Shown here piece by piece: positions 1-64,000 of a DNA stretch of 64,000 nt. Below the pieces are notes generated by a model, which was not told the DNA's origin, ran no database searches, and worked only from the letters and a program-made list of their open reading frames with translations. A program made the translations under genes and the position numbers. This stretch comes from Gloeocapsa sp. DLM2.Bin57 (GTDB lineage Bacteria; Cyanobacteriota; Cyanobacteriia; Cyanobacteriales; Gloeocapsaceae): positions 1 through 64,000 of the forward strand of contig RECR01000059.1 of assembly GCA_007693955.1 (NCBI GenBank), written 5' to 3'. Within the stretch, counting starts at the first letter, position 1, and the number at the start of each line of letters is the position of its first letter.

Positions 1-110
1 TAATTAAAAAAGTGGGGATGGGCATCGCCTCACTCAAAAACGGTCAATCATCTCTGAAGGTGAAAGACAAGAAGCCTACACCATAATCTTTGATTCGGTG
101 TAGGAGTATG
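1..110 (+). mobile_element. Right end of an IS200/IS605-type (TnpB) element, remnant
   Basis: Positions 76-104 form a hairpin (CCTACACC pairing with GGTGTAGG), followed directly by GAGTATGTCAC. This layout is typical of right ends of cyanobacterial IS200/IS605 and TnpB elements, where the end also encodes the 3' part of the guide RNA. A reading frame ending in the hairpin (stop at about 103) could be the last residues of a TnpB protein, but the body lies outside the window. The family assignment is from remembered end motifs, so confidence is moderate. Confidence 0.45.
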
Positions 111-140
111 TCACGTTTCTAGCTCTGATTACAGGAAACC

Positions 141-179
141 CGCGCTTGCTTTGGAGCAGGATAGAGTTAGGGCAAATCC
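141..179 (+). pseudogene. Decayed 3'-half copy of tRNA-Pro
   Basis: This stretch resembles the intact tRNA-Pro 40 bases away but lies on the opposite strand. TGCTTTGG-AGCAGGAT matches the anticodon arm with one missing G, and CAAATCC matches the T-loop/T-stem. The acceptor and D arms are absent, so it cannot encode a tRNA. It probably derives from duplication or from element insertion next to the tRNA gene. Confidence 0.4.
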
Positions 180-220
180 CCGAAACTCTTTAGGGGTGAG
201 GACTCTAGCCTATAAAAAAA

Positions 221-294
221 TCGGGATGACAGGATTTGAACCTGCGGCATCCTGCTCCCAAAGCAGGCGCGCTACCAAGCTGCGCTACATCCCG
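221..294 (-). tRNA. tRNA-Pro (anticodon UGG)
   Basis: Read on the minus strand, the segment folds as a cloverleaf. The acceptor stem is CGGGATG pairing with CATCCCG, the D-arm contains AGCTTGGTAG, the anticodon stem CCTGC/GCAGG encloses the loop with TGG, and the T-arm contains GGTTCAAATCC. Length is 74 nt with discriminator A and no encoded CCA. UGG reads proline codons. Confidence 0.95.
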
Positions 295-344
295 AATTAA
301 CCTTATCTACTATACACTAAATTTTGTTTTTTGACAAGAAAATC

Positions 345-866
345 TTAATTAGGATACCAAAACATCCCTTTAATACCTTCTGGGTCAAGAATAAATCCTA
401 AACGACGATAAAAATCTATCACGCCCGGGTCAGCAAACAAAGTAATATTGCTGATATCCTGACTACGCAGATTTTTAACCATATATTTCATCATCGCTTT
501 ACCTAAACCTTGCTTTTGGAAATCAGGATGGACTACTACATCCCAGACAGTGGCATTAAAAGCATGATCGGAAGTAGCACGAGCAAAACCAATCAAACGT
601 CTTCTTTTGCCATTAATTTCCCACATTGAAACGACTAAAAAGCTATATTGTAGTGCTTTTTTAACTTTACGCAGAGGACGACGTGCCCACCCTACTAGAT
701 CGCAGAGTTCCTCAAGTTCATAAAGATCAATATCACGTTCAGTACTAAAAATAATCCGAGATTGACCAATAACATCCTCAGTTGCGAACTTATCATCCTC
801 GAATTGGGTCTGATTTGAGGTCACCATCTGATCCTGATCATTAAAAAATCTTTTCCAAAAGCCCAT
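345..866 (-). CDS. GNAT N-acetyltransferase, Ycf52-like
   Basis: The 173-residue protein has the GNAT fold. The acetyl-CoA pyrophosphate-binding loop is QKQGLG (residues 117-122), preceded by the beta-strand [10 protein letters not shown], and the C-terminal DFYRRLGF is the usual GNAT end. The N-terminal 35 residues are polar and not conserved-looking. It resembles the cyanobacterial/plastid Ycf52 (GNAT2/NSI-like) group, which in plastids acetylates protein N-termini or lysines. The substrate here is unknown. It starts with ATG, is transcribed alone and lies downstream of tRNA-Pro. Confidence 0.8.
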
Positions 867-1022
867 GAAACATTTACTTTACCCTAGAAAATTAAAGATT
901 GAGAACTCAACTCACCTATACAAAATTTAGCACAATCTAGTCTCAGATTGAATGTTTTTTCTTTCAAGTTAAACTAGCTAATATTTTGTTACAATGAAAT
1001 AAAAGCGTAAATTAGCGACCAA

Positions 1023-1883
1023 ATGGCGAAGATTGATATATTGGGGTTTCCCCATGTTTACGACTTTACCAAAGAAGACTCTCAAACTGATGCACCTGTT
1101 CTGGTTTTTATTCATGGTTGGCTGTTGAGTAAGACTTACTGGCAACCTCTGATCGAACTTTTATCGCCTCAATATCCTTGTTTGCGTTATGATTTAAGAG
1201 GGTTTGGTGATTCTCAAATTGATGACATTCAAAAACCACTAACCTATACCCTCCAATCCTATGCTCAAGACATTTCAGTGCTTTTAACTAAATTAAACAT
1301 CGAACAAGCCTGGTTAATTGGTCATTCTCTCGGTGGTAGTATTGCTATTTGGGGTGCTAAATCTTGTCCTGACCGAGTAAAAGGAGTAATTTGTTTAAAC
1401 TCAGGAGGAGGTATTTACCTTAAAGAAGAGTTTGAACGTTTTCGCAACGCAGGAGCAAAACTAGTTAAACGACGTCCACCCTGGTTAGCTTATCTACCTT
1501 TGCTGGATTTATTATTTGCTAGAGCTATGGTGGCTCGTCCTTTGTCTCGTTATTGGGGACGTCAACGTTTATTGGATTTTCTTAAAGCCAATGAACAAGC
1601 AGCCCTAGCTACTTTAATGGATAGTACCACAGAACAAGAAGTACATCTTCTACCACAGGTTGTAGCTAGTCTCAGTCAACCTGTTTACTTTTTAGCAGGA
1701 ACAGAAGATAAAATTATGGAACTTAAATATGTACAACATTTAGCTAGTTTTCATCAATTATTTCAAGCTAATGCTAATAATGTCTTAACTATTCCTGATT
1801 GTGGTCATTTAGGTATGTTAGAACAACCATTTTTAGTCAGTAAGTATATATTGGGTCTCTTAAAAGAAACAGTCAAATCTTAG
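1023..1883 (+). CDS. Alpha/beta-fold hydrolase
   Basis: The 286-residue protein has an oxyanion-hole motif FIHGW near residue 30, the nucleophile elbow GHSLGG (Ser102), a late acid in GTEDK and a catalytic His in CGHLGML near the C-terminus. That is a full Ser-Asp-His triad. There is no signal peptide, so it is likely cytosolic. The cap region (residues 140-210) is basic and hydrophobic, suggesting a hydrophobic substrate, but none can be named. Monocistronic, ATG start. Confidence 0.85.
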   Translation: MAKIDILGFPHVYDFTKEDSQTDAPVLVFIHGWLLSKTYWQPLIELLSPQYPCLRYDLRGFGDSQIDDIQKPLTYTLQSYAQDISVLLTKLNIEQAWLIGHSLGGSIAIWGAKSCPDRVKGVICLNSGGGIYLKEEFERFRNAGAKLVKRRPPWLAYLPLLDLLFARAMVARPLSRYWGRQRLLDFLKANEQAALATLMDSTTEQEVHLLPQVVASLSQPVYFLAGTEDKIMELKYVQHLASFHQLFQANANNVLTIPDCGHLGMLEQPFLVSKYILGLLKETVKS

Positions 1884-1974
1884 CAAAAACCTAATAAGAT
1901 GTATGGCAAGATAGCCAGATCAAGCAAATGTTGATTAAGATCAAACAATTTAAAATAAATAGTAGGAGAATGAT

Positions 1975-2289
1975 ATGTTACACCGCAAGATTTACCAATT
2001 CTGTACTGATGGTCGCGAAGTTAGTATCTTCTTGCGGGATCAGCAGCGTTGGATAGAAAACGCTCAAATTATTTCTCTAGAAGGGGATTTAGTGGCTATT
2101 CGTTATGAAACCGAAGACGACGAAGAAATTAGTTCTTGGGAAGAAATGTTCCGTATCGAAAGTATCGGTTCTATAACCCAAAAATTAGCATCTGTATCCA
2201 AGTTAAATTCTGATTTGTATGTCGCTGATGACTGTCCTGAAGCGGAACAAATTCACCGTAACTATCCCGATAGCTGGAATCAAGATTAA
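1975..2289 (+). CDS. Conserved cyanobacterial protein (possibly DUF6679)
   Basis: The 104-residue soluble acidic protein has a strong ribosome site (AGGAGAATGAT before the ATG). The first 70 residues look like a small beta-barrel (REVSIFLRDQQRW, DLVAIRYETEDDEE) followed by SWEEMFRIESIGSI. I believe it matches a small uncharacterised family found only in cyanobacteria, probably DUF6679. No catalytic motif is visible and no function should be assumed. It is convergent with the ribbon-helix-helix gene, with only 6 bases between stops. Confidence 0.7.
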   Translation: MLHRKIYQFCTDGREVSIFLRDQQRWIENAQIISLEGDLVAIRYETEDDEEISSWEEMFRIESIGSITQKLASVSKLNSDLYVADDCPEAEQIHRNYPDSWNQD

Positions 2290-2295
2290 CCTCAA

Positions 2296-2538
2296 TTAAT
2301 TATTTTTTTGAGCGGCAAGAGTTTCTCTTGCTGCCTCATCAATTAAATCCATAATTTCTTGTTCGGAATATTCCCCATTATTTGGTTGTCTAGTAGTTGC
2401 GCTCTCCTCAACTAGGTAACGACGTACTGCTTCTTCGACTAAATGGGATAGTCCACCTTTTTTAGCACCAATCGCCCCTAAATAAGATCTCACATCACGA
2501 TCTATTTCTTCAGACACCACTAAAGACCATCGCACCAT
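2296..2538 (-). CDS. Ribbon-helix-helix protein (CopG/antitoxin-like)
   Basis: The 80-residue protein starts with a strand (RWSLVVSEEIDRDVRSYL) and then the helix GLSHLVEEAVRRYLVEE, the classic ribbon-helix-helix DNA-binding layout. The C-terminal 30 residues are acidic (EYSEQEIMDLIDEA) and could bind a toxin, but no toxin gene adjoins it. It may be an orphan antitoxin or a small regulator. ATG start, single gene. Confidence 0.65.
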   Translation of the reverse strand: MVRWSLVVSEEIDRDVRSYLGAIGAKKGGLSHLVEEAVRRYLVEESATTRQPNNGEYSEQEIMDLIDEAARETLAAQKNN

Positions 2539-2618
2539 AATTTAACCTTTTATGAATATAAACGCACAGATGTATAAACATCATATCATTTTTCTTCCCC
2601 AACTTTTCTTAATAAATC

Positions 2619-3734
2619 TTAATCTTTTACAACTAGATTATCTCGATGTACAATAGTTTCTGGACCTAGATAACCCAAAAGTAAAGAAATTTGTGTGGAC
2701 TTTTGTCCTTTGATTTGTTGGATTTCAGTACTACTATAATTAACAATTCCTCTAGCTATTTCTGCTCCTGTCTGGTCACAAAGTCGTACTACATCATTGC
2801 CTGAGAAATTACCATCTACTGCGGTTATTCCCGCAGGTAACAGAGATTTTCCCCCCTTGGTGATAGCTTGTACTGCTCCCTCATCGAGGTACAATTTGCC
2901 CGCCGGAATTAACACATTAGCTATCCAACGTTTACGAGCATTTTCACTGGAATTAGCAGGTTCAAATTGAGTACCGAGCATTTCACCATTAAGAATTTTT
3001 AAGATATTTTCAGGATATTTTCCCTGAGTAATAACCGTTCTTACCCCTGCACTAGTAGCTATACGGGCTGCACTAAGTTTAGTCGCCATCCCACCTGTAC
3101 CCCATTGAGAGCCTTTATTATCTGCATCTACATCTAATTGGGCTAAATCTTGATTATTAACTAGAATAATAGGTTGAGCACCGGGAAAAACCCGCGGATC
3201 TGCTGAATATAACCTATCTACATCCGTTAAGATAAATAACCAGTCTGCATTAATTAAACTAGCTACTAAAGCAGAGAGAGTATCATTATCACCAAATTTT
3301 AACTCTTCAATGGCTACGGTATCATTTTCATTAACTATAGGTATGACTCCGAGTTCCAATAATTCCGTAAAAGTATTAAAAATATTTACATAAGAATTGC
3401 GATTAACGATATCACGACGAGTCAGAAGGATTTGAGCAATAGGTTGGTCAAGACTGTTAAACAAATCGTCGTAAACACGAATAAGACGTCCTTGTCCAAC
3501 AGCTGCTACTGCTTGTTTTTGGGCTATTTTACGAGGTCTGCTTTTAATATTTAATCGACTACAGCCAATCCCTACTGCTCCAGAAGATACCAAAACCACT
3601 CGATGTCCTTGATTACGTAAAGAGGTGAGATTTTCTACGAGATTGGCAATTGTAGATAGGGCTAATTTACCTGTATTGACGTCACTTAAACTGGATGTCC
3701 CAATTTTAACTACCAGAGTTTGGGGCTGACTCAT
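2619..3734 (-). CDS. proB: Glutamate 5-kinase
   Basis: It catalyses the first step of proline synthesis, phosphorylating glutamate with ATP. The 371 residues comprise an N-terminal amino-acid kinase domain (VVKIGTSSL at residues 9-17, VSSGAVGIG near 50, VNENDTVA and [12 protein letters not shown] in the middle) and a C-terminal PUA domain (about 280-365), the usual full-length architecture. ATG start. A strong terminator lies just upstream, separating it from the yqeG transcription unit on the same strand. Confidence 0.95.
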
Positions 3735-3755
3735 TGATGTTTACTACTTTTTTCT

Positions 3756-3789
3756 CAAAAAAACAAAGAGCGCTAGAAGGCTAACGCTC
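3756..3789 (-). terminator. Rho-independent terminator
   Basis: On the minus strand GAGCGTTAG pairs with CTAGCGCTC around a CCTT loop (9-bp stem with one G-T), followed by TTTGTTTTTTT. It lies between the yqeG-like gene upstream and proB downstream on the same strand, so it should end the methyltransferase-phosphatase transcript. Confidence 0.85.
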
Positions 3790-3912
3790 GGTCTATATTA
3801 GTTTACTATGTTTAAGGTCTTTATTAAGCTGACCTCATTATTATTTATATTATCATCATTGCATGACTTTTTTAGATAAATTCATTTCGTAATGTTTTCT
3901 TAATATTTAGAT

Positions 3913-4464
3913 TTATGAGGATTTATCTTGTTTTGTTAAGTTTTGTTGCGAGATTGGTTCATCAACCCCCAATAAATGTAAAAACAAAACTTTCAGCTTT
4001 TCTAAGCCAAGGAGATTAGCTGGACTATCGTGATAAATAACAGGTTGTACTAAAATAGTAACCATACCGAGACGGTTACCCGCTAAAACATCAGTTAGGA
4101 TATTATCTCCCACCATAGCTACTTCTTCAGGTTTTAACTGCATGATATTTAAAGCTTGTTTAAGCTTACGACGGGAAGGTTTACGAGCGCCAAAAATATA
4201 AGGCAATTGTAATGTTTGAGCAATATTTTTAATACGATTATGACTCAGATTATTACTAACTAAATAGATAACCGCTTTTTCTTTAATGGTTTCTATCCAG
4301 GTGATAACTTCTGGAGCAATATGTGCACTGTTAAAAGGTACTAAGGTGTCATCTACGTCTAAAATTAATCCCTTAAGCTGATATTTAGCTAAAATTTCGG
4401 GATTGAGAGCCATAATATTATCATTTAAAACTAAATCAGCTCGAAAAAGCTTTCTATTAACCAT
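3913..4464 (-). CDS. YqeG-family HAD IIIA phosphatase
   Basis: The 183-residue protein has HAD motif I DVDDT (residues 36-40), motif II in LVSNN, a Lys in KPSRRKLKQAL and motif IV GDNILTD (119-125). This is the YqeG family (TIGR01668-type), related to phosphatidylglycerophosphate phosphatases. In plants and some algae a homologue (PGPP1) makes phosphatidylglycerol, a thylakoid lipid, so that role is plausible but inferred. Its ATG overlaps the stop of the upstream methyltransferase gene by 8 bases, indicating an operon and translational coupling. Confidence 0.85.
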   Translation of the reverse strand: MVNRKLFRADLVLNDNIMALNPEILAKYQLKGLILDVDDTLVPFNSAHIAPEVITWIETIKEKAVIYLVSNNLSHNRIKNIAQTLQLPYIFGARKPSRRKLKQALNIMQLKPEEVAMVGDNILTDVLAGNRLGMVTILVQPVIYHDSPANLLGLEKLKVLFLHLLGVDEPISQQNLTKQDKSS

Positions 4465-5086
4465 TTTTTTGACTTTGAATCACTTGTAAACTACCACCAA
4501 GATAAAATTGTTCGCGTAAAACCTGTAAACCTGCAGATTCCAACTTAACAGTTAAATCGCTATTTAATAACATCCACGCTGTTTCCGTTTCAAATAACCA
4601 ACAAAAGACAGCCAGAGGAGGAAAAAATAACCAATTATCAGGACGATGTATGTCGATAAAGGTAAAAATTCCCCCAGGTTTTAAAACTCGCACTACTTCT
4701 CTAAAGATCAATTTTAACTCTGTAGGGGTCATTTCATGAAGAGCTACACTAGTATGTACTAAGTCAAATTGCTCATCAGCAATAGGGAGACTTTGTGCTA
4801 ACCCTTCTACATAGTTAGCTTGAGGAACTCTCCTTTTAGCTCTCTCTAAAGCTACAGGTGAGATATCTAACCCAGTTACATGATCTGAAAAATCTGCTAA
4901 AATAGCTGTAGTTTGTCCAGAACCACAACATAAATCTAAAATTTGAGTTGACGGTGTTAGTGATAACCCTTGTAAGGCTAAACTGCGAAACCGTCTCTCA
5001 CCCCCAAGGGGTAAAGTTGCTAAACGGGAGATACCGTCATATAGAGGCGGATATTGATAACTCCAACGTCTCAAAATTGTAGCCAA
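4457..5086 (-). CDS. Class I SAM-dependent methyltransferase
   Basis: The 209-residue protein has the SAM-binding motif I ILDLCCGSGQ (49-58), VTGLDIS as motif II, DLVHTSVALHEM as motif IV and LKPGGIFTFID as post-motif. This is the UbiE/Methyltransf_11 type; the substrate is unknown. The start is TTG: AGGAG sits 7 bases upstream and no better ATG exists. The context with the YqeG-like phosphatase suggests a lipid or quinone link, which is only an inference. Confidence 0.8.
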   Translation of the reverse strand: MATILRRWSYQYPPLYDGISRLATLPLGGERRFRSLALQGLSLTPSTQILDLCCGSGQTTAILADFSDHVTGLDISPVALERAKRRVPQANYVEGLAQSLPIADEQFDLVHTSVALHEMTPTELKLIFREVVRVLKPGGIFTFIDIHRPDNWLFFPPLAVFCWLFETETAWMLLNSDLTVKLESAGLQVLREQFYLGGSLQVIQSQKNG

Positions 5087-5181
5087 TGAGTAACTCCTGA
5101 AAAAAATAGATATTATTAACTTAACAACAAAAATATTGTTAAACTAGGTAAAGAATATAAATTTAGTAAACTATTAAAATT

Positions 5182-6345
5182 ATGAGCCGTGTTGGGGTTC
5201 TCTTATTGAACTTAGGTGGTCCTGAACAAATAGAAGATGTTCGCCCCTTTTTATATAATCTCTTTGCTGATCCAGAAATCATTCGTTTACCCTTTCCTTG
5301 GTTGCAAAAACCACTAGCTTGGTTGATTTCGACTTTAAGAGCTAAAAAATCTCAAAAAAATTACCTAGAAATCGGGGGAGGGTCGCCCTTACGTCGTATA
5401 ACTGAAGCTCAAGGAACAGCTTTAGCAGAAGTTTTGGCTAATCAAGGTCAAGATGTAAGAGTCTATGTGGGTATGCGCTATTGGCACCCCTATACAGAAG
5501 AAGCGATCGCTAAAATTAAAAGTGACCAAATTACTAATCTAGTCATATTGCCATTGTATCCGCAGTTTTCCATCAGTACTAGTGGCTCAAGTTTTCGAGT
5601 CCTTGAGGAAATGTGGTTAGAAGATCCTAGTTTAGGCAATCTAGAATATACCTTAATTCCCTCTTGGTATGATCACCCAGGCTATTTACAAGCTATGGCT
5701 GATTTAATCGCTACCGAATTAGATCAGTTTAGCAATCCTGAACAAGTTCATGTTTTCTTTAGTGCTCACGGTGTTCCCCAAAGTTATGTAGAGGAAGCAG
5801 GTGACCCCTATCAAAGGGAAATTGAAGAATGCACTCGTTTAATTATGAAAACCCTCAATCGCTCTAACCCCTATACTTTAGCTTATCAGAGTCGAGTAGG
5901 TCCAGTAGAATGGCTTAAACCATATACAGAAGATGCTCTACAAGAATTGGGGGCTCAAGGAATTAAAGACTTAGTAGTTGTTCCCATTAGTTTTGTGTCT
6001 GAGCATATAGAAACTTTACAAGAAATTGATCTAGAATATCGTGAAATCGCCGAAGAAGCGGGTATAGATAATTTTGCTAGAGTTCCTGCTTTAAATACTG
6101 ATGCTCAGTTTATTAATGCCTTAGCTAGTTTGGTGACCGAAGCTTTAAATAAAGATGCTTGTACTTTTAGAGAAGTTATTAGGCCTACTAAAAATATGAA
6201 AATGTACCCCCAAGAGCGTTGGCAATGGGGATTGACTACCACCGCTGAGGTTTGGAATGGTCGTTTAGCAATGATTGGGTTTATTGCTTTATTGATTGAG
6301 TTAATTAGTGGTCATGGTCCTTTGCATTTTGTGGGTATTTTATAG
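5182..6345 (+). CDS. hemH: Ferrochelatase with C-terminal Hlip domain
   Basis: It inserts Fe2+ into protoporphyrin IX, the last step of protoheme synthesis. The 387 residues are longer than bacterial HemH because a C-terminal chlorophyll a/b-binding-type helix is added ([12 protein letters not shown], residues 356-367), as is standard in cyanobacteria and plastids. The chelatase body shows LLNLGGPE at the start, SAHGVP with the catalytic His near residue 195 and [10 protein letters not shown]. The helix anchors it in thylakoid membranes and binds pigment. ATG start; its stop is two bases from the convergent small membrane gene. Confidence 0.97.
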
Positions 6346-6347
6346 CG

Positions 6348-6512
6348 CTAATTGTCAAAACACCAAACCACAAACATAAGTATCAATATACCTACAGTAA
6401 TCCAAAAAGCTTGACCAATCAAGTCTAGGAGGTTAATCGGAATAAAAATAACAAATAGGTTAGATATCCAGTTGAGACTGAGAATGACAATAAATAAAAT
6501 GATTAGTCCCAT
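6348..6512 (-). CDS. Small hydrophobic membrane protein (54 aa)
   Basis: An unlisted short frame encodes 54 residues, almost all hydrophobic, with two predicted membrane segments ([14 protein letters not shown] and [14 protein letters not shown]). AGGAGG lies 12 bases before the ATG on the minus strand. The stop is 2 bases from the hemH stop (convergent), so it fills the hemH-maf gap exactly. No family recognised. Codon use and packing favour a real gene, but proof is lacking. Confidence 0.5.
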
Positions 6513-6518
6513 TGTACT

Positions 6519-7109
6519 ATGAAACCTCCTAATTTTGTCTTAGCTTCTGCTTCTGTTGCTCGTAAACGTTTATTACAAAGCGTTGGTATTGATCCTATCA
6601 TCTCTAAAAGTGGTTTTGACGAATCCACCATTAATCATGACGATCCTGTGGAGTTAGTCAATACTTTGGCTCAATGTAAAGCTGAAATCGTCGCCAAACA
6701 ATTTACCGATGCTCTAGTTTTAGGTTGTGATTCTTTATTATCAGTAGGTGGAGAAATCCACGGTAAACCCGAGACTAAAACCGAGGCGATCGCCCGTTGG
6801 CAACAAATGACTGGTCAACAGGGGAATCTATATACTGGTCATTGTTTAATAGCTCCTGGTGGAGAACAAATCTTACATTGTGGCGTAACTCAGGTTTATT
6901 TTGGAGCGATCGCCCTAGATACTATTAAAGCTTACGTAGATAGCGGAGAGCCTCTCAATTGTGCGGGAGCATTTGCTCTAGAGGGTAAAGGAGGTTTATT
7001 AGTCGATCGCCTTGAAGGTTGTCATAGTAATGTCATTGGCTTGAGTTTACCCTTATTAAGACAAATGTTGCAAGACTTAGGTTATCCTCTTACCCTTTTT
7101 TGGGATTAA
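6519..7109 (+). CDS. maf: Maf-family nucleoside triphosphate pyrophosphatase
   Basis: The 196-residue protein begins [18 protein letters not shown], the Maf signature for phosphate binding, and has [16 protein letters not shown] with the catalytic acid, plus [12 protein letters not shown]. Maf proteins hydrolyse non-canonical or pyrimidine NTPs to NMP and PPi. The start is ATG. Its 3' end overlaps the convergent anti-sigma-type kinase gene by 4 bases. Confidence 0.9.
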
Positions 7110-7579
7110 ACATCTAGTAACTTACGCATTACTAAGCAATTCCTTTCCTGAGTAACCCGCTTTTGTTCTAACTCATCCATTAATTGGTCAATTAGATATA
7201 ATCCCCTTCCCTCCTCTTTATCCAGAGATTGACACTGTTTAGGGTTAATAGATTGTAAGTATTCAAATAAGTCAAAGGGATCTCCGTGATCCCAGATATA
7301 CATCTCCAAATAGTTCTGATACAGATTAATCTGCATTTCTATAGGGGTACTTGGGGGGAGATGTTGATGGGCGTGACGTACAATATTAGTAAAAGCTTCT
7401 ATTAATGCTACTTGACATTGCCAGTAGATCTTCTCTGGTATCAATGGCTTCAGAGTTAACTCCAGCCATTGTAGTACAGTAGTTGCGGCAGTTAGATCCG
7501 TCCTCTGTTGAAGACGGAATTGTTTCTGTAACTGCTCTTTACCCTTAAAGATAATGTCCTTCTTTTTAGTATGCGCCAC
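7106..7579 (-). CDS. Anti-sigma-type histidine kinase-like ATPase (RsbW-like)
   Basis: The 157-residue protein has a GHKL ATPase domain: N-box [12 protein letters not shown]1 box WDHGDPFD and G2 box [10 protein letters not shown]. This is the RsbW/SpoIIAB type, a serine kinase that phosphorylates STAS antagonists. The start is GTG; the first 14 bases overlap the end of the upstream STAS/sugar transferase gene, so the two are co-translated. Its partner is probably that STAS domain, which still carries the phosphorylatable serines. Confidence 0.85.
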
Positions 7580-8582
7580 TATTTTTCCGAAACAAAATCA
7601 ACACTGTACCAATGATCAATTTAAGGTCGTAAATCAGACTCCAGTTATGCTGATAATCTAAGTCTAACTTAATCACTTCTTCAAATGTGCGTATCGTTGA
7701 TCTTCCTTTTACTTGCCATTCTCCGGTCATTCCTGGTTTAACGTTTAAACGCTGCCATTCAGGGACTTCGTATTGTTCTACTTCATCGGGAGTTGGTGGT
7801 CTTGTTCCTACTAAACTCATTTCACCTTTAAGAACGTTCCAAAATTGGGGTAATTCGTCTAAACTAGTCCTACGTAACCAACGACCGACTTTAGTTATAC
7901 GGGGATCGTCTTCGCTTTTAAACATTTTAGTATCTTTAAGCTTATTCAGAGCTAAAACTTCTGCTTTACATTTTTCCGCATCTTGTTTCATTGAGCGAAA
8001 CTTCCAGATATAAAATTTTTTCCCTAACCATCCACAGCGTATTTGTTTAAAAAATATTGGACCTGGACTATCAATTTTAATAGCGATCGCTATCGGTATA
8101 AGTAAAATTCCTGTAATAACTAAGCCAACTAAACTACCTACTATATCTATAACTCTTTTAATCCAAGATCTTACTGAGGGGTGAGTTTCTGGTAAATCCT
8201 GATTAGAATTATTGTTATTACTATTTGCAGGATCAACTGAAGTAGCAGGTTGAATTATCAATCTTTCCGATAAACCTGTTAAAGTTAGTACTCCTTGTAC
8301 CGATGTTCCTACATTAGTTAAAATCAGTTCGATATTTTTAGCTATTGTTCCTTTGAGTAAGTGTACCAAAGAGCCAACACCACTACTATCGATAAATTTA
8401 GTTTGTTCACAATCTAGAATAATTTTTTTGAGGGATTCTTCCTGTTTGATTAGTTCATCACAGGTTGTTTTAAAAGCGATCGCTTCTACAGCACTTAAAC
8501 GGGGAGGTAAAGTGATGATCGAGACTTCATGATCATCAGAATAGCCAATTGTAAACTTAGGTGGAGTCATTGGAGTAGTCAT
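7566..8582 (-). CDS. STAS domain fused to phosphoglycosyl (sugar) transferase
   Basis: The 338 residues divide into an N-terminal STAS anti-sigma-antagonist domain (1-110, with FIDSSGVG at 64-70), an Asn-rich linker (118-130) and a bacterial sugar transferase domain (138-338). The transferase has a membrane re-entrant helix (IVGSLVGLVITGIL), DSPGP (171-175), DELPQ (242-246) and GTRPP. Such enzymes attach the first sugar-phosphate to undecaprenyl phosphate for exopolysaccharide or O-antigen. The large N-terminal membrane domain of WbaP is missing, giving a PglC-like minimal enzyme. Coupling to the adjacent kinase suggests control of polysaccharide priming by phosphorylation (inference). Confidence 0.85.
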   Translation of the reverse strand: MTTPMTPPKFTIGYSDDHEVSIITLPPRLSAVEAIAFKTTCDELIKQEESLKKIILDCEQTKFIDSSGVGSLVHLLKGTIAKNIELILTNVGTSVQGVLTLTGLSERLIIQPATSVDPANSNNNNSNQDLPETHPSVRSWIKRVIDIVGSLVGLVITGILLIPIAIAIKIDSPGPIFFKQIRCGWLGKKFYIWKFRSMKQDAEKCKAEVLALNKLKDTKMFKSEDDPRITKVGRWLRRTSLDELPQFWNVLKGEMSLVGTRPPTPDEVEQYEVPEWQRLNVKPGMTGEWQVKGRSTIRTFEEVIKLDLDYQHNWSLIYDLKLIIGTVLILFRKNSGAY

Positions 8583-8665
8583 GATTGCTTTGACATTTAA
8601 TTCTATTGCTTTGCTTTAAGAGAGTCTCAAGCCTAAGACTAGGTCAATGTTAGCATAACTGCTAC

Positions 8666-9430
8666 TTAAGGAATTAAAAAGCGCAAAGCTAACCCGGCAA
8701 TTCCTTGAAATAAATTGAGATAATTAGGACCAGGGTCTTGAAGCTGGGTTGAAGCGCGAGCCATTTCCATACCTTGAATAACCTGCATCGCTGCTTCATA
8801 TCCTTGGGTATTTTCTTGTTCTTGATATAATTGAGCTGCTATTAAAGCGTCTTGATTGGCTTCTGTTTCTCTACCTAAATAATAATGGGCTAGCGATCGC
8901 CCTAAATAAGCTGAAGGCAAATTAGGATCTAGACTTAAAGCCCTGTTAAAATGGTCAATAGCCTTTTGATAATTACCTTTTTGAGTTTCAGCTAACGCCC
9001 AACTTTGAAATTGTTCTACAGTAGCTGCATAAGTTGGTATTCCTACTGCTCCTTCTACGTAAGCTGTGGTTAAATTAGTATCCACTAGAGTAGAATTATG
9101 GAGATAGGCTTTCCTCAAATCAGTACCATGTAGATTTGCGCCAGTGAGATTAGCATTAGTCAAATTAGCTCCGTATAGAGAAGCTCCTGTCAAATTTGCG
9201 CCAGTGAGATTAGCATTAGTCAAATTAGCTTGACTCAGATTAGCATTACTTAAATCAGCTCCGCGCAAATCAGCTCCTGCTAGATTACTCAGCACCAACC
9301 CTGAGCCACTCAAATCGCACATAGGACATTGTTTAGTTGATAATAATTGACTCAGATCAGCTAAATTCTCAGCTAATACCCCTATAGGTACACTTAACGA
9401 GATAACCGTTAATAATAGAGTTTTTTTCAT
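8666..9430 (-). CDS. Secreted pentapeptide-repeat and TPR protein
   Basis: The 254 residues begin with a signal peptide (MKKTLLLTVISLSVPIGVLA). A CPMC pair follows near residue 37, then about 15 pentapeptide repeats of A(D/N)LxX form (residues 45-125), then two TPR units (KGNYQKAIDHFNRALSLDP). Pentapeptide repeats form a right-handed beta-helix and TPRs bind proteins, so a periplasmic or lumenal scaffold is likely. Two 37-bp identical DNA stretches exactly 60 bp apart (9134-9170, 9194-9230) show recent internal duplication of four pentapeptides. Confidence 0.8.
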   Translation of the reverse strand: MKKTLLLTVISLSVPIGVLAENLADLSQLLSTKQCPMCDLSGSGLVLSNLAGADLRGADLSNANLSQANLTNANLTGANLTGASLYGANLTNANLTGANLHGTDLRKAYLHNSTLVDTNLTTAYVEGAVGIPTYAATVEQFQSWALAETQKGNYQKAIDHFNRALSLDPNLPSAYLGRSLAHYYLGRETEANQDALIAAQLYQEQENTQGYEAAMQVIQGMEMARASTQLQDPGPNYLNLFQGIAGLALRFLIP

Positions 9431-9548
9431 CGTTAATCTTTCCAGCTTTTTCTTCTCATATCATATCTTATTTTCATTGTGTCATTATCTTTACATTATT
9501 TTACAAAGAGTTTAGTTATAATGAGAATATGCAATCAAATTAAGGATT

Positions 9549-10001
9549 ATGGGACTAAAACACAAAATTACCATACGTTCTCTAGAAGCGTTTGAAACGG
9601 GTAAAGCACGTTTTTATACACCTCAATCTAGTGACGAAACCATGTTAGTCAATATTAGTCCAGGGGTTGTAGAAGATTTATTCGTGCATCATTTTCAAAC
9701 CGATCAATTATTAGTAGTAAAAGGTAATTTAACCTTAGTAATCCTCTCTAACCGTCAATACGAATATATACACCTAACGGAAGATAAACCCCAAGTCTTG
9801 ATTATTCCACCAGGTGTACCCCATGGCGCAATTAATAATAGCACGGAAAACTGTTTACTTGTAAATGCGGTTATAAGACATGGTCAAGCCTGTGCTAAAG
9901 ATTATCAACCGCTCAAACCACCTTTCCCCTATGAATTAAACAAAGCGAGTCAAAAACTAGTACAATCAAGACTAGCTAGAACACTCCAAGCTTTAACCTA
10001 A
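9549..10001 (+). CDS. Cupin-domain protein
   Basis: The 150-residue single cupin has motif 1 around VEDLFVHHFQTDQLLVVKG and motif 2 around IIPPGVPHGAIN. The metal or sugar pocket has some of the usual His residues (HH, PHG). It resembles the sugar isomerase/epimerase-like cupins (RmlC/FdtA superfamily), but no substrate can be assigned. The ATG is 18 bases before the next gene, so it is probably co-transcribed with the response regulator. Confidence 0.65.
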   Translation: MGLKHKITIRSLEAFETGKARFYTPQSSDETMLVNISPGVVEDLFVHHFQTDQLLVVKGNLTLVILSNRQYEYIHLTEDKPQVLIIPPGVPHGAINNSTENCLLVNAVIRHGQACAKDYQPLKPPFPYELNKASQKLVQSRLARTLQALT

Positions 10002-10019
10002 ACAAAACTCAACTTCAGT

Positions 10020-10670
10020 ATGGCACTACTCATCCTAATTGTCGATGATGAACCAGGAATACGTTTAGCAATCAGCGATTATCTAGAATTAGCTGGTTAT
10101 TCGGTAATTAGTGCTAAAAACGTCCAAGAAGCCCTGTTGATGTTAAAAACCTATCATCCTCACTTGTTAATATCTGACATCAAAATGCCAGGAAAAGATG
10201 GTTATGAGTTAGTAAAACAAGTGCGTCAACGTCCAGAATATCGCTTACTTCCCGTTATCTTTCTCACAGAACGCAATAGTACACAAGAAAGAATACATGG
10301 CTATAAAGTAGGTTGTGATGTTTATTTACCTAAACCCTTTGAACTAGAAGAACTAGAAGCAGTAGTGCGCAATCTTTTAGAAAGGACACAAATAGTGCAG
10401 GCAGAATGGCAATTTGAAAAAAAAGAATCTTTCGATAAACCAGGTGACAAACCTGTAAAAAAACTAGAAAGTAATTTAGCCTTAACCCCAAGAGAAGAAG
10501 AGGTCTTAAATTTGTTAACTTTGGGATTATCTAATATAGATATAGCCAAAAAATTACATTTAAGTCCTCGGACAATAGAAAAGTATGTCAGCAGTTTATT
10601 TAGAAAAAGTGAGACCAATAATCGTACTGAATTAGTGCGTTTTGCCCTAGAAAATCAGTTAGTTAAATAA
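10020..10670 (+). CDS. Response regulator, REC-LuxR, Rre1/Ycf29-like
   Basis: The 216 residues have a receiver domain with the acidic pair DD (9-10), phospho-acceptor Asp53 in SDIKMPG and Lys105 in LPKPFE. A LuxR/NarL helix-turn-helix follows (LTPREEEVLNLL to the end, residues 152-216). Overall it resembles cyanobacterial Rre1, the homologue of plastid Ycf29, which works with Hik2/Hik34 in heat, salt and redox response. The identity is by eye, so the symbol is left blank. Confidence 0.75.
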   Translation: MALLILIVDDEPGIRLAISDYLELAGYSVISAKNVQEALLMLKTYHPHLLISDIKMPGKDGYELVKQVRQRPEYRLLPVIFLTERNSTQERIHGYKVGCDVYLPKPFELEELEAVVRNLLERTQIVQAEWQFEKKESFDKPGDKPVKKLESNLALTPREEEVLNLLTLGLSNIDIAKKLHLSPRTIEKYVSSLFRKSETNNRTELVRFALENQLVK

Positions 10671-10671
10671 G

Positions 10672-10747
10672 TAGGTGGAACGGTTTTAGGTGTTAGGTGT
10701 TATTATTTCTATATAATATATTCTCTATTCCCTATTCCCTATTCCCC
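10672..10747. repeat. Dispersed intergenic repeat with TATTCCC heptamers
   Basis: The gap holds GTGGAACGGTTTTAGGTG, GTTAGGTGTTATTATTTC and then TATTCCC repeated three times. The pieces recur elsewhere in the window: GGTGCTATTATTCC at about 20311 and 41415, and GGTGGAACGGTTTTA at 61593. Heptamer tandem repeats of this kind (STRR-like) are known in cyanobacterial intergenic DNA. The repeat runs into the 3' end of the following minus-strand hydrolase gene. Confidence 0.7.
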
Positions 10748-11502
10748 TTCATTAGTAATTGGGCTAAGTTAACTGATTGTTCCAATAAACAAGCGTGACC
10801 ACTGTTGGGAAGTATGCGTAATTGAGCATTGGGGAATTGGGTTTTGAGATAGAAAGATTCTTGTACAGAAGGTAAAAGGCGATCGCGAGCAGCAGCAATC
10901 AGTAAAACAGAAGTAGTGCAAGAGTTTAACTGTTGGGGTAAAAGAGCAAAATCACGTAACAGAGATAAACGCCAACTGACGATATCTCCAGGAATACTTT
11001 GGATCGCGGCTAACAAAGCTTGGCGATCGCTATGAGCAATTCTATCTACAGAAGCTAACCAAGGTAGAAAAGCCAAATTAGAATAAGCAGAGACAAAAGA
11101 AGGAATCAAAGGAGTTAGAGGGATTCCCCAACTCAACCAAGGACATTTAGGGAAACTAGAAGCAGAATTAACCAGAATCAATCGTTTAAGGAGATTAGGG
11201 ATAGTGACACCTACTAATAAAGCTAAACAACCGCCAAAAGATTCCCCACAGAGATAGATATCAGGATAATTAAGCTTTTGAGATTCGATTTCTATGAGAT
11301 TAATCACAGTCTTAGTCATAGTTTCCCAATCACTGCGATCGTTATGAGGAATAGAAAGACAACGAAGATTAAAAAACCTTTGCAATTCTTTTACCTGTTT
11401 ACGTAATAATTTACCGGTACCATCCATACCAGGTAAAAAAAATAATAAAGGTAAATCAGGTCGATCAATAACAGGAGAGAAAAAATGAAAACCTTTACTC
11501 AT
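10732..11502 (-). CDS. Alpha/beta-fold hydrolase
   Basis: The 256-residue protein has LPGMDGTGKL as oxyanion segment (about 23-32), the nucleophile elbow GESFGG in the middle, an acid in AAARDRLLPS and a final His in NSGHACLLE. That is a complete hydrolase triad. It resembles the esterase/acyltransferase-like hydrolases seen with PlsC-type acyltransferases in cyanobacteria and plastid phytyl ester synthases. The next gene upstream on this strand is such an acyltransferase, hence a possible lipid role (inference). Confidence 0.75.
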   Translation of the reverse strand: MSKGFHFFSPVIDRPDLPLLFFLPGMDGTGKLLRKQVKELQRFFNLRCLSIPHNDRSDWETMTKTVINLIEIESQKLNYPDIYLCGESFGGCLALLVGVTIPNLLKRLILVNSASSFPKCPWLSWGIPLTPLIPSFVSAYSNLAFLPWLASVDRIAHSDRQALLAAIQSIPGDIVSWRLSLLRDFALLPQQLNSCTTSVLLIAAARDRLLPSVQESFYLKTQFPNAQLRILPNSGHACLLEQSVNLAQLLMKGNRE

Positions 11503-11584
11503 TATGGCATATTAATTATTGAAATATATTATACGGGAATATCTTCAACCCAGATTAGATAAGAGAGCTGAGGAAGTAGAAACA

Positions 11585-11704
11585 CTAGAGATAGACTCTA
11601 ACAACCACTAACACTTCTAACTCTAAATCTTTAACCTCAGGGGGCATTTGTACCTGTAAGATACCATCTGAGGCAATATAGGTTTTTAACTGAATACTTT
11701 TCAT
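11585..11704 (-). pseudogene. Truncated antitoxin-like protein (39 aa)
   Basis: The frame encodes 39 residues starting MKSIQLKTYIASDGILQVQ, then MPPEVKDLELEVLVVV and an early stop. This start is typical of small cyanobacterial antitoxin-like proteins of about 70-80 residues whose C-terminal half contains ELGWPPGF. Past the stop, another frame holds LSNLG followed by TGA where Trp is expected, so the second half seems frame-shifted and decayed. No toxin gene adjoins. It may be a relic or a very short peptide. Confidence 0.5.
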
Positions 11705-11711
11705 ATTTTCT

Positions 11712-12422
11712 TTACAACAGACTCATAATTTCTTGACGACAATAATCACAGAGATGATTAGCTAAAACCTTGCGATCGCGTCCTTGATAGGTAGAGCGCA
11801 ATCCTGGAGTAATCCAATAGGGACGACCAATGATAATCTGAACACGTTCATACATCACCACAGGATGCCAATGAGAACCGATAAAGAGAGGTTCATCAGC
11901 ATCAAATAGCTGCAGAAGTTGTACAGGAAAAGACCATTGAACCCTTTCTTGACTAGAAGCGATCGCCACTGGTAAAATCATTAAATCCTCAACCTTCGCG
12001 GTAAAAGCCAAATGAGCGAAACCTGGTTCAAACTTTCCTACCTGACGAGGAGAACTTAATTTAACCATAGGTTGACCACCTTCGGGAAAAATCCCCAACC
12101 ATTGACGATTTTCTAAGAATTGACTACCCTGTTTTAAAAACCTTCTACCGCGTTGATTAGGTTTAGCCAGAGGAAAACAACCCAAAGAAGATACCAATTC
12201 TTTTAGAATGGGGACTTGACCCATATAATAGTGACAGGCAATGCGTAGAGGCTTTTGTAAAGCTTGCATTAAAATTAAAGCATCCATGAAGCTACGATGA
12301 TTACTAACGACTAGAGTAGTAGTGTTTTGGGGTATGCGGTTTTGATGCTCAACAAACATTTTCACCTGAAAACTATCTAAAATTAATGCTGACAAAGGTA
12401 GCGCAGGGCTAGGGTTGAACAT
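11712..12422 (-). CDS. 1-acyl-glycerol-3-phosphate acyltransferase-like protein
   Basis: A PlsC/LPLAT-type enzyme of 236 residues. The catalytic NHRSFMD (41-47, HX4D) is followed by FPEGGQP (112-118), and FPL near 83 is also typical. It would esterify lysophosphatidate or a related lipid at the membrane. I chose the ATG at 12422 because AAGG lies 8 bases before it; the GTG three bases earlier would add one residue. It is divergent from metG. Confidence 0.8.
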   Translation of the reverse strand: MFNPSPALPLSALILDSFQVKMFVEHQNRIPQNTTTLVVSNHRSFMDALILMQALQKPLRIACHYYMGQVPILKELVSSLGCFPLAKPNQRGRRFLKQGSQFLENRQWLGIFPEGGQPMVKLSSPRQVGKFEPGFAHLAFTAKVEDLMILPVAIASSQERVQWSFPVQLLQLFDADEPLFIGSHWHPVVMYERVQIIIGRPYWITPGLRSTYQGRDRKVLANHLCDYCRQEIMSLL

Positions 12423-12481
12423 CACAAAGACCTTTTTGAGAGATAATCAATAAATATTGTCAAAATTTAAAATAACTTACA

Positions 12482-14056
12482 ATGCAGAAATTTGCTTTAA
12501 CCACTCCTTTATACTATGTTAACGACGTTCCCCACATTGGTAGTGCTTATACTACTATAGTAGCAGATGCTGTGGCTCGTTATCAACGTCTTAGAGGCAA
12601 AAAAGTACTCTTAATCACAGGAACAGATGAACATGGTCAAAAAATCCAACGCACAGCAGCAGAGAGAGGAATACCCCCCCAAGAACATTGTGACCAGATT
12701 ATCGCTAGTTTTACAGAACTTTGGTCAAAGTTAAATATACAATACGATCGCTTTAGTCGCACCACAGCCCAAGCCCACCATCAAATTGTAACGGAATTTT
12801 TCCAAAGAGTTTGGGATCAAGGAGATATCTATCAGGATCAACAACAAGGTTGGTATTGTGTGGCTTGTGAAGAGTTCAAGGAAGAACGAGAATTATTAGA
12901 AGGTCATTATTGTCCTATTCATACCAATAAACAAGCAGAATGGCGAGATGAGCAAAATTATTTTTTTCGACTCTCCAAATATCAACAAAAATTAGCAGAT
13001 TTTTATCAAGAACATCCCGATTTTATTCAACCCGTTAGCAGACGTAACGAAGTGTTAAGTTTTGTTAAGCAAGGTTTACAAGACTTTTCTATATCTCGTT
13101 TAAATTTAGAGTGGGGATTCCCTGTACCTACAGATCCTCAACAGACTATCTACGTTTGGTTTGACGCTTTATTAGGATATGTCACGGCTTTACTCAATCC
13201 CGAAGATGAACCAACCCTAGATAACGCTTTAGCTTCTTGGTGGCCCATTAATTTGCATCTAATTGGTAAAGATATTTTGCGTTTTCACGCTATTTATTGG
13301 CCCGCGATGTTACTTTCTGCTGGTTTACCCCTTCCTGGTAAAGTCTTTGGTCACGGTTTTTTAACCAAAGATGGACAAAAAATGGGCAAAAGTTTGGGAA
13401 ATACTCTTGATCCTTTTGATTTAGTAGAACGTTATGGGTCAGACGCAGTACGCTTTTATTTCCTAAAAGAGATAGAATTAGGAAAAGATGGGGATTTTAA
13501 TGAAACCCGTTTTATTAACATAGTCAACGCTGATTTAGCTAACGACTTAGGGAATTTACTTAATCGAACCCTAGGAATGTTTAATAAATATTGTCAGCAA
13601 AAACAACTCTCTGTAACAGGTGAAGATATCTTAGACAATAATCCGTTAAAACAACTAGGGCTAGATTTAAGTAAATCCGTGTTTACACAGTACGAAATTC
13701 TCAATTTTAACCAAGGTTGTGAACAGATTTTTAGTCTAATTCGTGCTAGTAATAAATATATCGACGAGACCGCACCTTGGCAACTATATAAACAGGGAGA
13801 ACAACGAGAGGTTGAAATAGTCTTATATAGCGTTTTAGAATCAATTCGCTTAGCCGCTTATTTACTATCTCCAATTATCCCTAATCTTTCTAACGCAATT
13901 TATCAACAACTTGGCTTTTTGATTGACTTTAATGACAAAAATTTAATAAACCAATCTACTAATTATGAACAACATAGCCGATGGGGAACTCTTAAGGTTA
14001 ACAACAATTTGAGTAAACCTAAACCTATTTTTGCCCGAATTGAAATCCCTAATTAA
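12482..14056 (+). CDS. metG: Methionyl-tRNA synthetase
   Basis: It charges tRNA-Met. The 524-residue class I synthetase has the HIGH-type motif HIGS in YYVNDVPHIGSAY near the start, a zinc knob with CVAC and CPIH (about 128-150), KMGKS in place of KMSKS (around residue 303) and a C-terminal anticodon-binding helical domain. No C-terminal EMAP/tRNA-binding domain is present, which is the short cyanobacterial form. ATG start. Confidence 0.96.
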   Translation: MQKFALTTPLYYVNDVPHIGSAYTTIVADAVARYQRLRGKKVLLITGTDEHGQKIQRTAAERGIPPQEHCDQIIASFTELWSKLNIQYDRFSRTTAQAHHQIVTEFFQRVWDQGDIYQDQQQGWYCVACEEFKEERELLEGHYCPIHTNKQAEWRDEQNYFFRLSKYQQKLADFYQEHPDFIQPVSRRNEVLSFVKQGLQDFSISRLNLEWGFPVPTDPQQTIYVWFDALLGYVTALLNPEDEPTLDNALASWWPINLHLIGKDILRFHAIYWPAMLLSAGLPLPGKVFGHGFLTKDGQKMGKSLGNTLDPFDLVERYGSDAVRFYFLKEIELGKDGDFNETRFINIVNADLANDLGNLLNRTLGMFNKYCQQKQLSVTGEDILDNNPLKQLGLDLSKSVFTQYEILNFNQGCEQIFSLIRASNKYIDETAPWQLYKQGEQREVEIVLYSVLESIRLAAYLLSPIIPNLSNAIYQQLGFLIDFNDKNLINQSTNYEQHSRWGTLKVNNNLSKPKPIFARIEIPN

Positions 14057-14101
14057 TCAAACAAAACAACTTAATTTTTTTAATAAAAGAGGAATAATAA
14101 A

Positions 14102-14695
14102 ATGTGGGATAACTTTGAAAGTGACCCGATTTTCTCCCCTAAACAGGTGTTAGAAAATCGCGGTAGGGTAGCTATCTTTATCGATGGTTCTAATTTATTT
14201 TATGCAGCTTTACAACTTGGTGTAGAAATAGATTATAGTAAATTGCTACACTGTTTAACCGCTAGTTCTAAATTACTGCGTTCTTTCTTTTATACAGGAG
14301 TAGATCCCACTAACGAAAAACAACAAGGTTTTTTATTGTGGATGCGACGCAATGGTTATCGTGTTATATCTAAAGACTTAGTCCAATTACCCGATGGTTC
14401 AAAAAAAGCTAACCTAGACGTAGAAATAGCCGTTGATATGATGGCTTTAGTAGGAACTTATGATACAGCGGTTTTAGTAAGTGGAGATGGTGATTTAGCC
14501 TATGCAGTTGACGCCGTAAGTTATCGTGGTGCTAGAGTAGAAGTAGTTAGTTTACGTTCCATGACTAGTGATTGTTTGATTAATGTCGCCGATCGCTATA
14601 TCGATTTAGAACAGATTAAACAAGAAATTCAAAAAATCACTAAGGGCGATCGCGATTATGGGGTTATTTCGCCTAATCTTAATTTACTAGACTAG
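14102..14695 (+). CDS. NYN-domain protein, LabA-like
   Basis: The 197-residue protein has the PIN-like NYN nuclease fold: FIDGSNLFYA (acid 1), LDVEIAVDMM (central acids) and VSGDGDLAYAV (third acid pair). It is the LabA/DUF88 group; LabA in Synechococcus affects clock output, and relatives are probably RNases. A ribosome site (AGAGGAATAATAA) precedes the ATG. It follows metG by 45 bases and may share its transcript. A hairpin follows the stop. Confidence 0.8.
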   Translation: MWDNFESDPIFSPKQVLENRGRVAIFIDGSNLFYAALQLGVEIDYSKLLHCLTASSKLLRSFFYTGVDPTNEKQQGFLLWMRRNGYRVISKDLVQLPDGSKKANLDVEIAVDMMALVGTYDTAVLVSGDGDLAYAVDAVSYRGARVEVVSLRSMTSDCLINVADRYIDLEQIKQEIQKITKGDRDYGVISPNLNLLD

Positions 14696-14701
14696 ACTTA
14701 A

Positions 14702-14739
14702 AAGGTTAGGGGGAAACTTTTTCTTGTTCCCCCCTCCTT
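14702..14739. terminator. Hairpin between convergent genes, likely bidirectional terminator
   Basis: AAGG and GGGGGAA on the left pair with TTCCCCC and CCTT on the right around a T-rich loop. It sits between the stops of the NYN gene (+) and ctaE (-). T/A runs flank it weakly on both sides, so termination in both directions is plausible. Confidence 0.6.
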
Positions 14740-14760
14740 AAAAAGACTATTGGAATTGGT

Positions 14761-15363
14761 TTAAAGTAAATAGACCAGAATAAACAGAATTACCCAAACA
14801 ACATCAACGAAGTGCCAGTATAATTCTGCAGCTTCTACGCCAAAATGACTCTGACTAGAATAGTGGTTAGGGCGTTGCGATCGCCACAAGACACAGAGGA
14901 TTAACAATAACCCTACCGTAACGTGGAGACCATGAAATCCCGTAAGTACATAAAAACTGCTCGCAAACAGATTAGTAGTCAAACCAAACTCTAGATGGAA
15001 ATACTCGTATAACTGTCCTGCGAGAAAGATAGCACCCATTAAAGCAGTTATACCGAACCAGAGACGCAAACCAGCAACATCATTTTTCTTAATCGCTGCT
15101 TGTCCTTGGTGCATCACAAAACTACTAGAGATTAGGATGATACTATTAATTCCAGGTAAGAGAGTTTCTAACTCAGGAGTCCCTTCAGGGGGCCAAACGG
15201 GTATCATACTGCGATAGATTAAAAAAGCCGAAAATAGACCCAGAAAAATCATTCCCTCAGCGATTAGGAATAAAACCACCCCAAAGATACGAAAATCAGG
15301 ATGTCCATGGTGTTCTTGTTCAGCAGACACAGAAGAACTAGTGATATCAGTTGAAATTTGCAT
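14761..15363 (-). CDS. ctaE: Cytochrome c oxidase subunit III
   Basis: Core subunit of the aa3-type terminal oxidase. The 200 residues have five membrane helices, the short form that lacks the first two helices of the mitochondrial protein. Typical motifs are the GMIFLGLFSAF helix, the FHGLHV segment after FYVLTGFHG, and HFVDVVW near the end. Last gene of the minus-strand ctaC-ctaD-ctaE operon, 7 bases after ctaD. Confidence 0.95.
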   Translation of the reverse strand: MQISTDITSSSVSAEQEHHGHPDFRIFGVVLFLIAEGMIFLGLFSAFLIYRSMIPVWPPEGTPELETLLPGINSIILISSSFVMHQGQAAIKKNDVAGLRLWFGITALMGAIFLAGQLYEYFHLEFGLTTNLFASSFYVLTGFHGLHVTVGLLLILCVLWRSQRPNHYSSQSHFGVEAAELYWHFVDVVWVILFILVYLL

Positions 15364-15370
15364 GATTGTC

Positions 15371-17014
15371 TTAACCCTCTGAAGCGACTTCTGTTAGTAA
15401 ATCTTGCACCGACTCTGACTCTATAGATTCAGAATCGATACCGTATTCATAAGGACCTGACCACAACACGGGAGGTTCGCTAAAGTTTTCAATAGCAGGA
15501 GGTGAGGAAGTTTGCCATTCTAGAGTCAAACTCCGCCAAGGATTGCGTTCAGCCTGTGTACCCTTATTCAGACTCCAAATCACATTAATGATAAAAGGAA
15601 TCGTAGAAGTAGCCAAAATGTAAGAACCAATGGTAGAAATCAGATTCAAAGGTTGAAACTCTAGATCATAGAGAGCAATACGACGATTCATCCCCATTAA
15701 ACCCAATTCGTGCATAGGTAAGAAAGTAACATTCAAACCAATAAAACTCATCACAAAATGGATTCTCCCAAGAGTTTCATTGACCATGCGTCCAGTCATT
15801 TTGGGAAACCAGTGATACACACCCGCGTATAAACCCAAAACACTACCACCAAACAAGACGTAGTGAAAATGAGCCACGATAAAATAGGTATCATGAACGT
15901 GGATATCAAAAGGTACAGAAGCGATCATGACACCGCTTAAACCACCAATCAAGAAAGAAGAGACAAAGCCAATCCCGAATAATAAAGAAGTATTGAGATT
16001 TAACTTACCTCCCCACAAAGTCGCACACCAACTGAAGATTTTAATACCCGTAGGTACAGCAATCAACATAGTAGTTGCCATAAAAAACATCCGCAACCAA
16101 CCAGGAGTACCACTAGTAAACATATGGTGTGCCCAGACGATTAACCCCAAAAAGCTAATCGCTAAACTAGAATAAGCGATCGCCCGATAACCAAAAATAG
16201 GCTTACGGGAGTGTACAGGTAACACCTCTGAGATAATCCCAAAAAACGGTAAAATCATGATATATACCGCGGGATGAGAGTAAAACCAGAACAAATGTTG
16301 ATAGACAATCGGATTTCCTCCACCTGCGGGGTTGAAGAAATTAGTCCCAATAATCAAATCAAAGGACAACAAAACTAGTGCAGCCGCCAAAACTGGGGTA
16401 GAAAGTAAAGCTAAAGCCGAAGAAGCGAGCATAGCCCAGCAAAATAGAGGCATACTGTGGATATCCATATCAGGAATCCGCATTTTCAGAATGGTGGTGA
16501 TAAAATTAATCGCCCCTAAAATGGAAGAAGTGCCGATCAACAGGATACTGAGAATCCAGAATTCTTCCCCCCATTTACCACTGAGTAAACTCAGAGGAGG
16601 ATAAGAAGTCCAACCCGATTGAGGAGCACCCACAAAAAAACTACTCAATAATAGTACTCCTGCGGGTGGATTAATCCAGAAAGCTAAAGCATTTAAGCGA
16701 GGAAACGCCATATCTTCAGCCCCCACCATTAGAGGGATCAGATAGTTAGCAAATCCCGCCGCTGCAGGAACAATCCAGAGAAAAATCATGATCGTTCCAT
16801 GGAGTGTTAGTAACTGATTATATAACTCAGGACTAACTAGATCTGGTTCTGGGGTAGCTAATTCGGTGCGCATAATCTCAGCGAAGATACCACCGATAAA
16901 GTAAAAGAAAAACGAAGACACCAAGTATTGAATACCAATAACTTTGTGGTCAGTACAAAAAGTAAAGTAATCTTGCCACTTACGTTGTTTAGTGGCGCTA
17001 ATTGCTGCAGTCAT
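15371..17014 (-). CDS. ctaD: Cytochrome c oxidase subunit I
   Basis: Catalytic heme-copper subunit that reduces O2 and pumps protons. The 547 residues have 12 membrane helices. Heme a and a3/CuB ligands are visible: LTLHGTIMIF (low-spin heme His), WFYSHPAVYI (CuB His cross-linked to Tyr), VWAHHMF (CuB His pair) and DTYFIVAHFHYVLFGG (heme a3 and a His ligands). ATG start, 8 bases after ctaC. The C-terminal 50 residues are polar and variable. Confidence 0.98.
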   Translation of the reverse strand: MTAAISATKQRKWQDYFTFCTDHKVIGIQYLVSSFFFYFIGGIFAEIMRTELATPEPDLVSPELYNQLLTLHGTIMIFLWIVPAAAGFANYLIPLMVGAEDMAFPRLNALAFWINPPAGVLLLSSFFVGAPQSGWTSYPPLSLLSGKWGEEFWILSILLIGTSSILGAINFITTILKMRIPDMDIHSMPLFCWAMLASSALALLSTPVLAAALVLLSFDLIIGTNFFNPAGGGNPIVYQHLFWFYSHPAVYIMILPFFGIISEVLPVHSRKPIFGYRAIAYSSLAISFLGLIVWAHHMFTSGTPGWLRMFFMATTMLIAVPTGIKIFSWCATLWGGKLNLNTSLLFGIGFVSSFLIGGLSGVMIASVPFDIHVHDTYFIVAHFHYVLFGGSVLGLYAGVYHWFPKMTGRMVNETLGRIHFVMSFIGLNVTFLPMHELGLMGMNRRIALYDLEFQPLNLISTIGSYILATSTIPFIINVIWSLNKGTQAERNPWRSLTLEWQTSSPPAIENFSEPPVLWSGPYEYGIDSESIESESVQDLLTEVASEG

Positions 17015-17022
17015 GGAATTAA

Positions 17023-17982
17023 TTACTGTATTTGTCTTAATTGAGCGATAATTTCTTGATTTACGCCCATTTCTTGAGCGTAGGGTGTTAAATATTCACC
17101 ATCTGACATTTCAGAGGTATTGACAGCGACGGTATTAACTCCCTCTTGGGTTTGAGCAATGATATTCTCTTGTAACCATTCTTGATAGTCGGTTTCTGAC
17201 ATCACGTATAACCGACTTTTCATCCCTCCATGATAAGCCCCACAGAGTTCAGCACAGATAATAGGATAGTCACCGATGCGAGTAGGTGTAAAGACCAAGG
17301 TTGCATCTTGTCCTGGTATCGTATCTTGTTTAAGGCGAAATTCTGGCAACCAGAAAGCGTGGATTACGTCTCCTGCTCTGAGATTCAGATGTACAGGGTG
17401 TTCCACAGGTACGCGCAACTCACCACTAATTATTCCTGAATCTGCATAGTTAAAAATCCAGGCGTATTGAATCCCATTGACATCTACGTAAACAGGAGAA
17501 TTACTATTTTCATCAGGACTATCCCCAATTCCTAAGCTAATCTGGGATTGATTTGCCATCGCCAACATGGGTTGATGATGTTGATGTTGAGATGGGGAGT
17601 GATGAGAAGCCATGGACGCCATGGGATCGAGTCCTCCCATGTTGTTATAGACTTCAAAGCTATAGATAGATAGGATAAATACGATAATAGTGGGAATCGC
17701 AGTCCAGACTATTTCTAGGGGTATATTCCCCTCTATAGGTGGTCCATCTGTGGTGTCTCCTTGTTTTCTGCGGAACTTGATTAGACAAAAAACTAAAGTT
17801 CCTTGCACAATCAAAAATAAACCGCAAGCGATAGTCACCATCAGGTTAAAAAGACCATCTACTTGTATTGCTTCTTCAGAAGCAGCTACTGGCATTAAAC
17901 CATGATTTTGTCCATACCAGATACTAATCATCGTTACGATGATACCAGCTACTAGAGTGATAATGTTACTAGGAATATTCAC
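17023..17982 (-). CDS. ctaC: Cytochrome c oxidase subunit II
   Basis: It accepts electrons from cytochrome c or plastocyanin through the CuA centre. There are two N-terminal membrane helices, a His-rich linker (HHSPSQHQHHQP) and a periplasmic/lumenal cupredoxin domain with the CuA site CAELCGAYHGGM. I chose the GTG at 17982 because homologues begin with NIPSNIITL just before the first helix. An in-frame ATG at 18057 would add 25 residues that look unrelated to the family. First gene of ctaCDE. Confidence 0.93.
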   Translation of the reverse strand: MNIPSNIITLVAGIIVTMISIWYGQNHGLMPVAASEEAIQVDGLFNLMVTIACGLFLIVQGTLVFCLIKFRRKQGDTTDGPPIEGNIPLEIVWTAIPTIIVFILSIYSFEVYNNMGGLDPMASMASHHSPSQHQHHQPMLAMANQSQISLGIGDSPDENSNSPVYVDVNGIQYAWIFNYADSGIISGELRVPVEHPVHLNLRAGDVIHAFWLPEFRLKQDTIPGQDATLVFTPTRIGDYPIICAELCGAYHGGMKSRLYVMSETDYQEWLQENIIAQTQEGVNTVAVNTSEMSDGEYLTPYAQEMGVNQEIIAQLRQIQ

Positions 17983-18277
17983 AGTTTTTCCGAACAGAGC
18001 TTGTACTTTTTCAATTTTAAGGCAAAAATATATTTTTGAGCTTAAATTGTCAAGCATTTCTGCCCTGAGTTGATTAGTTTTTACCAGTTAAATAGATTAG
18101 AGAAAATTTTGGGAAAAAATGTGCTGTAAGTGATATTTTCAGAAATTTTAAGCTTTTCTTTATAATTACGAAAAATTAAAAATTAATTAAATTTTCCTTA
18201 AAAATATACACATCAATCAAAAAAATTTTTTACATTGAGACGATAGGCAATAAAAAATAGTAATAATGTAAAATGTC

Positions 18278-19213
18278 ATGACAGAATCAGCAATAAAAAC
18301 TAAGATATTGGCTAAAACAGAAGCACCCACAGTAGAAAAATGGCTGCGTCTCCTCCTTTGGAAGATGACGATCGCTACTTTGTTACTGATGGCGATTGGT
18401 AGCGCCACACGAGTAATGAACGCGGGTTTAGCTTGTCCTGATTGGCCCTTGTGCTATGGTCAACTAGTACCTACAGCACAAATGAATTTGCAAGTGTTCC
18501 TAGAATGGTTTCATCGTCTTGACGCTAGTTTAATCGGAGTTCTGGCGATCGCTCTGATGGGTTTGGCTTGGTGGTATCGTCAACAATTACCCTCTTGGTT
18601 ACCAATAGGAGCAACAGCAGCATTTCTCCTCATCGTCTTTCAAGGTATCCTTGGGGGTTTAACCGTGACAGAATTACTTCGTTTTGACATAGTTACCGCA
18701 CATTTAGCTACAGCATTATTATTTTTCTGTACCCTTCTGACTATGGCAATCTTGCTAACCCCCTATCAGGGAACAAATGCAGCCCATAATCTACCTTGGT
18801 TGAGCGCAACCGCGGCTATTTTCGTGTATCTACAGAGTTTACTAGGAGCTCTAGTCGCCTCTCGTTGGGCTTTACATCAATGTCTCGGTAATTCTCAACT
18901 CTGTTTCGTCATGAATAGTCATATCTTGGGGATTATTCCTCCGACTCTATTGACTTTGATTTTAACCTTCAAAGCTTGGCAAACTCCCGGATTACATCCC
19001 CTGTTGCGTCAACTAGCGAATCTAGCTAGTAGTCTAGTTATCTTCCAAATAGTCTTGGGTATGGCTACTTTTCGTTTACATCTTCAGGTTGAGCCACTCA
19101 CTGTAGCTCATCAAACCGTAGGAGCAACTCTTTTAGGTAGCTTAGTGGCATTTACTGTCTTAGCTATCCGAGATAAAGCCCAAAATAACAAAAAAATCAC
19201 ACAATTGGTATAA
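18278..19213 (+). CDS. ctaA: Heme A synthase (COX15/CtaA)
   Basis: It oxidises heme O to heme A for the aa3 oxidase. The 311 residues have eight membrane helices and duplicated His-containing helices: FLEWFHRLDASLIG, VTAHLATALL, MNSHILGIIPP and VAHQTVGATLLG hold heme-ligand His. The Cys pair CPDWPLCYG in the first loop is typical. ATG start; divergent from ctaC across about 295 bases and followed after 3 bases by ctaB. Confidence 0.93.
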   Translation: MTESAIKTKILAKTEAPTVEKWLRLLLWKMTIATLLLMAIGSATRVMNAGLACPDWPLCYGQLVPTAQMNLQVFLEWFHRLDASLIGVLAIALMGLAWWYRQQLPSWLPIGATAAFLLIVFQGILGGLTVTELLRFDIVTAHLATALLFFCTLLTMAILLTPYQGTNAAHNLPWLSATAAIFVYLQSLLGALVASRWALHQCLGNSQLCFVMNSHILGIIPPTLLTLILTFKAWQTPGLHPLLRQLANLASSLVIFQIVLGMATFRLHLQVEPLTVAHQTVGATLLGSLVAFTVLAIRDKAQNNKKITQLV

Positions 19214-19216
19214 ATA

Positions 19217-20122
19217 ATGATTGGTACTACCTTATCTCCTCGTAACGAGAACTTTCTACAAGTAATCAAAAGTTACTATCTCTTAACTAAACCGAGAATT
19301 ATTCCCCTACTCCTGATTACTACAGCAGCTTCAATGTGGTTAGCAGGCAAAGGAGAAGTTAACCCCTTACAAGTATGTATTACTCTATTGGGGGGAACTC
19401 TCGCGGCAGCTAGCGCCCAAACCTTTAATTGTATCTATGACCAAGATATCGATTATCAAATGTTGCGGACTCGTGCTCGCCCCATTCCTTCGGGAAGAGT
19501 ACAGCCCCGTCACGCTCTCTTTTTTGCTATTATCCTAGGTATTGCTTCTTTTTGTCTATTTGCTTTCTTGATCAACCTCTTAAGCGCTTGGTTAGCAATG
19601 TCAGGTATAGTCTTCTATCTGTTGATTTATACCCATATGCTCAAACGTCATAGCACCCAAAATATCGTGATTGGTGGTGCAGCTGGTGCAATCCCTCCTT
19701 TAGTCGGTTGGGCTGCGGTTACAGGAGAATTAAGTCTAGCTGCTTGGACTTTATTTGTGATGATTTTCCTGTGGACTCCCCCTCATTTTTGGTCTCTAGC
19801 TTTGATGATTCGCGATGACTATGCCCAAGTAGAAATACCTATGCTACCAGTGATTAAAGGAGCAGCTTTAACAGTCAACCAGATTTGGCTCTATACTTGG
19901 TTAGCGGTAATCTCCAGCTTTATTTTGGTTTATCCTCTCCATGCTGTTGGGATTGTTTATACCCTAACCGCTATTGTCTTAGCCCTCATTTTTCTCTATA
20001 AAGCTTGGTTACTTAAGCAATCTCCCGATGATAAGGATTTAGCTCGCTCTCTGTTTAAATACTCTATACTCTACATGATGCTCTTGTGTACTGCTATTGT
20101 AGTTGATAGCTACTGTTTTTAG
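19217..20122 (+). CDS. ctaB: Protoheme IX farnesyltransferase (heme O synthase)
   Basis: It adds a farnesyl group to heme B, giving heme O, the step before CtaA. The UbiA-type membrane prenyltransferase has 301 residues, with the prenyl-diphosphate/Mg motif NCIYDQDID, then [11 protein letters not shown], and a second acidic loop [12 protein letters not shown]. Nine membrane segments are expected. It forms an operon with ctaA, so heme A supply and the oxidase genes share a divergent locus. A hairpin lies 6 bases past the stop. Confidence 0.95.
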
Positions 20123-20128
20123 AACCTA

Positions 20129-20147
20129 GGCGCTTATTATAAGCGCC
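20129..20147 (+). terminator. Hairpin after ctaB
   Basis: GGCGCTTA pairs perfectly with TAAGCGCC around a TTA loop just after the ctaB stop. No T-run follows, so it may stabilise the 3' end rather than terminate alone. Confidence 0.5.
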
Positions 20148-20159
20148 CTATCTTAATAT

Positions 20160-20345
20160 GAGTTAGGTTTTAGGGGTTAGGTTTTATACTAAATCCGGTT
20201 TTCAAAAACCCTTTTTTAAATTTAGCAAAAATGGCTTGAAAACCTGTTGCCTCTTGCCTCTTGCCTTACCTCATAAATAAGTATGTTTTCAGAACAGGAT
20301 CTGGTATTAGGTGCTATTATTCCTACATATAAAACTAATTACTAC
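20160..20345. repeat. Dispersed repeats and heptamer tandem repeats
   Basis: This gene-free stretch (gap 20123-20572) holds TTAGGTTTTAGGGGTTAGG, then TTGCCTC heptamers (about 20249-20266) and GGTATTAGGTGCTATTATTC. The TTGCCTC heptamer recurs at about 23200 and the last motif at 10700 and 41415. No coding sequence seen. Confidence 0.65.
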
Positions 20346-20410
20346 ATGAGTGCTTATTCTTAATTCCTAATTCTTCATTCTTCCCTATACTTCACAATAT
20401 AGTTAAACAC

Positions 20411-20474
20411 AGAAAAGAAGCCGACGACTTGCCATGTTTCGTCTCGGCTTCCTCTCTGGTTCGCTCCTCACACT
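20411..20474 (-). ncRNA. Small RNA, Yfr2-type candidate
   Basis: Minus strand. A consensus promoter (TTGACA, 17 bases, TATAAT) places the 5' end near 20474. The roughly 64-nt transcript would start AGUGUGAGGAGCGAACC and end in a hairpin, GAAGCCGAGAC pairing with GUCGUCGGCUUC, then UUUUCU, a good intrinsic terminator. The loop reads GAAACAUGGCAAG. Size, terminator and loop recall the abundant cyanobacterial Yfr2 family, though that match is from memory. GUGUGAGGAG at the 5' end is the exact complement of the CUCCUCACAC core of the Yfr1 small RNA, so pairing with Yfr1 is conceivable. Confidence 0.65.
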
Positions 20475-20480
20475 AATTTA

Positions 20481-20509
20481 ATTATACACTAATAGGTATT
20501 TTTTGTCAA
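20481..20509 (-). promoter_or_regulatory. Consensus sigma-70 promoter of the small RNA
   Basis: On the minus strand TTGACA (20504-20509) and TATAAT (20481-20486) are separated by exactly 17 bases, a perfect -35/-10 pair. It reads into the small RNA and away from any protein gene. Confidence 0.8.
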
Positions 20510-20572
20510 AAAGTTTATATTTATTTACATTTTCCCTATAGATACTAGAGATTCTGGCTTTTCAGCGTAGCC

Positions 20573-22471
20573 TTAATTATCTCTTTCGGCTAATTCTAGC
20601 CAACGCTCTGTGGCTGTTTCAATTTCGGTTAAGATTTTAGCTAAATTAGCACTAAGAAGTTGTAATTCTTGGAAGTCATCGGGGGGGGTTTGGTAAAGGA
20701 TAGCCTCTAATTTGCTTTTTTCTTGCTCTAATTGCTCTATTTTTGGCTCTAAGGTTTCATATTCCCGTTTTTCTTTAAAGGAGAGTTTATTATAAGTGTT
20801 AGCAGGTTGAGAGGGTTTAAGGGGTTTTTTACTGGTTGTTTTAGAGGTTTTGGTTTCTAGATTGGCTGTTTTTTGCGTTTCTAGATAGACAGAATAATTA
20901 CCAGGGTATTGACGTAGTTTACCCTCTCCTTCAAAAGCAAAAATAGTGTCAACGGTGCGATCTAAAAAATAGCGATCGTGAGAAACAACGATGACACAAC
21001 CTAAAAAGTCTTCGAGATATTCTTCTAAAACCGCTAGGGTTTGTACGTCTAAATCATTGGTGGGTTCGTCTAAAATTAGTACATTGGGAGCACCCATAAG
21101 TACTTCTAAAAGAAAGAGACGTCTTTTTTCTCCTCCTGAAAGTTTATGGATGGGTGCGTATTGTTGATTCGGTGGAAATAAGAATCTTTCTAGCATTTGA
21201 GAAGCGGTGATAATACTTCCGTCTGCTGTTTTAACTAATTCGGCTATATTTTTGAGATATTCAATCACTCTTTTCTCTTCATGACCAATTAAACTTTCTG
21301 AATGTTGGTCAAAATAGCCAATCTTTACCGTTGAGCCTATTTCTACTCTGCCAGAATCAGGAGTAACTCTAGCAGTAATGATATCCATTAAGGTTGATTT
21401 ACCCGCACCATTGCTACCAATGATACCTACTCTATCCTCGGGATTGAAAATATAAGTAAAGTCTTTAATCAGGGTTTTTTCTCCGTAGGCTTTGGAAATA
21501 TTATGTAATTCGATGACTTTTTTACCTAAACGAGTACTAGCTGTAGAAATACCTACTTTTCCTAGTGCTGGTTGGAAGTTTTGCTCCTGCATCGCCTTGA
21601 TGCGGTCAATTCTGGCTTTTTGCTTAGTGCTGCGAGCTTTTGGACCTCTTCGTAACCATTCTAGTTCTCTTCGTAACACTCCCTGGTGTTTGCGTTGACT
21701 ACTCGCGAGCATTTCTTCAGCTGCTGCTTTTTTTTCTAGGTAATAAGCGTAGTTGCCTGCGTAAGCATAAAAGTTACCTCGGTCTATTTCCAGGATTCTA
21801 TTGGTTACACAATCAAGAAAATAGCGATCGTGAGTAATTAATAGCAGTGCACCTTGATAATGGTTAAGATAACTCTGTAACCATTCTATAGCTATGGCGT
21901 CGAGATGGTTAGTAGGTTCATCAATTAGTAGTAAATCTGGTGTAGATAGTAATGCTGAAGCTAAAGCAATACGTTTACGATAACCTCCTGAGAGGTTGCC
22001 TACCCTAGCGTGAAAGTCTGTTATCCCTAATTTATTTAGGATAATTTTAGCGTTGGTTTCTAATTCCCAAGCTCCCGCGGCTTCAATACGTTGACTGACA
22101 TTGGTAAGTTTTGCCAGGAGATTGGTGTTATCTCCCTGATTTTCCCCAAGTTGAGTAGAGATTTCTTCATATTCTTTGACTAAACCCATTTCTTGACTAC
22201 TATGAGCGAAAACTTGCTCTAAGACGGTATAATCATCTTGAAGATCTGGTTCTTGGGGTAGATAAATGACTTTAGAACCTGGATTGACTTTAATTTCACC
22301 ACCATCAATAGGCTCAATTCCTGCGATCATCTTGAGGAGAGTGGATTTACCAGAGCCATTAGTACCAATTAAACCAACTTTATCTCCTTCGTCGAGACTG
22401 AAGTTAGCATCAATGAGAATTTCTTTGATCCCAAAATCTTTTTTAAGCGATCGCGCTGTTACAATAGTCAT
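20573..22471 (-). CDS. ABC-F family ATPase, Uup-like
   Basis: The 632 residues carry two fused ATP-binding cassettes and no membrane domain. Walker A sites are GTNGSGKST and GSNGAGKST; signatures are LSGGYRKRIAL and LSGGEKRRLFL; both have LLIDEPTNHLD- and LILDEPTNDLD-type Walker B. A charged interdomain linker and a C-terminal coiled coil (about 555-632, EYETLEPKIEQLEQEKSKL) match Uup rather than EttA. ABC-F proteins act on the ribosome or, for Uup, on branched DNA or ribosomes. ATG start. Confidence 0.88.
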   Translation of the reverse strand: MTIVTARSLKKDFGIKEILIDANFSLDEGDKVGLIGTNGSGKSTLLKMIAGIEPIDGGEIKVNPGSKVIYLPQEPDLQDDYTVLEQVFAHSSQEMGLVKEYEEISTQLGENQGDNTNLLAKLTNVSQRIEAAGAWELETNAKIILNKLGITDFHARVGNLSGGYRKRIALASALLSTPDLLLIDEPTNHLDAIAIEWLQSYLNHYQGALLLITHDRYFLDCVTNRILEIDRGNFYAYAGNYAYYLEKKAAAEEMLASSQRKHQGVLRRELEWLRRGPKARSTKQKARIDRIKAMQEQNFQPALGKVGISTASTRLGKKVIELHNISKAYGEKTLIKDFTYIFNPEDRVGIIGSNGAGKSTLMDIITARVTPDSGRVEIGSTVKIGYFDQHSESLIGHEEKRVIEYLKNIAELVKTADGSIITASQMLERFLFPPNQQYAPIHKLSGGEKRRLFLLEVLMGAPNVLILDEPTNDLDVQTLAVLEEYLEDFLGCVIVVSHDRYFLDRTVDTIFAFEGEGKLRQYPGNYSVYLETQKTANLETKTSKTTSKKPLKPSQPANTYNKLSFKEKREYETLEPKIEQLEQEKSKLEAILYQTPPDDFQELQLLSANLAKILTEIETATERWLELAERDN

Positions 22472-22486
22472 TAAGCAGAAAATTTT

Positions 22487-22792
22487 TTAATTATCTTGAT
22501 ATTCTTCTAGTATATCGATTAGTTTGGTTTCACATTGCCTCGGGATGACGTCTTTAAGGGTTAATTGTGTTCTTCCTTCCCCTAATGTCACTGGTATAGA
22601 TTCTAATAAAGCGATGATTTTAGCTTCGCTTACCGATTTACTCTCAATCAGGTTATAGGCTTTTTCAGCTACTAAGGTATGGAGATGAGCATCAGATAAA
22701 TAGAGATTCCATTTGGCGATTTCGATATAGATATTCTCGCCAATAGTAGCTGCTAGTTTTTCGATAGCTTCGGTTGAATTGTAGTTACTCAT
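22487..22792 (-). CDS. DUF3181 family protein
   Basis: The 101-residue soluble protein matches a small cyanobacteria-only family by its pattern (EAIEKLAATIGENIYIEIAKW, LYLSDAHLHTLVAEK and a closing LIDILEEYQ). It is mostly helical with no catalytic motif; function unknown. Its start overlaps the stop of the 2TM gene by 4 bases (ATGA), so the two are an operon, and the ABC-F gene follows 15 bases later. Confidence 0.75.
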   Translation of the reverse strand: MSNYNSTEAIEKLAATIGENIYIEIAKWNLYLSDAHLHTLVAEKAYNLIESKSVSEAKIIALLESIPVTLGEGRTQLTLKDVIPRQCETKLIDILEEYQDN

Positions 22793-23034
22793 GATTTAAC
22801 TGTATAATCAGCGATCGCTGTTATATAAATTAGGTGCAGTGATAATAACACTAACCAAATGATACTGAACCAGGGTAACCATGACCAGTTAGTATATTTA
22901 AAATTATGGAAAAACCATAACCCTGAGTTAGTCGCTAAAAAAATAGCAACGTGAAGTGCAAAGTTCATGCGATCGTCTAAACGACGGTAAGCGGGATCTT
23001 GGCGATCGGGTTTACGGGGCCAACGAGGAGGCAT
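22789..23034 (-). CDS. 2TM domain protein
   Basis: The 81-residue protein has a charged N-terminus (RRLDDRMNF) and two membrane helices (ALHVAIFLATNSGLWFF and WLPWFSIIWLVLLSLHL). This is the 2TM-domain layout (DUF2/2TM), found alone or beside regulators. Probably inner or thylakoid membrane; no function known. First gene of the 2TM-DUF3181-ABC-F unit. Confidence 0.7.
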   Translation of the reverse strand: MPPRWPRKPDRQDPAYRRLDDRMNFALHVAIFLATNSGLWFFHNFKYTNWSWLPWFSIIWLVLLSLHLIYITAIADYTVKS

Positions 23035-23264
23035 ATTCTTACCACTATAGTTGATTGTTTATTATTATAGGTCATCTCCACTCATATTTTGATAGGGAAT
23101 AGTAAGGAGTTAAGATGTAGGCTAGATTCACCAACTATAAAAGTAACTAAGTTAATTTTTGTTAATAAGGCTGAAATCCTTGCTCTTGCAAGAGTGCCTA
23201 TTGCCTCTTGCCTACCTTCACAGTTAACATTAATTTTGTCGGACTACTTAGCCATTGAGAATTT

Positions 23265-24038
23265 ATGAGTAATTTAGATCAAGCAGTAATTGTACTTACA
23301 GGAGCTTTAGGAGGATTTGGTCAAGAATTTACTAAACAACTTTTAGCGGCTAATAGTTATCTAATCTTGAGCGATTGCTATCCTACTCATAACCTTGAAC
23401 AAAATCAAGTTAACAGGGGTAAAATCCTCGCCTATATTAGCAGTGATTTAACTACCCCGACAGGTTGTCAACATCTTTATCACCAAGTTAAAAGTCTCAA
23501 TACTCCCGTAGATATTTTAATCAACAACGCGGGGATAGGATTATATGGACGCATGGATGAAATACCCCCAGAAAAATGGCAACAACTGATGATGGTTAAT
23601 CTCCTCGCACCTATGACTCTATCCTCTCTGTTTATCCCCGACATGATTAGTCGTAAACAAGGACATATAGTTAATATATCTTCTGTAGCAGGTTTAACCG
23701 CACCCGCGGGATTAGCTCACTATTGTGCTAGTAAATTTGGTTTACGGGGTTTTAGCGAAGGATTGCGGGCTGAACTTCAACCCTATAACATTAAGGTAAG
23801 CACAGTTTATCCCTTTTTTAGTCGAACTCCCATACTACAATCAGAACGTTACGGGACACTCGCTCAAGAAAGAGATCCAGATTTCCCCAATAAAATCGCT
23901 ACTAATCCCGTTAAGGTTATTAAGAATATTATTCAAGGGATAAAAAGCGATCGCCGAGAAATATTCCCCGATGCTTACGCTCAAAGTATCTCTTTACTCA
24001 AGCGTTATTTTCCCAGATTAATTGATATGATCAAATAA
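23265..24038 (+). CDS. Short-chain dehydrogenase/reductase
   Basis: The 257-residue NAD(P)-dependent oxidoreductase has the Rossmann start TGALGGFGQEF (a variant of TGxxxGxG), NNAGIG, catalytic Ser in NISSVAG and the YCASK motif. After YCASK it continues KVSTVYPFFSRTP. This is a complete classical SDR; substrate unknown. The upstream gap (23035-23264) contains TTGCCTC heptamers. ATG start. Confidence 0.85.
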   Translation: MSNLDQAVIVLTGALGGFGQEFTKQLLAANSYLILSDCYPTHNLEQNQVNRGKILAYISSDLTTPTGCQHLYHQVKSLNTPVDILINNAGIGLYGRMDEIPPEKWQQLMMVNLLAPMTLSSLFIPDMISRKQGHIVNISSVAGLTAPAGLAHYCASKFGLRGFSEGLRAELQPYNIKVSTVYPFFSRTPILQSERYGTLAQERDPDFPNKIATNPVKVIKNIIQGIKSDRREIFPDAYAQSISLLKRYFPRLIDMIK

Positions 24039-24042
24039 ACCT

Positions 24043-24235
24043 ATGGATTATGAATAGGACACAAATAAGGCACCCCAAGAATCTTGCCAAACACGGTATT
24101 TCATTTGAGGAAGCTAAAAGTGTTTTTGATGATCCTTTATATATTGACTTCTACGATCGAGATCATTATGCAGATGCAGTTAATGAAGCATTAAGATTCT
24201 TGGTTCGGGTAACCAGTGATAATCAAGTAGATTAA
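24043..24235 (+). pseudogene. Decayed BrnT-type toxin
   Basis: BrnT toxins start like YEWDxNKAxxNLxKHGVSFE. Here an ATG at 24043 gives MDYE, then TAG where Trp is expected, then DTNKA. A frame change near 24070 leads into NLAKHGISFEEAKSVFDDP, and the frame continues to FLVRVTSDNQVD before stopping early. So it has a nonsense mutation, at least one frameshift and a lost C-terminus. No BrnA antitoxin gene follows. A short ATG frame (24050-24235) exists but is unlikely to be functional. Confidence 0.7.
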
Positions 24236-24660
24236 TTAATCTTTTTCAATAAAACCAAAGCTTGATTAATTAACTCTTGGTGATTAACTTTTTGTTCAAT
24301 TTCTTCTGGTAAATAACTTCCTTCTGCTACTTCTAAAGATGCTAAATCTAATGCATTTAGATAAGCTTCTTCTAGGGTTTCGTGTAACTCTTGATCATTA
24401 AGATAATATCCTCCTGCTTTTTTACGTTTATTTTTACGTTGAATTTCTCGAACTGAATTACGGATAGATACATCCCAAGAACGAGTAGTACGATTTTCGG
24501 CTTGTTGTTTAATTAAATGTAATAATAAAATAACTGCATAACTCCGAATTGTACTAATGATAGCACTTTTACTCATTTCTTCTAGTTCGCTAACAATTAC
24601 TAATGAACCTTTTAAATCTCCTTTGAGTAGCAATTCTTTTAATTCTAATATTTCTTCCAT
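24232..24660 (-). CDS. DUF29 family protein
   Basis: A helical soluble protein of 142 residues starting MEEILELKELLLKGD. The pattern HLIKQQAENRTTRSW, then SVREIQRKNKRKKAGGYYL and ALDLASLEVAEG, is typical of DUF29, a family very common in cyanobacteria and of unknown function. I chose the ATG at 24660; an upstream in-frame start would run into the DUF445 gene and add a hydrophobic stretch alien to the family. Confidence 0.75.
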   Translation of the reverse strand: MEEILELKELLLKGDLKGSLVIVSELEEMSKSAIISTIRSYAVILLLHLIKQQAENRTTRSWDVSIRNSVREIQRKNKRKKAGGYYLNDQELHETLEEAYLNALDLASLEVAEGSYLPEEIEQKVNHQELINQALVLLKKIN

Positions 24661-24676
24661 AATAGCTAAAATCTCG

Positions 24677-25906
24677 TTAACTAAAAATAAAAAAGACAGA
24701 CTGTAATAAACCAATTATAAAACCTAAAATACCTCCTAAATTAACGATCGCCTGTAACTCATTTTTAACTATTCCTTGCACCGCTAATTCTAAATCAGCA
24801 GCCGAAGTAGATTTAACGCGATCGATAATGACTTGATCTATGGCTAAAATGGGGATAGCTTGAGCTACTATTTTCTCTAAATCTTCTTCGAGATATCTTT
24901 CTAAAATTAAAGCCAATTCTTGACTAATTAATTCTAAAGAACTATTAACCGCAGAAGATGCTTGCAATCGATTGATAATAATTACCGCGACACCATCCCA
25001 ATCAATGGATTGACCAAATCCTTGGATAAATTGTGAACCTTTGTCTTGTAGATAACTCTGTACAGTTTGTCTAATGGTGGTGCGTAATTGTCTGACTGTA
25101 GCTACGGGTAAATTTTGTAGAGATAAAGTTTTAAACCACAATCGCAAATGATTGCGTACTTCTAAAGATAATAACAACTCTTGTAAACGAGTATTGGCTA
25201 CTTCTTTTTCATCTAAACAAAAACTACGCAAACGAGTTAAAGCATTACGTACACCAAATAAATTAGCAACCACCCAATAAGTTCCACTGGTTTTCTCTCT
25301 AAACCCATCATCAATGACTTGGATATTGCGATCGCTCAAAAATTCGATTAAAACTTGACGCAGAGTTTCTGGAGGGATGACCACGTCTAATAACCATTCT
25401 GTAAGTTGTTTGGCTTGTAGATCGGTTAATTGAAATTCTAATAAAATCTGGTCAAAAATTTGATTAATTTGAGTTTCTAAAAAATCCTCTCGACGAGATA
25501 AAGCCTTTAACACACGTGGTAAAGACTCACTAAACAAATCCCGTAGAATTTCAGCTAATATTTTGGCTGTTTTTTGTTCTTTATCGTTACGAACTTGTTT
25601 GATTGCTGATTGTAGTAACCAGAGAATCGCTCCTTGGACTCGTTCAGTTTGTAACAAACGTCGTGCTAAGTTTTGTAGCTCTGTTGGTGTTAACAAAGAC
25701 CCCATAATGGTATCAGACACGCGTTTAGCAAGGCGTTCCTGATTACGAGGGATTAATCCTGGAGTAAATGGTAACCTCTTCTTGCCCAAATAAAGAGCCT
25801 TGTAGGGACGAAACAACATTTTAATGGCTAAATCATTGGTAAAATAGCCAATTATCGCTCCTGCAAGTGGAGGAATTACCAATCTTGATATCTCAATTAA
25901 TTCCAA
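24677..25906 (-). CDS. DUF445 family membrane protein
   Basis: The 409-residue protein has hydrophobic ends, [22 protein letters not shown] at the start (the DUF445 signature) and [18 protein letters not shown] at the end, with a long helical middle that may form coiled coil. Function is unknown; homologues are inner-membrane proteins in many bacteria. The start is TTG with AGGTGA ten bases upstream. It lies directly upstream of the DUF29 gene on the same strand. Confidence 0.75.
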
Positions 25907-26024
25907 TTTGATTAAATCACCTATCTAATCAACACTCATCTAGCAAAGTCGCGCGCTAGATGATAGTAGTTTTTCTCTACTTCTTTTATTTTATCAGATC
26001 GAGTAAGGTAAATTCGACAGAATA

Positions 26025-26045
26025 GGGTGCTCTTAAGAAGCACCC
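26025..26045 (-). terminator. Hairpin after dnaK
   Basis: GGGTGCT pairs with AGCACCC around CTTAAGA, 41 bases past the dnaK stop on the minus strand. There is no T-run, so it is a weak terminator or a 3'-end stabiliser. Confidence 0.4.
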
Positions 26046-26085
26046 CTACATTTGGTTAAGTGAAAAGTAATGACCCTGATGAGTA

Positions 26086-27996
26086 TTACTCTTTAGTTTC
26101 AGAGAACTCAGCATCGATGACATCATCTCCACCTGTAGCGCCACCTGCAGAATCGCTAGTACTGTCAGTATATGCGCCAGGGTTAGCATCTCCTGCTTGT
26201 TGATAGATATTACTACCAATAGTGTAGAGAGTTTGCTGTAATTCAGGCATTAAAGTTGCGATACGTTGATCATCATCTTTAGCGAGAGCATCTTTGAGAT
26301 CGCTAATCAAGGATTCAGCTTTACTCTTATCGTTAGCGGGTACTTTATCACCGAGTTCTTCTAGTTGTTTTTCGGCTTGATAAACGCTAGCTTCGGCTTG
26401 GTTTTTGCGTTCGATTTTCTCGCGACGTTCTTTATCAGCACTTGCATTAGCTTCAGCTTCTCTGACCATGCGATCTACTTCTTCATTAGGTAGGGTAGAA
26501 GCACCGGTGATGCTGATAGATTGTTCTTTACCTGTTCCCTTGTCTTTAGCAGTAACGTTAAGAATACCATTAGCATCGATATCAAAAGTTACCTCAATTT
26601 GGGGGATACCACGAGGTGCAGGAGGAATACCATCGAGACGGAAAGTTCCTAGACTCTTGTTGTCTTGAGCCATAGAGCGCTCACCTTGTAGTACTTTAAT
26701 TTCTACGTTGGTTTGACCGTCAGCTGCGGTAGAGAAGACTTCCGATTTTTTAGTAGGAATGGTAGTGTTGCGAGTAATAATTGGAGTCATGACACCACCG
26801 TAGGTTTCTACACCTAGAGATAGGGGGGTAACGTCGAGCAGAAGAATATCTTTAACTTCTCCTGAGAGTACTCCGGCTTGTACTGCTGCACCTACTGCAA
26901 CTACTTCATCAGGGTTAACGGTTTGATTGGGGTCTTTTTTGAGGATACGTTTGACTAGTTCTTGAATCGCGGGAATACGAGTAGATCCACCTACTAAGAC
27001 GACTTCATCGATTTGGTTGAGATCGATTTTGGCGTCACGAATAGCGTTTTCTACGGGTAAACGACAGCGATCGATTAAATCTGCGCAAAGTTCCTCAAAT
27101 TTAGCCCGAGTTAAGCTTAAATCTACGTGTTTTGGACCTTCAGGAGTTGCGGTAATGAAGGGGAGGTTAATTTCTGATTGAGTAACGCTAGAAAGTTCGA
27201 TTTTAGCTTTTTCGGCTGCTTCGGTGAGACGTTGTAAAGCTTGTTTGTCTTTACGTAAGTCGATACCTTCTTTAGCTTTGAAGTCGTTAGCGAGATAGTC
27301 AACGATTTTTTTATCGAAGTCATCTCCACCTAAGTGAGTATCTCCAGAGGTAGCTAACACCTCGAATACTCCATCACCTACTTCCAAGATAGATACGTCA
27401 AAAGTACCACCCCCTAGGTCAAAGACTAGGATAGTTTCGTTACTTTTTTTGTCTAAGCCATAAGCTAGAGAAGCTGCGGTGGGTTCGTTGATGATTCTGA
27501 GTACTTCGATACCTGCGATTTTACCTGCGTCTTTGGTTGCTTGACGTTGAGAGTCGTTGAAATAAGCGGGAACGGTAATTACTGCTTGGGTAACGGTTTC
27601 ACCGAGGTATTTACTAGCGTCTTCTACGAGTTTACGTAAAACTTGTGCTGAGATTTCTTCTGGTGCAAATTGTCTGCTTTTAGCTGGACAATCTATTTTA
27701 ACATTACCATTATTATCTCGTAATACTTTATATGATACTTCGGTGGCTTCGTTGGTTACTTCGTCGTATTTACGTCCAATAAAGCGTTTAACTGAATAAA
27801 AGGTATTCCCAGGGTTCATTACTGCTTGACGCTTGGCGATTTGACCTACTAGTAAGTCGTCGTTTTTAGCGTAAGCTACTACTGAAGGGGTGGTACGAAA
27901 ACCTTCAGCGTTAGCAATAACGGTGGGTTTACCTCCCTCCATTACCGCTACACAAGAGTTGGTTGTTCCTAAATCTATACCTACAACTTTTCCCAT
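26086..27996 (-). CDS. dnaK: Chaperone DnaK (Hsp70)
   Basis: ATP-driven protein-folding chaperone of 636 residues. The N-terminal ATPase has [17 protein letters not shown], the phosphate loops and [16 protein letters not shown]. The substrate-binding domain follows [11 protein letters not shown], and the C-terminus ends in a Gly/Asp-rich tail with DDVIDAEF, the usual co-chaperone-binding end. ATG start with ribosome site (AGGAG). It probably corresponds to a DnaK2-like cyanobacterial copy; no dnaJ or grpE adjoins. Confidence 0.96.
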
Positions 27997-28087
27997 AGAA
28001 TTTTTACTCCTAATTTTATTTTTTTGCTTATATATCTATAGTGCAGGGGACTGGATTTTGTTGGTAGTGTAGTTTTCCGAACCTTAT

Positions 28088-29314
28088 TTAGTGCGGTAGG
28101 ATTTCTAAGACTGCTTCTAGGGCGATCGCTATATGAGTCCAATGAGTTCCACCTTGACAAAAGGCTATATAGGGTTCTCTTAATGGTCCGTCTGCTGATA
28201 ATTCAGAGGTACTCCCATCGATAAATGTTCCACCCGCCATGACTAATTCACTTTCATAACCTGGCATAGAGGCTGGTATGGGTTCTAAATATGACCCTAT
28301 GGGAGAATTATTCTGTATAGCTCGACAAAAGGCGATTAATTTGGCTGCTGAACCGAATTTAATAGCTTGGATGATATCTTGACGCTTGACTAGGGGAAGG
28401 GGATTGACGGGGTAACCTAATTCTGAGAAGACGTAGGCGATGAGATGAGTTCCTTTGATGGCTTCTCCTACCATTTGGGGGGCGAGAAATAAGCCTTGGA
28501 ATAGTAAACGATTTTGGTCAAAGGTTGCTCCTCCGTGACTACCGATTCCTGGGGCGGTTAATCTACAGGCTGCGGCTTCTACTAGTTCTGCTTTTCCTGC
28601 TAAGTATCCTCCTGCTGTAACTATTGTTCCTCCTGGGTTTTTAATCAGTGAACCTGCGATGAGATCTGCTCCTACTTCTGTGGGTTCTTGTAATTCTATA
28701 AATTCGCCATAACAGTTATCTACAAAACAAATGGTTTCGGGGTTTTGTTGTTTGATTAGGCTTACTATTTGGGCTATTTGCGCAATAGATAGGCTTTCTC
28801 GCCAACTGTAGCCACAGGATCTTTGGATTAGGGCTACTTTGGTCTCTGGTTTGATTCCTTGGCTTAAGGCTTGCCAATCGATGCTTCCTTGGGATGTTAA
28901 TTCTATTTCTCGGTATTTAATGCCAAACTCTTGCAGTGATCCTTGTTTTGTTCCTCTTTTGCCGATGACTTCTTCGAGGGTGTCGTAGGGCGCACCCATT
29001 ACTGCTACTAGTTCGTCTCCAGGACGTAGTAAACCGTATAAGGCACAGGCGATCGCATGAGTTCCTGATACTAATTGTACTCTCACTAATGCTGCTTGAG
29101 TTCCCATGATTTGGGCGAATAAGTGATCTAGGGTTTCTCTGCCTAAATCGTTATGTCCATAACCGCTGACGCTGCTAAAATGGTGTACTCCTACTCTATG
29201 TTCTTTAAATGCTTTTAAAACTTTTTTGAGATTTTCCTTGACCTGAGCGTCGATTTCAGTAAAGATTGATGATAGCTTTGTTTCTGCTTCTCTTAGTAAT
29301 TTCTTGTTATTCAT
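28088..29314 (-). CDS. PLP-dependent methionine gamma-lyase family protein
   Basis: The 408-residue protein belongs to the group once called aluminium resistance protein. It has GYGHNDLGRE, QLVSGTHAIACALYGLLRPGD, FVDNCYGEF (PLP-ring Asp) and the Schiff-base Lys in SLIKNPGG. These are fold-type I PLP enzymes annotated as methionine gamma-lyase-like or C-S lyase; the real substrate is unproven. ATG start. It is divergent from the first desaturase gene with only 8 bases between starts. Confidence 0.85.
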   Translation of the reverse strand: MNNKKLLREAETKLSSIFTEIDAQVKENLKKVLKAFKEHRVGVHHFSSVSGYGHNDLGRETLDHLFAQIMGTQAALVRVQLVSGTHAIACALYGLLRPGDELVAVMGAPYDTLEEVIGKRGTKQGSLQEFGIKYREIELTSQGSIDWQALSQGIKPETKVALIQRSCGYSWRESLSIAQIAQIVSLIKQQNPETICFVDNCYGEFIELQEPTEVGADLIAGSLIKNPGGTIVTAGGYLAGKAELVEAAACRLTAPGIGSHGGATFDQNRLLFQGLFLAPQMVGEAIKGTHLIAYVFSELGYPVNPLPLVKRQDIIQAIKFGSAAKLIAFCRAIQNNSPIGSYLEPIPASMPGYESELVMAGGTFIDGSTSELSADGPLREPYIAFCQGGTHWTHIAIALEAVLEILPH

Positions 29315-29322
29315 TTTACTTT

Positions 29323-30138
29323 ATGACTATTAGTTCATCTCAACAAAAATCATTAGATTGGCCCGTGATTGGGTATATGTTCAGTATCCACGCGATCGCT
29401 CTTTTGGGTTTTTTACCACAGTTTTTTCGCCTCGATGCTGTAGTATTATTGGTGTTTATGCACTGGGTCACAGGAGGATTGGGGGTTACTCTGGGTTTCC
29501 ATCGTTTGGTTGCTCATCGTAGTTTTACTACCCCGAAAATAGTAGAGTACTTTTTGGTTTTTTGCGGGACTTTAGCTTGTCAGGGAGGACCAATCCAATG
29601 GGTGGGTTTACATCGGTTACATCATAAACACTCTGATACTCCTTTAGATCCTCATGATTCTCATCAGGGTTTCTGGTGGAGTCATTTCGGCTGGATGATT
29701 CACGAAATACCTGCAGATCAAGATGTACCTCGTTGTACTCAAGATATCAGTAGCGATCGCTTTTATCAATTTTGTCAAAAATATTTTATCCCTATTCAAG
29801 TTGTCCTCGGTTTAATATTTTACGCTCTAGGGGGATGGTCTTGGGTAATTTGGGGAATTTTTGTACGGTTAGTACTAGTCTTTCACTGTACCTGGTTTGT
29901 TAATAGTGCTACTCATAAGTTTGGCTATCGTAGTCATGAGTCGGGAGACGATTCTCGTAACTGTTGGTGGGTAGCTTTACTCACCTATGGGGAAGGTTGG
30001 CATAATAATCATCATGCTTTCCAATACTCAGCCCGTCATGGTTTACAGTGGTGGGAAGTTGACCTAACTTGGCTCACTATTCGGTTATTAGCACTTTTTG
30101 GTTTAGCAAATAATATTAAACTACCAGTTAGGGAATGA
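29323..30138 (+). CDS. desC: Acyl-lipid/acyl-CoA Delta-9 desaturase, first copy
   Basis: It introduces the first double bond at C9 of C18 acyl chains in membrane lipids. The 271 residues carry the three His boxes HRLVAHR, HRLHHKHSD and HNNHH, and four membrane helices. I chose the ATG at 29323, since an upstream in-frame start would overlap the neighbouring gene and add a hydrophobic stretch unlike the family. A close paralogue follows 124 bases later. Confidence 0.9.
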   Translation: MTISSSQQKSLDWPVIGYMFSIHAIALLGFLPQFFRLDAVVLLVFMHWVTGGLGVTLGFHRLVAHRSFTTPKIVEYFLVFCGTLACQGGPIQWVGLHRLHHKHSDTPLDPHDSHQGFWWSHFGWMIHEIPADQDVPRCTQDISSDRFYQFCQKYFIPIQVVLGLIFYALGGWSWVIWGIFVRLVLVFHCTWFVNSATHKFGYRSHESGDDSRNCWWVALLTYGEGWHNNHHAFQYSARHGLQWWEVDLTWLTIRLLALFGLANNIKLPVRE

Positions 30139-30262
30139 AATCCTAAATTTTTTGGAAATTTCCTTGACCTCTGTCTCAAATTCAGACAAAATCATCAATA
30201 GTGCTTTTTAAAACTTTTTGTCTTTAAAATGTACCTTTAGCCTTCTCTATCATATTGTTTAC

Positions 30263-31093
30263 ATGACGACTGCGACATCAAATCAAGACCGTTTGCCTCT
30301 AGATTGGGGTACAATTATCTATATGGCTCTAATCCATGGTGTAGCCATGTTAGCTTTTTTGCCAAAATTTTTTAGTTGGCAAGCAGTAGGCTTAATGCTA
30401 TTATTCCATTGGATTACAGCAGCTTTAGGTATAACCCTAGGCTATCACCGTTTAGTTGCCCATAGAAGTTTTGAAACTCCTAAAATACTCGAGTATTTCT
30501 TTGTTTTGTGTGGAACTTTAGCTTGTCAAGGAGGTCCTATTCATTGGGTTGGGTTACATCGTATTCACCATAAATACTCTGATACCCCTTTAGATCCTCA
30601 TGATTCAAATAAGGGCTTTTGGTGGAGTCATCTAGGTTGGATGTTCCATAGGATACCTGCTGACAAAGACATTGCGCGCTATACCAAAGATATCAATAGC
30701 GATCCTTTTTATAAGTTTTGCCAAAACTTCTTTATTCCCATTCAAGTTGTTTTAGGATTAGTTTTATATTATCTGGGTGGTTGGTCATTCGTAATTTGGG
30801 TGATTTTTGTCCGCTTAGTATTAGTTTTCCATTGCACCTGGTTTGTTAATAGTGCTACTCATAAATTTGGCTATCGTAGTCATGACTCTGGAGACGATTC
30901 TCGTAACTGTTGGTGGGTAGCTGTATTAACCTATGGTGAAGGTTGGCACAATAATCATCACGCTTATCAATACTCAGCCCGTCATGGTTTAAAATGGTGG
31001 GAAGTAGATTTAACCTGGATGACTATTCAGTTATTAGCTTTCTTCAGATTAGCTAAAAATATTAAGTTACCAGAGTTAAAAGCTGCTGATTAA
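30263..31093 (+). CDS. desC: Acyl-lipid/acyl-CoA Delta-9 desaturase, second copy
   Basis: The 276-residue paralogue of the preceding gene has the same His boxes (HRLVAHR, HRIHHKYSD, HNNHH) and long identical runs such as GYRSHDSGDDSRNCWWVA. Both copies look intact, so they probably differ in regulation or chain preference. ATG at 30263 is chosen by alignment with the first copy. The leader of 124 bases could hold a temperature-responsive promoter; none is provable. A good terminator follows. Confidence 0.9.
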   Translation: MTTATSNQDRLPLDWGTIIYMALIHGVAMLAFLPKFFSWQAVGLMLLFHWITAALGITLGYHRLVAHRSFETPKILEYFFVLCGTLACQGGPIHWVGLHRIHHKYSDTPLDPHDSNKGFWWSHLGWMFHRIPADKDIARYTKDINSDPFYKFCQNFFIPIQVVLGLVLYYLGGWSFVIWVIFVRLVLVFHCTWFVNSATHKFGYRSHDSGDDSRNCWWVAVLTYGEGWHNNHHAYQYSARHGLKWWEVDLTWMTIQLLAFFRLAKNIKLPELKAAD

Positions 31094-31108
31094 TTAATCA
31101 GACTCAGA

Positions 31109-31142
31109 AAACCTCTATCTTGTCATAAGATAGGGGTTTTTT
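31109..31142. terminator. Bidirectional terminator between desC and lysR-type gene
   Basis: AACCTCTATCTT pairs with AAGATAGGGGTT around a short loop, followed by TTTTTT on the plus strand and by AGGTTTTC on the minus strand. It serves the second desaturase gene and probably the convergent LysR gene, whose stop is inside the T-run. Confidence 0.85.
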
Positions 31143-32055
31143 AGTGTTTTTTTAAAAATTGCTGTACGAGTTGATAAAAATGAGCAATGGGGGGAATAGC
31201 GAGGCGATCGCTGGTAGTTACTACTACTACCTCTCGGGTTAAGTCTGAAGGGGAAATATTCCCAGATAAAGCAATTTTTTTAATAGTTAAACTAGGATCT
31301 TTTTCTGTTTCAATCAAAGCAGATTTAGGTAACAAAGCGATAACATTTCCCTGTCTCACAACTCCTCGAAAAGCGTCAAGGGTATTTAATTCCATCATAA
31401 TTTTAATTGGCTTTTGTAAGCGATCAAAGCAATTTTGAATTAATCTCTGCATTCCATAACCATCTTTAAAAACTACTTGAGGATAATTAACTAATTCAGC
31501 TAGGGGAATTTCTAGTAACTGACTTAAGGGATGATTAGCCGACATTAAAACCACTATTTCTTCTCGATAGAGTACGTCTATTGCCATTTCGACGCTATTA
31601 GTTAAAAAGGGATTATTCATAACTATAGCTAAATCCACTAAACCATCTTTAAGGACTTTTAAAGCGCGATCGCTGCCTAATGCTGTTACTCTTAGTTGTA
31701 TATTGGGATATTCCAAACAAAACTTTTGTAAGATAGGGGGTAAATGGTGAGCACAAACAGAGTGAATCGCTGCGATACAAAGTTCTGGTTGTTTTCCCAA
31801 TCTTAGTTCGTTAAACTTGTCTTGTACAGTTTCCCATTCTTTACAAATTTTGCGCGCGTGGGGTAATAATTGTTCTCCCCCAATGGTTAATTTAGCTACA
31901 GAACTTCTGTGAAATAATGGTAAGCCTAAATCTTGCTCTAAGGCTTGTATTTGACGACTAATGGTTGATTGGGTTAAATGACATTGTTTTGCTGCTAAAC
32001 CAAAATTACCCGTTTCTACAATCGCTAAAAAAGCTTGTAATTGCTCGATGCGCAT
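31141..32055 (-). CDS. LysR-family transcriptional regulator
   Basis: The 304-residue protein has the N-terminal winged helix-turn-helix (MRIEQLQAFLAIVETGNFGLA, SQSTISRQI-type recognition helix) and the C-terminal two-lobed effector domain (from about residue 90). The effector is unknown. It resembles several cyanobacterial LysR proteins, but I cannot tell it from RbcR/CmpR/NdhR types, and its neighbours do not settle it. ATG start; it is convergent with the desaturases and could be unrelated to them. Confidence 0.85.
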   Translation of the reverse strand: MRIEQLQAFLAIVETGNFGLAAKQCHLTQSTISRQIQALEQDLGLPLFHRSSVAKLTIGGEQLLPHARKICKEWETVQDKFNELRLGKQPELCIAAIHSVCAHHLPPILQKFCLEYPNIQLRVTALGSDRALKVLKDGLVDLAIVMNNPFLTNSVEMAIDVLYREEIVVLMSANHPLSQLLEIPLAELVNYPQVVFKDGYGMQRLIQNCFDRLQKPIKIMMELNTLDAFRGVVRQGNVIALLPKSALIETEKDPSLTIKKIALSGNISPSDLTREVVVVTTSDRLAIPPIAHFYQLVQQFLKKH

Positions 32056-32122
32056 TCAGCTGTAATTTACACTTTATTTTCAATGGTTTATTGAAGATAG
32101 CTGATTTTTGGGAAAATTTTAG

Positions 32123-32812
32123 TTATAATTTATACTTAATCTGGCGATAAAATGTGGCTAATTTTTCGGGTTTAACTCCTGCAAAATAACCGAGAATAAC
32201 TAGTTGATTAATAAGGGTTGTTGGGAAGATGCCTAATTTTTGCCAACGACGTCCTGAAGTAATTACAGTTGAGGGAAGAATGGCAATTTTTCCCTTTTTA
32301 CGTAAATTTAAGATAAATTGAAAGTCTTCCATAATCGGTAAATCGGGAAATCCTCCCATGGTTTGAAAAGTTGATTTCCTCAGAAAAATACCTTGATCTC
32401 CATAGGGAAGAGAGAGATAACGCGATCGCCAGTTAACTATTTTAGCTACCCAAGGTAATAATTTTTTTGTCCCTGAGATAGCTAAACTAAAAGCACCCCC
32501 AATAATGCTAGTATCCCTCATAATTGCTCTAATCTCGTTAGCGTAGTCAGGAGGTAAGAGAGTATCCCCATGTAAAAATAATAAGATCTCTCCAGTAGCG
32601 ATCGCTGCTCCTGCATTCATTTGTTTAGCTCTTCCTGGTTGATTACATTCAATTACTTTGACTTGATGAGAAAGAGCGATCGCCAGAGTATCATCACTAC
32701 TCCCCCCATCAACTACAATTATTTCTAAATTGTCTCCCTCGATGAGGGTAGCTAAAGTCTGGGTTAGATTAGCTGCTTCATTGAAAACAGGGATAATAAC
32801 GGTTATTACCAT
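32123..32812 (-). CDS. Family 2 glycosyltransferase (TIGR04283 type)
   Basis: The 229-residue protein has IIPVFNEAANL at the start, VVDGGSSDDT, the metal-binding acids in LFLHGDTLLPPDY and SLPYGDQGIFLRKS, and a C-terminal hydrophobic patch. The GT2 group TIGR04283 is linked in some bacteria to arsenosugar lipids; no arsenic gene is near, so the acceptor is unknown. ATG start. Confidence 0.8.
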   Translation of the reverse strand: MVITVIIPVFNEAANLTQTLATLIEGDNLEIIVVDGGSSDDTLAIALSHQVKVIECNQPGRAKQMNAGAAIATGEILLFLHGDTLLPPDYANEIRAIMRDTSIIGGAFSLAISGTKKLLPWVAKIVNWRSRYLSLPYGDQGIFLRKSTFQTMGGFPDLPIMEDFQFILNLRKKGKIAILPSTVITSGRRWQKLGIFPTTLINQLVILGYFAGVKPEKLATFYRQIKYKL

Positions 32813-32831
32813 GAATGGAAACTTTTTTTAA

Positions 32832-33146
32832 GTTGATCTAAGGGATCTCTATCAGGGTGGAATTGACGGTAATATTGTTTTAACTCAAACAGCTTTAAAT
32901 CCTGTTATCGGTGGAGAACTAATTCTGACTAATGGTGAGGTATCTATAGCTGAAGGTCAAGAACAAGAACAAGCACCTTCAGTTTTAGCAGAAAGTTTAT
33001 TAGGTTCTACCGAAGAAGTTAAGTCACCCTTTAAGATTGGCTTAGCTGATTTTAATGTCCAACTAGATAATATTAGTTTAACTCAGTTTTCTTTGTATAT
33101 ATTTACTTTTGGAGGAGATTTAACGGATTTTCCGTATCGATGGTGA
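32832..33146 (+). pseudogene. Remnant of a TamB (DUF490) gene
   Basis: An open stretch without a start codon reads VDLRDLYQGGIDGN, then LTQTALNPVIGGELILTNG and FKIGLADFNVQLDN. These patterns match the C-terminal beta-rich part of cyanobacterial TamB/DUF490 translocation proteins (over 1000 residues when complete). Only about 100 residues remain; the frame is closed by TAA upstream and the end jumps to unrelated-looking sequence. It fills most of the 32813-33281 gap. Confidence 0.65.
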
Positions 33147-33281
33147 TAAGCTTTCACAAGAACAGTTATAAGCACTCTTGCAATCTTGCCATAGGCAAAA
33201 GTGAAGAAAGTGTAACTTTAAAGACAATTTACCCCATAATTAGGTAGAATAACCAGGCTTTGTCAACATTTAGACAAACTG

Positions 33282-33790
33282 ATGAGTAAAATAGCCAAAT
33301 CAAAATCATCCAGACAACGTCAAAAAATGCGCTCTTCCGCAGCAAGATTAAGAACTAAAATCAGAAACCTAGTAGATGAATGTCACAAGCAAGCTGCTAA
33401 CTGGTTAAGCAAAAACTACCAGATTATCTTATTGCCCCAATTTGAAACCTCCCAAATGACAAATAAAACCAAGCGGAAAATAAACACTAAAACCGCTAGA
33501 AATATGTTGACGTGGGCACATTACCGATTCAAGCAAACCTTAAAAAATAAAGCTGAGTTAAGTGGCTGTCAAGTAATAGATACGACAGAAGAATTTACCA
33601 GCAAAACGTGCACAATAAACTAGGCGGAAGTAAAGTCTTTAAATGTCCTCAATGCGGACACACGCTTTTAAGAGACTTTAACGGTGCTTTGGGTATATTG
33701 CTCAAAGCTTTGAGGGATACCTCCACCATCATTAAACCCGATGGCGCTCTTGTGGTACAGTGCGATGATATATCGTTTTATACCGCATAA
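33282..33790 (+). pseudogene. Broken TnpB (IS200/IS605 family nuclease)
   Basis: The first frame (33282-33623) keeps the middle of TnpB: RTKIRNLVDECHKQA, LLPQFETSQM with the RuvC-II Glu, and TWAHYRFKQTLKNKAELSG, up to SKTC. A second frame (33608-33790) continues with NKLGGSKVFKCPQCGHTL and RDFNGALGILLKAL, holding the second Cys pair and the RuvC-III Asp. A small deletion at about 33609 removed the first zinc-binding CxxC partner and shifted frame. The N-terminus with the RuvC-I Asp is absent, so no active nuclease can be made. Confidence 0.85.
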
Positions 33791-33888
33791 ATGTATCAGA
33801 ACCGCGTCAACCGTCTTTAAAGCAGTTCAGTTAACGCACTTAATTGTTTTAAAGAATCACCCTCAGAGCAGGATGGGGAGGATGTCAA
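33791..33888 (+). mobile_element. Right end of the broken IS200/IS605-type element
   Basis: After the TnpB remnant the sequence ends with a CCCTC/GGGGAGG-type hairpin region and GAGGATGTCAA, similar to the GAGTATGTCAC end at the left of the window. Such ends carry the transposition site and the guide-RNA 3' part. The last bases overlap the stop codon of the neighbouring nuclease gene. Confidence 0.55.
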
Positions 33889-35036
33889 ACCACTTCAGAC
33901 TCTTCTGGTTGTGCAGTATAATTATATTTAGTTAAAAATTGAACTCTTGCTTTTAAGAATTCAGCAACTCCATAAATTTGGTCTAAATTCTCTAATAAAG
34001 TCTTTACTCTTTTTTTGGAGTCATTATTATCAGGAATTTCTAGGGATTTTTTACCACTTTCTTCACTAAAACGCAAACGACAAATAGTCTGTCGTACCTT
34101 TCCATCAAGATTTATCCCAAAATACTTTTGTGTGTTTTTATATTGAATTCTTGAGGTATCTACTTGTTCTCGTAAGATTGACTTAATCAGATAAAAAGCT
34201 TGTAATTCTTCTTCTGTAGTGACTCTTTCACTTGTTTCCTGACTTGAATCATTAGCAGTAGTGTTACTATCTTGAACATTAACATCTATTGCAGTTGCTA
34301 AATTTGTATCTAGAGTATTTTCCGAATTAATGACAGTTTCTAACTTTTCTTTGATTTTCTCATTTATATATTCACGTAAGGATTTTTTAGTGATTTCCGT
34401 AAATCTTTCTATAACTGAAGCTGTTTTAGTTCCAGAATAAATTTCACTAATTAATAATTTAACTAAATCAGGAGAAGGATTTGATAGTTGTTCAGCTATA
34501 ACTCTTTTAACCTCTCTAGTATAAAGGAGATTACGAGCTACATCTTCTAGTTCATTAATATTAAACTGACTTTTGGTAAATCTTTTTAGCTCATTAACTG
34601 AATTTTCATCAAAATTTAAAATATCAAACTCAAAAAAAGGCTTATCATCCATCACATTATTTTTATCAGTATCAGTATAAAACCGATAAATAATTCCATT
34701 GGTTAAAATGGCAAGCCTAGCTTCGGTAGCGTGAAAATATCTATGCAATTGAGAACTATGTTTAGCATTAGTGAGATTTTCTGTGCAAGTTTTACACTCG
34801 ATTAAAACAATCGGACGATTATCTACACAAATCGCATAATCTACCTTTTCACCTTTTAAACCAGGTAAATCAGCGGTATATTCTGGGTGTACTTCTAAAG
34901 GGTTAAAAACATCATATCCTAGAGCTTGGAGAAAAGGCATAATAAATGCTGTTTTTGTGGCTTCTTCGTTCCGAATCTGGTCTTTTAACTTTTTAACTTG
35001 TTCAGCAATAACTTTAGCTCTATCGATAAGATCCAT
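33885..35036 (-). CDS. Stand-alone HsdR N-terminal-type nuclease
   Basis: A 383-residue soluble protein. The N-terminal 190 residues match the type I restriction HsdR_N nuclease domain with a PD-(D/E)xK core: VDYAI for the Asp and IVLIECK for the Glu-Lys pair. The helicase part of HsdR is absent and no hsdM or hsdS adjoins. The C-terminal half (ELQAFYLIKSILREQV and on) is a separate domain seen in such solitary proteins. I prefer ATG 35036 (GTG at 35051 is possible). The TGA stop lies inside the IS end, so the original C-terminus may be lost. Confidence 0.75.
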   Translation of the reverse strand: MDLIDRAKVIAEQVKKLKDQIRNEEATKTAFIMPFLQALGYDVFNPLEVHPEYTADLPGLKGEKVDYAICVDNRPIVLIECKTCTENLTNAKHSSQLHRYFHATEARLAILTNGIIYRFYTDTDKNNVMDDKPFFEFDILNFDENSVNELKRFTKSQFNINELEDVARNLLYTREVKRVIAEQLSNPSPDLVKLLISEIYSGTKTASVIERFTEITKKSLREYINEKIKEKLETVINSENTLDTNLATAIDVNVQDSNTTANDSSQETSERVTTEEELQAFYLIKSILREQVDTSRIQYKNTQKYFGINLDGKVRQTICRLRFSEESGKKSLEIPDNNDSKKRVKTLLENLDQIYGVAEFLKARVQFLTKYNYTAQPEESEVV

Positions 35037-35180
35037 ATACTTAGATTCCACTTATTACAATGTATTAATCCAATAATTCCCTATAACTATAGATTAATTG
35101 ACAATTTCCAGGATTAATTTACAAAACTTAACAAAATATTTGTTAAAATAAGTTCACAAAACAAAGAAGGTAAAGATGGG

Positions 35181-36626
35181 ATGCGTGTTGCGATCGTAGG
35201 AGCAGGATTAGCAGGATTATCAGCCGCGGTTGATTTAGCCGATGCGGGGGTAGAAGTAGAAATCTTTGAATCTCGACCTTTTGTAGGTGGTAAAGTAGGT
35301 AGTTGGGTAGATACCGAAGGCAATCACATAGAAATGGGGTTACACGTTTTCTTTGGTTGTTACTATGAGTTATTTGACCTGATGAAGAAGGTGGGGGCTT
35401 GGGATAACCTACGTCTCAAAGAGCATACCCACACATTTATTAACGAAGGAGGGAGAGTAGGAGAATTAGACTTTCGTTTTATTACGGGTGCGCCATTTAA
35501 TGGCTTAAAGGCTTTTTTTACCACCTCACAACTATCCACTATTGATAAATTACGCAATTCTTTAGCTTTAGGTACTAGTCCAATTGTCAGAGGATTAGTG
35601 GATTTTGAAGGGGCGATGAAAACGATTAGGGGTTTAGACGGGATTAGTTTTGCCGATTGGTTTAGAAAACAGGGAGGCAATAATAGTAGTTTACAACGGA
35701 TGTGGAATCCCATCGCCTATGCTTTAGGATTCATTGATACAGAGAATATCTCAGCCCGTTGTATGCTGACTATTTTTCAGTTTTTTGCCGCTAAAACCGA
35801 AGCCTCGGTATTAAGGATGTTAGAAGGATCTCCCCATACCTATTTACACGAACCAATTATTAATTATCTCCAAGCAAGGGGGACAAAAATTAACACCAGA
35901 AGACGTGTCAAAGAGATTTTATATACAGGGGAAGGGAAAGAAACTAAGGTAACAGGAATATTAATCTCTCAAGGAGAGACGGTAGAGGAGATTAAAGCAG
36001 ACAATTATTTATGTGCTTGTGATGTTCCCGGGATACAGAGATTAATTCCCGAGTCTTGGCGACAATGGCAAGAATTTGAGAAGATTTATCGCTTAGATAC
36101 AGTACCTGTAGCCACGGTACAATTACGCTTTGATGGTTGGGTAACGGAGTTAGAAGATGAACAAAAGCGTAAATCCTTGCAGGAAGCAGCAGGGCTGGAT
36201 AATTTATTATATACCGCCGATGCTGACTTTTCCTGTTTTGCGGATTTAGCCTTAACTAGTCCTGGGAATTATTATCGCCAAGGAGAGGGTTCACTGTTAC
36301 AATTAGTTTTAACACCAGGAGATCCTTTTATCAAGGAGAGTAACGAAGCGATCGCCAATCACGTCTTAAAACAGGTACAGAAACTATTTCCTTCAGCCCG
36401 GGAATTAAACATGACCTGGTATAGTGTAGTAAAATTAGCTCAATCCCTATATAGAGAAGCCCCAGGTATGGACGTTTATCGCCCTAGTCAAACTACACCT
36501 ATTAGTAACTTCTTTTTAGCGGGGAGTTATACTCAACAAGATTATATAGACAGCATGGAGGGTGCAACATTATCGGGGCGTCAAGCAGCCAGAGCAATTT
36601 TAGCACACAAAGATACACCGAGGTAA
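35181..36626 (+). CDS. zds: Zeta-carotene desaturase (plant type)
   Basis: It converts zeta-carotene to lycopene via neurosporene in carotenoid synthesis, on thylakoid or cytoplasmic membranes. The 481 residues start with the FAD-binding [21 protein letters not shown] and contain [11 protein letters not shown] and, near the end, [18 protein letters not shown], all typical of CrtQ/ZDS. ATG start. The stop is followed after one base by the SRPBCC gene, a conserved cyanobacterial pairing. Confidence 0.95.
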
Positions 36627-36627
36627 T

Positions 36628-37068
36628 ATGAAAGGTTGGTTAGAGCATAGCGTACAAGTAGAAGTAGATGTTCCCATTGATTTAGTCTGGGGGTTATGGT
36701 CTGATTTAGAACAAATGCCACGTTGGATGAAATGGATTGACTCTGTAGAGATTTTAGCAGACAATCCCGATTTATCCCGTTGGCAATTAGCCAGTGGTAA
36801 CTTTAAGTTTACTTGGTTATCGCGGATTTTAAAAACAGTACCCAATCAGATTATCCAGTGGGAGTCGGTGGATGGTTTACCCAACCGTGGTGCGGTGCGT
36901 TTTTACGATCGCCATAACAGTAGTGTAGTCAGATTAACCGTTGCTTATGATATTCCTGGTATTTTAGGTCAACTGATGGATAATCTATTTTTAGGGAAGA
37001 TAGTAGAATCAACCTTACAAGCTGATTTAGAGCGTTTTAAAGATTATGCACTTAAGGTAGGTAAGTAA
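36628..37068 (+). CDS. SRPBCC (START-like) protein
   Basis: A 146-residue polyketide-cyclase/dehydrase-type START domain: start VEVDVPIDLVWGLWSDLEQMPRWMKW and a C-terminal amphipathic helix. The fold binds hydrophobic ligands. It is found directly after zds in many cyanobacteria, so a role in carotenoid or quinone handling is likely but unproven. ATG one base after the zds stop; its 3' end overlaps the convergent gene by 17 bases. Confidence 0.8.
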   Translation: MKGWLEHSVQVEVDVPIDLVWGLWSDLEQMPRWMKWIDSVEILADNPDLSRWQLASGNFKFTWLSRILKTVPNQIIQWESVDGLPNRGAVRFYDRHNSSVVRLTVAYDIPGILGQLMDNLFLGKIVESTLQADLERFKDYALKVGK

Positions 37069-38653
37069 CAATTAAAACCTGTTGAGCGTTATATATCTCT
37101 ACTGGTAATCCCGTATTGCTACTAATACTTTGGAAAATTGCTTCTAACCCACTGAGATGTTGCCTTAACTCCATTTCTGCAGGTGCATTAGGTTGTACAC
37201 TAGTAGCTAAAGCTACTTGCTGCAATTGCTCTTGATAGGTGGGGGTTAACTCCACCTTAATCACACCAGAATCAATCTGATAATTACAAATCCTGATATT
37301 AGCGCTGCAGATTTGTTCTAAATTAAGAGCTATAGCTTGTTGAGATTGTGCTTGTTGTAGAGATTGTTGATAATTACCCATCAGGATTTGAGCATCTGTA
37401 AATAGAGAACTTTCCCTGGGAATTTGATTAAGAATCTCTACAGCTTGGCGCCAATAACTTACAGAGGTTTGCCAATTTCTATTATCGAGGTTATTTTGAG
37501 CTAATTTAGCTTGTTCTTGAGCTTGTTGTAAAAATTGTGTAGCGATGGTTTCTTGTTGTACTCTATCGAGAGTTTGAGTTAAACGAGATTGATAGATAGT
37601 AGCTAATTGGTTAATTTCTGGTTCATGGGCTATTTTACTATCTTTAGGGATACTAGCTAATCTTTCTAAAGCTGTGCGCCAGGTTGCTGCGACTAATTGC
37701 CAGTTTTCCAGACTTTGAGCGACACTTTCTCTGACTTTAGCTATTTCTGCTGCTTCTTGAGCGGTTTTTAAGCTAGTAATTGCTTGTTTTTCGGCGTTAA
37801 ATTCTGCTAATCTAGCTTGAGCTAACTCTGTAAGATTCCTGTCACTATAAATACTCTCTAACAGAGCGATCGCCCCATTCCAGAGAGACTCTATTTCTTG
37901 AGCTGTTTCTATATTCAGTGGTAATTGGGTTAGAGATAATGCTTCTGTTTTGATCGTATCAGCTTGAAGGAGATTTTCAATAGCTTGAGATTTTTGTTGA
38001 TAATTTTGGCTTAAATGTTGAGCTTCGCGATGATGAGGAGAAACAGAGGGGATAGATTGCAGTAATTGTTGAGCGTTATTTAATTCTACCAATGCTTTAG
38101 ATAAATCAGTAGGAGTAAAATCAATAATCAACTCAGCTTGTTTAGCTAAACGATTAGCTTGAGGAATTAAAGCACAACTATTGCTAAATAGACAGTGACG
38201 TTGACTTAAATAACCGAGGAAGATAGCTGTAACTACACCTACACCTCCTAGAGCAAATTTAGGCAATTTCGGGAATCGCCATGACTGGATTGACTGAGTA
38301 GATCTAGGTTGAGGAGAAGGAGTTGCAGGTAAAGCTTGAGGGGGTGGTGATGCAACTTTAACAGAAGGGGGTAATAAGTTAGTTTGATATTGGTCTTGAA
38401 CTACTAAATAGAGTAAAATTTGATACTCAGATGAAACTACTAATTGAGCTAAATGTTCTTTAACCACACCAAAAAGCTTGCGAGGGTATGGCATCGCCGG
38501 CTGTTCATAGTGTAGCATAATCATGAGATTCTTTTCTCTGACCAAACAGGAGATTTTACGAGGAACAACCCCTACATTATGATGAGAGAGAGACTGTGTT
38601 AAGAATTGTTCGAGTTCAGACAAAGAGATTAAGCCGTTTCGAGTTTCTAACAT
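37052..38653 (-). CDS. Membrane protein with coiled-coil/helical-repeat domain, unknown
   Basis: I do not recognise a named family. The 533 residues comprise a soluble N-terminal domain (1-100, LSELEQFLTQSLSHHN), a Pro-rich linker (102-125), one membrane helix (FALGGVGVVTAIFLGYL, about 136-152) and a long helical region (165-450) rich in Ala, Gln and Glu with TPR-like WRQAVEILNQIP repeats. A small C-terminal domain follows. Probably a cytosolic N-domain and an extracytoplasmic repeat domain. It resembles uncharacterised cyanobacterial proteins. Confidence 0.6.
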   Translation of the reverse strand: MLETRNGLISLSELEQFLTQSLSHHNVGVVPRKISCLVREKNLMIMLHYEQPAMPYPRKLFGVVKEHLAQLVVSSEYQILLYLVVQDQYQTNLLPPSVKVASPPPQALPATPSPQPRSTQSIQSWRFPKLPKFALGGVGVVTAIFLGYLSQRHCLFSNSCALIPQANRLAKQAELIIDFTPTDLSKALVELNNAQQLLQSIPSVSPHHREAQHLSQNYQQKSQAIENLLQADTIKTEALSLTQLPLNIETAQEIESLWNGAIALLESIYSDRNLTELAQARLAEFNAEKQAITSLKTAQEAAEIAKVRESVAQSLENWQLVAATWRTALERLASIPKDSKIAHEPEINQLATIYQSRLTQTLDRVQQETIATQFLQQAQEQAKLAQNNLDNRNWQTSVSYWRQAVEILNQIPRESSLFTDAQILMGNYQQSLQQAQSQQAIALNLEQICSANIRICNYQIDSGVIKVELTPTYQEQLQQVALATSVQPNAPAEMELRQHLSGLEAIFQSISSNTGLPVEIYNAQQVLIVTYLP

Positions 38654-38695
38654 TTGAGATTACTATATTAAATAGATAATAGGTTTTAAATTTTT

Positions 38696-39910
38696 ATGGT
38701 TGATTTATTAGAGTATCAGGCGAAGGAGTTATTTAAACAGGTTGGTATTCCTACTTTACCTTCTCAGGTGATTGCTGAACCAAGAGAATTAAGACAATTA
38801 GAGATACCCTACCCTATTGTAGTTAAGTCTCAGGTTAGAGCCTCAGGTCGAGGTAAAGCAGGTGGGGTAAGGTTTGCACAGAATACCATAGACGCGATCG
38901 CCGCGGCTAGTATAATTTTCAATCTCCCGATTTTAGGTCAATTTCCTGAAGTTGTCTTAGCAGAAGCGAGATACAACGTGCAACAAGAGCTATTTTTAGG
39001 GATAGTTCTAGATTATCAACGCAATTGTCCTGTGCTACTAGGTTCTATTCAGGGAGGAGTAAACCTTGATATTCTCTTAGCTAATCTACAAGTTATCCCC
39101 TTAGAAGGGGACTTTTTCCCTTATCACGGGAGAAAACTCTGTCGTCAAATGGGGTTAACTGGTAATCTCATCGAAGAGGTGAGCGAAATTGTCACCAAGA
39201 TGTACACTTTATTTATATCTAAAGACTTAGACTTAATCGAAATTAACCCCTTAGGAATTAGTCCCGAAGGTGAAGTAATGGCTCTCGATGGTAGAATTAG
39301 TGCTAATGATGCGGGTATCCAACGTCATCCTAAGCTTAAAGGGTTGATAGAGTCTGAGATTCAACCTCTGTTATGGTTACATTCTCAACCCAAAAGTGCC
39401 AAAATAGGAATTATCTGCAATAGTGTTGATTTAGGAATGGCGACTTTAGATTTAATCACCCCTTCAGAATTCAGCGTGGGTTGTTTAGTGATTAAAGATA
39501 ATCTCGATGATTTAAAACAAGGATTAAAAGAATGGGAAAGTATCCCCGAGGTAGAGGTTATCTTAATTAACATTCTCAAAAATCAAGACTATAGTGAGTT
39601 AGTAGTCGGAGTAATCGCTGATTATTTACAATCTTTGTATATACCTAAAATTAAAAGCGATGAACGCTACGAAAGACCAACAGGAATAATCAACCGTCAC
39701 AAAGTCCAGATTCAACCTCAAATAAAACCCCCAACCCTAGTGTTACGTTTATTGACTCAGGATTTTGAACCCTGGCAAAAGTTATTAACAGGATTACCTG
39801 TATACTGGTCAGAAGACTTAGAAAGTGCAGTAACACAAACTATTTCTTTAACACAAGGAGCTAAAGATGAATTGGCAGATCTCGGGTCAGATTTTAGTAC
39901 AAGGACTTAA
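38696..39910 (+). CDS. Succinyl-CoA synthetase beta-like (ATP-grasp) protein
   Basis: The 404 residues have the SucC layout: LLEYQAKELFKQVGIP at the start, an ATP-grasp domain (VVKSQVRASGRGKAGGV) and EINPLGISPEGEVMALDGRIS. A C-terminal CoA-ligase-type lobe from about residue 245 is poorly conserved, and GRGKAGG is intact. Canonical SucC joins SucD to make ATP from succinyl-CoA. Given the altered partner, activity is uncertain. First gene of an overlapping three-gene operon. Confidence 0.75.
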   Translation: MVDLLEYQAKELFKQVGIPTLPSQVIAEPRELRQLEIPYPIVVKSQVRASGRGKAGGVRFAQNTIDAIAAASIIFNLPILGQFPEVVLAEARYNVQQELFLGIVLDYQRNCPVLLGSIQGGVNLDILLANLQVIPLEGDFFPYHGRKLCRQMGLTGNLIEEVSEIVTKMYTLFISKDLDLIEINPLGISPEGEVMALDGRISANDAGIQRHPKLKGLIESEIQPLLWLHSQPKSAKIGIICNSVDLGMATLDLITPSEFSVGCLVIKDNLDDLKQGLKEWESIPEVEVILINILKNQDYSELVVGVIADYLQSLYIPKIKSDERYERPTGIINRHKVQIQPQIKPPTLVLRLLTQDFEPWQKLLTGLPVYWSEDLESAVTQTISLTQGAKDELADLGSDFSTRT

Positions 39911-40754
39911 AGGAATAGAGGTAATCAGTTATATTACGCAAATGCTCGAACAAGGAGCAAAGATTGTCGCAGGAATTGACCCGAGTCAAGAACAAGATAC
40001 AATCGAGGCAATACCAATTTTTGCTCTCGTAGAAGAAGCGATCGCCGAGGTGGGTGAGATTAGCACTAGTCTAATCTTTGTCCACCCCTACAAGGTATTA
40101 GACGCAGCAACAGAAGCGATCGTCTCTGGTATTAAACAACTAATCATCTTTTCCCAGGGAGTACCTCCTTTAGATATGATTCGCTTATTGCGCATAGCTA
40201 AAGAGCATGATACTTTAATTTTAGGTTCAGGTAGTGGAGGAATATTAATCCCTGGAGAATTATCTTTAGGAATTTGGTCAACTGAATTTTATCAACCAGG
40301 AAGGATAGGAATACTAACAGATAGTCCTAATTTAAGTTATGAAGTAGCATTAGCTTTACAAAAAGAAGGTTTAGGAGAGTCAATAGTTATTAGTATTGGT
40401 CAAGATGCTATCCTCGGGACTAATTTTGAATTTTGGTTAGAATTTCTGCATGAACATGAAAAAACCGAGGAGATCGCCCTAATTACCCGATGGGAAAGAA
40501 TCGAATTAGAGCTAATTAACTATATCAAAAAAGAGTTAAATAAACCAGTAATTATTTATGGTTATGACTTACAGAAAAAAGGACATACCTATCTAAGCAA
40601 TATTGTTAACATTATGGCTAACCAATTATTCTCAGGTTTAGCGATACAAGAGTTAGAAACCACAGTAAAAGATTTACTCACCGAATCAGATATTCTTTTA
40701 GTTAATAATCCTAGTCAAATTAGAGACCTATTGAAATGTCACAAAGCAGTTTAA
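39867..40754 (+). CDS. Succinyl-CoA synthetase alpha-like protein, divergent
   Basis: The 295 residues follow the SucD plan (CoA-binding N-domain, ligase C-domain), but key motifs are altered. The usual GPNCPG is LGSGSGG, SRSGTLTYE is TDSPNLSYE, and the phospho-His motif GHAGA reads GHTYLS (His kept, surroundings lost). It overlaps the beta-like gene by 44 bases (AAGGAG before the ATG) and the next gene by 19. It may be a lineage-specific acyl-CoA ligase or a regulatory pair rather than the canonical TCA enzyme. Confidence 0.7.
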   Translation: MNWQISGQILVQGLKGIEVISYITQMLEQGAKIVAGIDPSQEQDTIEAIPIFALVEEAIAEVGEISTSLIFVHPYKVLDAATEAIVSGIKQLIIFSQGVPPLDMIRLLRIAKEHDTLILGSGSGGILIPGELSLGIWSTEFYQPGRIGILTDSPNLSYEVALALQKEGLGESIVISIGQDAILGTNFEFWLEFLHEHEKTEEIALITRWERIELELINYIKKELNKPVIIYGYDLQKKGHTYLSNIVNIMANQLFSGLAIQELETTVKDLLTESDILLVNNPSQIRDLLKCHKAV

Positions 40755-41410
40755 ATCTTATTGCTATTGGAGTATTTAGCCTCACCTTTTTAAGTCTAAT
40801 TGCACCTATAATCAATCTCTCTCCTACTTTTCCCGCGAGCATTACCGCGTTATTATTAGGATTGGGTGTACTGGATACATTTGCTTGGAATAATCAAGGT
40901 TCAAATATTCTCCTCGATATTTTGGCTGACGAAGAACAAAAAAAACGAATTATTTATCATGAAGCGGGACATTTTTTAGTAGCTTATTACTTAGGAATTC
41001 CTGTTAAAGATTATACCCTAAACTCTTGGGATGCTTGGCGTCGTGGTTATTCAGGCAGAGGAGGGATAGTTTTTGATTTAGAAATGTTGAAGATCGAACA
41101 AGCCAAATTAGATAATTTTTGTACAGTTTGGTTAGGGGGAATAGCAGCAGAAAAATTTATTTATAAAAAAGCAGAGGGAGGAGTAACAGATAAGCAAAAT
41201 GTGCTCATAGCTTTAAACTTAGCAGGTATTCCCACTTCACAACATCAACAGAAAATCAATTTAGCCTTAATTCGTGCTCAAGAGTTAATTAAACAACATC
41301 AAGAGTCTTATTATCTCCTAGTAGATGCTCTGAGTAAAAGTCTCTCTGTTACTGAATGTTATCAAATTTTGGAGCAATTTGACTCTCAAAAATTAGGTTT
41401 TAGGTTTTAG
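40736..41410 (+). CDS. M41-like membrane metalloprotease (FtsH peptidase domain only)
   Basis: The 224 residues have two N-terminal membrane helices (LIAIGVFSLTFLSLIAPII and SITALLLGLGVLDTF) and then the zinc motif HEAGH (75-79) in the context seen in FtsH proteases, with WLGGIAAEKFIY as the downstream acid region. No AAA domain is present. Such mini-M41 proteins are common in cyanobacteria and plastids. The last seven residues (KLGFRF) come from a TTTTAGG repeat, so the natural end seems replaced; a 3'-end copy lies at 51.6 kb. Confidence 0.75.
   Translation: MSQSSLNLIAIGVFSLTFLSLIAPIINLSPTFPASITALLLGLGVLDTFAWNNQGSNILLDILADEEQKKRIIYHEAGHFLVAYYLGIPVKDYTLNSWDAWRRGYSGRGGIVFDLEMLKIEQAKLDNFCTVWLGGIAAEKFIYKKAEGGVTDKQNVLIALNLAGIPTSQHQQKINLALIRAQELIKQHQESYYLLVDALSKSLSVTECYQILEQFDSQKLGFRF
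41336..41389 (+). repeat. 54-bp direct repeat, left copy (inside M41-like gene)
   Basis: The segment encodes KSLSVTECYQILEQFDSQ of the M41-like protein. It matches 51606-51659 at 49 of 54 positions in the same orientation. The two copies bracket a 10.2-kb block. Confidence 0.85.
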
Positions 41411-41450
41411 GTTTTAGGTGCTATTATTCCTATATATCATACTCAGAAGC
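41395..41450. repeat. TTTTAGG heptamers and dispersed repeat
   Basis: TTTTAGG occurs three times in tandem, followed by TGCTATTATTCC and TATATATC. The same motif sequence occurs at 10690-10715 and 20308-20325. It supplies the last codons and stop of the M41-like gene. Confidence 0.7.
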
Positions 41451-41729
41451 GGCTCTTTCGGCATTCCGTGGTAGAGTGTAGCGTTCATTTTTAAAGAATT
41501 ATTTAAATTACAGTTAATCTTCTTGAGTTTGTGACATTTTGTTTCGTATTCAATCAATTCAAACAATTTTAAGTTAATTCAATCACGAAATCAAACAACG
41601 TCAGATTAGAGTGAAAACGTGAGCAAATAATTGAGTTTAAAAAAAGGAGATAAATAAAAAAATGTATCGCATCATCCATTAAAGATAAAAAAATGAAGTC
41701 AAAAAATAAATGCGTTTTAGGAGAAAATA
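41451..41729. other. Gene-free stretch before stress-protein gene
   Basis: This part of the 319-base gap is AT-rich. It holds only a tiny ATG frame (six codons, about 41662) and a ribosome site just before the next gene. No RNA or element was recognised. It could hold the promoter and leader of the stress cluster. Confidence 0.5.
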
Positions 41730-42404
41730 ATGAGCAGATTAACACAAAGGGCTGTAGGTACATTTTCAGATCATAAAACCACCGATATCGCTTTACATGA
41801 ATTAAAAGACCATGGTTTTTTCATGGAGCAAGTTTCAGTTATAGGGCTTGATATCTATCACTATCCCGAATTTACAGGAGCTAATACTAGCGATCGCTTA
41901 GTAAACACAGGTAACTTGGATACTGACGAAACCAGAGGTCCCTTCGTAGATGCAGGCAACTTGGATACTTACAAAACCAGAGAGCCCTCAGTCAACTTGG
42001 ATACTGACGAAAATAAAGCCAAAGAGACTGCCAGAGATGGAGCGATCGCGGGTAGTACGATAGGCGGATTTGCCGGTTTATTGGTCGGTTTGGGCGCTCT
42101 TGCTATTCCCGGTGTCGGTCCTGTGATGTTAGCCGGTGCTGCAGCTACTGCGATCGCCACTGCTATTTCAGGAGGTGTGATTGGGGCAGCAGCTGGTAGC
42201 TTGACAGGAGGACTCGTGGGCTTAGGTATTCCCGAAGATCGCGCCAAAATATATGATGATCGCATTGCTAAGGGAGGTTATCTGGTCATAGTGGAAGGGT
42301 CAGAAGTAGATATCAAACTAGCTAAGTCAATTTTTGACAAACATGACATTCATGATTGGTATATCTATGATTTATCGAGCCAATCGGTTAGATCCATAGT
42401 GTAG
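41730..42404 (+). CDS. Stress-type protein with glycine-zipper membrane domain
   Basis: The 224 residues start with a small alpha/beta domain (GTFSDHKTTDIALHELKDHGF), like the 17M/DUF1269-type general stress proteins. An irregular repeat NLDTDE/NLDTYK follows (residues 63-90), then a Gly/Ala-rich hydrophobic region with glycine zippers (GAIAGSTIGGFAGLLVG onward) and a C-terminal domain (YLVIVEGSEVDIKLAKSIF). The layout suggests a membrane-associated stress protein; exact function unknown. Ribosome site AGGAG, ATG. Confidence 0.65.
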   Translation: MSRLTQRAVGTFSDHKTTDIALHELKDHGFFMEQVSVIGLDIYHYPEFTGANTSDRLVNTGNLDTDETRGPFVDAGNLDTYKTREPSVNLDTDENKAKETARDGAIAGSTIGGFAGLLVGLGALAIPGVGPVMLAGAAATAIATAISGGVIGAAAGSLTGGLVGLGIPEDRAKIYDDRIAKGGYLVIVEGSEVDIKLAKSIFDKHDIHDWYIYDLSSQSVRSIV

Positions 42405-42462
42405 AGAAAATCCAGAAATATTTTCATCCCAATAACAACTGTATTCAGTTAAGGATTACAAA

Positions 42463-42924
42463 ATGAACAAAATTATCAGAATAAAACCTATTCTGCCCTT
42501 ATTGTTTGGTGTTCTGCTCATAGGAACTGTCTCGGCTTGCACTGAGAGTAAAACAGCATTCGATGCCCCTACAACAGACAATAACGAGCAAGTTTCAACA
42601 ACAGAAAATCTGCAATCTACTCAAGATGATGCCGAAAGTGCAACGCGCAGAAGTCAGCTAGATGCGGATATTCGAGCACGGGAGGAACGCAATGATATGG
42701 TAGGAGATTCCGAGGTTCGTAATGATGCAGATTTAGCCAGTGAAGTACGTAGCAAACTAGAGGCAAATATACCTCGTGGTAAGCTCACCGTCATTGCTAA
42801 AGACGCGGATATTACCGTATCGGGTGTAGTAGCCACACAGAATGAACTCGATAAAATTCAACCCTTAGCCATGGAAATCAAAGGCGTTAATAACGTTATG
42901 GTCGAAGCTGTCGTCAAACCATAA
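42463..42924 (+). CDS. BON-domain lipoprotein
   Basis: The 153 residues have a lipoprotein signal with lipobox VSAC (Cys at about 26). An acidic, Thr/Ser/Gln-rich spacer follows, then a BON domain (about 84-150: NDADLASEVRSKLEANIP, ITVSGVVATQNELDKI). BON domains bind phospholipid and are common in envelope stress proteins such as OsmY. It likely sits on the outer face of the plasma membrane. It is 58 bases after the glycine-zipper gene, same strand. Confidence 0.8.
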   Translation: MNKIIRIKPILPLLFGVLLIGTVSACTESKTAFDAPTTDNNEQVSTTENLQSTQDDAESATRRSQLDADIRAREERNDMVGDSEVRNDADLASEVRSKLEANIPRGKLTVIAKDADITVSGVVATQNELDKIQPLAMEIKGVNNVMVEAVVKP

Positions 42925-42981
42925 AAATCAACGTTATTTCATTCTAGGTTAATCTATCAAATTTTTGGAGCTTTTAAGATA

Positions 42982-43446
42982 ATGTCAATTAAACAAATTC
43001 GTCGCTTTTTTGTAACCATAATTTTAACTATTATGCTGGCTATTACCATTGCTTTTGATTTTGGAACTACAGATAGTTGGGCTGCCAATTTACCCACACA
43101 ACTCGCAACGAGTAATCGAGTCGAAGCCATGACCAAGAATGTTGAAGGCAAAGCTCAAGAAGCACTGGGAAATCTGACTGGTGATCCCAAAGATCAGATG
43201 ATGGGAAAAATCAAACAGGTCCAAAGTGAGGAACTAAAAGCAGCAGAAGATCTTAAAGACAAAATGCAGTTAAAAGGTAGAGCTAAAGCTATTAGCAAAA
43301 ACCTTGAAGGTAAAACTCAAGAAGCAATTGGTAACCTAACTAATAGTCCCAAAGATCAGGTGATAGGAAGAGGCAAACAAGTTGAAAGTCAAGGTAGAAA
43401 TATCCTAGAAGACGTAAAAGATAAGGTTCAAGATGTTTTCAATTAA
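42982..43446 (+). CDS. Secreted protein with two CsbD domains
   Basis: The 154 residues begin with a signal peptide (FFVTIILTIMLAITIAF, end near SWAANLPTQLA). Two CsbD stress-domain repeats follow, NVEGKAQEALGNLTGDPKDQ and NLEGKTQEAIGNLTNSPKDQ. CsbD proteins are small, disordered-prone stress proteins under the general-stress factor in Bacillus. Export of a tandem CsbD is uncommon. The leader is shared with the gene at 43814-44170. Confidence 0.8.
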   Translation: MSIKQIRRFFVTIILTIMLAITIAFDFGTTDSWAANLPTQLATSNRVEAMTKNVEGKAQEALGNLTGDPKDQMMGKIKQVQSEELKAAEDLKDKMQLKGRAKAISKNLEGKTQEAIGNLTNSPKDQVIGRGKQVESQGRNILEDVKDKVQDVFN

Positions 43447-43531
43447 ACATTGTTTGAATTGCATTTCAATTACTTGAGCAAAGGATATTTATTCAGGCAA
43501 ACAATTATTTATTAACTAAATGGAGGGAATT

Positions 43532-43687
43532 ATGTCTAATCTTGTTTGGACCGTTGCTGTTGTACTTATCATCTTTTGGTTGTTAGGATTCTCCATCAAT
43601 ATTGGTGGTAGCTTAATTCATTTACTTTTGGTTATAGCATTAATTGCCATTGTCTATAACTTAGTGACAGGGCGAACCCTTCGCTAA
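43532..43687 (+). CDS. lmo0937-type small membrane protein (51 aa)
   Basis: Too short to be on most gene lists: 51 residues starting MSNLVWTVAVVLIIFWLLGF, with two membrane stretches (the second LIHLLLVIALIAIVYNLV), ending in GRTLR. This matches the lmo0937 (DUF5670) family, often in stress clusters near CsbD genes. GGAGGG sits 4 bases before the ATG. A hairpin follows. Confidence 0.75.
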   Translation: MSNLVWTVAVVLIIFWLLGFSINIGGSLIHLLLVIALIAIVYNLVTGRTLR

Positions 43688-43723
43688 TAACCTTTCTAAG
43701 ACTTGAGTTACCCCTATACTCAA

Positions 43724-43748
43724 CCCCTCTACCTTTATGGCGGAGGGG
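43724..43748 (+). terminator. Hairpin after lmo0937-type gene
   Basis: CCCCTC and GAGGGG pair across a 13-base loop, 36 bases past the stop. An A/T-rich stretch follows but there is no clean T-run, so support is modest. Confidence 0.4.
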
Positions 43749-43813
43749 AATAATATTATTTATTAAATTTTCGTCATTTGGCGATCGCTATTGTAGAAAA
43801 ATTTTTCTTGGGT

Positions 43814-44170
43814 TTATTCATCTACGTATAAATCCATCGAGTCACTAGCCTGAGTTTTGATATCTTTGAGATTCTGACGATCTTCTCCTGCTGATTGTTT
43901 AGTTTTACCATTAGGTTGGTAGTTAGGATTAAGAATACTTTCATTCATCCCTTCTAACGATTCAGATTTAAAGCGGTTGGCTTCTTCTTCTTGAACCATT
44001 TTAGAATTGCTCTCGTTATCTTTGGTCATGATCTCAGCTGGATTCCTGGCCGCGAGTTGCGTGGGTAAATTAGCAGCCCAACTATCCATAGTTCCAAAAC
44101 TAAAAGCAGTGACAGTAATAAGCAAGATACTTAAACTGATGGTGAGGAAAAAGCGACGAAACTTTTGCAT
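43814..44170 (-). CDS. Secreted protein sharing the CsbD-protein leader
   Basis: A 118-residue protein from the ATG at 44170 (a second ATG 12 bases upstream is possible). The signal peptide and its end SWAANLPTQLA match the two-domain CsbD protein at 42982 almost exactly, but the mature part has no CsbD repeat and is acidic and polar (NRFKSESLEGMNESI and on). It points toward that gene on the opposite strand, as if an inverted duplication had kept only the export leader. Function unknown. Confidence 0.6.
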   Translation of the reverse strand: MQKFRRFFLTISLSILLITVTAFSFGTMDSWAANLPTQLAARNPAEIMTKDNESNSKMVQEEEANRFKSESLEGMNESILNPNYQPNGKTKQSAGEDRQNLKDIKTQASDSMDLYVDE

Positions 44171-44320
44171 TATTGAAATCATTTTAATTAAGCTCCAACA
44201 AAGAATTTGCTAAATTGATAAAAGAAAAACTTTCTTAGTACTGGATGACGTAACTTTACCCAAAATACTAAGAAAATTTGTTAGCCCTACCTAATAGAGA
44301 GAGTTTGGAAAAATAACCGA

Positions 44321-44503
44321 CTAGTCAACTGTTTTTTTGACTGCATCCTTCACATCTTCGGCAACATGACTAACTTCTGCCTCCACCTGTTTTTTCTTAC
44401 CCTCGGCTTGAGTTTGGGGGTCTCCTGTTAGGTTACCTACAGCTTCTTGAGCTTTACCTTCAATATTTTTAGCTGTTGCCTTGGCTTTATCTTTAGAACT
44501 CAT
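44321..44503 (-). CDS. CsbD-family stress protein
   Basis: A 60-residue cytosolic single CsbD domain (NIEGKAQEAVGNLTGDP) with Lys-rich ends. I chose ATG 44503 because AAGGAG lies 7 bases upstream; an in-frame ATG 21 bases earlier would make that site coding. Its CsbD repeat is close to those of the secreted two-domain protein. Ribosome site and codon use are normal. Confidence 0.85.
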   Translation of the reverse strand: MSSKDKAKATAKNIEGKAQEAVGNLTGDPQTQAEGKKKQVEAEVSHVAEDVKDAVKKTVD

Positions 44504-44796
44504 GATTTGCTCCTTAATTGGCAATATTATTATGTACTTAAGATAGGAAATTTTTCCTAACTAATATTACTATGGCATTCGGTTGTTCTAAATCATGTTT
44601 TAGCAATTGTTTCGTGACTGTATAAATTGCTTGATTTGTCTTAAAATCTCACAAATCTTTACTATAATCAAATCCAAGAATCTAGTTATTAAAATAAAAT
44701 CAGAGTAAAGTTAATTATGATTAGCATTTATTTGTGGATTTGATATTAGAAATTCAGAAGGCATAGATTTACGCAAAATTTAATCTAAGGTGAGAG
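44504..44796. other. AT-rich gap between CsbD and P-type ATPase genes
   Basis: No open frame of note is seen. The stretch must hold the promoters of the divergent CsbD and ATPase genes; I cannot fix -10/-35 sites. Confidence 0.4.
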
Positions 44797-47544
44797 ATGA
44801 GTAACTGGTATAAACTCGATTCAGTAGAAGTATTAAAAAAACTCGATACCCATCCCAATCAGGGTTTGAGCTTATCAGAGGCTGAGCAACGTTTAAAGGA
44901 ATATGGTTTTAACGAATTAACCAAGAATCCAGGAGAAAATATCTGGCAAATGTTCTGGAAGCAACTGACCGCTGTAATAGTACTCATTTTGATTGTAGCG
45001 GCGGCTATTTCTCTGGCTTTAGGTTATTACATTGATGCTTGTGCCATTCTGACCATTGTTGTCTTCAACAGCTTTTTAGGAGTATGGCAGGAGTATCAAG
45101 CCAGCCAAGCGATCGCCGCTCTAGAAAAGTTAGCTGTGTCCATGGTTAAAGTACATCGTGGCAAAAAAGTAAGGGAAATTTCAGCGCGCATGCTAGTCCC
45201 GGGAGATATTGTTTTACTCGAAACTGGCAACCTAGTATCGGCAGACTACCGCTTGTTAGAGAGTTTCAATTTACGAATTCAGGAAGCCTCCCTGACAGGA
45301 GAATCTGACCCTAGGGACAAACAAGCTCAAATGTCCGTACAAGGTGATTTACCCATAGCAGATCGCCTGAATATGGCTTATATGGGTACAACAATTACCT
45401 ATGGCAGAGGTTTAGGAGTAGTCACAGAAACAGGAAACAAGACTGAATTGGGGCAGATTGCTACAGCTATCCAAACTGTCAAACCTCAACCAACCCCTTT
45501 AGAGCAACGCTTAGACCAACTCGGAGTCAGGCTAGCTATGATCATTCTCTTAATCGTAGCCATTATCTTTACACTAGGACTTCTCCGAGGAGAGGAGTTA
45601 TCCTTTATGTTCCTTGCTGCGGTAAGTTTGGCAGTAGCGGCCGTCCCGGAGGGATTGCCTGCAGTGGTCACCATTGCCTTAGCCTTGGGGGCGCAACGAA
45701 TGTTCAAACAACGGGCATTGATTCGCAAATTACCTGCTGTCGAGACTTTAGGGTCAGTAACGGTAATCTGTTCTGATAAAACGGGGACATTAACTGAGAA
45801 TCGGATGACTGTTATTTTGCTCTCTGTGGTTGGTCATCAAGTGAATTTAACAAACCCGCTGAGATCGAGCGCCTTGGGTTTAAATAGCTACGAAGATTCC
45901 TGGCCTGTATTAAAAGAACAAGCAATATTGAACCTATTACTTATAGGAGGGCTACTTTGTAATGATGCCATCTTAGAAGCAGATCCAACTATCCCTCACC
46001 AATTCCATACCGTGGGAGACCCAACCGAGGGTGCTCTGGTAGTAGTTGCGGCGCGTTATGGCTTGAGAAAGACTAGCTTAGAGAAAGCTTTTCCCCGAGT
46101 TGCTGAGATTCCCTTTGACCCTGAGCGGAAGCTGATGAGTACTGTACATAGTATTACCAAGGCATCGCGTGATTTTAACGAAACATTGGAATCAATAGAT
46201 TTTGCTGCTTTGGGATTAGCAGAATCCTCTCACCTTGTATTTACTAAAGGAGAAGTGGTCGGCTTGCTCTCAATTTGTGATCAAGTTTGGGTGAACGGGA
46301 AAATAGAACCTATCAAAAAAACTTGGCAGGAAAAAATCTTAAGGGATAATGACCGGTTAGCACAGGACGGTATGCGGGTTTTAGGGGTTGCTTGCCGACC
46401 TCTAAACATTCCCGATGATAGTATAGATCTCAAAAGCCTGGAACAAAATTTAATTTTCCTGGGTATTATTGGCATGATTGACCCGATTCGCCCCGAAGTT
46501 AAAGAAGCCATAGAGACTTGCCAAACTGCGGGCATTCGTCCGGTCATGATCACCGGAGATCATCCTCTTACTGCTCAACACATCGCTCAGGAATTAGGCA
46601 TAGAGTTCAGCGATCGCTTTTTAACTGGACAAGAATTAGAACAATTGTCTCAAGAAGAATTAGAAAACCAAGTAGATCAAGTTTCTGTTTACGCAAGAGT
46701 TTCGCCCAAGCATAAGTTAAATATTATCAAGGCTTTGCAAAAACGAGGTGAAATTGTCTCGATGACCGGAGATGGAGTCAATGATGCTCCTGCTCTCAAG
46801 CAAGCGGATATTGGCATAGCGATGGGAATCACTGGTACTGATGTGGCTAAAGAAGCTGCTGATATGATGTTACTAGATGACAACTTTGCCACGATTATTG
46901 CTGCTATTAAGGAAGGACGGGTTATCTATGACAATATTCGCAAATTTATTAGATATACCTTAACTGGAAATGCGGGAGAACTTTGGGTTATTTTACTAGC
47001 ACCTTTTTTAGGAATGCCTTTACCGTTGATTCCGGTGCAAATTCTCTGGATTAATCTCTTAGCCGATGGTTTATTAGCTTTGGCTTTGAGTGTCGAGCCC
47101 GCCGAAAGACAAATCATGAAGCGCCGTCCCCATCATCCCAATGAAAGTATTTTTAGTCGTGGGGTCGGTCGAGATATTATCTGGGTAGGACTGTTACTGG
47201 GTATAGTTTTATTGGCTGTTGCTTACAATTATTGGTCTAGTAACCTGCCTAATTGGCAAACCATGGTCTTCACCACCCTTGCCTTCTCTCGCATCGCATT
47301 GGCAGAAACTATGCGCTCTGGACGATACTCGCTATTTCAGATTGGACTGTTATCTAATAAACCTATGTTGGCTGCTGTTGCTCTAACTTTTAGCTTACAA
47401 ATGGCAGTTATATATGTTCCTATTTTACAACACGTCTTTAAAACAACCCCCTTGTCAGTCAGGGACTTGGTAATCTGTTTAGCATTAAGTATATTTGTAT
47501 TTTTTGCGATGGAATTAAGTAAGTGGCTAATGAGACGCAGTTAA
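44797..47544 (+). CDS. P-type cation ATPase, Ca2+-type (P2A)
   Basis: The 915 residues show the P2A layout: cation ATPase N-domain, LTGESDP in the actuator loop, [13 protein letters not shown] in helix 4, DKTGTLT with the phosphorylated Asp327, TGDHPLTA, and [20 protein letters not shown]. Helix 5 has NAGELW and helix 6 NLLADG, keeping ion-site acids. It resembles PacL/SERCA-type Ca2+ pumps, but Na+ pumping by relatives is known, so the ion is uncertain. It is plasma-membrane located. Ribosome site AAGGTGAGAG before ATG. Confidence 0.9.
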
Positions 47545-48022
47545 TACCCTCTTTCATTGTCAAAAAATTAAACCGTTTTCAAACATTTTAGACAATTTAT
47601 TCAATAGGCAAATTTTGGTTATACATTATTTAAAACATGGATATGTCAGACTGGTTTATAAGTAAATAATCAAGGAAGACAAAGATTATGAGCAACCAAC
47701 ATAAACTTACTCTAGATATATAGCGAGTACTTATGATTCTCCTAACTAATGCTCCAAACAGGACAAATGTTCTCCACACCTATAACTTGCTATTCCTTTC
47801 CCATGATGGAATTAGAAGTATAGAGCGCTCACAACGGAACAAAAGGGTTTCACTCTTTCACCCCATTGCATCTTTCCAGGATAAAATATAATGTATATGA
47901 TTAGTCGCTATCTGAATTTATGGTTTATTTGGCAGAAAATAACCAAACATCACTATGTATTTTAAGATTTCAAAATTTTAGCATTAATCACAAGTTTTTT
48001 GAAAATATGTTATAATTTAATC
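47545..48022. other. Gap with decayed-looking sequence
   Basis: In 478 bases there is one ATG with a good ribosome site (AAGGAAGAC at about 47673) opening an 11-codon frame that stops at TAG (about 47721); the same frame stays open afterwards. That may be a lost gene or chance. TATAAT lies 6 bases before the next start. Nothing else is recognised. Confidence 0.4.
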
Positions 48023-48325
48023 ATGAAAAAACAACCAGTAACAACAACAACCACTCCCAGTAATAAAAGTGCTAATTCTGTCCATTATAGTGATGGAACT
48101 GAATTGATTCCCTCTGGAATAAACTCTGACCTTGAGGATAATGATGAACTTGTCAAAGGCTATACAGAAGATGACGAAGGATTAATCAATAATTATGCTG
48201 TTGAACCAGCAGCCTATGCAGCATCCTATCCCAATCCTAGACAACAGTTGCGCTATCTTTTCTGGGGGGCAGGAGCAGTTGTGTTTATAGTCACAATCTT
48301 AGTTATTGCTTTTGCAGTTAGCTAG
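48023..48325 (+). CDS. Psb34/ssl1498-family light-harvesting-like protein
   Basis: A 100-residue protein. The C-terminal half (YTEDDEGLINNYAVEPAAYA, then one membrane helix AGAVVFIVTILVIAFAVS) matches the ssl1498 family, whose Synechocystis member Psb34 binds CP47 during photosystem II assembly and competes with Hlips. The N-terminal half is a disordered Thr/Ser/Asn/Asp-rich extension that the usual 55-60-residue family members lack. ATG at 48023 is preferred over one 24 bases upstream. Single gene. Confidence 0.7.
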   Translation: MKKQPVTTTTTPSNKSANSVHYSDGTELIPSGINSDLEDNDELVKGYTEDDEGLINNYAVEPAAYAASYPNPRQQLRYLFWGAGAVVFIVTILVIAFAVS

Positions 48326-48386
48326 AACTTTAAGTTAGTTCATGTGTGAAAATCCTGCCTAAGAGAAAGAGTTGCTAAAACTTAAA

Positions 48387-50681
48387 CTATTGCCACTCTC
48401 TCTCTTCTATTTCTTTTTGGGGTAATAATAAAGCTGCTTTGATTTCTTCTCGTACAGCTGAAGTTACTTCAGAATCACCATTTAGGCAATCCATCAATAG
48501 CTGATTAGCATTATAGTATTTTTGTAGAATTAATTCTTGCTCTGAGCTAAAATTCCAATCATGTTGAATATTCTGGTGTTGAGTGATCACCTCTTTTAAC
48601 CGCTCACTCCAGCGTTGATGGTTCTTCTGCCACCAAGATTGAAACTGTTCTGGATTTGTCTTAGCTTCAGGGAGTTCGTCTTTAAGCACTTCCAAAGATT
48701 GTTTAAAGCCGATATCGACTACAATACTCAGAGCATTACTAAGAGCCTCACTACAAACATATGCGTGAGCGAAATCACTATCAAATTGAGAACACTTGAT
48801 TAGCAAGTTATCCAGTAACACATCCAAAAATATTCCTTGGTCGATGACACAAGCTAAGACAAAGTCAGAGGTTAGGTGAGGATAGCGGGCTAAAGCCAGG
48901 TAAAAAGCACGAGTAGCCGATGGGGTTGGAGGAGTTGCCAGAGATTTTTGATTAGCCCAGCTTAAAAACTCTTGCAGATGGGGGTCTTGGGCTACCAAAG
49001 AATCTACCTTTTGTTTCATTAACTGTACCAAAGAATCAGCACTGCGTAGCATACTTGATGTCAATATAAAAATCTCCCTCCACCTGGGTTCAGTAATGTG
49101 ACCAACTAAACTTTCTAGAACTTTTTCTAAAGGTTGTAAATTATAACTAGCTACAATTTTGCGAGCGGTAAAGTATTCTTGAAATGCCAAATAGGAGAAA
49201 GAGAAAATCCCGTGCATTCTTTCCGTTAAAATCCCGTGCTGTAATTCTATCGCTTGCAGAATAGCTTCACTATCAATTTCTAATTCCTCTGGTTCAGTGG
49301 GAGCATTAGGTAAAGACCGAATGTAGTCCCCGATATATGCTTGGATGGTTAGTTTTTTAAAGAAGTAAGAACCCTGTTCAAAAGTCGCCGCTGCAATCTG
49401 ACTCAGCAACTTAATTTTTTGAGGTAAGATAAATCCTCGATAGACCTCATCTCTTTCTACACCTCTAATTTCATCCCATTTACCTAAAAGTAGATCCAGA
49501 CATTGTTTATAAAACTCAGTTTCTTTGAAGGGAAATTGACCATGACGATCAAAGATCCAACAAGCGAGATGCAAAAACAAGGGACTGACTGTTAGTTTAC
49601 GGAATGACAAATTTTCAGGTAAGTTTAACTTTTCTATAAACTCAGTCGCTTTTTCTCCTCCATCCCTAGCATTAGTCTTGGTTAAAGCAGTAAACCACTT
49701 GATGGCAAAGGCTGTAATTTGCTCTTGGGTAAATGCAGCGATTTCAACATCAGTAAATCCCTTAATAGTTAATGTTTTGGCAGCTGTTCGACAAGTTATT
49801 ACAAATAAATTACTTTGATAGTTTTCCGAGAAGCGACGAATTTCTTTTAAAACCGCTTTACGATCTATTTCTAGTACTTCATCTAACCCATCGAGCAATA
49901 GTAAGACACGACCTTGGCTTAGTAAAGTTTCTAACAGGGAGGGATTAGTGATGCCGGAAGTAACAAATTCAGCATTAATGTAACTTAATAGGCTATAGTT
50001 CTGAATCTGTCTAGATTCTTCGGCAAAATCTCTCAAGGTAATAAAGATAGGAACTCGATTCGAGGCAAAATCACCTTGGTTGCATTGAATAGCTAAATGT
50101 TGGAGAAAGGTAGTCTTACCACAACCTGCTTTACCCAATACCCTGACTTTCAAGAGGGATTCCACCGCTTCAACCCCGGGTATTTGTTTTTGGGAGACAT
50201 CACCTAAACCGAAACGGTCTAATTCAGAAGGTGGCAGCTTTGAGAGTGTTTTAAAGCTAAATATCTCTTGACTACTGATTTCTTCTAAAAAATTGACATC
50301 GATATAAATATTTTCTATTCCTACTGGATAGTTAATATCTAATAGTTGTAGAGTCCCACATTGAGACTGAATTTTGTCTTGGCGTTGTGATCGCGTTTCC
50401 TTGACCAAGAGGTCTAAATCTTGTAAACTTTGTTCTATGGGATCTCCTACTTCAGCAGGAGGGTTAGCGGCAATCTCTCGCCAATTTAAGTCGAGAATAT
50501 TACAAATTTCGATAAAATTAATTCGTTCGATAGGACGACCAGAGAAAAACCGCCAAATAGGTTGACGAGTCTTGAGATTTATTTCCCAGGCTAAATTTTC
50601 TTGAGTCCAACCCTTGCGAGAAAACGCCTGTTTAGCCAATCTTGCGCCCTCTAGAGAGGCGTATAGTGATCTTTTTGCCAT
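48387..50681 (-). CDS. NACHT-domain NTPase with N-terminal helix-turn-helix-like domain
   Basis: A 764-residue STAND ATPase. The N-terminal 70 residues (MAKRSLYASLEGARLAKQAF, WTQENLAWEINL) resemble the HTH-like domain usual in cyanobacterial NACHT proteins. The NACHT core has Walker A GKAGCGKTT (183-191), Walker B LLLLDGLDEV and sensor-type ITCRTAAK. The C-terminus is helical and may sense ligand. Bacterial NACHT proteins include phage-defence types (bNACHT); this one is compatible but unproven. I chose ATG 50681 by family start; an upstream ATG at 50735 is possible. Confidence 0.8.
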   Translation of the reverse strand: MAKRSLYASLEGARLAKQAFSRKGWTQENLAWEINLKTRQPIWRFFSGRPIERINFIEICNILDLNWREIAANPPAEVGDPIEQSLQDLDLLVKETRSQRQDKIQSQCGTLQLLDINYPVGIENIYIDVNFLEEISSQEIFSFKTLSKLPPSELDRFGLGDVSQKQIPGVEAVESLLKVRVLGKAGCGKTTFLQHLAIQCNQGDFASNRVPIFITLRDFAEESRQIQNYSLLSYINAEFVTSGITNPSLLETLLSQGRVLLLLDGLDEVLEIDRKAVLKEIRRFSENYQSNLFVITCRTAAKTLTIKGFTDVEIAAFTQEQITAFAIKWFTALTKTNARDGGEKATEFIEKLNLPENLSFRKLTVSPLFLHLACWIFDRHGQFPFKETEFYKQCLDLLLGKWDEIRGVERDEVYRGFILPQKIKLLSQIAAATFEQGSYFFKKLTIQAYIGDYIRSLPNAPTEPEELEIDSEAILQAIELQHGILTERMHGIFSFSYLAFQEYFTARKIVASYNLQPLEKVLESLVGHITEPRWREIFILTSSMLRSADSLVQLMKQKVDSLVAQDPHLQEFLSWANQKSLATPPTPSATRAFYLALARYPHLTSDFVLACVIDQGIFLDVLLDNLLIKCSQFDSDFAHAYVCSEALSNALSIVVDIGFKQSLEVLKDELPEAKTNPEQFQSWWQKNHQRWSERLKEVITQHQNIQHDWNFSSEQELILQKYYNANQLLMDCLNGDSEVTSAVREEIKAALLLPQKEIEEREWQ

Positions 50682-50772
50682 GATTAAAAAGAGTATGTGA
50701 TTTTCTACTTGAGATTTTTGATACTCTCGCGCCATTAAGATAGATATGATCTGAGAAAAAAAGTAATTGAAT

Positions 50773-50865
50773 TTAAGTTTCTGAATCTGAACCTAAAAAA
50801 TTTCGATAATCTTCTAAAACTTTGATAATGGCTTGTTTAAGATTAGTTTTATTTAAGGTATCCAT
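50773..50865 (-). pseudogene. Truncated XisI-like start (30 aa)
   Basis: A short frame, MDTLNKTNLKQAIIKVLEDY and ten more residues, resembles the start of XisI-type proteins and overlaps the end of the xisH-like frame by 13 bases, as xisI usually follows xisH. It ends after 30 residues (normal length is about 110), so it is a relic if the family guess is right. Confidence 0.45.
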
Positions 50866-51041
50866 GTTACTATCTCCGTTTGATTGACATTAAAGGTGAA
50901 AAGACGAATAATTTTATCTAAATCAACAACTAGATTCTTTCCCCTTGCTAGTTTGATAGGATAAGGATCATGAGTAATCGTCCAGCCATTTTTTTCCAGG
51001 GCTTTTTTGACAACATCATGGTAATAATCACGAGCAGGCAT
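50853..51041 (-). pseudogene. XisH-like protein with internal deletion
   Basis: The 62 residues begin like XisH (MPARDYYHDVVKKALEKNGW, ITHDPYPIKL) and end like XisH (IRLFTFNVNQTEIVTWIP resembles the usual YNPxxEVIVQW end). Normal XisH is about 138 residues, so the middle, which holds the PD-(D/E)xK-like nuclease core, is missing in frame. XisH/XisI were first described with fdxN element excision. This copy should lack nuclease activity. Confidence 0.65.
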
Positions 51042-51109
51042 AACTATTATTGCTAAATAATTGCTTATTTATGACTTATAAAACAACCAGTGCCATAACT
51101 TGTTTAAGA

Positions 51110-51556
51110 TTAATTTAGAAAACTTTCACTACTACCAGAAGGACATATCAATTGACTATTCTCTAGAGAAGGAGCATTAATGGTAGTACCAGAATTGTCA
51201 CTTTGACAAATAATTTGATTGTATGTACCTTCATTATAAGTGATTGCACCTGAGAAACTTCTTAAATCATCTTGTTGAGCATTAACTATTACTGTAGCTA
51301 GATTATCTGTTGAAGCAATTATCGGTTGAGAGTAGTAAGGATTATCAGGTATAACTACACCAAGTTGATTAATGTCTGTAGCAAAGGTTTGTCTCTCAAA
51401 ATGATAAGCTTGTTGAGAGCGATTAATGGTAGCTACTGCGTTTTTCCCTTCAGCTTCTCTAGTCTGATCTACTGGTGTTTGTGCTAAGGCTAGACTAGAG
51501 TATAATTGAATTGCAGTTAACCCCGCAAGTAGGATAAAGGAATATTTTGGGTTCAT
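51110..51556 (-). CDS. Type IV pilin-like secreted protein without prepilin site
   Basis: The 148 residues start with a normal Sec signal (ILLAGLTAIQLYSSLALAQ) instead of the prepilin GFTLIE segment. The mature part AVATINRSQQAYHFERQTFA, LGVVIPDNPYY matches the globular domain of cyanobacterial pilin-like G/H proteins. Two Cys near the end could form the pilin D-loop. It may be exported freely. ATG 51556 with AGGTGA 5 bases before; an in-frame GTG lies 9 bases upstream. Confidence 0.7.
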   Translation of the reverse strand: MNPKYSFILLAGLTAIQLYSSLALAQTPVDQTREAEGKNAVATINRSQQAYHFERQTFATDINQLGVVIPDNPYYSQPIIASTDNLATVIVNAQQDDLRSFSGAITYNEGTYNQIICQSDNSGTTINAPSLENSQLICPSGSSESFLN

Positions 51557-51605
51557 TTTTGTCACCTAGTATAAATTTAAGTTAATTAAAATTCAAGTGT
51601 ATTTT

Positions 51606-51659
51606 AAAAGTCTTTCTGTTACTAAATGTTATCAAATTCTGGAGCTATTTGACTCCCAA
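51606..51659 (+). repeat. 54-bp direct repeat, right copy (orphan M41 gene end)
   Basis: Same strand and 49/54 identical to 41336-41389. Translated, it continues [20 protein letters not shown] and then stops, a plausible natural end of the M41-like protein. The start of that gene is absent here. Confidence 0.85.
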
Positions 51660-51696
51660 CAAGCAACCAATTAGGAAACAGCCCAAAGAAATAATT

Positions 51697-52215
51697 ATGG
51701 ATTTAAGGATTGAAGTAACCAAAGGAGATATTACTCAACTAAGAGTAGATGCGATCGTTAACGCAGCCAATAACTCTCTTCTAGGGGGTGGAGGTGTAGA
51801 TGGGGCAATTCACCGTGCTGCCGGACCAGATTTACTAGCCGAATGTCGTACTCTCAAAGGTTGCAATACAGGAGACGCTAAGATAACCTTCGGTTATAAA
51901 CTACCAGCTAAATGGGTTATACACACAGTGGGTCCAATTTGGAGAGGGGGAAGACAAAATGAACCAGAATTACTAGCTAGTTGTTACAAAAATAGTTTAA
52001 CTATTGCCAAAGAAAAACAATTAAAAACGATCGCTTTTCCGGCGATCAGTACAGGTGTTTATAGTTTCCCGCTAGAATTTGCTACCTCTATTGCGGTTCA
52101 AACAGTTAATGATTTTTTAATTAATGACCAAGATTTGGAAAGAGTTATTTTTATCTGTTTTGATTCTCTAACCTACCAATGCTATTGTAACTATGTTCAA
52201 TCATACCAAGGTTAA
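51697..52215 (+). CDS. Macrodomain ADP-ribose hydrolase
   Basis: The 172-residue macrodomain of the YmdB/O-acetyl-ADP-ribose deacetylase type begins with [35 protein letters not shown] is the catalytic loop (Asp and ribose binding), and [13 protein letters not shown] the diphosphate loop. It removes ADP-ribose or deacetylates O-acetyl-ADP-ribose. I chose ATG 51697, since an upstream start would use repeat-derived codons. The orphan M41 gene end precedes it. Confidence 0.9.
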
Positions 52216-52336
52216 AAGAGCCTATTTTTTAAAGCACTTTTGTTATCCAAAGTAACCTTAACTTAATCATAACCAAAATTTATTTTATTGTTATAATTTG
52301 TTTTCAATCGGTTAAAAGTTGAGGAGTGCATTGTTA

Positions 52337-53605
52337 ATGAAGAGAAATTACCGAAAAATAGTCAGTTTAGCCCTAACTACCCTAAGTACTAGTTGCCTAT
52401 TAACTACTTATACAACAGCTAGTGCTGTAGCTCAAGAAGGTTTAAAAATTGGTACATTAGTCCCTACCACAGGAGATTTATCCTCAATTGGGCAAAATAT
52501 GCCTTTAGCTGCTGATTTAGCCGTTGAAACGATTAACGCTTGTGGAGGAGTTAACGGACAACCAGTTACGATCGTTCACGAAGATAGTCAAACAGATCCA
52601 GCCGCTGGTGCATCAGCAATGACTAAACTAGCTGAAGTCGATCGCGTCGCTGGGGTAGTGGGTGCATTTGCGAGCAGTGTTTCTACAGCTGCGGTAGATA
52701 CTGCGGTACGTAATCAAATAATGTTAATTTCACCTGGTAGCACTAGTCCTGTATTCACCGAAAGAGCACAAAATGGCGATTTTAACGGTTTTTGGGCGCG
52801 TACTGCTCCTCCCGATACTTATCAAGCTCAAGCTTTAGCTGCTTTAGTCAATCAACAGGGTTTAACCCGAGTCTCTACAGTAGTGATTAATAATGACTAT
52901 GGTGTAGGTTTTGAGCGACAATTTGTAGAATCTTTTGAAGGTTTAGGGGGAACAGTAGTTAACCGTGATAACCCTGTACGTTATGAACCGAGAGCAACTA
53001 GTTTAGATACAGAAGCGGCGGCGGCTTTTGGTGGTGATGCTGAGGGTGTGGCTGCTGTACTTTATGCAGAAACAGGAAGTATTTTATTACAATCTGCTTT
53101 TAAACAAGGTTTGAGTGAGAATGTCACCGTTTTCTTAACAGACGGTGTGTTTAGTCCCGATTTTGTGGAACAAGTGGGTAAAACTGCTGATGGTAAATCA
53201 ATTATTGCTGGTTCTCTAGGAACTGTACCCGGTGCTAGTGGTACTGGTTTAGATGATTTTACCGCTCTTTGGCAAGCAAGTACAGGTAAGGAAGTGAGTG
53301 CTTTTGTTCCCCATACTTGGGATGCTACTGTCTTGTTAATGTTAGCCGCAGAAGCTGCTCAGTCTAATACGGGAGAGGGTATCAGAGATAAAATCCGTGA
53401 GGTAGCTAATGCACCTGGTGTGGAAGTGAGCGATCCTTGTGAAGCGATCGCCTTGATTCGTGATGGACAAGAAATTAATTACCAAGGTGCTAGTGGTAAT
53501 GTCGATATCGATGAGAATGGCGATGTTATCGGTAATTATGATGTTTGGCGAGTCAATGAAGATGGTACATTAGAAGTCATTGATACTGTAGCTCCCGCTC
53601 CTTAG
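52337..53605 (+). CDS. ABC transporter substrate-binding protein, branched-chain amino-acid type (NatB-like)
   Basis: The 422 residues begin with a Sec signal (LALTTLSTSCLLTTYTTASA) and a type I periplasmic-binding fold (LKIGTLVPTTGDLSSIGQNM, IVHEDSQTDPAAG). This is the LivJ/NatB family for neutral amino acids in cyanobacteria. No permease or ATPase gene adjoins, so partners are encoded elsewhere. Late acidic segment GNVDIDENGDVIG is usual. ATG 52337 follows GAGGAG; an upstream TTG would swallow the ribosome site. Confidence 0.85.
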   Translation: MKRNYRKIVSLALTTLSTSCLLTTYTTASAVAQEGLKIGTLVPTTGDLSSIGQNMPLAADLAVETINACGGVNGQPVTIVHEDSQTDPAAGASAMTKLAEVDRVAGVVGAFASSVSTAAVDTAVRNQIMLISPGSTSPVFTERAQNGDFNGFWARTAPPDTYQAQALAALVNQQGLTRVSTVVINNDYGVGFERQFVESFEGLGGTVVNRDNPVRYEPRATSLDTEAAAAFGGDAEGVAAVLYAETGSILLQSAFKQGLSENVTVFLTDGVFSPDFVEQVGKTADGKSIIAGSLGTVPGASGTGLDDFTALWQASTGKEVSAFVPHTWDATVLLMLAAEAAQSNTGEGIRDKIREVANAPGVEVSDPCEAIALIRDGQEINYQGASGNVDIDENGDVIGNYDVWRVNEDGTLEVIDTVAPAP

Positions 53606-53639
53606 TTTAAATAGCTTAGATACTATAGCGCTACTTGAA

Positions 53640-53770
53640 GAGGGAATGGGGAAGAGGAAATGAAGAATGAAGAATTAATTATTTTTTCGCGCATTTGGAA
53701 TAACTCCGAACTCATTCCCCTCTTTCCTTGCGCTAAGGGCTACCCTAAAGGTTACTTATGTAGTTTAATA
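53640..53770. repeat. Dispersed repeat-type gap
   Basis: It contains GAATGGGGAAGAGG facing CATTCCCCTCTTTCC (imperfect inverted) and TCGCGCATTTGGAATAA, which matches the reverse complement of 61604-61622 (AATGCGCGAA region). The gap 53606-53824 holds no frame that I believe. Confidence 0.5.
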
Positions 53771-53824
53771 ATACAAGCATGCCAATGAGCAGTCAGATAT
53801 TGACAAACTCTCGCGCGCGAAAAA

Positions 53825-54184
53825 ATGACCAAAAACTCTATGAACAAAGCTTTTAACTCCCTTTTACCTTTGGCCTTGCGCTATATCGGTATTTTTTGCT
53901 TGCTGTTTATTCCAGGTAAGGTTTTTGCTCAAGAAAGTCAACCTACACCCCATGTCTATCCCGAGGATTTTGTGACAGACTATCTAGCTGATTGTCGAGA
54001 ATTGGCGATCGCCGAGGGGTTACTTCCTGAAGACGCGGATATTCTCTGTCAATGTACAATTGATAAGTTTCAAGCGCAATATAGCTTTGAGGAATACGAA
54101 CAACTCTCTCAAGAAGCTAAAGAAGAGGTTGGTTATGATTGTTTTGATGAACTTCTCTTTGAAGATGAGGAAACCTCAGGATAG
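53825..54184 (+). CDS. Small secreted Cys-containing protein, unknown
   Basis: The 119 residues begin with a signal peptide (LRYIGIFCLLFIPGKVFAQ). The mature part is acidic with a four-Cys pattern: DCRELAIAEG, LCQCTIDKFQ and GYDCFDEL. No family recognised; it may form two disulfides or bind a metal. An in-frame ATG 15 bases on is an alternative start. Its end overlaps the convergent Roc gene by 9 bases. Confidence 0.6.
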   Translation: MTKNSMNKAFNSLLPLALRYIGIFCLLFIPGKVFAQESQPTPHVYPEDFVTDYLADCRELAIAEGLLPEDADILCQCTIDKFQAQYSFEEYEQLSQEAKEEVGYDCFDELLFEDEETSG

Positions 54185-56131
54185 TATAGTAGAGATGATA
54201 ACTATTATGACAATAGTCCCAACAAATAAGCTTCCATAGAGTATCCATTTGTTGCCTTTTTTCTTCTCTCTATTGTTTTCTGTAACTCTCCTTTCTTCTC
54301 TAACTCCCTTGTCTCCCTTGTCTCCCTTGTCTCCCTTGTCTTCCCTAATAGGTGGGGGTGGTGGAGTTTGACTGATTGGTTGTTGTTTAGATTTAGGTTT
54401 GAGTTTATTAGCTTTAATTCCTGGGGTGAGTTGATTAACCTTTTCTAATTGACTACAAACATTGTTAAGAAAGTCTGTTTGGGTTTCTGGGTTACTGGTA
54501 ACAGAGATAATTTGTGTTTGTGGATTTGCTTTTACCAAAACGCGATCGCCTCTATTATTAAATACTACTCCATCGCGCCAATAGAGGTTAGCTTCGATAT
54601 ATTTTTTCATCCTTACGGTTAAACGCGGGATAATTTGCGGAGAAAAGACGGGGTATTGATATTCTACTTTACTAGGGTTTTCCCAATCTCCTGTAGCTGG
54701 TTCTTGAGGGTTTAACAGATTAGGTATAATGATTGTATCGGGTGTTTCTGTACTAAAACCTAGTTCTAGATTCTCGATTATGTCTAGGAAAAAACGAGCT
54801 TGTTGTAGGTTGGGTAATTCTAATAATGTTTGAATGTGATTAGCATTAACGATACCAAGAGTTTCTTGTTGAAAGTCCATATCGTTAAATATCAACTCTA
54901 AATTATTAATAAACCATTGGGGTTTAATCAGATAATTTGGTCGATAGATAATTACCCCGATATCTGCTAAGAAATTAGCTAAGTCTTGTTGTTCTTTTTC
55001 TTCTAAAATAACTTCTTGTTTACAAAGTTGTTGATATTCTTCGTAACTAATAAAAGGTGTTTCTAAAGCTGCTATTTTTTCTTTCATAGCAATCCAATTG
55101 GGAGGAGTTTCGCTATTAAGATTAATTAAGGCTTCTACTTGTTGAGTAATTACTGTTTTTAAATATTCTATTCCCTGTTGCTTTTTACAGGATATCTCGT
55201 TGATTGTTTTTACTTCAGCGTAGTTTCTCGATATGGTAGTTTTATCTAAAATAGTTAAGCCTTGGTCAATTTTATTAATGACTAAAACTAGAGGTGCTTT
55301 TTTATTAATACTAGCAATACGTTTAAACCAGTAGTCTAGTTTAGCTGGATCTTCTCCACCTTCTGTTACTATTAAATAAAGAGAATTTTGCGAAAAAGCA
55401 CAATCATAAATAGGGTGCATATTTGCTGTTCCCCCAAAATCCCAGAGTTGAATATTGGCTTGATTTTGGTTATATTCTATGGGAAGATTTTGTTTATTTA
55501 AACCAACGGTTCTGATATGATAGGGATTAAATTTACCTTCTAGTAATTGTTGAACTACTGAACTTTTACCTACTCCTAGAGAACCAATAATAATTATTTT
55601 GCTTTCGTAGAGATAAGATGCTTCTGCTGATTGATATTCGAGATAGTATTTAATTATGCTGGCTGGTTGGTGGATTTTTTCGACAATTTCTTTGGGGATA
55701 GGTAGATGATTTTTACGTAAATCAAAGTTTCTCAGATTAGTCAGATTTTCAATTTCTGGTGGTAAACTAGTTAAACCGTTATCGTTAAGATAGAGTCCTT
55801 GTAGATTGGTTAGTTGTCCTATTTCTGGAGGGATGGTGGTGAGTTTATTGTTACCCGCGTAAATAATCTCTAGATTTTGTAGTTGAGCAATTTCTGGTGG
55901 TAGTTGTGCAATCTTGTTGTTACTAAGAGATAATCGCTTGAGGTTGGTTAATTTACCGATTTCTGGAGGTAGTTCGGTAAGTTTATTATCTTTGAGGTTA
56001 AGTTTAGCGATTTGAGTTAATTCCCCGATTTCTGGAGGAAGAGAGGTTAAACCTTCACCAGAGAGGGTAAAATCCATGGATCTGGTTTTTTTAGCTAGGG
56101 CGATCGCTTCTTTTACTTCTTCGTCAGTCAT
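54176..56131 (-). CDS. LRR-Roc-COR GTPase (Roco family)
   Basis: The 651 residues start with leucine-rich repeats (about 20-150, LPPEIGxLTNL units). A Ras-like Roc domain follows, with P-loop GSLGVGKSS near 180, WDFGG (G3) and NKID (G4), then a COR domain (350-580), a low-complexity stretch with KGD repeats and a C-terminal membrane helix (WILYGSLFVGTIVIIVIIS). Roco proteins are dimerisation-controlled GTPases related to human LRRK2; bacterial roles are poorly known. The membrane tail is unusual. ATG start. Confidence 0.85.
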   Translation of the reverse strand: MTDEEVKEAIALAKKTRSMDFTLSGEGLTSLPPEIGELTQIAKLNLKDNKLTELPPEIGKLTNLKRLSLSNNKIAQLPPEIAQLQNLEIIYAGNNKLTTIPPEIGQLTNLQGLYLNDNGLTSLPPEIENLTNLRNFDLRKNHLPIPKEIVEKIHQPASIIKYYLEYQSAEASYLYESKIIIIGSLGVGKSSVVQQLLEGKFNPYHIRTVGLNKQNLPIEYNQNQANIQLWDFGGTANMHPIYDCAFSQNSLYLIVTEGGEDPAKLDYWFKRIASINKKAPLVLVINKIDQGLTILDKTTISRNYAEVKTINEISCKKQQGIEYLKTVITQQVEALINLNSETPPNWIAMKEKIAALETPFISYEEYQQLCKQEVILEEKEQQDLANFLADIGVIIYRPNYLIKPQWFINNLELIFNDMDFQQETLGIVNANHIQTLLELPNLQQARFFLDIIENLELGFSTETPDTIIIPNLLNPQEPATGDWENPSKVEYQYPVFSPQIIPRLTVRMKKYIEANLYWRDGVVFNNRGDRVLVKANPQTQIISVTSNPETQTDFLNNVCSQLEKVNQLTPGIKANKLKPKSKQQPISQTPPPPPIREDKGDKGDKGDKGVREERRVTENNREKKKGNKWILYGSLFVGTIVIIVIISTILS

Positions 56132-56162
56132 AAATTTAACTCAGATACTCTATCCACTCATT

Positions 56163-56552
56163 TTAGAATAGATCCAAAGGAAAGTAACCATAAGTTCCCA
56201 TGATATCTAAATCTTCTCCTTGATAAGAGATTAACACTCCTCGATAGTCTCCGTCGTAATCGTCTAGATAAAAGTTCTGTTTTTTGGTGTTAAATTTGAG
56301 ATAAACCGGAGTAAGACTTTTCTTGTCTAAGCTTGGTAAGGGGAAATTATAGCCCAAAGCTTGTAGATAATTAGCTAAAGCGTCTAAACCCTGTTGAAGA
56401 TTATCAGCACAGATACCGAGATTTTGGTATTCTGATAACTTAGCTACTTGGAGAATTGCTTGTTGTAATTCTTGTTTAGCTTCGGGAGTCTCAACGGGTT
56501 TAATGTTTGTACAGCTATATTGTTTTAAAATTGCTACTGCTTGTTGAATCAT
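56163..56552 (-). CDS. DUF1824 family protein
   Basis: The 129-residue protein has the DUF1824 pattern (AVAILKQYSC at the start, LDALANYLQALGY, YLDDYDGDYRGVLISYQ). A structure is known for this cyanobacterial family but no function. It starts only 4 bases after the CPBP gene stop, so it is the last gene of the DUF3153-CPBP-DUF1824 operon. Confidence 0.75.
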   Translation of the reverse strand: MIQQAVAILKQYSCTNIKPVETPEAKQELQQAILQVAKLSEYQNLGICADNLQQGLDALANYLQALGYNFPLPSLDKKSLTPVYLKFNTKKQNFYLDDYDGDYRGVLISYQGEDLDIMGTYGYFPLDLF

Positions 56553-56556
56553 GTTA

Positions 56557-58014
56557 TTAACTTCCTAAGATATATAAACTTAACAAAGTCCCACTATTCC
56601 AAAGAGCGTGAAGTAAAATCGAAGAGAGTAGATTACGAGAACGTGTATAGACAAAACCTAGTACTATTCCTAATACAGTTAGGGGTAACACTTCTGATAA
56701 GCTTAAATGAACAGCAGCGAAGATAAAACCACTTAATAAGATAGCACTCCAACTGTTGAGATAGCGTGTCAAAGAAGTTAGTAAAAAACCCCTGAACATA
56801 ATTTCTTCAAAAATGGGAGCAGCGATCGCTGCTGTGCTAAAAAAGATTAATAAAGCGATGGTATTTTGGGATTCTAGTGCGAGTAAAATTAGAGGGTTAC
56901 TTCCTCCTTGTCCTTGCCATAATTGTTGATTAAGCAGAGATACTAATAAGACTAGGGGAAAAGCGGCGATATAACCTCCAATACCCCAAAGAATCCAATT
57001 ATCTTGTAAGGAGAAGTTAAACCAATTCTCAGGGAAGGGACGAAAAGGACGAATAGAAAGGTATAGTACTAGTAAACCTGCAAAAGCCATACTCAGGTAA
57101 GAAACCAACACATAAACTGCTTTTATTTCGACACTTGCATTAGTGGGGTTTAATCCTGTTAAACTAAATGCAAATGGTAGGATAAATTGACCAACGAAGA
57201 AAAAGCCAACGATTAAAACTTGCCAAATAGTTTCTCCTCCCCAGGGGACTGACCATCTGTAGCCTTGTTGTTGGCTAAGTAAAGCTTCTTTACCTTGTTG
57301 TAACCACTGAATCAGTAATAAAACCAATAACAGGATACCGCTAATTACTCCTAAAAACGGGGTTAAAGCGATTAAACCGAGTTTAATTAGGGCTATCTTG
57401 GCGGCTTCTTGTTCTGTCGCTGCTAAACTAGCTATAGCTGTTTCATTGCCTGTTTGTTGATAAAGTTTAGTCAGAGTTATATATTCAAACCAACCTGACA
57501 ACTCTGCTTGGACTTTTTGAGCGTCTGTATCCGTTGCTACATAATCGCTATTTTCTTGCCATAAATCAGTGAGAATTGTCGCTATTTCATTATTGCTTAA
57601 ACTTGACCAAGTGGCGATCGCTGTTTCTGTGTCTCCCTGATAAGCTTCGAGGATACCTAATTTTAATTTTAATTCTTGATCAAGACTATCTAACTGACTA
57701 AGAACTTGTTGTAATTGTACTTGATTTTGGTTATTTTCTTGTCCTTTAAGTATTTGAGAGTTTTGTTGAGTTTCTTCTAGTGCTTTTTGGTATTGTTGTT
57801 GTACTGTCCCATAGATATTATCTCCTAATAAAGAATCCCGAGTTTTAGCAATACTACTATCAGTTTGATAACTAGAAGCTTGTAAAATCAATTCACTTTG
57901 GTAAACTTGTAAACGATTTTGTACTTGAGGTTGATTTAGACTACTGAATAAAGCATCTATCAAATTGATTGCTACTAAAATAGTAATAACTATCAGAAAA
58001 ATACGTTTAATCAT
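56557..58014 (-). CDS. CPBP intramembrane metalloprotease-type protein
   Basis: The 485 residues have an N-terminal helix and a long extracytoplasmic helical region (30-200), then about eight membrane helices. The CPBP/Rce1 motifs are EEIMFRGFLL (Glu pair plus Arg), FAAVHLS and HALWNSG, with the three active-site residues. It may cleave membrane substrates or act as a chaperone in thylakoid membranes. The gene overlaps the upstream DUF3153 gene by 8 bases. ATG start. Confidence 0.85.
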   Translation of the reverse strand: MIKRIFLIVITILVAINLIDALFSSLNQPQVQNRLQVYQSELILQASSYQTDSSIAKTRDSLLGDNIYGTVQQQYQKALEETQQNSQILKGQENNQNQVQLQQVLSQLDSLDQELKLKLGILEAYQGDTETAIATWSSLSNNEIATILTDLWQENSDYVATDTDAQKVQAELSGWFEYITLTKLYQQTGNETAIASLAATEQEAAKIALIKLGLIALTPFLGVISGILLLVLLLIQWLQQGKEALLSQQQGYRWSVPWGGETIWQVLIVGFFFVGQFILPFAFSLTGLNPTNASVEIKAVYVLVSYLSMAFAGLLVLYLSIRPFRPFPENWFNFSLQDNWILWGIGGYIAAFPLVLLVSLLNQQLWQGQGGSNPLILLALESQNTIALLIFFSTAAIAAPIFEEIMFRGFLLTSLTRYLNSWSAILLSGFIFAAVHLSLSEVLPLTVLGIVLGFVYTRSRNLLSSILLHALWNSGTLLSLYILGS

Positions 58015-58735
58015 TTATTGCTACCCAGGGTAAACGTCTATATTTAAAATAAAAGCCTATTATCATTAATAAAATAATCAGTAAACTACCAATTCCTAAA
58101 ACACTTGGTATCCAGAAAACGACTTCTATTTCATTAATTTTACCTGGTTGTAGATGCCAAAGTAAGGTTTTTCCTTGGCTAATTTCTGGTTCAACATTGG
58201 TGATTTTGTTAATATTTTTAGCCCCAAAGGGAGTTTTTAGGCTAAAATTCAAATTAAGTAAAGTTTCTGGACTAACGATGAGATTACCTTCTTGAGAAAA
58301 TACTCCTAGAGAAGTTAAATCTACTAATAACTTTAATTTTTCTCTTTGCAGTAATAAGAAATTACTTTCTTCCAAAGAGATATCGGTATTCATTAGCAAT
58401 AAACTATCATAATCATTAGTAGCTAATTTAGGTGTGAAAAATTGGGAAAACTTACTAACTAAATCCTTACCATTATTAAAAGGTATGGTTATAACTATTT
58501 CTTGTGGAGATATTTTTTTAGTTTGACCATGTAGTTGTCTGACTTTATTATTAATACTACGTAGTAATTCTTCAGTTTCTCTCTGATTGATGGTAGTTAA
58601 TTGTTTACTCAGGGTAATATTTTGGACTATTTTACCCTGGTGTTGCGTCTTAAAATCAAGACTTAGGTCATATTCTACACAACCAGTTAGCAAAAATAAG
58701 CAAATTGCAGCTAAAATTAATCCTGCTTGTCTCAT
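58007..58735 (-). CDS. DUF3153 lipoprotein
   Basis: The 242 residues have a lipoprotein signal with lipobox LTGC (Cys19) and then a beta-rich domain (VEYDLSLDFKTQHQGK). A C-terminal membrane helix follows (LGIGSLLIILLMIIGFYF), with the basic tail in the cytosol. DUF3153 is common in cyanobacteria and has no known function. First gene of the operon with the CPBP protease. Confidence 0.75.
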   Translation of the reverse strand: MRQAGLILAAICLFLLTGCVEYDLSLDFKTQHQGKIVQNITLSKQLTTINQRETEELLRSINNKVRQLHGQTKKISPQEIVITIPFNNGKDLVSKFSQFFTPKLATNDYDSLLLMNTDISLEESNFLLLQREKLKLLVDLTSLGVFSQEGNLIVSPETLLNLNFSLKTPFGAKNINKITNVEPEISQGKTLLWHLQPGKINEIEVVFWIPSVLGIGSLLIILLMIIGFYFKYRRLPWVAIND

Positions 58736-58798
58736 TAGTAATTATACTCGCTAAAAATGGCAATTGCACAATATTCAGATCATACCATGGTATTAGCC

Positions 58799-59899
58799 CT
58801 AAAAATTCTTTACCCAAACTTTAGCGATATGATCCCAAGTTTCCTGACTAACATTATCTTGAAACTCTTGTCTGAGAGAAGCTAAAAGAGTGGGATTTTG
58901 GAGAAGTTCAACGATCGAATTAGCAATAGCTACTTGTGTTTCTTTACTTTTGGGGTTTCCAGGTACTTTTAGACAATAATTTTTTTCTTTAAATACTGCA
59001 TAATCAGTAGTCACAGGTACACAACCTACCATAGCAGATTCTCTAACAGAAACACAGTCAATCTCTTCGTAGGTACAAGCATAATAATGAATACTAGCAG
59101 AAGATTTAGCCAGAATCAACTCATCTTGTCCCACCTTACCATGTTCAAAGATACCAGGTTGCTGCAGCAATTTTAAGAGATTTTCCCGCCATAATCGTTG
59201 ATCCTCGCTTAATTCAGCCCTAACAAAACCATAGTAAATATGTAACTCAGCTTCAGGGATAGCTTGTTTAATAATCGACCAACCATAGGTTAACATAGAA
59301 TCTAAACCCCGATAATATCTAGAGGCGTAAATCAATTTATAGGGGTTTTTAGGCTGATTAGCGAGTTTACTAATATTAGCATCAACTCCATTAGTTACTA
59401 TAACAAATTTCTTATCATTAATAAAAGGCATTAAACCTCGTTGATATTGAGATTTAGCGAAAATCAAGTCAAACTTAGTTATTTTTTGGGGAGGAAAAGT
59501 AGTAGGATTACCTAAAACATCTTGCCATTCTAGACAAATTTTCTTAGCTTTAAAATTATTAGGTAATAAATAAGGATGTTGAAAGATAATTAAAATATTA
59601 AAATGATCATAGGGATTAAAATAACAATAATCCACATAATTAACGCCATCATAGCTACCGGCTTTCCCGTCACAAGTACTATAAACAGTGACTTGATAGC
59701 CCAATTTTGCCCATTCTTGAGATAATTTAATCACCGCGGTATAACTACCACTAGCCCCTGTTTTCAAGCTATCGGGTATAAGAGGTTCTTTTCTGCTACC
59801 CACATAGAATACTATCGAGTTTTCCGACCATTTTTTAGCTTTGAGTTTACGAATAAATTCTACAACTTGGGGAAAATAACGGTTTAAAAAGTTTCTCAT
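58799..59899 (-). CDS. GT4-type glycosyltransferase
   Basis: The 366 residues show a GT-B-type layout with a Gly-rich N-terminal loop (KTGASGSYTAVIKLSQEWAK), LIYASRYYRGLD in the second Rossmann fold, and the acid loop CVSVRESAMVGCVPVTTDY near 293. This fits GT1/GT4 enzymes of surface polysaccharide synthesis; sugar and acceptor unknown. No signal peptide; ATG start. It lies alone, downstream of the chelatase-like gene on the same strand. Confidence 0.8.
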   Translation of the reverse strand: MRNFLNRYFPQVVEFIRKLKAKKWSENSIVFYVGSRKEPLIPDSLKTGASGSYTAVIKLSQEWAKLGYQVTVYSTCDGKAGSYDGVNYVDYCYFNPYDHFNILIIFQHPYLLPNNFKAKKICLEWQDVLGNPTTFPPQKITKFDLIFAKSQYQRGLMPFINDKKFVIVTNGVDANISKLANQPKNPYKLIYASRYYRGLDSMLTYGWSIIKQAIPEAELHIYYGFVRAELSEDQRLWRENLLKLLQQPGIFEHGKVGQDELILAKSSASIHYYACTYEEIDCVSVRESAMVGCVPVTTDYAVFKEKNYCLKVPGNPKSKETQVAIANSIVELLQNPTLLASLRQEFQDNVSQETWDHIAKVWVKNF

Positions 59900-59940
59900 A
59901 AAGAGTAGTAGGGACGTACTGACGCCCCTCTAGTATAAAC

Positions 59941-61068
59941 TTAATGATGATGATGATGGTGAGTAGCTTTAACTTGAGTTAATTCAGGGTTGACTGTTAA
60001 AGAAGTCTCAGAGAGTAAAGCTTCGATTTGAGAATCAGCCCAAGCTGCAGCCATTTGAAGGAATTGGGGATGATCATTAACACAGGACATTTGGACAAAG
60101 GTTACATCAGCATAGCGGTGTTGCAAGTGATGGATAATATGTTCAACGTCTAACAGTGTTTCGTGATTTTCCGTAGCAAAACCGATAGGCATCATGATAA
60201 TCCCTTTTGCACCTAATTCTATCAGGTTTTTAGCGGCTAATTCGGCGTTAGGTTGAGTCCATTCAATTAAGGGGGTGTCATGATTTAGCCAACCAACGGA
60301 AATCAAAGGATATTTATAGATTAATTCTTCCCTAACTAATTCGTATAAAGCTTGACTTTCATCGATTCCGGAAGTAAAACCCTTAGCTTTATGGGGACAA
60401 CCGTGATTCATTAAGACTATACCAATCTGAGAGGGAAAATGACTGTTAGCTAATTCTGTGGAGATTTTCTCTTCTACGAGGTTAGCTAAAAGTTTGACAT
60501 AGTCTGTTTTGTTATAAAATGAGGGTAAATAGCGAATTCCCGTTAACCAATGGGAGTTACCTTCTTCTAGCTTAGTTAAGGCTTCGTTAACTTGTTCTAC
60601 CGCGATACCGCTAGTAAAGATAGAATCTACGACTAAGAGGGGGTAAATTAATAGTTTAGTGAATCCTTGGGCTTTGATGTCTGTAAGTACTTGTTCTGGT
60701 AAAAAAGGTGCACAGAAATTAAAGGCTTTAAACACTTGGACGCGATCGCCCCATTTGGCTTGTAAAGCATCTGCAATACCCTGTCTTTGGGCTTCAAAAA
60801 TTTTGTTATGGGGGGAGATAAAGTTACCATGTTGATGTCCCCACTCATGTAAGTCAAACATAGCTAAGAGTTTAGCTAAAGGAGGGTAAATCCAATGAGG
60901 GACCGGGGCAAATTTAGCCGTTAGTAGATTTAAAGCTTGTTCATTATAGTTAGCGAAGTCTTCGTATTTTTCTACTTCACCATATCCCATTAATAACACT
61001 GCGACGCGATCGCCTGATGAGGGATTAGTCTGAACTTCCAGGGTATCTTCTAAAGAGGATGCAACCAT
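59941..61068 (-). CDS. Ferrochelatase-family protein ending in six histidines
   Basis: The 375 residues follow the class II chelatase layout (VAVLLMGYGE, NHGCPHKAKGF with a His in place of the HemH SAHG, GFATENHETLLDVEHI). It is paralogous to hemH but lacks the Hlip helix. The C-terminus reads ATHHHHHH, encoded directly in genomic DNA. Whether it inserts iron, binds metal or does something else is unknown. ATG start. Confidence 0.8.
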   Translation of the reverse strand: MVASSLEDTLEVQTNPSSGDRVAVLLMGYGEVEKYEDFANYNEQALNLLTAKFAPVPHWIYPPLAKLLAMFDLHEWGHQHGNFISPHNKIFEAQRQGIADALQAKWGDRVQVFKAFNFCAPFLPEQVLTDIKAQGFTKLLIYPLLVVDSIFTSGIAVEQVNEALTKLEEGNSHWLTGIRYLPSFYNKTDYVKLLANLVEEKISTELANSHFPSQIGIVLMNHGCPHKAKGFTSGIDESQALYELVREELIYKYPLISVGWLNHDTPLIEWTQPNAELAAKNLIELGAKGIIMMPIGFATENHETLLDVEHIIHHLQHRYADVTFVQMSCVNDHPQFLQMAAAWADSQIEALLSETSLTVNPELTQVKATHHHHHH

Positions 61069-61290
61069 GATGACTCCTAGTTAACTAAGTTTTCTTTATC
61101 TTAGCATCCCCTAGGGGGGGATATCACAGAGGTAGGTTTTTTACCAAGAGCTTGTAGTAAGAATGAGACAAGGTGGACAAGGTGGGGATATTTTCAGTTT
61201 TTGCTTAACCAATTAACCAGTTTTCAGGATGATTAATTATTTTGACCAATCCGCTTAAAATTTTAGCCAGACTTAGGGATGATTTTTGAT

Positions 61291-61542
61291 CTACTCTTTA
61301 AGAACCTTGTTAATCAAGGAATAATAATTTTTTGCTCCTGCTTTACTTTTAAACCAATTAATGATTTCCACTTCGATTGCAGAGTTCTTCAGATTAAATG
61401 GATTTCTAATGAATTTAGTATTTGCTAAAAACTCTTCATCAAGTTCTGGTATATCAGAGTAATCAATGTCTTCATCTGGCATTTCAGCTAAAGCCTTGAG
61501 TCTTTCTTCATCAGACATATTTAAGAAATCTCTCTTATTCAT
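61291..61542 (-). CDS. BrnA-type antitoxin, orphan
   Basis: The 83 residues have DYSDIPELDEEFLANTKF, then IEVEIINWFKSKAG and a helix SLINKVLKE. This matches the BrnA antitoxin plan with its C-terminal ribbon-helix-helix-like motif. No brnT adjoins (a decayed one lies at 24 kb). ATG start; the frame is intact. Confidence 0.65.
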   Translation of the reverse strand: MNKRDFLNMSDEERLKALAEMPDEDIDYSDIPELDEEFLANTKFIRNPFNLKNSAIEVEIINWFKSKAGAKNYYSLINKVLKE

Positions 61543-61587
61543 ATACTTTTTTCTCTCTTTTATTTGCTCTTCTTGCGGAGATAATAG

Positions 61588-61634
61588 CTGTTAGGTGGAA
61601 CGGTTTTATTCCGAATGCGCGAATTAAGAATTCA
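61588..61634. repeat. Dispersed repeat with GGTGGAACGGTTTTA
   Basis: TTAGGTGGAACGGTTTTATTCCGAATGCGCG-type sequence: the first part matches 10672-10690 and the second matches the reverse complement at 53690. It lies at the 3' end of the TerD-like gene. Confidence 0.6.
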
Positions 61635-62187
61635 ATAATAATTGACCTCCAGGAATAGTATTGACAAAGGTTAGTAAATCCATGATCTGATTTTGATTAA
61701 TTAACTTAGCACTTATCATGCTACTATTATCTATTTTAGCAATTACGGCTATTTGTCCTACTTCTATAGAAGTTAAGGGTATCCCTATGGTGTTTCTTTT
61801 CTCCAAAAGTAGAGTAATTCCTGCATCATAATCATTGAAAAAATAGGTTTTTTTACTAACAAAATCAGGATAACTCACAGCACAGATATATATTTCTGTA
61901 AACTCTTCTAACTTACTGACTCCGAGGATTTCTTCGGGATAAGTACTCCTCATACCCCGATGACTATTGAGTTTAATATAGGGAAACTGTTTTAAACTAC
62001 CCTTTATCCCACCTAGGTAATCTTCAGGAAAGATACCACCTTCTCTACCGTCTTTCGTTTTATAAAAAGCCATTAAATCTAAATCGACTTTAGCTGTCCA
62101 AGTTAAGGTAACTAGGAAGCGATTAACAGTAATATAAACCTCATCACCTTTTTTCTTGAGGATTGTTTTTGCTTTGAGATCTACCAT
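61624..62187 (-). CDS. TerD-like stress protein (tentative)
   Basis: The 187-residue soluble protein has LTWTAKVDLDLMAFYKTKDG near residue 28-47, resembling the DLD calcium-binding segment of TerD-type tellurite/stress proteins, and SYPDFVSKKTYFF later. The identity is weak and no ter genes adjoin. ATG start; divergent from the aldo/keto reductase with a 36-base gap. Confidence 0.5.
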   Translation of the reverse strand: MVDLKAKTILKKKGDEVYITVNRFLVTLTWTAKVDLDLMAFYKTKDGREGGIFPEDYLGGIKGSLKQFPYIKLNSHRGMRSTYPEEILGVSKLEEFTEIYICAVSYPDFVSKKTYFFNDYDAGITLLLEKRNTIGIPLTSIEVGQIAVIAKIDNSSMISAKLINQNQIMDLLTFVNTIPGGQLLLNS

Positions 62188-62223
62188 GATTTAATTGTCT
62201 TAGGAGTATAACAAGCATTATAA

Positions 62224-63183
62224 ATGGAAAAGTTATCTTTACCGGTTATGGGTTGCGGTACATGGGCTTGGGGAAATCGTCTGTTATGGGGATATGACCC
62301 GAGTATGGATTTAGAATTACAAGAGGTGTTTAATCTCTGTGTACAGAATCAGGTTACTCTCTTTGATACGGGGGATTCCTATGGTACAGGAAAACTTCAG
62401 GGGAGAAGTGAGATATTGTTGGGGAAATTTGCTCAGCAATCTTCCGCTGATGTCTGTCTAGCCACTAAATTAGCGCCCTATCCTTGGCGATTAACCCGTC
62501 AATCGATGTTAAAGGCGGCTACAGCTTCAGCTAATCGCTTAGGAAGAAAGATTGATTTAGTACAAATGCACTGGTCAACCGCTAATTACGCCCCTTGGCA
62601 AGAGTGGAATTTACTAGATGGCTTAGCTGAGTTGTCAGAACAAGGTTTAGTTAGAGGGATTGGCTTATCTAATTATGGACCAAAAAGACTCAAAAAAGTT
62701 TATCAGAGATTCCAAGATAGGGGAATAGCGATCGCCACTTTACAGGTGCAGTATTCCTTACTTTCTACTTATCCTGTCACGGAATTAGGACTTAAGGAAG
62801 TTTGTGACGAACTAGGTATTCAACTCATCGCCTATAGTCCGTTAGCTTTAGGGTTACTTACGGGTAAATATAGCAGTAATAGTGAATTACCTTCAGGACT
62901 TAGGGGTTGGTTATTTAAACAGGTTTTACCAGGAATGACTCAATTAAGTGGTTGTTTAGAGGAAATAGCCCAAAATCGCCAGAAAACACCAGCCCAGATT
63001 GCCCTCAATTGGTGTATTGCTAAAGGAACTATCCCTATTCCTGGTGCTAAAAATAAAACCCAAGCCCAGGAAAATATTGGGGCGAGGGGGTGGTTATTAT
63101 CTCCTGCTGAAGTAGAGGAATTAGATCAAGCAGCGTTTAAGGTTAAAAAGAAAATGGTACAAAACATCTTCCAAACTAAGTAA
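62224..63183 (+). CDS. Aldo/keto reductase
   Basis: The 319-residue (alpha/beta)8 NADPH-dependent oxidoreductase has catalytic residues Asp and Tyr in LFDTGDSYG, Lys in ATKLAP, His in LVQMHWS, and the cofactor region IPIPGAKNKTQAQEN. GIGLSNYG is the usual substrate segment. Substrate unknown. ATG start. Its stop abuts the convergent ppc gene, which ends at 63184. Confidence 0.88.
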   Translation: MEKLSLPVMGCGTWAWGNRLLWGYDPSMDLELQEVFNLCVQNQVTLFDTGDSYGTGKLQGRSEILLGKFAQQSSADVCLATKLAPYPWRLTRQSMLKAATASANRLGRKIDLVQMHWSTANYAPWQEWNLLDGLAELSEQGLVRGIGLSNYGPKRLKKVYQRFQDRGIAIATLQVQYSLLSTYPVTELGLKEVCDELGIQLIAYSPLALGLLTGKYSSNSELPSGLRGWLFKQVLPGMTQLSGCLEEIAQNRQKTPAQIALNWCIAKGTIPIPGAKNKTQAQENIGARGWLLSPAEVEELDQAAFKVKKKMVQNIFQTK

Positions 63184-64000
63184 TCAACCTGTATTACGCA
63201 TACCAGCGGCGATCCCATTGATAGTCAATAGTGCACCTCTGAGTAATTCGTCTTTGGAATAACGGAAGTGAACTAAACTCGATTGTTCCTGATTGGTATA
63301 TTGACGTAACCGTTTTAACAGAGATACTTGGAGGAAACCTAGGGGAACAATCGTACCATTACGTAGTTTAACAGAACGCTGCAAGTCTAAATCTCCATCG
63401 AGTAAGCGATTATGTCCTGTTATTTGCAAGACGATCGCGCAACTGCGATAATATTCTTCAGCAATTTGGGCAAAAACCCGCTGAAAGCGTGGTTGATCTT
63501 CAGGAGTAGATAACTCTGAGACAAAATGAGCAGCCATGGCTAAATCTACCTTAGATAAAGTCATCTCCACCTTAGAGATTACCATCTGGAAAAATGGCCA
63601 TTTTAGGTAAAAGTAGCGCAATAACTTGAGATTTTCTTCGGGTTCTTCTTGGATAAACTCGGTTAAAGCTGTTCCTACTCCATACCAAGCGGGTAAGAGA
63701 AAACGACTTTGTGTCCAACTAAACACCCAGGGAATTGCTCTGAGACTACTTAAATCTTTTTTCCCTGATTGTTGACGTCGCGCGGGACGTGAACTTATCT
63801 GTAACTGACTGATTTCTTGAATTGGTGTTACTGTCAGGAAGAAATCGATAAAGTCGGGATCTTCATAGATGAGTTTGCGATAAGCAACCCGAGAGGAGTT
63901 AGCTAACTCTTCCATAATCTCGTTCCAGGGTTTAATATCGTCAAATCCACAACCGAGTAAACTAGCTTGAATCACCGCGCTAGCTACGGTTTCTAGGTTA
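63184..64000 (-). CDS. ppc: Phosphoenolpyruvate carboxylase, C-terminal part (cut by window)
   Basis: It makes oxaloacetate from PEP and bicarbonate (anaplerotic). Only the last roughly 270 residues are in view, and the frame stays open to the window edge, so the true start lies beyond 64000. Diagnostic are GSRPARR-type motif SSRPARRQ (about 82-89), [15 protein letters not shown] and the end AAGMRNTG, the conserved PEPC C-terminus. Single convergent neighbour. Confidence 0.95.

Follow-up and report, generated by a model that had tools for sequence, protein, structure and literature searches.

The minus strand of the DNA analysed here very probably carries a stand-alone small RNA gene of the Yfr2 family, whose RNA pairs with the core of the small RNA Yfr1 and thereby relieves Yfr1 control of envelope genes. 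Yfr2 is a small regulatory RNA of nearly all cyanobacteria, and its front end can bind and block Yfr1, a small RNA that controls cell-envelope genes. The sRNA described here is a further example of this known family, and both the family and its mechanism have already been published. Our data thus support the interpretation given by the first-pass annotation as right in essence, though not new, and what we add is a conserved subtype that is under-scored by the current model, a partial synteny of this subtype, and candidate targets within its genome. The elements of the predicted gene are:

20481 to 20509, minus strand: sigma-70-type promoter TTGACA-N17-TATAAT, with its position kept in homologues
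20411 to 20474, minus strand: predicted gene of the Yfr2-family sRNA, based on an Rfam RF01701 match at 20408-20477, the fold and a covarying stem
20464 to 20473, minus strand: GUGUGAGGAG, which is exactly complementary to the Yfr1 core CUCCUCACAC and stays unpaired in the centroid fold
20459 to 20462, minus strand: GAAC, invariant in the subtype, based on the cofold with Yfr1 and the subtype alignment
20411 to 20457, minus strand: hairpin with a loop-proximal bulged G, the 12-nt loop GAAACAUGGCAA and a U-rich 3' side, probably the terminator, based on the fold and two-sided pair changes

The promoter, with TTGACA at 20509-20504, a spacer of 17 nt and TATAAT at 20486-20481, agrees with the consensus at 12 of 12 positions, exactly where it had been placed before, and it is the sole perfect promoter match in the window (the whole stretch of 64,000 nucleotides), where shuffling gives an expectation of 0.08. 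Downstream of TATAAT, the minus strand continues with TAAATTA and then GTGTGAGGAGCGAACCAGAGAGGAAGCCGAGACGAAACATGGCAAGTCGTCGGCTTCTTTTCTG. The 10-mer GTGTGAGGAG (20473-20464), which occurs once in the window with 0.04 occurrences expected by chance, starts 7 nt past the −10 box, and this is the most frequent spacing among 102 distinct homologous upstream regions. At the matching place, 94% of these regions have a promoter that agrees with at least 9 of the 12 consensus positions, compared with 5% of shuffled controls. The gene would be transcribed from 20473 or 20474, which would make the unpaired GUGUGAGGAG the 5' end of the RNA, and the sRNA is presumably expressed in the present organism.

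The predicted RNA of about 64 nt consists of the unpaired 5' end and a long hairpin, whose bulged G lies three pairs away from the 12-nt loop. Folding of these 64 nt gives −24.8 kcal/mol (z −3.3), a value equalled by none of 200 shuffles. The first-pass annotation had the RNA ending in a hairpin plus T-run; the hairpin is well supported by the fold, and the T-run is weaker than implied, as it is short (TTCTTTTCTG) and partly embedded in the stem, so that the terminator is not a textbook one. A terminator scan had no entry for this hairpin, but the scan allows loops of at most 8 nt and thus excludes a 12-nt loop. The transcript would end past the long hairpin, and we infer such a termination for the present organism, with some read-through toward the 3' end of the convergent ctaB-like gene being possible because of the weak T-run. 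A coding role was rejected, in agreement with the earlier reading: the only ATG in the sRNA (about 20434) opens a frame of 10 codons, and it is ACG or AAG in most relatives.

The family assignment, which had been suggested from loop and size, is supported by a full-length match to RF01701 (Cyano-1; cmscan, model positions 1-69, E 7.3e-6) of 40.0 bits, 1 bit below the curated cut-off of 41 bits, and this is the only meaningful match among 4227 Rfam families. We take Cyano-1 to be Yfr2, in part because of the Yfr2 features described next. These are a 5' end that is conserved and unpaired, a loop of 12 nt and a one-base bulge beside it, and both the loop size and the unpaired end are found in the Synechocystis Yfr2a-c transcripts; read as complement, the primers for Synechocystis Yfr2a even include the CGAAACATGGCAAG loop and the GTGTGAGGAG start of the sRNA (PMC2662882). 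With the family, exemplified by Synechocystis Yfr2a-c, Nostoc Yfr2-1 and Prochlorococcus Yfr2-5, the sRNA has in common the unpaired, conserved GUGUGAGGAG 5' end, the long stem, the one-base bulge near the loop, the conserved 12-nt loop with GAAACANGG, an own promoter that is present in sequence and conserved in homologues, the occurrence of several copies per genome, and the proposed antagonism to Yfr1. It differs from other Yfr2 RNAs in that the 5' motif of its subtype is followed by CGAACCAG and the loop is closed by a GAGAC/GUCGUC helix, and in that it falls just short of the Rfam cut-off. The partner RNA Yfr1 (RF01116) has another structure and sequence, with the CUCCUCACAC core between two hairpins, and is encoded elsewhere, whereas the sRNA carries the reverse complement of this core. 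Yfr10-type sRNAs also belong to the published Yfr1/Yfr2 network; one of their loops bears the Yfr1 motif itself, whereas the sRNA carries its complement. Yfr10-like RNAs at other CTCCTCACACY sites of the genome were considered and rejected: no hairpin/terminator gene was found there and none was convincing, as two of the sites are the opposite strand of gene-start regions and most others lie within open frames.

Running the Yfr2 and Yfr1 covariance models on this genome and examining the pairing in silico had been proposed along with the original interpretation, and both models found matches. There is one Yfr1 gene (RF01116, 58.1 bits, L009 1478-1540, contig C43), whose two hairpins enclose CACTCCTCACACCAC, so that the core presupposed by the first-pass annotation is indeed present. 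It lies upstream of a thioredoxin-like gene. In other genomes, Yfr1 is mostly found between guaB and trxA (PMC6778093); here, the trxA side is retained and the other flank is a different gene, RelA/SpoT-like by eye. In silico, the duplex of CUCCUCACAC and GUGUGAGGAG covers 10 accessible base pairs at −16.8 kcal/mol, or −15.8 kcal/mol net of opening both RNAs, and none of 200 shuffled sRNAs reached the latter value (mean −3.4, best −9.8 kcal/mol). The cofold extends this duplex past one A·C mismatch by four further pairs, GUUC/GAAC. GAAC is invariant throughout the aligned subtype and GUUCA is found in 28 of 29 Yfr1 genes, yet the modelled extension is only suggestive, because GUUC also belongs to a Yfr1 stem. 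Since neither pairing region varies, Yfr1 and Yfr2 show no covariation with each other, and the conservation of the 5' motif may have other reasons as well, such as an RNase E site or mRNA targets. The genome has a second RF01701 match, which lies above the cut-off (52.1 bits, C107:4617-4684, L001 1501-1568) and has a doubled, imperfect 5' motif (GTGTGAGGTGTGTAAGGAG). This doubled motif cofolds with Yfr1 into a longer, bulged duplex.

A chance assembly of promoter, 10-mer and hairpin, for which nothing more than the small size of the element speaks, is so improbable that we dismiss it; it is refuted by conservation, as besides the RF01701 match there is homologous DNA in 48 of 60 relatives, and the stem covaries. 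In 18 homologues, diverse members that were hand-picked for variety, 97% of the stem cells are paired and 8 of 17 pairs have changed on both sides. On four of five measures, this is more than in any of 500 shuffles, and it lies far above all slid versions. RF01701 matches occur in all 60 relatives and RF01116 matches in 59. The RF01701 matches exceed the cut-off in 41 relatives, and 19 have matches below the cut-off alone. In these 60 relatives, 41 of the 45 below-cut-off matches coincide with homologues of the sRNA's DNA, and the cut-off is therefore too strict for this subtype. The subtype has the signature GTGTGAGGAGCGAACCAG...CGAGACGAAACANGG. In a phylum-wide sample of 386 genomes, the search pattern GTGTGAGGAGCGAAC.AG-N-CGAGACGAAACA.GG matched 81, once per genome except for two genomes with two copies, while the backward control pattern had no occurrence. 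In named genomes, the subtype was found in at least 118 stretches, with Nostoc, Calothrix, Microcystis, Thermosynechococcus, Leptolyngbya and Gloeomargarita among the matches listed. As its members mostly score near or under the cut-off, the Cyano-1 cut-off of Rfam misses a widespread Yfr2 subtype. A phage-borne Yfr2 was rejected, since the sole match in one scan of viral contigs lies within a coding frame of 1369 amino acids and has no Rfam match, and thus is a chance match.

Two protein genes flank the sRNA in the window:

20573 to 22471, minus strand: ABC-F-type protein with two ABC_tran domains (Pfam), the upstream same-strand neighbour, outside the sRNA
19217 to 20122, plus strand: UbiA-family prenyltransferase (Pfam PF01040), ctaB-like by context, the convergent neighbour, outside the sRNA

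No conserved synteny of the sRNA with the ABC-F or the ctaB gene was found. At 68 of 110 listed subtype loci (L044-L153), the same-strand upstream gene belongs to one family, whose typical member has a DALR_1 domain, and at 62 of the 110 a HAD-type hydrolase (by sequence motif) follows downstream in convergent orientation. Published work describes the loci of yfr2 genes as unconserved (PMC6778093), a description that this synteny qualifies. It is an even question for us whether the CGAACCAG/GAGACGAAACA subtype represents a Yfr2 lineage of its own, mostly single-copy and largely syntenic, whose Yfr1-binding arm is lengthened (10 + 4 pairs). On this view, the subtype would represent the ancestral "core" Yfr2 and be under-annotated on account of scores at or below the Rfam cut-off, and the other copies would be lineage-specific paralogues. 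In both same-genus relatives, the subtype RNA is preceded by a gene for a DALR-like protein, which resembles the DALR family by its FPLQYSHARCC motif and itself has no Pfam match. The homologue of this gene in the sRNA's genome lies on contig C43 without a subtype copy in its flanks, and hence it seems that the sRNA copy was relocated or that its surroundings were rearranged. The differing neighbours and the C43 homologue without an adjoining copy could also indicate a decayed or silent copy that was displaced from its ancestral locus, which we regard as improbable, as the promoter is perfect, the invariant motifs are intact and the stem is compensated.

By analogy, the published Yfr2/Yfr1 mechanism is most likely also that of the sRNA. 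A literature search with the sRNA sequence itself gave nothing useful, and the mechanism has been described for relatives: Yfr2 pulls down Yfr1, restores a Yfr1-repressed reporter, and is protected by Yfr1 from RNase E cleavage (PMC6778093), and Nostoc Yfr2 binds Yfr1 in EMSA and rises under nitrogen deprivation (PMC6974561). For relatives, functional antagonism was shown in an E. coli reporter, and expression and binding have been shown as well. In the present organism, the 5' end of the sRNA would base-pair with the Yfr1 core and compete with mRNA targets of Yfr1 that bear the same GUGUGAGGAG near their start codons, and the control of envelope genes by Yfr1 would be relieved or reset; we infer such an antagonism here. 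For the conserved GAAACANGG loop, a second partner is probable, and a tentative and clearly less likely alternative is that the RNA mainly regulates mRNAs or asRNAs directly via its loop and 5' motif, with Yfr1 pairing being secondary. The loop and stem top (CGAGACGAAACANGG..AGTCG) are indeed conserved as strongly as the 5' motif, and many other Yfr2 pull-down targets have been reported (PMC6778093), but the 10-nt complement to the Yfr1 of the same genome is exact, and the same Yfr2/Yfr1 pairing was published for two other genera (PMC6778093, PMC6974561).

Antagonism to Yfr1 by competition requires a motif that is shared with the targets, and the sRNA and the candidate targets do share GUGUGAGGAG-type sequence. 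With Yfr1, two Yfr2 copies and motif-bearing envelope targets, the whole published circuit can be recognized in this genome from its sequence. The anti-Yfr1 motif GGTGTGAGGAGTAAAA occurs three times in the genome. One site (L008 about 1492-1511; C37:73226-73241, minus strand) is at the ribosome-binding position of an AMIN/Amidase_3 gene that encodes an AMIN-domain N-acetylmuramoyl-L-alanine amidase, the second (L011 about 1496-1511; C71:5705-5720, minus strand) carries this 16-mer where a Polysacc_synt_2 gene begins, and the third is antisense within a coding frame. Judged by these motifs, the amidase and polysaccharide-synthesis genes are likely Yfr1 targets. For amiC2 of Nostoc, targeting by Yfr1 has been verified, and with outer-membrane protein genes it belongs to the verified or predicted targets there (PMC6974561). 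One same-genus relative retains the motif at the amidase gene with a single change. The motif at the Polysacc_synt_2 gene is kept without any change at the corresponding position of L250, from a same-genus relative whose protein is 95% identical. Elsewhere among the relatives, motifs that are nearly identical stand ahead of open frames whose starts resemble signal peptides and which look porin-like by eye.
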